15,524 nt of DNA. Origin: Thermoflexales bacterium. Lineage in GTDB: Bacteria; Chloroflexota; Anaerolineae; Fen-1058. Below, piece by piece: positions 1 to 15,524 of this stretch (within the stretch, counting starts at the first letter, position 1; each line of letters begins with the position of its first letter). The DNA lies in contig JAFGFO010000408.1 of assembly GCA_016931085.1 (NCBI GenBank), positions 1-15,524 on the forward strand. The letters are read 5' to 3'. The notes under the pieces are model-generated. The model searched no databases, was not told the DNA's origin, and saw nothing but the letters and a program-made list of their open reading frames with translations. The translations under genes were made by a program, and so were the position numbers.

Positions 1-20
1 CCCTCCCACAAAGGGGAGGG
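1..20. repeat. GC-rich hairpin, probable end of a dispersed palindromic repeat
   Basis: CCCTCCC (1-7) and GGGAGGG (14-20) form a perfect 7-bp stem around a 6-nt loop. The core resembles the hairpin at 9263-9285 (CCCTCCCCC / GGGGGAGGG), so this is probably part of a second copy of that element cut by the window edge. The stretch 21-174 shows no gene and no promoter that I can support. Confidence 0.5.
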
Positions 21-128
21 GGATTGGACTGCACGGCGGTGGGTGATGGGCGTTTACAAAGCAGTCAACTGATTTTGGTCACACCCGATTGATTTGCACG
101 TTTGCTTTTCGCATTGCGTCCCTATTTT

Positions 129-157
129 AACGCCAAGTCGCCGAGTCGCCAAGTCGG
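129..157. repeat. 8-nt periodic repeat (CGCCAAGT type)
   Basis: Units CGCCAAGT, CGCCGAGT and CGCCAAGT follow each other directly from 131, then CGGGCG. It belongs to the same style of short-period intergenic repeat as 1583-1643, 8978-9009 and 11968-11990. It lies about 20 bases upstream of the -35 box of the first gene. Confidence 0.5.
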
Positions 158-174
158 GCGCCGCCCACGTGATG

Positions 175-203
175 TTGACAAACCGTGCTCTAGTCGGTAT
201 AAT
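175..203 (+). promoter_or_regulatory. Consensus sigma70-type promoter for the PEP-CTERM protein gene
   Basis: TTGACA (175-180) and TATAAT (198-203) are both perfect consensus boxes separated by exactly 17 bases. Transcription would begin near 210, leaving a leader of about 137 nt before the ATG at 347. Confidence 0.85.
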
Positions 204-209
204 GTCAGT

Positions 210-346
210 GTTGTCAAGCGTTGACGAGTTGTACCCCCCTTGTCTGATCCTGCCCGGTGCAACTCAAAGAATTGGTGTTGTCAGGAGACAACGCTGTATT
301 TTCGAGCGTTTTTATTTGGATAAACGTGTTCGAATAGGAGTTGCAC
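210..346 (+). promoter_or_regulatory. Structured 5' leader with two overlapping hairpins
   Basis: GTTGTC (277-282) pairs with GACAAC (287-292) around a 4-nt loop. AACGCT (290-295) pairs with AGCGTT (305-310), which is followed at once by a T-rich run (309-317). The two stems share bases 290-292, so they cannot form fully together. The second resembles a weak intrinsic terminator, and the arrangement could be an attenuator. No known riboswitch consensus was recognised. The Shine-Dalgarno sequence AGGAG is at 336-340. Confidence 0.35.
336..340 (+). promoter_or_regulatory. Ribosome binding site AGGAG deciding the ATG at 347
   Basis: AGGAG ends six bases before ATG 347 and directly abuts the in-frame TTG at 341, which is too close to be used. 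This fixes the start of the PEP-CTERM protein gene. Confidence 0.75.
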
Positions 347-1555
347 ATGACTTGGAGGAGAATATTCAAAGCTCTCAGCCTGGCTGTCGTAGGGCTGGCT
401 GTCATCTTGCTAGCCGCCAGCCCCGGGCGGCTTGCTGCCCAGGGCGGTCCCATCACCCTGGATGGTGACGGCGGCGACTGGAACCCGGCCTGGCAAGTCG
501 CAACGGATGGCTTGGATGTGTCTATCACCGGCACAAGGGATCATCCTCACGATGCCCCCACATATGCCCGCAGCGGCTATGATGCCACTGCGCTGTGGGC
601 CTACTATGACGCCGCCGGGGCAACGTGGTATTTCCGGCTGGACGTGGATGGGCGGCCTGGTGATTCGGACAGCCAGACCGGCACAGCCGGCAATCCGGGG
701 GTAGGCACCCATGGGCCGGATAGTGGCCCACTGGTGAGTGCTTCCTTCACTGACGGCAATGGCTTGGGGACTTCGGAAACGTACAGGCTCGGCTTCACCT
801 ACGAGTTGCCTGCTTCTGGGGTGAGTGTCATGTCGGCCGAGCTAGGGCCTGGTGCAGGCATTCTGCCTGGCACACCTTCTGCTCTATCAGGCCTGGTGGG
901 TCAGGGTATCTATGGCACAGGGGTGAACCCCGGTGTGATCGAGTTCGCTTTTGCTCAAGCTGTGCTTTTCCCAAGCGGGGCCAGTCCTGAAAACGAGCTG
1001 TGGCTGTCAGCCCAGGCCGGCGACAATCAAGATAACGTTTCGGACGACACGGTTCCGGTCGTCTTGTTAACTGCCATGGATTTGGACCTGGCTGCCGCGT
1101 GCTCGACAATACCTGCGGCCGTCTCCGTGGGAGACCAGGTAGCCCTGGCCGTCGACTATGTCGTCCCCAGCGCGATGGCGATGGACCACCTCAATGACGT
1201 GGTGCTGACTGCCAACGTTCCGGCCGGGACGACTTTTGTCAGCGCCACCAACGGTGGCGCCGAGTCGGGCGGTGTCATCACCTGGAGGCTGGGTAACCTG
1301 AACAGCGGCACGAGCGCTCGAGTGTCCTTCACCGTGCGCCTGGACACGCTGGGAACCATCACTGTCCAGACCGGGCTGCGGAGCGCCGAGGGGCTGCGGG
1401 ACGTGGCGACGACCCAATGCGCGGTGGCTGCTCCAGTTCAGCCCTCGACTCCATCCGCAGTGCCCGAGGCCTCGACCTTGATCCTGCTGAGCAGCGCCGT
1501 CTCTGGCCTGGCGGGCTATGCCGCGCTGCAGATTCGGGCCCGCCGCCGCAAGTAG
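347..1555 (+). CDS. Exported DUF11-type protein with PEP-CTERM-like sorting signal
   Basis: This 402-residue protein is predicted to be exported and handled at the membrane by an exosortase. Residues 1-31 form a signal peptide (MTWRRIFK, then a hydrophobic stretch ending ..RLAAQ). Residues 33-240 begin ITLDGDGGDW and look like a secreted beta-sandwich of unknown binding role, with a CBM9-like flavour only. Residues 246-355 match the DUF11 repeat-domain pattern (VPAGTTFVSAT, ITWRLGNLNSG) and are bracketed by the Cys pair C252/C358, a possible disulfide. Residues 372-402 are the sorting tail: VPEAS, a hydrophobic helix, then RARRRK. This departs from the usual PEP tail only in Ala for the second Pro. 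The ATG at 347 was chosen over the in-frame TTG at 341 because AGGAG (336-340) is 6 bases before it. The exosortase gene follows 106 bp downstream. The role of the mature protein is unknown. Confidence 0.85.
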   Translation: MTWRRIFKALSLAVVGLAVILLAASPGRLAAQGGPITLDGDGGDWNPAWQVATDGLDVSITGTRDHPHDAPTYARSGYDATALWAYYDAAGATWYFRLDVDGRPGDSDSQTGTAGNPGVGTHGPDSGPLVSASFTDGNGLGTSETYRLGFTYELPASGVSVMSAELGPGAGILPGTPSALSGLVGQGIYGTGVNPGVIEFAFAQAVLFPSGASPENELWLSAQAGDNQDNVSDDTVPVVLLTAMDLDLAAACSTIPAAVSVGDQVALAVDYVVPSAMAMDHLNDVVLTANVPAGTTFVSATNGGAESGGVITWRLGNLNSGTSARVSFTVRLDTLGTITVQTGLRSAEGLRDVATTQCAVAAPVQPSTPSAVPEASTLILLSSAVSGLAGYAALQIRARRRK

Positions 1556-1582
1556 GGGCGCGGTACAGAATGAAAATTTTTC

Positions 1583-1643
1583 ACCGCAAAGGACACAAAG
1601 GTCACAAAGGGTTTCTTCTTGGTGTCCTTGGTGTCCTTGGTGG
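1583..1643. repeat. Imperfect inverted repeat (ACAAAGG type) in the exosortase leader
   Basis: The left arm (1583-1605) contains AAAGGACACAAAGG. The right arm (1621-1643) contains the complementary GTGTCCTTGGTGTCCTTGG. By hand 19 of 23 positions pair, around a 15-nt loop. It fills most of the gap between the PEP-CTERM gene and the exosortase gene. It has no run of T directly after the stem, so it is not a typical intrinsic terminator. It looks like a dispersed repeat that would fold in the mRNA. Confidence 0.7.
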
Positions 1644-1661
1644 TTTATTTTCAGAACAGCG

Positions 1662-3287
1662 ATGAAGTGGGCCGTTGCCTACGGCCTCGTCGCCGGCCTG
1701 GCCAGCCTGCTGTTTTATCCCGCCCTGGCCTGGCTTGCCCACTCGTGGCTGAGCAATCCCTACTACGGGCATGGCTTCCTCCTGCCGCCCTTGGCTGCGT
1801 TCCTGGCCTGGCAAAACTGCAAGCGCGTCGCCGCCGAGCCACGCCAGGGATTGGCCAGGGCCGGGCTTGCTCTCACGCTGGCCAGCCTGGCTGCCGCCCT
1901 ATGGGCCATGTACTGGCAAGACTATTTTGCGGCCTGCCTGGTTCTGCTGGCCTTGCTGGCCGCCGTACTGCTTTACCTCGAGGGCTGGCGCCGGCTCAGG
2001 CATTGGCTCTTTCCACTGTTCTTCCTGGCCTTGATGGTTCCGCTGCCCTGTGTAGACATGGCCAGTCCCTGGTTCGAGGCTTTTACCGCGCGTTGGGCGG
2101 CGGCCGCCGCCCGCCTGGTTGGCATCCCGGCCGTGCAGCAGGGCAGCCAGCTCGTCTTGCCGGGGACCAGCTTCGTCGTAGGCGCCCCGTGCAGCGGGCT
2201 GCGCTCGCTGGTGGCCATGGTCACGGTGGCGGTGGGCTGGATTTACGTCGTGGATGGGCGGCCGGCTGCCAAGGCGCTGATGCTGGCGGCCGTCGTGCCG
2301 CTGGTAGCGCTTGCTAACGTCTTGCGCATCGCCATCTTGTTGGGAGTGGCGGCTGGCCTGGGCCAGGCAGCCGCTTTGAGCTACTATCACGACTGGTCCA
2401 GCCCGCTCTTGTTTATGGTTGCGCTGGGACTGCTGCTCGGGCTGGGCAAGGTGCTGGGGTGTTCCCGCATTCGGGACGATTGGGTATCGCCAGGAAATCA
2501 CACGCTATGTCAAGCGGGCGAGTCCTTTCCTTCCCGCTCTTTTGTTGTGATCGTCGCGCTGCTGGCTGCCAGCACCCTCATCGCCTGGGGGCAGCGCTGG
2601 CTCGTGGCGTCCAGGCTGCCTCCCCCCATGACAACCGTGGCTGGCCGCCAGGATAACAGCCCGCTGCCTGCGGCCCACGTCTACTTTGTCGACCTGGAAG
2701 GCTGGTATCGCATCACCCCCTACGAGACAGCCGTCAACAGCCCTTACGATTTGACGAGTCGCACCAACCAGGCGCTGGGGGCTGCCCTGCCGGCCGCCCT
2801 GGGCGAATGGCAGCAGGTGGGCCCGGCGCGGTCCCTGGCCGACGACCCGCTGGTGGTCGAATACCTGGGGCACCCCAGCCTGGCCTTCCAGCGGGATTAC
2901 CAGGATGCGTCGGGGCAAAAGCTCTCGTTGGTCATCATTGGAAATGAGGGGGACGACAGTTTCTTGCTCTTTAGCCACACGCCTGAAATCTGTTATCCCA
3001 GCAGCTCGTGGCGCATCATCGAAAATTGCCGCGAGTCGGCCGTGTTGGACGACCGGCCGATGTACGCCCGTTATTTGCTGACCGAGTTCACTCAGACCGG
3101 CGAGCGGCTGGTCGTCCTATACTGGTACTTGTGGGACAATGCTCAGCGTGACTCGCGAGATGGCGTGTTGTCGATGCGCGTCAACGTCTACGTTCTGCCA
3201 GGCCAAAGCGAAGCGGCTGCTCTGGCCCGTGCCTGGGACTTTGTGCGGCAGCTCTTTCCGGCGACTGTGGCCTGGAAGCGATTTTAG
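1662..3287 (+). CDS. Exosortase fused to an EpsI (DUF3485) domain
   Basis: Exosortases are polytopic membrane enzymes thought to cleave PEP-CTERM-type tails by a cysteine transpeptidase-like mechanism. Of the 541 residues, 1-265 form the exosortase core with about eight hydrophobic segments. They include the N-terminal NPYYGHGF motif (32-39), the catalytic-type Cys177 in GAPCSGLRSL, Arg222 in NVLRI and His243 in YYHDWSS, so the family's Cys-Arg-His triad is complete. A further hydrophobic segment (about 293-309) leads into the DUF3485/EpsI domain (about 340-541), with the hallmark SHTPEICYP (438-446). Such fusions are known in some exosortase subtypes; I cannot assign this one. The start at ATG 1662 avoids a 48-codon upstream extension that only translates the inverted repeat. 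No convincing Shine-Dalgarno precedes it. The substrate gene lies immediately upstream; no exopolysaccharide genes are visible nearby. Confidence 0.9.
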   Translation: MKWAVAYGLVAGLASLLFYPALAWLAHSWLSNPYYGHGFLLPPLAAFLAWQNCKRVAAEPRQGLARAGLALTLASLAAALWAMYWQDYFAACLVLLALLAAVLLYLEGWRRLRHWLFPLFFLALMVPLPCVDMASPWFEAFTARWAAAAARLVGIPAVQQGSQLVLPGTSFVVGAPCSGLRSLVAMVTVAVGWIYVVDGRPAAKALMLAAVVPLVALANVLRIAILLGVAAGLGQAAALSYYHDWSSPLLFMVALGLLLGLGKVLGCSRIRDDWVSPGNHTLCQAGESFPSRSFVVIVALLAASTLIAWGQRWLVASRLPPPMTTVAGRQDNSPLPAAHVYFVDLEGWYRITPYETAVNSPYDLTSRTNQALGAALPAALGEWQQVGPARSLADDPLVVEYLGHPSLAFQRDYQDASGQKLSLVIIGNEGDDSFLLFSHTPEICYPSSSWRIIENCRESAVLDDRPMYARYLLTEFTQTGERLVVLYWYLWDNAQRDSRDGVLSMRVNVYVLPGQSEAAALARAWDFVRQLFPATVAWKRF

Positions 3288-3357
3288 AGCCAATGCCTTT
3301 CAAATAAGCTGCGTTGTTTGAAAAGCCTTTCATTTGCAGATTGGCTGATTTGCACTA

Positions 3358-3385
3358 TTGACAGATTCGCTCCAGGCAGTATAAT
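3358..3385 (+). promoter_or_regulatory. Promoter of the exonuclease III gene, probably giving leaderless mRNA
   Basis: TTGACA (3358-3363) and TATAAT (3380-3385) are perfect boxes with a 16-base spacer. The ATG at 3392 starts six bases after the -10 box, where transcription itself should start, and no Shine-Dalgarno is present. Two ATTTGCA direct repeats (3332-3338 and 3348-3354) sit just upstream of the -35 box and could be an operator or chance. Confidence 0.8.
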
Positions 3386-3391
3386 GGCGTC

Positions 3392-4174
3392 ATGCAACAA
3401 ACAATCACTCTCCTTTCTTGGAACGTCAACGGCGCACGGGCCGTGTATAACAAGGGCTTTTTAGACTGGCTGGCTGAGGCCAAGCCGGACGTTTTGTGCC
3501 TGCAAGAGACCAGGGCTGAAGAGCTCCAAGTGCCGCCGGCTTTAGCCCAACCGGAGGGCTACCGGGGCTTTTGGAACGCCTCACGGGCGAAAAAAGGCTA
3601 CAGTGGCACGGCCCTTCTCACTCGCCTGGAGCCGGAGGAAGTGAGCTTTGGGTTGGGGGTCGAGGAATTCGACCAGGAAGGGCGCACCATCATCGCTCGT
3701 TTCCCCACCTTTACTCTCCTCAATTGCTATTTCCCCAACGGTGGGCGTGATCATGGCCGCGTGCCGTTCAAGCTGGCTTTTTACGAGGCCTTCCTGGCCC
3801 GCTGCGAAGCGCTGCGGGCGGCCGGCCAGGCGCTCGTCTTTTGCGGTGATGTCAACACAGCCCACCGCGAGATCGACCTGGCTCACCCCAAGGCCAACGA
3901 GAAGACGACCGGCTTTTTGCCTGAAGAACGGGCCTGGATCGATCGCTTCGTACAGGCCGGCTACGTCGACACCTTCCGGCATTTTTACCCCGACCTGGCC
4001 GAGCAGTACACCTGGTGGTCGGTGCCCATGCGCGCCCGCGAGCGCAACGTCGGCTGGCGGATCGACTATTTCTTTGTGGCTAGTGAGGTCCTGGATCGCA
4101 TCGAGGATGCCTTTACCTTGCCCGAGGTGATGGGCAGCGACCATTGCCCGGTGGGCTTGCGTTTGAGGCTGTAG
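3392..4174 (+). CDS. xth: Exodeoxyribonuclease III (AP endonuclease, Xth family)
   Basis: This cytoplasmic base-excision-repair enzyme cuts DNA at abasic sites and degrades duplex DNA 3' to 5'. The 260 residues are the normal length and span one endonuclease/exonuclease/phosphatase domain. Visible motifs are SWNVNGARA (9-17), the metal-binding Glu39 in LQET, CYFPNGG with catalytic-type Tyr113, GDVN with Asp153 and Asn155 (GDFN or GDLN in many relatives), GWRIDYFF near residue 222, and the C-terminal GSDHCP with Asp250 and His251. All active-site residues expected for the family are present. The start at ATG 3392 is set by homology and by the promoter, which places the transcript start at or next to the ATG. 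The P-type ATPase gene follows after 27 bases and is probably co-transcribed, though no functional link is obvious. Confidence 0.95.
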   Translation: MQQTITLLSWNVNGARAVYNKGFLDWLAEAKPDVLCLQETRAEELQVPPALAQPEGYRGFWNASRAKKGYSGTALLTRLEPEEVSFGLGVEEFDQEGRTIIARFPTFTLLNCYFPNGGRDHGRVPFKLAFYEAFLARCEALRAAGQALVFCGDVNTAHREIDLAHPKANEKTTGFLPEERAWIDRFVQAGYVDTFRHFYPDLAEQYTWWSVPMRARERNVGWRIDYFFVASEVLDRIEDAFTLPEVMGSDHCPVGLRLRL

Positions 4175-4192
4175 CTGAAGTAGAACACAATC

Positions 4193-4196
4193 GGAG
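4193..4196 (+). promoter_or_regulatory. Ribosome binding site GGAG of the P-type ATPase gene
   Basis: GGAG lies five bases before ATG 4202. The internal gene of this presumed operon thus uses a Shine-Dalgarno, whereas the first gene appears leaderless. Confidence 0.6.
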
Positions 4197-4201
4197 TAAC
4201 T

Positions 4202-6913
4202 ATGCACACCCTACTCGGTAAACACTGGCATCACCTGCCGCCGGACGAGATCCTCCAACTTTTGGAGAGCGATCTCCAGAACGGCCTAGACCTTTTCGAG
4301 GTCAGGCATCGCCAGCAGCACTTTGGTCCCAACCTGCTCACGCCCAAGAAGGGCAAAAGCCCGCTGGTGCGCTTCCTGCTGCAATTTCACAATCCCCTGC
4401 TCTATATCCTCCTCGCTTCGAGCGTCATCACCGCTCTCATCAAGGATCCGCTGGACGCGGCCATTATTTTCGCCGTCGTGCTCATCAATGCCATCATCGG
4501 CTACGTGCAGGAATCCAAGGCCGAAAAGGCCATTGAGGCCCTGGCGCAGGCCATGACGACCGAGGCCGTCGTCGTCCGCGCCGGTCACACCCAACGCATC
4601 CCGGCGGCGGAACTGGCGCCAGGCGATATCGTGCAGCTCCAGGCGGGCAGCAAGGTGCCGGCCGATTTGCGCCTGCTCCGTGCGCGCGATTTGCAAATCG
4701 CCGAGGCCGCCCTCACCGGCGAGTCGCTGCCGGTTCAAAAGGCGGTCGACGTCGTGTTGCCGCCCGAGACTGTGCTGGCCGAGCGGCGCAACATGGCCTA
4801 CGCCTCCACGCTGGTCACGTTCGGCCAGGGCACGGGCATCGTCACCGCGGTGGGCGACGGCACCGAAGTCGGGCGTATCTCGCAATTGATTTCTGAGGCC
4901 CAGGACTTGGAAACGCCGCTCACGCGCAAGATCGCCCAGTTTAGCCGCCTCATTTTGTACGCCATCCTGGCGCTGGCGGCCGTGACCTTTGGGGTGGGGA
5001 TACTGCGTGGGCAAGCGGCCGTCGACACCTTCACAGCGGCGGTGGCGCTGGCGGTGGCCATGATTCCCGAGGGCCTGCCGGCCGCCCTGACCGTGACCCT
5101 GGCCATCGGCGTGTCGCGCATGGCGCGGCGGCGAGCCATCATCCGAAAGCTGCCGGCCGTCGAGACGCTGGGCAGCGTCACCGTGATTTGCTCCGACAAG
5201 ACCGGCACGCTGACGCAAAATCAGATGACGGTCCAGCAAATCGTCATTGGAGCGGCCAGCTACCAGGTGTCTGGCGTCGGCTATGCTCCCAGCGGGCAGA
5301 TCCTTTACCAGGGCCAGTCTGCTCAGCTCACTGCCGGGCTGCGGGAGTGTCTGCAAGCCGGGGTACTGTGTAACGACAGCGCGCTGGTCGAAAAAGAGGG
5401 GCAGTGGCAGGCCCAGGGCGACCCGACCGAAGTGGCACTGATCGTGGCGGCACGCAAGGCCGGGCCGGCGAGCGGCGAGCTGGCCGGGCAACTGCCGCGC
5501 CTGGATGTTATCCCATTTGACTCCCAGTACCAGTACATGGCCACGCTGCACGCGCCGGCCTCGGGCGAAAAAATCGCCTACGTCAAGGGCGCTGTCGAAG
5601 CGCTCGTGGCGCGATGCACCGCCGCGCTCGACGAAAACGGCCAGGCCGTGCCCCTCCAGGCCGATGCCGTTTACAACGCGGTCGAAGACATGGCCAATCG
5701 GGGCTTGCGCGTGCTGGCTTTCGCCAAGGCGAAATTGCCCGATGACGCCACGACCATCACGCACGAGGCGATTGCCTCTGGCTTGACCTTGCTTGGGCTG
5801 CAAGGCATGATCGACCCGCCGCGCCAGCAGGCCATTAGTGCGGTACGTGCCTGCCAGGACGCCGGCGTCGACGTCAAGATGATCACCGGCGATCACGCCC
5901 TGACGGCCGCCGCCATCGCCGTGCAGATTGGACTGGCCAAGCCGTGTCCGGATTCCTCGCCGTCCCAGGAGTGCGTGCTGAGCGGCAAGTCCATCGCCGA
6001 GTATTCTGACGAGCAGCTCGTCGAGGCGGTTGAGAACATTGCCGTGTTTGCCAGGGTCTCGCCCGAACAGAAACTGCGCCTGGTCGAGGCGCTCCAGGCG
6101 AAAGGCAACGTCGTCGCCATGACAGGCGACGGCGTCAACGATGGCCCGGCTCTCAAGCAGTCCGATATCGGCATCGCCATGGGCATCACCGGCACCGACG
6201 TGGCCAAAGAAGCGGCCGACATGATCTTGACCGACGACAACTTTGCCACGATCGAGGCGGCCGTGGAAGAGGGACGCAGCGTCTTTGACAACCTGACCAA
6301 GATCATCGCCTGGACGCTGCCGACCAACCTGGGCGAAGGCATGATCGTTCTGTTGGCGGTGCTGGCCGGCCTGAGATTGCCCATCTTGCCCATTCACATC
6401 CTCTGGATCAACACCATCACCGCCGGCATCCTCAGCCTGGTGCTGGCGGTCGAGCTAAAAGAACCCGGCATTATGCAGCGCCCCCCGCGCGCGCCGGACG
6501 CACCCATTCTGACGCGAGAGTTGTTGTGGCGCATCGTGTTGGTCGGCATCCTGATCATGGCCGGCTCGTTTGGCTTGTACGAACTGGGACTAAGCCTGGG
6601 CGTCAAGATCGAGCAGGCACGCACCATTGCCGTCAACGCTGTTGTGATGATAGAGATATTTTATTTGTTCAATTGCCGCTCGCTGACGCAATCCATGTTT
6701 CAAATTGGCGCGTTCTCAAACAAGTGGATGGTGGCCAGCGTCTTGACCATGCTGGCCCTGCAATTGCTCTTCACCTACGCGCCGTTCATGAACAGCCTGC
6801 TGGCCAGCGCGCCCATCAGCCTGCGTGATTGGGGCCTGGTGCTGGCTGTGGGATTGGCCAGTTACGCGATTGTCGAGCTTGAAAAGTGGCTGCGCCGGCT
6901 GCGTCGATTTTAA
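4202..6913 (+). CDS. P2-like cation-translocating P-type ATPase
   Basis: This integral membrane pump of 903 residues is a full-length member of the Ca2+-ATPase-like (PacL/CtpF-like) group. In order: N-terminal cation-ATPase domain (1-60); M1-M2 (about 60-103); actuator domain with TGES (172-175); M3-M4 with PEGLP and Glu290; phosphorylation loop SDKTGTLTQNQ with Asp332; nucleotide-binding domain with DPTE (408-411) and KGA (Lys462); hinge motifs TGD (562-564) and TGDGVND (641-647); then M5-M10. In cation-site terms, M4 Glu290, M5 Asn709 and Glu712, M6 Asn737 and Thr740, and M8 Glu818 match the SERCA ligands. The M6 Asp (SERCA D800) is Ala741, so the ion may not be Ca2+ or may bind with different stoichiometry. 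Ca2+, Na+, H+ or Mg2+ cannot be told apart here. It ends 28 bp from the convergent EamA gene, with no clear terminator between. Confidence 0.93.
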   Translation: MHTLLGKHWHHLPPDEILQLLESDLQNGLDLFEVRHRQQHFGPNLLTPKKGKSPLVRFLLQFHNPLLYILLASSVITALIKDPLDAAIIFAVVLINAIIGYVQESKAEKAIEALAQAMTTEAVVVRAGHTQRIPAAELAPGDIVQLQAGSKVPADLRLLRARDLQIAEAALTGESLPVQKAVDVVLPPETVLAERRNMAYASTLVTFGQGTGIVTAVGDGTEVGRISQLISEAQDLETPLTRKIAQFSRLILYAILALAAVTFGVGILRGQAAVDTFTAAVALAVAMIPEGLPAALTVTLAIGVSRMARRRAIIRKLPAVETLGSVTVICSDKTGTLTQNQMTVQQIVIGAASYQVSGVGYAPSGQILYQGQSAQLTAGLRECLQAGVLCNDSALVEKEGQWQAQGDPTEVALIVAARKAGPASGELAGQLPRLDVIPFDSQYQYMATLHAPASGEKIAYVKGAVEALVARCTAALDENGQAVPLQADAVYNAVEDMANRGLRVLAFAKAKLPDDATTITHEAIASGLTLLGLQGMIDPPRQQAISAVRACQDAGVDVKMITGDHALTAAAIAVQIGLAKPCPDSSPSQECVLSGKSIAEYSDEQLVEAVENIAVFARVSPEQKLRLVEALQAKGNVVAMTGDGVNDGPALKQSDIGIAMGITGTDVAKEAADMILTDDNFATIEAAVEEGRSVFDNLTKIIAWTLPTNLGEGMIVLLAVLAGLRLPILPIHILWINTITAGILSLVLAVELKEPGIMQRPPRAPDAPILTRELLWRIVLVGILIMAGSFGLYELGLSLGVKIEQARTIAVNAVVMIEIFYLFNCRSLTQSMFQIGAFSNKWMVASVLTMLALQLLFTYAPFMNSLLASAPISLRDWGLVLAVGLASYAIVELEKWLRRLRRF

Positions 6914-6941
6914 CTCGACGTGACCAAGGTTGCCAGGCGTG

Positions 6942-7922
6942 TCAGGCCGATTCGAGCCGCTTCTTCCTCAGCCACCTTGGCAGCCTGAGCTTGGCCAAGC
7001 CATTCGAGGTGGTTAACGCCACCGAGCCCACGATGATGGTCGCGGCGAGCAGCACTCGCGGCGTAAGCGGCTCGGCTGCCAGCAGGTAGCCCAACAGGAT
7101 GGCGACTACCGGATTGACGTAGGCGTAGGTCGAAACCAGTGGCGTGGGTGCGACGCGCAGCAGCCAGGTGTAGGCGACAAATCCCCCCCACGAACCGACC
7201 ACGATCAAATAGAGCCAGCCTAAGAGAGAGGGTATAGCGATCTCGCTCAGCGCGAGCCGCCCCAGATCACCGCTCACCAGGCCCACGCCGAGCAGCGCGG
7301 CTCCCCCAACCAACATCTGCATACTCGTCCCCAGCAAAGGGGAGGGGGGTATGATGGCCTGGCGGCTGTACAACGAGCCGCTGGCCCACAACGCCGCGGC
7401 CAGGATCAAGACGACCGCGCCGAGCGGGTCAACGCCCTGCGCGCCGCCAGCAAATTGAGCCGGCCCGATCAGCACAACCACGCCGCCAAAACCGATCACG
7501 ACGCCGGCAATCGCCCGCCGGTCCGCCTTTCGCTTGCTCCCAGACAAGGCATCCATCAACGTCATCCACAGCGGGGTCGTGCCGATCAGCAGGGCTGCCA
7601 CGCCGGAAATCACGCGCTGCTCGGCCCACACCACGCCACCGGTGCCGCCCGTCAGCATCAGGATGCCGGCGATGGCGGCCGAGCGCCACTCCAGGCGAGT
7701 AGGAGCGCTGTCGCCGCGTGCGCGCCGCCAGGCGTACAGCAAGCCGCCGGCGATCAGGAAACGGCTGCCGGCCATCAAGAACGGCGGCATGCTCTCGATG
7801 GCAAAACGGATCGCCAGGTAGGTCGATCCCCAGATGATATAGACCGCCAGCAAGGCCCCCCAAATCGCCAGCGGAGAAACGGCTTGCGTACCCGTTTCAG
7901 ATTGTATCGTGTTTGAATTCAC
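6942..7922 (-). CDS. yedA: EamA-family (DMT) metabolite/drug exporter, YedA-like
   Basis: This inner-membrane transporter of the drug/metabolite superfamily has two EamA repeats and about ten hydrophobic helices in about 326 residues, the usual length. Conserved stretches resemble E. coli YedA: YIIWGSTYLAIRFAIES in helix 1, AEQRVISGVAALLIGTTPL in helices 3-4, and STYAYVNPVVAILLGYLL near the end. The C-terminus is basic (WLRKKR). The substrate is unknown; export of amino acids or small toxic molecules is typical of the family. The start is uncertain. GTG at 7922 gives MNSNTIQ with a weak GGA upstream, while the open frame extends to a TTG at 7955 inside the AT-rich repeat. It lies downstream of the methyltransferase gene on the same strand and is likely co-transcribed with it. 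Confidence 0.87.
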   Translation of the reverse strand: MNSNTIQSETGTQAVSPLAIWGALLAVYIIWGSTYLAIRFAIESMPPFLMAGSRFLIAGGLLYAWRRARGDSAPTRLEWRSAAIAGILMLTGGTGGVVWAEQRVISGVAALLIGTTPLWMTLMDALSGSKRKADRRAIAGVVIGFGGVVVLIGPAQFAGGAQGVDPLGAVVLILAAALWASGSLYSRQAIIPPSPLLGTSMQMLVGGAALLGVGLVSGDLGRLALSEIAIPSLLGWLYLIVVGSWGGFVAYTWLLRVAPTPLVSTYAYVNPVVAILLGYLLAAEPLTPRVLLAATIIVGSVALTTSNGLAKLRLPRWLRKKRLESA

Positions 7923-7938
7923 GGCATCGTTCCAACGT

Positions 7939-7983
7939 CGATTAATAATTAACAATTAACAATTAATAATTAACTATTAATCG
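7939..7983. repeat. AT-rich heptamer repeat with inverted ends
   Basis: Tandem AATTAAC/AATTAAT-type units are bounded by perfect 8-bp inverted ends, CGATTAAT (7939-7946) and ATTAATCG (7976-7983). Extending the arms gives 13 of 14 pairs. It fills the junction between the methyltransferase and EamA genes, supplies the last codons and TAA stop of the former, and may supply a TTG start for the latter. A related copy is at 13696-13729. Confidence 0.75.
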
Positions 7984-8821
7984 TTAATACGGCTTCCCAG
8001 CCGACCAGGGCCTTTTTCCGCGCCGTGCCCCAGCGATAGTTCCCGACCTGGCCCGTTTTCTGGATCACCCGGTGGCATGGGATGAGGACTGAGATCGGGT
8101 TTTGCCCCACGGCGTTGCCCACAGCGCGCGCGGCGGCCGGCAGCCCAAGCCGGGCCGCAATGTCCTGGTACGAGCTGAGCGCTCCCGGCGGGATCTCGAG
8201 CAGCGCTTCCCACACCTTGAGTTGGAAATTTGTCCCGCTCAAAAACAGGCTGAGCGGGGTGTCTCCTGACCGCTCGAAGCGGGTGAAGGCTTGCTGGGCC
8301 AGCCGCCCGGTGCGCTCTGCATCCTGCGCCAGTTTGGCCCTGGGCCACCGGCTTTGGAGATCCTCGACGGCAAGCTCCCGGCTGCCGCTTACAAAGGCCA
8401 GGTGACAAATCCCCCGCCCGGTGAGTCCCAGCAGGCATTCGCCAAACGGGCTGGGATGAAAGCCGTAAGCGATCGTCAAGCCTCGACCTTTGTTCTTGAA
8501 TTCGCCTGGCGTGACGGCTTCGCAGGTGACGAACAGCTCGTGCAGGCGGCTGGGGCCAGATAGCCCAGATTCATAGCTGACCTCGAGCAGGGGGCGAGAT
8601 TTTTCTAGCAGTGCCTTGGCGTGCTCCTTGGTCAGGAATTGCAGAAAGCGCTTGGGGCTGATGCCGACCCAGCGCGTGAACAGCCGCTGAAAGTGATACT
8701 CGCTGAGGCTGGCGCTGGCGGCGATTTCGCCCAGGCTTGGCTGGGTGTGAACATTCCCTTCGAGGAAGCGAATGGCCTGCTCGATCCGGGCATAGTCCTG
8801 CGATGACTGGCTGTAATCCAT
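7970..8821 (-). CDS. AraC-type HTH fused to O6-methylguanine-DNA methyltransferase (Ada-like)
   Basis: The 283 residues combine an N-terminal AraC-type DNA-binding domain with a C-terminal suicidal DNA alkyl-transfer domain. The HTH part (about 8-110) has SLGEIAASASLSEYHFQRLF and GISPKRFL. Residues 115-195 are the Ogt N-terminal domain. Residues 196-283 carry the transferase signature: FQLKVWEALLEIPPG, SSYQDIA (Tyr218), Arg232 in ARAVGNA, and PCHRV with the acceptor Cys249. The N-terminal zinc-cysteine domain of E. coli Ada is absent, so phosphotriester sensing by that route is not expected. Repair of O6-alkylguanine is well supported; any regulatory role is inferred. The ATG at 8821 has only a weak AGGT before it. 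The final codons (TINS) and TAA stop come from the adjacent AT-rich repeat. The EamA exporter lies downstream on the same strand. Confidence 0.92.
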   Translation of the reverse strand: MDYSQSSQDYARIEQAIRFLEGNVHTQPSLGEIAASASLSEYHFQRLFTRWVGISPKRFLQFLTKEHAKALLEKSRPLLEVSYESGLSGPSRLHELFVTCEAVTPGEFKNKGRGLTIAYGFHPSPFGECLLGLTGRGICHLAFVSGSRELAVEDLQSRWPRAKLAQDAERTGRLAQQAFTRFERSGDTPLSLFLSGTNFQLKVWEALLEIPPGALSSYQDIAARLGLPAAARAVGNAVGQNPISVLIPCHRVIQKTGQVGNYRWGTARKKALVGWEAVLTINS

Positions 8822-8865
8822 CGTTACCTACTTCGAAAATAGGTGGTAAGGGCGGGGGAACCCCA

Positions 8866-8909
8866 CCCCACGCACATGGTGGGGCGTAGGGGGCGCGGTC
8901 ACCGCGCCC
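8866..8909. repeat. Two adjacent GC-rich palindromes
   Basis: CCCCAC (8866-8871) pairs with GTGGGG (8879-8884). Then GGGCGCGGT (8891-8899) and ACCGCGCCC (8901-8909) form a perfect 9-bp palindrome around one base. They lie upstream of the methyltransferase gene, have no coding content, and look like dispersed palindromic (REP-like) sequence. Confidence 0.6.
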
Positions 8910-8977
8910 AATTCTCGTCTATGGTGAAGATCGTAGATCATGTGTTCTGCTTTGAAAATAAATCACGACGCCTTGCG

Positions 8978-9009
8978 CACGAATCCCCTTCGGGGCGAAT
9001 GTCACGAAT
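8978..9009. repeat. CACGAAT direct repeats flanking a short hairpin
   Basis: CACGAAT occurs at 8978-8984 and 9003-9009. Between them CCCC (8985-8988) and GGGG (8992-8995) pair around TTC. This matches the style of the other short-period intergenic repeats in the window. The rest of 8910-9087 shows no gene. Confidence 0.45.
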
Positions 9010-9087
9010 GTCTATAGTATACTCATTCCTATCCCGCAAAACCACCCGATTCTTGCTATCTTGCAAGTTTATCACACTTTGGGCTGG

Positions 9088-9116
9088 TTGAAAATGGCCA
9101 AAAAGCATGTTATGAT
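9088..9116 (+). promoter_or_regulatory. Promoter of the truncated Hsp70-like gene
   Basis: TTGAAA (9088-9093), a 17-base spacer and TATGAT (9111-9116) make a strong sigma70-type promoter. The ATG at 9124 begins seven bases after the -10 box, so the transcript would be leaderless. Confidence 0.75.
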
Positions 9117-9123
9117 GGTGAGC

Positions 9124-9213
9124 ATGGGACACAAACTGGCCATAGACTTTGGCACCACGAATAGCGTTGTGGCGCGCTGGGATGAGCAGGCGCGCGCGGC
9201 TGATTTTGTCTTC
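9124..9213 (+). pseudogene. N-terminal remnant of an Hsp70/DnaK-like protein gene
   Basis: The first 30 codons, starting at ATG 9124, read MGHKLAIDFGTTNSVVARWD and onward. IDFGTTNS is the phosphate-1 ATP-binding loop at the start of the Hsp70/actin-fold ATPase domain, placed where it belongs at residues 7-14. Coding similarity stops at about 9213, where a GC-rich palindromic repeat begins. The open frame runs through that repeat as low-complexity sequence and stops at 9292-9294. No continuation of an ATPase domain appears before the convergent GH9 gene ends at 9366. A normal Hsp70-like protein is 400-650 residues, so this is a broken gene whose promoter is intact. A short functional peptide is possible but unlikely. 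Confidence 0.72.
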
Positions 9214-9297
9214 CCCTCACCCCCGCCTTCGGCGTCTCCCCAGCGAGGAGAGGGAGCAGACTCCCTCCCCCTTGTAGGGGGAGGGTTGGGGTGAGGG
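9214..9297. repeat. GC-rich mosaic palindromic element with 10-bp inverted ends
   Basis: CCCTCACCCC (9214-9223) and GGGGTGAGGG (9288-9297) are perfect 10-bp inverted ends. Inside are a CGCC/GGCG hairpin (9224-9234), a TCTCC/GGAGA pair (9235-9251), and a perfect 9-bp stem CCCTCCCCC/GGGGGAGGG (9263-9271, 9277-9285). It directly follows the last Hsp70-like codon and shares its central hairpin type with 1-20. No transposase is encoded, so it resembles a non-autonomous or REP-type element. Confidence 0.8.
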
Positions 9298-9365
9298 TGT
9301 AAGCAACTTTTGCGATACTGCCTTTTTATCAATACTTCCACCAGCGTGTCTACATCCGTCTGGGT

Positions 9366-11936
9366 TTACTCCTCCAACAGCTTGTCCGCCGCGATCACGG
9401 TGAACATGAACATACAGGCCGCGTCGGTGATGTACTCTCGCTCCTGCCACAAATAGGGCCAAACCTTGTCTTCGGCGAAATCGGGGCTCAGGACGTTCAC
9501 GGCATTCCAAAAAGTCCCGCCAGGGATGTAGCTCCAATCGGCGCGGTTAAAGCCGTACGCGACCACCGGCGAGTTGACTCCCACCCCAGATACCAGGCTG
9601 TTGGTCGTTTTGCCGGGACGGCAGCCCAGCAGAAAATTCATGACGGCGAACATGGGATCGGCCGAGAAGATCTCGGGCCAGCCTTTGTGGAGGAAGTAGT
9701 GCATCAGCCCCAGGATTTCTGTGTGGGCGAGGCGGCAGCCAAAGGGCGTTTCGCTCGCCGAGCGTTCTATCTCGGCCTGGAAAGCGCGGGCGGCAGCGGT
9801 GACCTGGTCGCGAAACTCGGGGCAGTCGAGCAGCGGCATCACGCGGCCCAGCGCCCAGCCCGAAGCGCCAAAGTGCTTCTCGACGGCGGCCCCCATGCCG
9901 CACAGCTCCTTTTTGTATTCTTCCTTCTTTGTCGTGAGGATCAGTTCGGCCAGGGCTGCGATCCTGAGGCTTTCGAGGCCGCCGTAACGCCCGTAGGCGT
10001 GAACCAGCCCCGCATCCGAGTCGCTAAAGTGGCGATTGGCCGCCCAGAGTGTCTCGGCCACGCGCAGACAGTCACCGGCCAGCGCGTCGTTGTAACCCTT
10101 GAGCACCCTGGCGGCCATCGCCAGCCCGGCGCTCACCAACAGTTGCCGGCCAGGATTGGTCTGCGGAAAGGCCAGCCGGTCATCCAGCTCCGGGACGAAT
10201 TCCTCGATCTCGTCCAGGTTCTCTTCAGGGTCGAATATCCTGGAATAGCGATTGGCGACTTTTTTGTACCAGAGCCCCTCGACGCGAGCGGCGCGCGATT
10301 GGGCAACGGCCGCGTCGACGACGCGATTGTCGGTCTGGGTGGATGGGTCTCCCAGGTGCACGTATTGCCGCAGGGTCGGCACGATGACGCCAAAGCCGAG
10401 GCTGCCAAATTGGCGATAAAAACTGAGAATCCACAGCACGCCGTGCTCGATCTGCTGGAGGATATCGGGCTTGCCATCCGGCTGGTGGATTTCGACGTGA
10501 CGGTGTTCCTGGTCGATGGTGGTTTCATCGTAGTCGATGCCGAATTCCTCGTAAGTGTGCGCCAGCGCCATGATAGTGTTGATCTGCGTGTCGGTGCGGA
10601 TGTCGTCGTCGCCGGCGTCGTGCCAGCCGCCAGCGTCGAGGGCCGGGATGTGTTCGAGCGCCTGGAATGGAAACGTGGCCGTCTCGTCGAGATTGCCATA
10701 GCCGTCAAAGTGATTGACGTTGGAAGGCGCCATCAAGGCGTCGTCCATGTGGCAGAGGCCGTGCCAGACGCGATATTTTTGATTGACCCGCATGTGGCAC
10801 ATTTGCATCGGCAGGAAATACTCCAACGTCGGCTGCCAGACGTGCCGCTTGTAAACCTTGGCGTCGATCTGAAACGGGTTGCTCCTTACGTCGCCGTATG
10901 TGATCACGTAAATGCCCGCCTCGGCGATCTCGGAGAAATCGAGCGTGGCGTACTGGTAACGTAAAAATGGCCCCCAGGCTGCCGGCCGCTTTTCGGCCAC
11001 CAGGCGGTATTCGCCCGATGGCATCACTTGGTGCAGCGTGACCGGCTGCAGGGCGCTTTCCCGCTTGTCCAATTCGATGTAGGCCACCTTTTTCTGCCGG
11101 GGGTGATAGCCGACTTGAGAGACGTGAATCACGGGCTGGTAGGTCCAGCCGGGGAGCACGTGCAGCGTGATCTTCCACTGAATGGCGTTTTGAGTGGCGC
11201 CGGCCGGGACGAGCGAATGGACGACGAACCAGCCGTTGTTATGCTTCAGGCTGCCATCCAGCAGTTGCAAGGGGACGCTGGGGCTTTCAATCGTCATTCG
11301 AAACAGCTCGTCCTCCGGGGCCACGACCAGGGTATGGCCCTCGGCCATGGGGACGGCCTCGGCTTCGCCGTCAGGATTCTTATAGGTCGGCCCGTTGGCC
11401 TGGCGTGGAAAGGCACCTGGCTGCGCGTCCATGTAATAGCTTTTGCCGTACAAATCGCCGGGGAAGAGCTCCAGGCTGTAACCCACCCGGCCGACCCAGG
11501 CTTGTGGCAGCGGCTCTTTTAAATCCACCGTGATGGTAAACGACGTGCCCTCGGCCTGAACCCGGACCGTGTAGTCGATTTGCAAGTCGGGATAAATGAT
11601 GGGGTTGAAGCCCTTTCGCTCTCGGCTTTTGTCGGGGTAACGGCACGGCATGCTGATGGTGTTGGCCTCCCGGTCGACTGCCCGGCCCTGCAGCGCGACC
11701 GCCTTGGGGGCACAGCTCTCTTGGTGGAACCCCCAACCGACTTCGGGCACCGGCTGCCATTGGCCGGGGGCGGGGCTAAGGCGCAGTTCGCCGTTCGTGG
11801 CCACCCGCTCTCCGTGTTGGATGATCTCAACCCCTCCCTGGTGGCCTTCGGAGAAGGCGTTCTGATAAACGAACACGTTCAAACCGGGCATTTCGAAATA
11901 GTCTTGATCGTTGATGGTGAGTCCTGTTTTGTTCAT
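9366..11936 (-). CDS. Glycoside hydrolase family 9-type enzyme with Ig-like domain
   Basis: Members of this family hydrolyse beta-linked glucans or related oligosaccharides. The 856-residue protein has an N-terminal beta-rich region (1-265), the cellulase Ig-like domain (about 268-358, HVSQVGYHPRQKKVAYIELD), and an (alpha/alpha)6 catalytic domain (about 365-856). The family hallmark GGWHDAGDDD is at 436-445, with candidate base aspartates D440 and D443. Glu834 in WQEREYITDAA sits where the general acid is expected. The PHHR-type histidine motif of classical GH9 cellulases is absent; CRPGKTTNS and RADWSYIPGG occupy that region. No signal peptide is visible, suggesting a cytoplasmic enzyme acting on imported oligosaccharides. 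Start ATG 11936 is chosen over an upstream extension to 11990 because AAAGGAG lies 8 bases before it. It is the last gene of the esterase-DUF5107-GH9 operon. The exact substrate is unknown. Confidence 0.85.
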   Translation of the reverse strand: MNKTGLTINDQDYFEMPGLNVFVYQNAFSEGHQGGVEIIQHGERVATNGELRLSPAPGQWQPVPEVGWGFHQESCAPKAVALQGRAVDREANTISMPCRYPDKSRERKGFNPIIYPDLQIDYTVRVQAEGTSFTITVDLKEPLPQAWVGRVGYSLELFPGDLYGKSYYMDAQPGAFPRQANGPTYKNPDGEAEAVPMAEGHTLVVAPEDELFRMTIESPSVPLQLLDGSLKHNNGWFVVHSLVPAGATQNAIQWKITLHVLPGWTYQPVIHVSQVGYHPRQKKVAYIELDKRESALQPVTLHQVMPSGEYRLVAEKRPAAWGPFLRYQYATLDFSEIAEAGIYVITYGDVRSNPFQIDAKVYKRHVWQPTLEYFLPMQMCHMRVNQKYRVWHGLCHMDDALMAPSNVNHFDGYGNLDETATFPFQALEHIPALDAGGWHDAGDDDIRTDTQINTIMALAHTYEEFGIDYDETTIDQEHRHVEIHQPDGKPDILQQIEHGVLWILSFYRQFGSLGFGVIVPTLRQYVHLGDPSTQTDNRVVDAAVAQSRAARVEGLWYKKVANRYSRIFDPEENLDEIEEFVPELDDRLAFPQTNPGRQLLVSAGLAMAARVLKGYNDALAGDCLRVAETLWAANRHFSDSDAGLVHAYGRYGGLESLRIAALAELILTTKKEEYKKELCGMGAAVEKHFGASGWALGRVMPLLDCPEFRDQVTAAARAFQAEIERSASETPFGCRLAHTEILGLMHYFLHKGWPEIFSADPMFAVMNFLLGCRPGKTTNSLVSGVGVNSPVVAYGFNRADWSYIPGGTFWNAVNVLSPDFAEDKVWPYLWQEREYITDAACMFMFTVIAADKLLEE

Positions 11937-11944
11937 CCTGAATT

Positions 11945-11951
11945 CTCCTTT
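11945..11951 (-). promoter_or_regulatory. Ribosome binding site AAAGGAG of the GH9-type gene
   Basis: On the minus strand AAAGGAG is followed by eight bases and then ATG 11936. This decides the start against the 18-codon upstream extension. Confidence 0.8.
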
Positions 11952-11967
11952 GTTAGGGTCTATTCTC

Positions 11968-11990
11968 GTTCTGCGTGCCCTTCGTGGCAA
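11968..11990. repeat. Short-period repeat (CACGAAGGGCACG type)
   Basis: On the minus strand the gap between the DUF5107 and GH9 genes contains GCCACGAAGGGCACGCAGAA, the same near-9-nt periodic style as 1583-1643. Confidence 0.4.
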
Positions 11991-12000
11991 ACATGATCCC

Positions 12001-13728
12001 TCACGGCGAGGTTGTTAGACCTGTCTGGGCCAGCACGCTGCCGGCGCTGTCCAGCACTTGTAACCCCAGTTGCCCGCAGGCTTCTCCCTGGCAGCCGCCG
12101 GCCGGCCGCTGCCACACCACGCTCACTGGCCGGCCGGGGCCGAGCGACGTCGACCACTCGGCGGCCACTTGCCCGGTCTGCCACAGCCGGATGCGGGCGT
12201 TGGCCAGGTTGGCGTTGGCGGCGATGCCGGCGTACACGCTGCTGCCGCGATCCCGCAGGCGCAAGGCGGCCGTGGCGTTCGCCTCATCGTAAGCTCCCTC
12301 CAGCCCGCTGACCGGGTACCAGCGCTCGGTCCACGACCACGTTTGCCCGCTCTCGATCGTCGCATCCTCGGTAAAGGTGGGCGTCAGCCCGCCCCACAGC
12401 TCGAGGTACGTGCTGCCGTCGTCGGTCCACGTCGCCGGATCGATGCCTTGGGCGCTAAAGAACTTGACACCGGTAGCGACGTGGGCCGGAAAGATGCGCA
12501 CGATGCCCAAGCCGGCGGCCTCGTCGTAGGCGCCGGCAAAGCCGGCCTGCGCCCTGGGGCTGGCAAAGACGCCCAGCCAGCCATCCAGTTGGCCCACCAC
12601 GCTCACGTCGCGCCCGTTGTACACCGGCCAGTCGATCACGGCGCCGGCTCCGGGCAAGTGGCTGTCGCTGCTGGAGTGAATTGTGGCCTGGCCGGTGGGC
12701 ATGATCGTGCGGGTGCTGGGGCCAACGCGATTGCCCCCAAAGGCCAGCATGGCATTGATCCAAAATTTAAAGCTTTGGGGCGAGCCGGTGCCGTTGGCGA
12801 TGCGGGGCTGCACGATCAGGCTGCTGTGCACGTTGTCCAGGCTGAGCGTCACCTGCACGTCCAGCCCGGTGCGATCCTCGTGGTCGCTCACCGTGACAGA
12901 CGCCCCGCCGAGCGTGGTCTGCCAGGGGCGATATTCGTTCAGCCCGTGCTCGTCGGTGGGCAGGCACCACTCCATCCCGCCGGTGGCCAGCCACCAGCCG
13001 CGATAGCCCCAGTGGGTCGGCTTGATGACGGGGTTGCTGTAGGCGAGCGCCTGGCCGCTGCTTTTGTCCAGCCAGGCGTACACCCGTCCCCCCAGTTCCG
13101 GCAGGATCGTCACGCGCACGTAGGCGTTTTCTAGCACCACGGCGCGGTAGCGGCGCAAGCTCTTGCCGCCGACCCGGCCCGCGTTCAGGCGTGGGTAGGG
13201 GTAAATCGGGTCGTCCGGCTGCGAAGGCACCAGTGCCCCCTCGTAATCATAGGTGGGGATCGAAAGCTCGGTCTCGTAAACCCGCACGCCGGCCGGCGGG
13301 ATGAGCGGCTGGTTTGGCACAGTCACCGGCGTTGGCGCCACTGTCGCCGGTGGTGGGGTGGGGGGTGGTTTCGTGGCAGAGGGGCGTGGCGTGGGCGATT
13401 CGGCTGGCGGTGGGCTGGTGAGGGTAGGGGGGATGGCTGTGGATGTGGCGGCCTGCGTTGGCGCAGGTGTCGCCGGCGACGGCGTGAGTGTCGCCGGCTG
13501 GCTCGGCGCGTCGCTAGGGCGCAGCGTGGACGTGGCAGGCGGCGAGCTAGGGCTGGGCAGCGCCACAATCACCGCTTCCGCCGTGGGCGATGGCGTTGGC
13601 GCTAACATGGCCGCCGGCCTGGTATCCGTCCCACAGCTCCCTAACGCTAGCGCCAGCCCCGCCAGTCCGATTACGCGCCAGACACCTCGCCCGTTAAAAA
13701 TTAACAATTGACAATTAATAATTAACAA
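12001..13728 (-). CDS. DUF5107-domain lipoprotein with Pro/Thr-rich stalk
   Basis: This is a predicted lipid-anchored surface protein of up to 575 residues. Residues 16-32 form a lipoprotein signal ending in the lipobox LGSC (Cys32). Residues 44-142 are a Pro/Thr/Ser-rich stalk. From about 148 onward the sequence matches DUF5107, a family with a galactose-mutarotase-like supersandwich look: YRAVVLENAYVRVTILPELGGRV (194-215), NPVIKPTHWGYRG, GGMEWCLPTDEHG (250-262). Such domains occur in bacterial glycan-processing proteins, but the reaction is not known to me. The start is uncertain. TTG 13728 lies 4 bases after the esterase stop and could be translationally coupled. TTG 13707 is also in frame; neither has a well-placed Shine-Dalgarno, and both lie in the AT-rich repeat. 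It is the middle gene of the operon with the esterase and GH9-type genes. Confidence 0.82.
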   Translation of the reverse strand: MLIINCQLLIFNGRGVWRVIGLAGLALALGSCGTDTRPAAMLAPTPSPTAEAVIVALPSPSSPPATSTLRPSDAPSQPATLTPSPATPAPTQAATSTAIPPTLTSPPPAESPTPRPSATKPPPTPPPATVAPTPVTVPNQPLIPPAGVRVYETELSIPTYDYEGALVPSQPDDPIYPYPRLNAGRVGGKSLRRYRAVVLENAYVRVTILPELGGRVYAWLDKSSGQALAYSNPVIKPTHWGYRGWWLATGGMEWCLPTDEHGLNEYRPWQTTLGGASVTVSDHEDRTGLDVQVTLSLDNVHSSLIVQPRIANGTGSPQSFKFWINAMLAFGGNRVGPSTRTIMPTGQATIHSSSDSHLPGAGAVIDWPVYNGRDVSVVGQLDGWLGVFASPRAQAGFAGAYDEAAGLGIVRIFPAHVATGVKFFSAQGIDPATWTDDGSTYLELWGGLTPTFTEDATIESGQTWSWTERWYPVSGLEGAYDEANATAALRLRDRGSSVYAGIAANANLANARIRLWQTGQVAAEWSTSLGPGRPVSVVWQRPAGGCQGEACGQLGLQVLDSAGSVLAQTGLTTSP

Positions 13729-13729
13729 T
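13696..13729. repeat. AT-rich heptamer repeat at the esterase/DUF5107 junction
   Basis: AATTAAC, AATTGAC, AATTAAT and AATTAAC units run in tandem, nearly the same as at 7939-7983. It covers the possible TTG starts (13728 and 13707) of the DUF5107 gene, directly after the esterase stop codon (13733-13735). Confidence 0.75.
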
Positions 13730-13732
13730 TCC

Positions 13733-14758
13733 TCACTGCCATCTTTCGGCGTAGAAAAGCAGGTATTCCTTCAGCCGCGCCGCCCAGAAGGGGTCGGAAT
13801 GGTCGCCTTCGTAAACGACGTAGAGATGCTCCACGCCGGCCCGAACGAGCGCGGTGTGGAGATCGTCCGAGCCGGGCTTGGTGTAATCCACGCTGCCGGC
13901 GTCCATGTAAATGCGCAGCGACTTGATGGCAGGGTTGGCGGCCAGGTGGATTGGGTCGTAGGCCGGCCCGGCCAGGTTGACGTTCAGCGCGGAGCTGTGG
14001 GAGCCGACAGCGTCGAACAACTCCGGGTGGCGGAAGGCGATTTCCAGCGACCATACCCCGCCCCGGCTGATGCCGCCCACCGCGCGTGCCTGGGGGCGAG
14101 CATCGGTGCGGTAGCTTTGGTCGATCAAGGGGATAAACTCGTTCACGACCAGCCCCTCGAGCGACGCCTCGCCGCCGCTGGTGTTCAGATACAAGATGGG
14201 ATCGCAAGCCAGCATGACGATGAGCATGGGCGGCAGCGTGCCGTCCTGGATACCTTCGTCGGCCACACGCGTCACGCCCAGGATCTCGTCCCAGTGAGCG
14301 TCGTCGCTGTGCGAGCCGTGGAACACGTACAGCGCCGGGTAGCCCCGTTCGCCTTGCGAACGGCCTGTGTCTTGGGTGGGATGCCCGTAGCAAGGCGGCA
14401 GGTAGACCCGGTACTTTTGCTCGCGCCCGGCGGTCGCGCTAAAAAACGTCCCGCGCACGACCTTGCCGCTCGTTTCCAGGCAGGGTTCAGGCGTGGGGGT
14501 AGGGGTGACTGTCGGTGTGGGCGTGTCGGTCGCTGTGGGCGTGGAGGTGGGCGTTGAGCTGGGGACAGGCGTGAGGGTAGGGGCGTGGGGGGTGGGCGTC
14601 AGCGTGAGGGTGGGCGTCAGCGTGGGCCACGCGACGCCTTGGGAAGGCGGGACCATCGCGTAGGCCCACAGCAAGGCCCCTGCCAGGAGGGCAAGCAGCA
14701 ACAGCGCGCCGGCGGCCGGCCGCGCAAGCCGAGCATGGATGTTGGAATTTCGAGCCAT
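13733..14758 (-). CDS. Membrane-anchored alpha/beta-hydrolase esterase (esterase D/Fes type)
   Basis: The 341-residue protein has a hydrophobic N-terminal anchor (about 14-35), a low-complexity Thr/Pro stalk (45-92), and an extracytoplasmic alpha/beta-hydrolase domain (about 95-341) of the putative-esterase family (PF00756 type). Visible catalytic elements are the nucleophile elbow GGISRGG with Ser231, candidate acid Asp286 in MDAGS, and His320 in YEGDHSDPF. YRVYLPPCY and PALYVFHGSH are typical of the fold. Relatives include feruloyl, acetyl-xylan and enterochelin esterases, so removal of side groups from plant or microbial glycans fits the operon; the substrate is unproven. ATG 14758 was chosen because a TAGAAT box ends seven bases before it. 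ATG 14767 and the longer frame to 14803 are less likely: the first overlaps the -10 box and the second runs into the promoter. It is the first gene of the operon. Confidence 0.87.
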   Translation of the reverse strand: MARNSNIHARLARPAAGALLLLALLAGALLWAYAMVPPSQGVAWPTLTPTLTLTPTPHAPTLTPVPSSTPTSTPTATDTPTPTVTPTPTPEPCLETSGKVVRGTFFSATAGREQKYRVYLPPCYGHPTQDTGRSQGERGYPALYVFHGSHSDDAHWDEILGVTRVADEGIQDGTLPPMLIVMLACDPILYLNTSGGEASLEGLVVNEFIPLIDQSYRTDARPQARAVGGISRGGVWSLEIAFRHPELFDAVGSHSSALNVNLAGPAYDPIHLAANPAIKSLRIYMDAGSVDYTKPGSDDLHTALVRAGVEHLYVVYEGDHSDPFWAARLKEYLLFYAERWQ

Positions 14759-14765
14759 CGTGCCC

Positions 14766-14793
14766 ATTCTACCAGAAGTGTGCCATTCCGCAA
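14766..14793 (-). promoter_or_regulatory. Probable promoter of the esterase-DUF5107-GH9 operon
   Basis: On the minus strand TAGAAT (14771-14766) matches five of six -10 positions, a 16-base spacer precedes it, and TTGCGG (14793-14788) is a weak -35. ATG 14758 begins seven bases after the -10 box, matching the leaderless layout at 3392 and 9124. It starts directly downstream of the tRNA operon terminator. Confidence 0.55.
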
Positions 14794-14801
14794 AGTCGAG
14801 C

Positions 14802-14836
14802 AAAAAAAGAACTCCACATATCGATGTGGAGTTCTT
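14802..14836 (-). terminator. Rho-independent terminator of the tRNA operon
   Basis: Read on the minus strand, AAGAACTCCACAT (14836-14824) and ATGTGGAGTTCTT (14819-14807) form a perfect 13-bp stem with a 4-nt loop. A T run down to 14802 follows. It lies 4 bases after the 3' end of the tRNA-Arg gene. Confidence 0.92.
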
Positions 14837-14840
14837 GCAA

Positions 14841-14912
14841 TACCCCTGCCGGGAATTGAACCCAGGTCTCAGCCTCCGCAGGGCTGCGCTCTATCCGCTG
14901 AGCTACAGGGGC
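14841..14912 (-). tRNA. tRNA-Arg, anticodon GCG
   Basis: This is a 72-nt cloverleaf. The acceptor stem GCCCCTG pairs with CAGGGGT (one G-U at the end); the D stem is GCTC/GAGC. The anticodon stem CAGCC/GGCTG holds loop CTGCGGA, so bases 34-36 are GCG and read CGC and CGU. The T arm is CTGGG-TTCAATT-CCCGG, and the discriminator is A. No CCA is encoded. Bacteria usually read these codons with an ACG (inosine) tRNA, so GCG is notable. It is last in the tRNA operon. Confidence 0.9.
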
Positions 14913-14920
14913 ACACAAAG

Positions 14921-15011
14921 CGGGGAGGCAGGGATTCGAACCCTGGGAGGAGTTATTAGACCCCTCAACCGCTTAGCAGGCGGCTCCGATCAACCACTCC
15001 GGCACCTCCCC
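14921..15011 (-). tRNA. tRNA-Ser, anticodon GCT
   Basis: This 91-nt class II tRNA has a long variable arm. Acceptor GGGGAGG pairs with CCTCCCC, the anticodon loop is CTGCTAA (GCT, reading AGC/AGU), and the T arm contains GGGTTCGAATCCC. The discriminator is G, typical of tRNA-Ser. No CCA is encoded. Confidence 0.95.
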
Positions 15012-15064
15012 AAACACGAGACATTCTGCAGACTGCAGCCTGCAGGCTATGTTCAAGTACAAGG

Positions 15065-15149
15065 CGGAGGGGGTGGGATTCGAACCCACGGTGACTTGCG
15101 CCACAACGGTTTTCAAGACCGTCGCCTTCGTCCACTCGGCCACCCCTCC
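15065..15149 (-). tRNA. tRNA-Ser, anticodon TGA
   Basis: This 85-nt class II tRNA has acceptor GGAGGGG paired with CCCCTCC. The anticodon stem ACGGT/ACCGT holds loop CTTGAAA (TGA, reading UCA and probably other UCN codons). It has a variable arm and T arm GTGGGTTCGAATCCCAC. The discriminator is G and no CCA is encoded. It is first in the tRNA operon. Confidence 0.95.
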
Positions 15150-15176
15150 AGGGAGGGCCATCCCCCGCGCGCAGCC

Positions 15177-15205
15177 TATACTAGTTCCGCTGCGGAACTA
15201 GTATA
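15177..15205. repeat. Perfect 29-nt palindrome over the tRNA promoter
   Basis: TATACTAGTTCCGC (15177-15190) and GCGGAACTAGTATA (15192-15205) are exact reverse complements around one base. The right arm contains the -10 box of the minus-strand tRNA promoter, and the transcript start falls inside the palindrome. It could be an operator or a leader hairpin. Confidence 0.85.
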
Positions 15206-15228
15206 CCACGCTGGTAATGATGTGTCAA
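15200..15228 (-). promoter_or_regulatory. Promoter of the tRNA Ser-Ser-Arg operon
   Basis: On the minus strand TTGACA (15228-15223), a 17-base spacer and TATACT (15205-15200) form a near-consensus promoter. Transcription would begin near 15193, about 44 bases before the first tRNA. Confidence 0.85.
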
Positions 15229-15250
15229 ACAGGTGCTGCTGAGCGCAGCG

Positions 15251-15396
15251 ATTCCAAATCTAAAGCCAGAGACTATGCGGGTCGAGGCACCAATTTGCCA
15301 CAGCGCCTGGCGGCTTGCCGCCGCACGCCCTTTCCGCTGCGTAGCAGCGGGGGCGCGCTGCGCCTTGTCCGCGTGTGTTACTTTCAGATTTGGAAT
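15251..15396. other. Structured element closed by an 11-bp inverted repeat
   Basis: ATTCCAAATCT (15251-15261) and AGATTTGGAAT (15386-15396) are perfect inverted ends. Inside are three consecutive perfect hairpins: GGCGGC/GCCGCC (15309-15322), CCGCTGC/GCAGCGG (15334-15350), and GGCGC/GCGCC (15352-15364). No gene is supported in 15229-15524. The element could be a structured RNA gene or a non-autonomous mobile element; neither promoter nor target duplication was identified. Confidence 0.5.
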
Positions 15397-15472
15397 TGCC
15401 GCTCGTGCGCAGTGCTACGGCCTCCATGACTTTGTGACTTGGTTGGAAGATCAGTTGCGCCATACCATTTCG

Positions 15473-15497
15473 ACGCCGAAAGTTCCTATTTCGGCGT
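15473..15497. repeat. 9-bp hairpin near the right edge
   Basis: ACGCCGAAA (15473-15481) and TTTCGGCGT (15489-15497) form a perfect 9-bp stem with a 7-nt loop. No T run follows on the plus strand. Its role is unknown. Confidence 0.5.
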
Positions 15498-15524
15498 TGG
15501 TAGCCCGGCAGAAGGTGAATGTGC

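Follow-up and report, generated by a model that had tools for sequence, protein, structure and literature searches.

The founding description of the PEP-CTERM/EpsH (XrtA-type) system is that of Haft et al. (2006; PMC1569441). According to that paper, all bacteria with PEP-CTERM proteins have an outer membrane and exopolysaccharide (EPS) genes, epsH lies nearly always among EPS genes, the median number of tails is 8, and EpsI regions are fused to or beside EpsH. The locus described below shares with this system a Cys-Arg-His enzyme, probably of the eight-transmembrane type, an EpsI domain, and a tail of P-E-x, helix and basic residues on exported proteins, as well as, in the reading that we favour, the service of several diverse targets by one enzyme. 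It differs in that its relatives among the Anaerolineae nearly all lack Omp85 and Wza-type export, have sampled gene neighbours unrelated to EPS, and carry a median of 2 tails. Two further systems invite comparison. Cyanoexosortase B of Nostoc punctiforme also has a companion gene directly downstream, but it has 35 putative targets in a diderm host, and the polysaccharide locus in which it lies includes a Wza-type exporter (PMC12188702). Rhombosortase and GlyGly-CTERM form dedicated pairs of consecutive target and enzyme genes, and the same paper, which also mentions archaeosortase A/PGF-CTERM, reports families with interchangeable LPXTG, PEP-CTERM and GlyGly-CTERM tails; rhombosortase is, however, an unrelated protease, and adjacency there marks single-target genomes, which in the exosortase genomes of Anaerolineae it does not (PMC3237569).

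The window, by which we mean the whole 15,524-nucleotide stretch of DNA that was analyzed, contains close to its 5′ end a substrate gene followed by an exosortase gene. The features are as follows.

175..203, + strand: predicted sigma-70-type promoter, a consensus match (TTGACA-17-TATAAT) 5′ of the substrate gene
347..1555, + strand: gene for an exported PEP-CTERM-type substrate of 402 amino acids, with signal peptide, CBM9-like domain, DUF11/Ig-like stalk and VPEAS tail
434..1075, + strand: N-terminal beta-sandwich of the substrate, CBM9/DOMON-like
1190..1393, + strand: DUF11 domain, the Ig-like stalk of the substrate
1460..1552, + strand: sorting tail, VPEAS-hydrophobic helix-RARRRK (residues 372–402; helix at residues 375–401 in the structure model)
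1583..1644, + strand: palindromic repeat between the genes, a potential RNA hairpin
1662..3287, + strand: exosortase (EpsH family) fused to EpsI/DUF3485, 541 amino acids
2190..2192, + strand: codon of Cys177 (GAPCSGLRS)
2325..2327, + strand: codon of Arg222 (NVLRI)
2388..2390, + strand: codon of His243 (YYHDWSSP)
2769..3131, + strand: EpsI/DUF3485 domain of the fusion (PF11984, E = 2.4e-13)

A sequence-only reading of this DNA had proposed an exported protein ending VPEAS-helix-RARRRK and, 106 bp downstream, an exosortase with a complete Cys-Arg-His set, together a cognate-looking exosortase/PEP-CTERM-type pair of probable Chloroflexota origin. Our analysis agrees on each of these points. The gap occupies positions 1556–1661, and the source is probably a member of the Anaerolineae.

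The substrate ORF runs from an ATG at 347, with AGGAG at 336–340 (6 nt 5′ of it), to a stop codon at 1553–1555. Its N-terminus is signal-peptide-like as judged by eye, and forms a helix at residues 2–23 in the structure model. The ectodomain resembles a CBM9-like sandwich carried by an Ig-like (DUF11) stalk; the DUF11 domain passes the Pfam cut-off (29.8 vs 24.6 bits, E = 8e-7), and the top Foldseek matches of the whole model are dominated by Ig-like and similar domains. Sugar binding by the N-terminal domain is putative. When solved structures were searched by sequence, no convincing relative emerged for the substrate or the exosortase, each protein giving one chance-level match.

With its C-terminal residues VPEASTLILLSSAVSGLAGYAALQIRARRRK, the protein has the full PEP-CTERM layout of signal peptide, P-E-x, hydrophobic helix and basic extreme C-terminus. 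The tail scores 14.0 bits against PF07589, under the cut-off of 20.7, and the TIGR02595 profile has no match in it; among the homologues of the substrate, P0095 passes PF07589 and P0026 passes TIGR02595. A PE-type or LPET motif with a hydrophobic stretch and a basic end is present in 69 of the 80 family proteins (P0018–P0097, the window's included), and nine further proteins in the database give matches to the tail region (E from 9e-8 to 0.27), and for these reasons the tail is not a product of chance. Members of the family exceed the curated cut-offs for PEP-CTERM, IPTL-CTERM and LPXTG tails, one member apiece, and because a single ectodomain family bears all three the tail can be regarded as an interchangeable anchor. 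The occurrence of PEA in place of PEP had been pointed out as a variant. It is present, but it carries little weight, being an ordinary variant found in 9 of the 69 family tails (the window's own counted) and in several relatives.

The exosortase ORF extends over 1518–3287, with a probable start at 1662. The protein exceeds the cut-offs of PF09721 (154.7 vs 25.7 bits, E = 4e-45) and TIGR02602 (121.4 vs 105.6 bits). It misses that of every named NCBIfam exosortase subtype (XrtA, B, C, D, V, W and others), with the best score for XrtA at 131 vs 208 bits. All ten rows of alignment A2 have Cys177, Arg222 and His243, and proteolytic or transpeptidase activity is predicted. By simple hydropathy the core contains seven strong segments, with an eighth (293–311) lying directly before EpsI; the EpsI model TIGR02914 scores 42.1 bits, slightly below its cut-off of 42.8. 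The fusion to EpsI did not figure in the sequence-only description.

We examined the distribution of such systems in 396 Anaerolineae genomes, an even draw from a larger group, the Anaerolineae assignment being taken from loci in G001–G007. About one fifth (75) have an exosortase. The counts of tails, Omp85 and EPS genes given below refer to these relatives, whose exosortases are about 31–44% identical to that of the window. Tails were detected at E ≤ 1e-3 in 67 of the 75, the remaining eight having none at that threshold, vs none of 35 exosortase-free genomes; several rows of the tail alignment A3 came from genomes later counted, where those tails match by construction, and the 35 controls were a non-random choice (15 by closeness of ExoIII, 20 as the first in the list free of an exosortase match). 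Weak partial tail matches in three of the 15 (G231, G061 and G125; E = 0.0025–0.025) are excluded at 1e-3. In G189, a genome belonging to neither set, an IPEP-type tail (L023) is present, yet no exosortase was detected at E ≤ 1e-15. The median number of tails per exosortase genome is 2 (range 0–42, exactly one detectable in 27 of the 75), these counts being at least the values given in genomes where the scored candidates reached 150 or 116. These data bear on the idea that the tail does no more than anchor the protein in the membrane, and that the exosortase beside it is degenerate or has nothing to do with it. The window tail does lie below the PEP-CTERM cut-offs, but tails track exosortase presence, the catalytic residues are invariant across ten relatives, and P-E is invariant across the 29 tails of A3, whose rows were chosen by that motif. 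We therefore consider this explanation highly improbable.

The ExoIII of the window is 72–76% identical to those of the best twelve Anaerolineae genomes, and no substrate family was found in the ExoIII-nearest genomes; a scan of genome contigs gave 19 loci, the best segment being 43% identical. A search for the substrate family in a set of 7 genomes gave matches confined to the tail region. Matches falling within the DUF11 region or within the tail were obtained in 12 of the 396 class genomes and in 1, 4 and 1 genomes of orders represented by 25, 20 and 6. The N-terminal domain was absent from all of these, and thus the window's lineage is missing among the genomes sampled.

The sequence-only reading had suggested a dedicated system, in which the exosortase-EpsI fusion would process the neighboring protein only and form a self-contained module. 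The arrangement of the genes is consistent with this: they are adjacent on the same strand, with one strong promoter-like site 5′ of both that matches 12 of 12 consensus positions (3 such sites in 1–3500, vs a shuffled mean of 0.6). Moreover, in 7 of the 27 one-tail genomes the single detectable tail is no more than 3 kb from the enzyme, and adjacent dedicated enzyme-target pairs are documented for rhombosortase (PMC3237569). The tails point the other way. Seven of the nine database matches, metagenome proteins retrieved by tail search and lying on other contigs that are not demonstrably of the same genome, share 24–27 of 31 residues with the window tail, whereas its identity to its own family has a median of 17/31; the tail thus follows lineage, not ectodomain. 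The seven span three other architectures, with VWA, DUF11-like and uncharacterized ectodomains, which argues against one enzyme for one substrate, and homologues of the VWA protein adjoin exosortases in G315 and G087. Among 11 closer exosortase relatives (P0002–P0011 and P0013; 61–84% identical), two of which lie on contigs of 58 and 200 kb, there is no sign of pairing, in that none has a longest contig equal in length to that of a listed substrate homologue; the indication is indirect, most of the contigs being short. Nor is adjacency specific to single-tail genomes, occurring as commonly in multi-tail ones (15 of 40; Fisher p = 0.43). Strict dedication is unlikely. We conclude, with a probability of about three in four, that this is a substrate-enzyme pair of an Anaerolineae-type exosortase system, in which a small number of proteins sharing a tail, that of the adjacent gene included, are most likely the targets of the one enzyme; the window's own genome would then encode more than one substrate.

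Conserved gene order in relatives had been looked to as support for dedication. Adjacency does occur in relatives, as commonly with several tails as with one. A tailed gene is found within 3 kb of the exosortase in 22 of the 75 genomes, compared with roughly 0.34 expected by chance, and at 14 loci in 13 genomes it is on the 5′ side, in the same orientation and not more than about 0.6 kb away. Both observations speak against incidental adjacency, that is, an ordinary many-to-one system in a neighborhood of no regulatory or functional meaning. Such an explanation would accommodate the 53 of 75 genomes with no detected tail within 3 kb, the 5 changes that upstream adjacency requires on the tree, and the palindromic repeat between the two genes, but overall it is improbable.

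The RNA of 1552–1670 is calculated to fold with −39.2 kcal/mol (z = −2.86), and a 35-base match to the hairpin repeat (88.6%) occurs in the same gap at two loci of one distant genome. The palindrome is probably a dispersed repeat, and may have an attenuating role. The idea of a conserved attenuator hairpin was weighed and dropped; the gaps of several relatives fold, but with unrelated letters, and the hairpin of the window is a repeat of the dispersed type.

The genes 3′ of the pair encode ExoIII, a P-type ATPase, an EamA transporter, an AraC/MGMT fusion, a GH9-like protein, DUF5107 and an esterase. As had been noted before, the window contains no EPS genes; nearly all of it lies 3′ of the pair, with 346 bp visible on the 5′ side. 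None of 10 neighbors scanned at 6 relatives' exosortase loci was an EPS gene (79 neighbors were listed for 14 relatives); EPS-initiating transferases occur somewhere in all 75 exosortase genomes. Omp85 was found in just 1 of these 75 (control matches 7/14), and Wza-type export (Poly_export) in 3 (control matches 4/14). On gene content, then, the PEP-CTERM system of Anaerolineae apparently operates without an outer membrane, against the founding description, and the source organism probably lacks one. The Chloroflexota envelope is itself unsettled (PMC13319060).

In the tail-sharing system that we favor, the signal peptide would export the substrate and the C-terminal helix would hold it in the cytoplasmic membrane, where the Cys-Arg-His site of the exosortase may cut at or near VPEAS. 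The cut protein, a CBM9-like domain on its Ig-like stalk, would be passed to a surface acceptor or released, perhaps with the assistance of the fused EpsI. The enzyme most likely acts on a few proteins bearing the tail of the lineage, the product of the neighboring gene being one. Since an outer membrane is probably absent, the role of acceptor would fall to some component of a single-membrane envelope, be it lipid, cell wall or polysaccharide.

Sorting by the exosortase superfamily where an outer membrane is lacking is also seen with archaeosortase A, which is archaeal and acts on PGF-CTERM proteins that are S-layer glycoproteins, with a motif that differs from PEP-CTERM. More tentatively, and with slightly less than even confidence, we suggest that the Anaerolineae exosortase serves surface anchoring without an outer membrane, with one to few substrates, often encoded directly 5′, that it would attach to a component of the single-membrane envelope, as archaeosortase A or sortase do; some substrates may consist of little beyond signal peptide, linker and tail. 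Anaerolineae carriers can show the attachment target of an exosortase where no outer membrane must be crossed, and a system with one to three substrates lends itself to dissection more readily than one with dozens. In the open literature, judged by titles and the starts of abstracts, we found no description of an exosortase/PEP-CTERM system in Anaerolineae, Chloroflexota or monoderms. Three homologues of the substrate are named by NCBI 'PEP-CTERM sorting domain-containing protein [Anaerolineae bacterium]', and such tails are therefore already known to automatic annotation.

The sequence-only reading had proposed a dedicated pair of one exosortase and one substrate, and both genes lie where it placed them. 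The pair is genuine, consisting of an exosortase-EpsI fusion and a tailed surface protein, possibly one that binds sugars. The features of the window are as follows.

175-203, + strand: promoter, a sequence match to the consensus at 12/12 positions
347-1555, + strand: substrate gene; best start ATG 347, with AGGAG ahead of it at 336-340
1518 onward, + strand: open frame of the exosortase gene; homology begins at about ATG 1662
1583-1644: hairpin built of a repeat, in the gap ahead of the exosortase gene
7970-8821: Ada-like fusion of an AraC-type helix-turn-helix with an O6-methylguanine-DNA methyltransferase
14840-15149, - strand: three consecutive tRNA genes, Arg(gcg), Ser(gct) and Ser(tga)

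Since homology to exosortases begins at about ATG 1662, the intergenic gap is 106 bp, as claimed. Most of it is occupied by the hairpin, a palindromic repeat of AAGGACACAAAGG type; a related repeat is found in the same gap at both loci (L116 and L140) of genome G283. Pfam matched DUF11 in the substrate, and both EpsH and DUF3485 (EpsI) in the enzyme. The enzyme exceeds the NCBIfam cut-off for the general exosortase model, reaching none of the named subtypes. Its full Cys-Arg-His set is borne out, Cys177, Arg222 and His243 being invariant in the ten rows of our exosortase alignment (A2).

The proposed source in Chloroflexota, most likely Anaerolineae, is well supported. Every one of the 88 substrate homologues that carries an organism name is a metagenome-assembled 'Chloroflexi bacterium' or 'Anaerolineae bacterium', and the ExoIII gene of the window is 72-76% identical to its best twelve matches in 396 genomes of the class to which genome G001, with a locus labelled Anaerolineales bacterium, belongs. 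A perfect TTGACA-16-TATAAT promoter in the 3358-3391 region ends 6 nt before the ExoIII ATG (3392), which hints at an mRNA with little or no leader. The closer lineage of the window is missing from the sampled genomes: the N-terminal domain of the substrate was found in none of the sets of 396, 25, 20 and 6 searched, the last three of which apparently lie within the first. The ectodomain family of the substrate is of the choice-of-anchor type, and the window's member scored above the cut-off of no NCBIfam model. PEP-CTERM, IPTL-CTERM-like and LPXTG tails are all borne by this one family (proteins P0082, P0086, P0091, P0093 and P0096).

Exosortases were detected in 75 of the 396 genomes (A2 profile, E <= 1e-15), at 78 loci after merging a split match in genome G025, and all 78 neighborhoods were examined. 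At 77 of these the same strand carries an EpsI-like frame that overlaps the exosortase frame or is no more than 0.42 kb from it; at the exception, L138, the EpsI-like match is weak and 2.3 kb distant. The two are joined in one frame at none of the 78 loci. In the exosortase tree the window belongs to an 11-row clade with full support, the other rows all being metagenomic. Among close relatives only P0002 is fused; since P0003-P0011 and P0013 are not, and a separate EpsI protein exists (P0012), the fusion looks derived within the clade of the window. Fusions also occur among distant matches (P0015, P0017), and are mentioned in the 2006 paper (PMC1569441).

Tails were counted using a profile of 29 PEP-CTERM-type tails (A3, E <= 1e-3) in the 75 exosortase genomes and in 35 lacking exosortase. 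At least one tail was found in 67/75, with a median of 2: none in 8 genomes, one in 27, two in 24, three in 6 and four to nine in 8, with 42 in G102 and 29 in G173. At the same threshold there were tails in 0/35 exosortase-free genomes (Fisher p 2e-21, with no correction for kinship or for the controls not having been chosen at random), three of which gave weak partial matches (E 0.0025-0.025). Genome G189, outside both sets, has an IPEP-type tail (L023) and no exosortase at E <= 1e-15, which counts against co-occurrence.

In 22/75 genomes a tail is encoded no more than 3 kb from an exosortase, against roughly 0.34 expected, and such adjacency is seen in 7/27 single-tail and 15/40 multi-tail genomes (p 0.43). 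Adjacency is thus a real habit of the class, yet it does not predict a single target, in contrast to rhombosortase, for which PMC3237569 reports that it does. The tailed gene is upstream on the same strand at 14 loci in 13 genomes, an arrangement requiring five changes on the tree, at least two of them forced by well-supported branches. For 11 closer exosortase relatives (P0002-P0011 and P0013) an indirect check was negative: in none does the length of the longest contig coincide with that of a listed substrate homologue. Two of these contigs span 58 and 200 kb; the rest, under 6 kb, are little informative.

Micro-substrates also occur: a PEP-CTERM tail is carried by six frames that measure 106-128 residues between stop codons, at loci L119 (G057), L132 (G099), L134 (G353), L143 (G325) and L128 (G312). 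The five whose whole sequence was read begin like a signal peptide, continue with a short linker and lack an ectodomain; they lie directly upstream of, or overlap, the exosortase gene. The sixth, the second in L128, is known from its length and tail only.

The last 42 residues of the substrate matched nine other proteins, which come from other contigs and possibly from other genomes; having been selected by tail, they establish existence and not frequency. Five are VWA proteins, one is a short protein resembling DUF11 (19.8 bits against a cut-off of 24.6), and the ectodomains of the other three match no family; the family calls for P0107 and P0108 rest on precomputed domains. By BLASTP their ectodomains form five mutually dissimilar groups, none similar to that of the window. 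The tail tracks lineage rather than ectodomain, because seven of the nine (the five VWA proteins, P0109 and P0111) are identical to the window tail at 24-27 of 31 positions, compared with a median of 17/31 for the 69 tails in the family to which the window's substrate belongs; the remaining two share 18 and 20. Such tracking is expected if one enzyme handles several proteins. In the Anaerolineae genomes G315 and G087, VWA homologues (47% and 40% identical, respectively, to P0105) adjoin the exosortase directly upstream. With near-identical tails on other ectodomains, and adjacency unrelated to single tails, the proposed dedication is unproven, and a small set of substrates sharing the enzyme is more probable than one-to-one sorting.

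The class-wide setting is of more interest than the pair itself. In the founding paper (PMC1569441), all PEP-CTERM bacteria are said to possess an outer membrane and exopolysaccharide (EPS) genes. In contrast, nearly all exosortase-bearing relatives in the class lack Omp85 and Wza: Omp85 was found in 1/75 exosortase genomes (controls positive 7/14) and Poly_export/Wza in 3/75 (G336, G007 and G019; controls positive 4/14). The sole Omp85 match (G180:C454:1918-2901, L148; E 2e-88) could be contamination. Anaerolineae or Chloroflexota are described as lacking outer-membrane genes in PMC6013643 and PMC13319060, the latter also reporting a diderm-like envelope in tomograms of some Chloroflexota. 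The open literature searched yielded no paper on exosortases in this class. Where it occurs in the class, the exosortase usually sorts between one and three detectable proteins, apparently in cells that lack an outer membrane. These cells probably do make EPS, since the EPS-initiating transferase family PF02397 occurs in 75/75 exosortase genomes, the only genomes counted. No EPS genes were present among the 10 of 79 listed exosortase neighbors scanned (6 of 14 relatives), which include gyrase B, fumarase and a UvrD-type helicase frame (L103:3953-6010) that contains an intein splicing domain.
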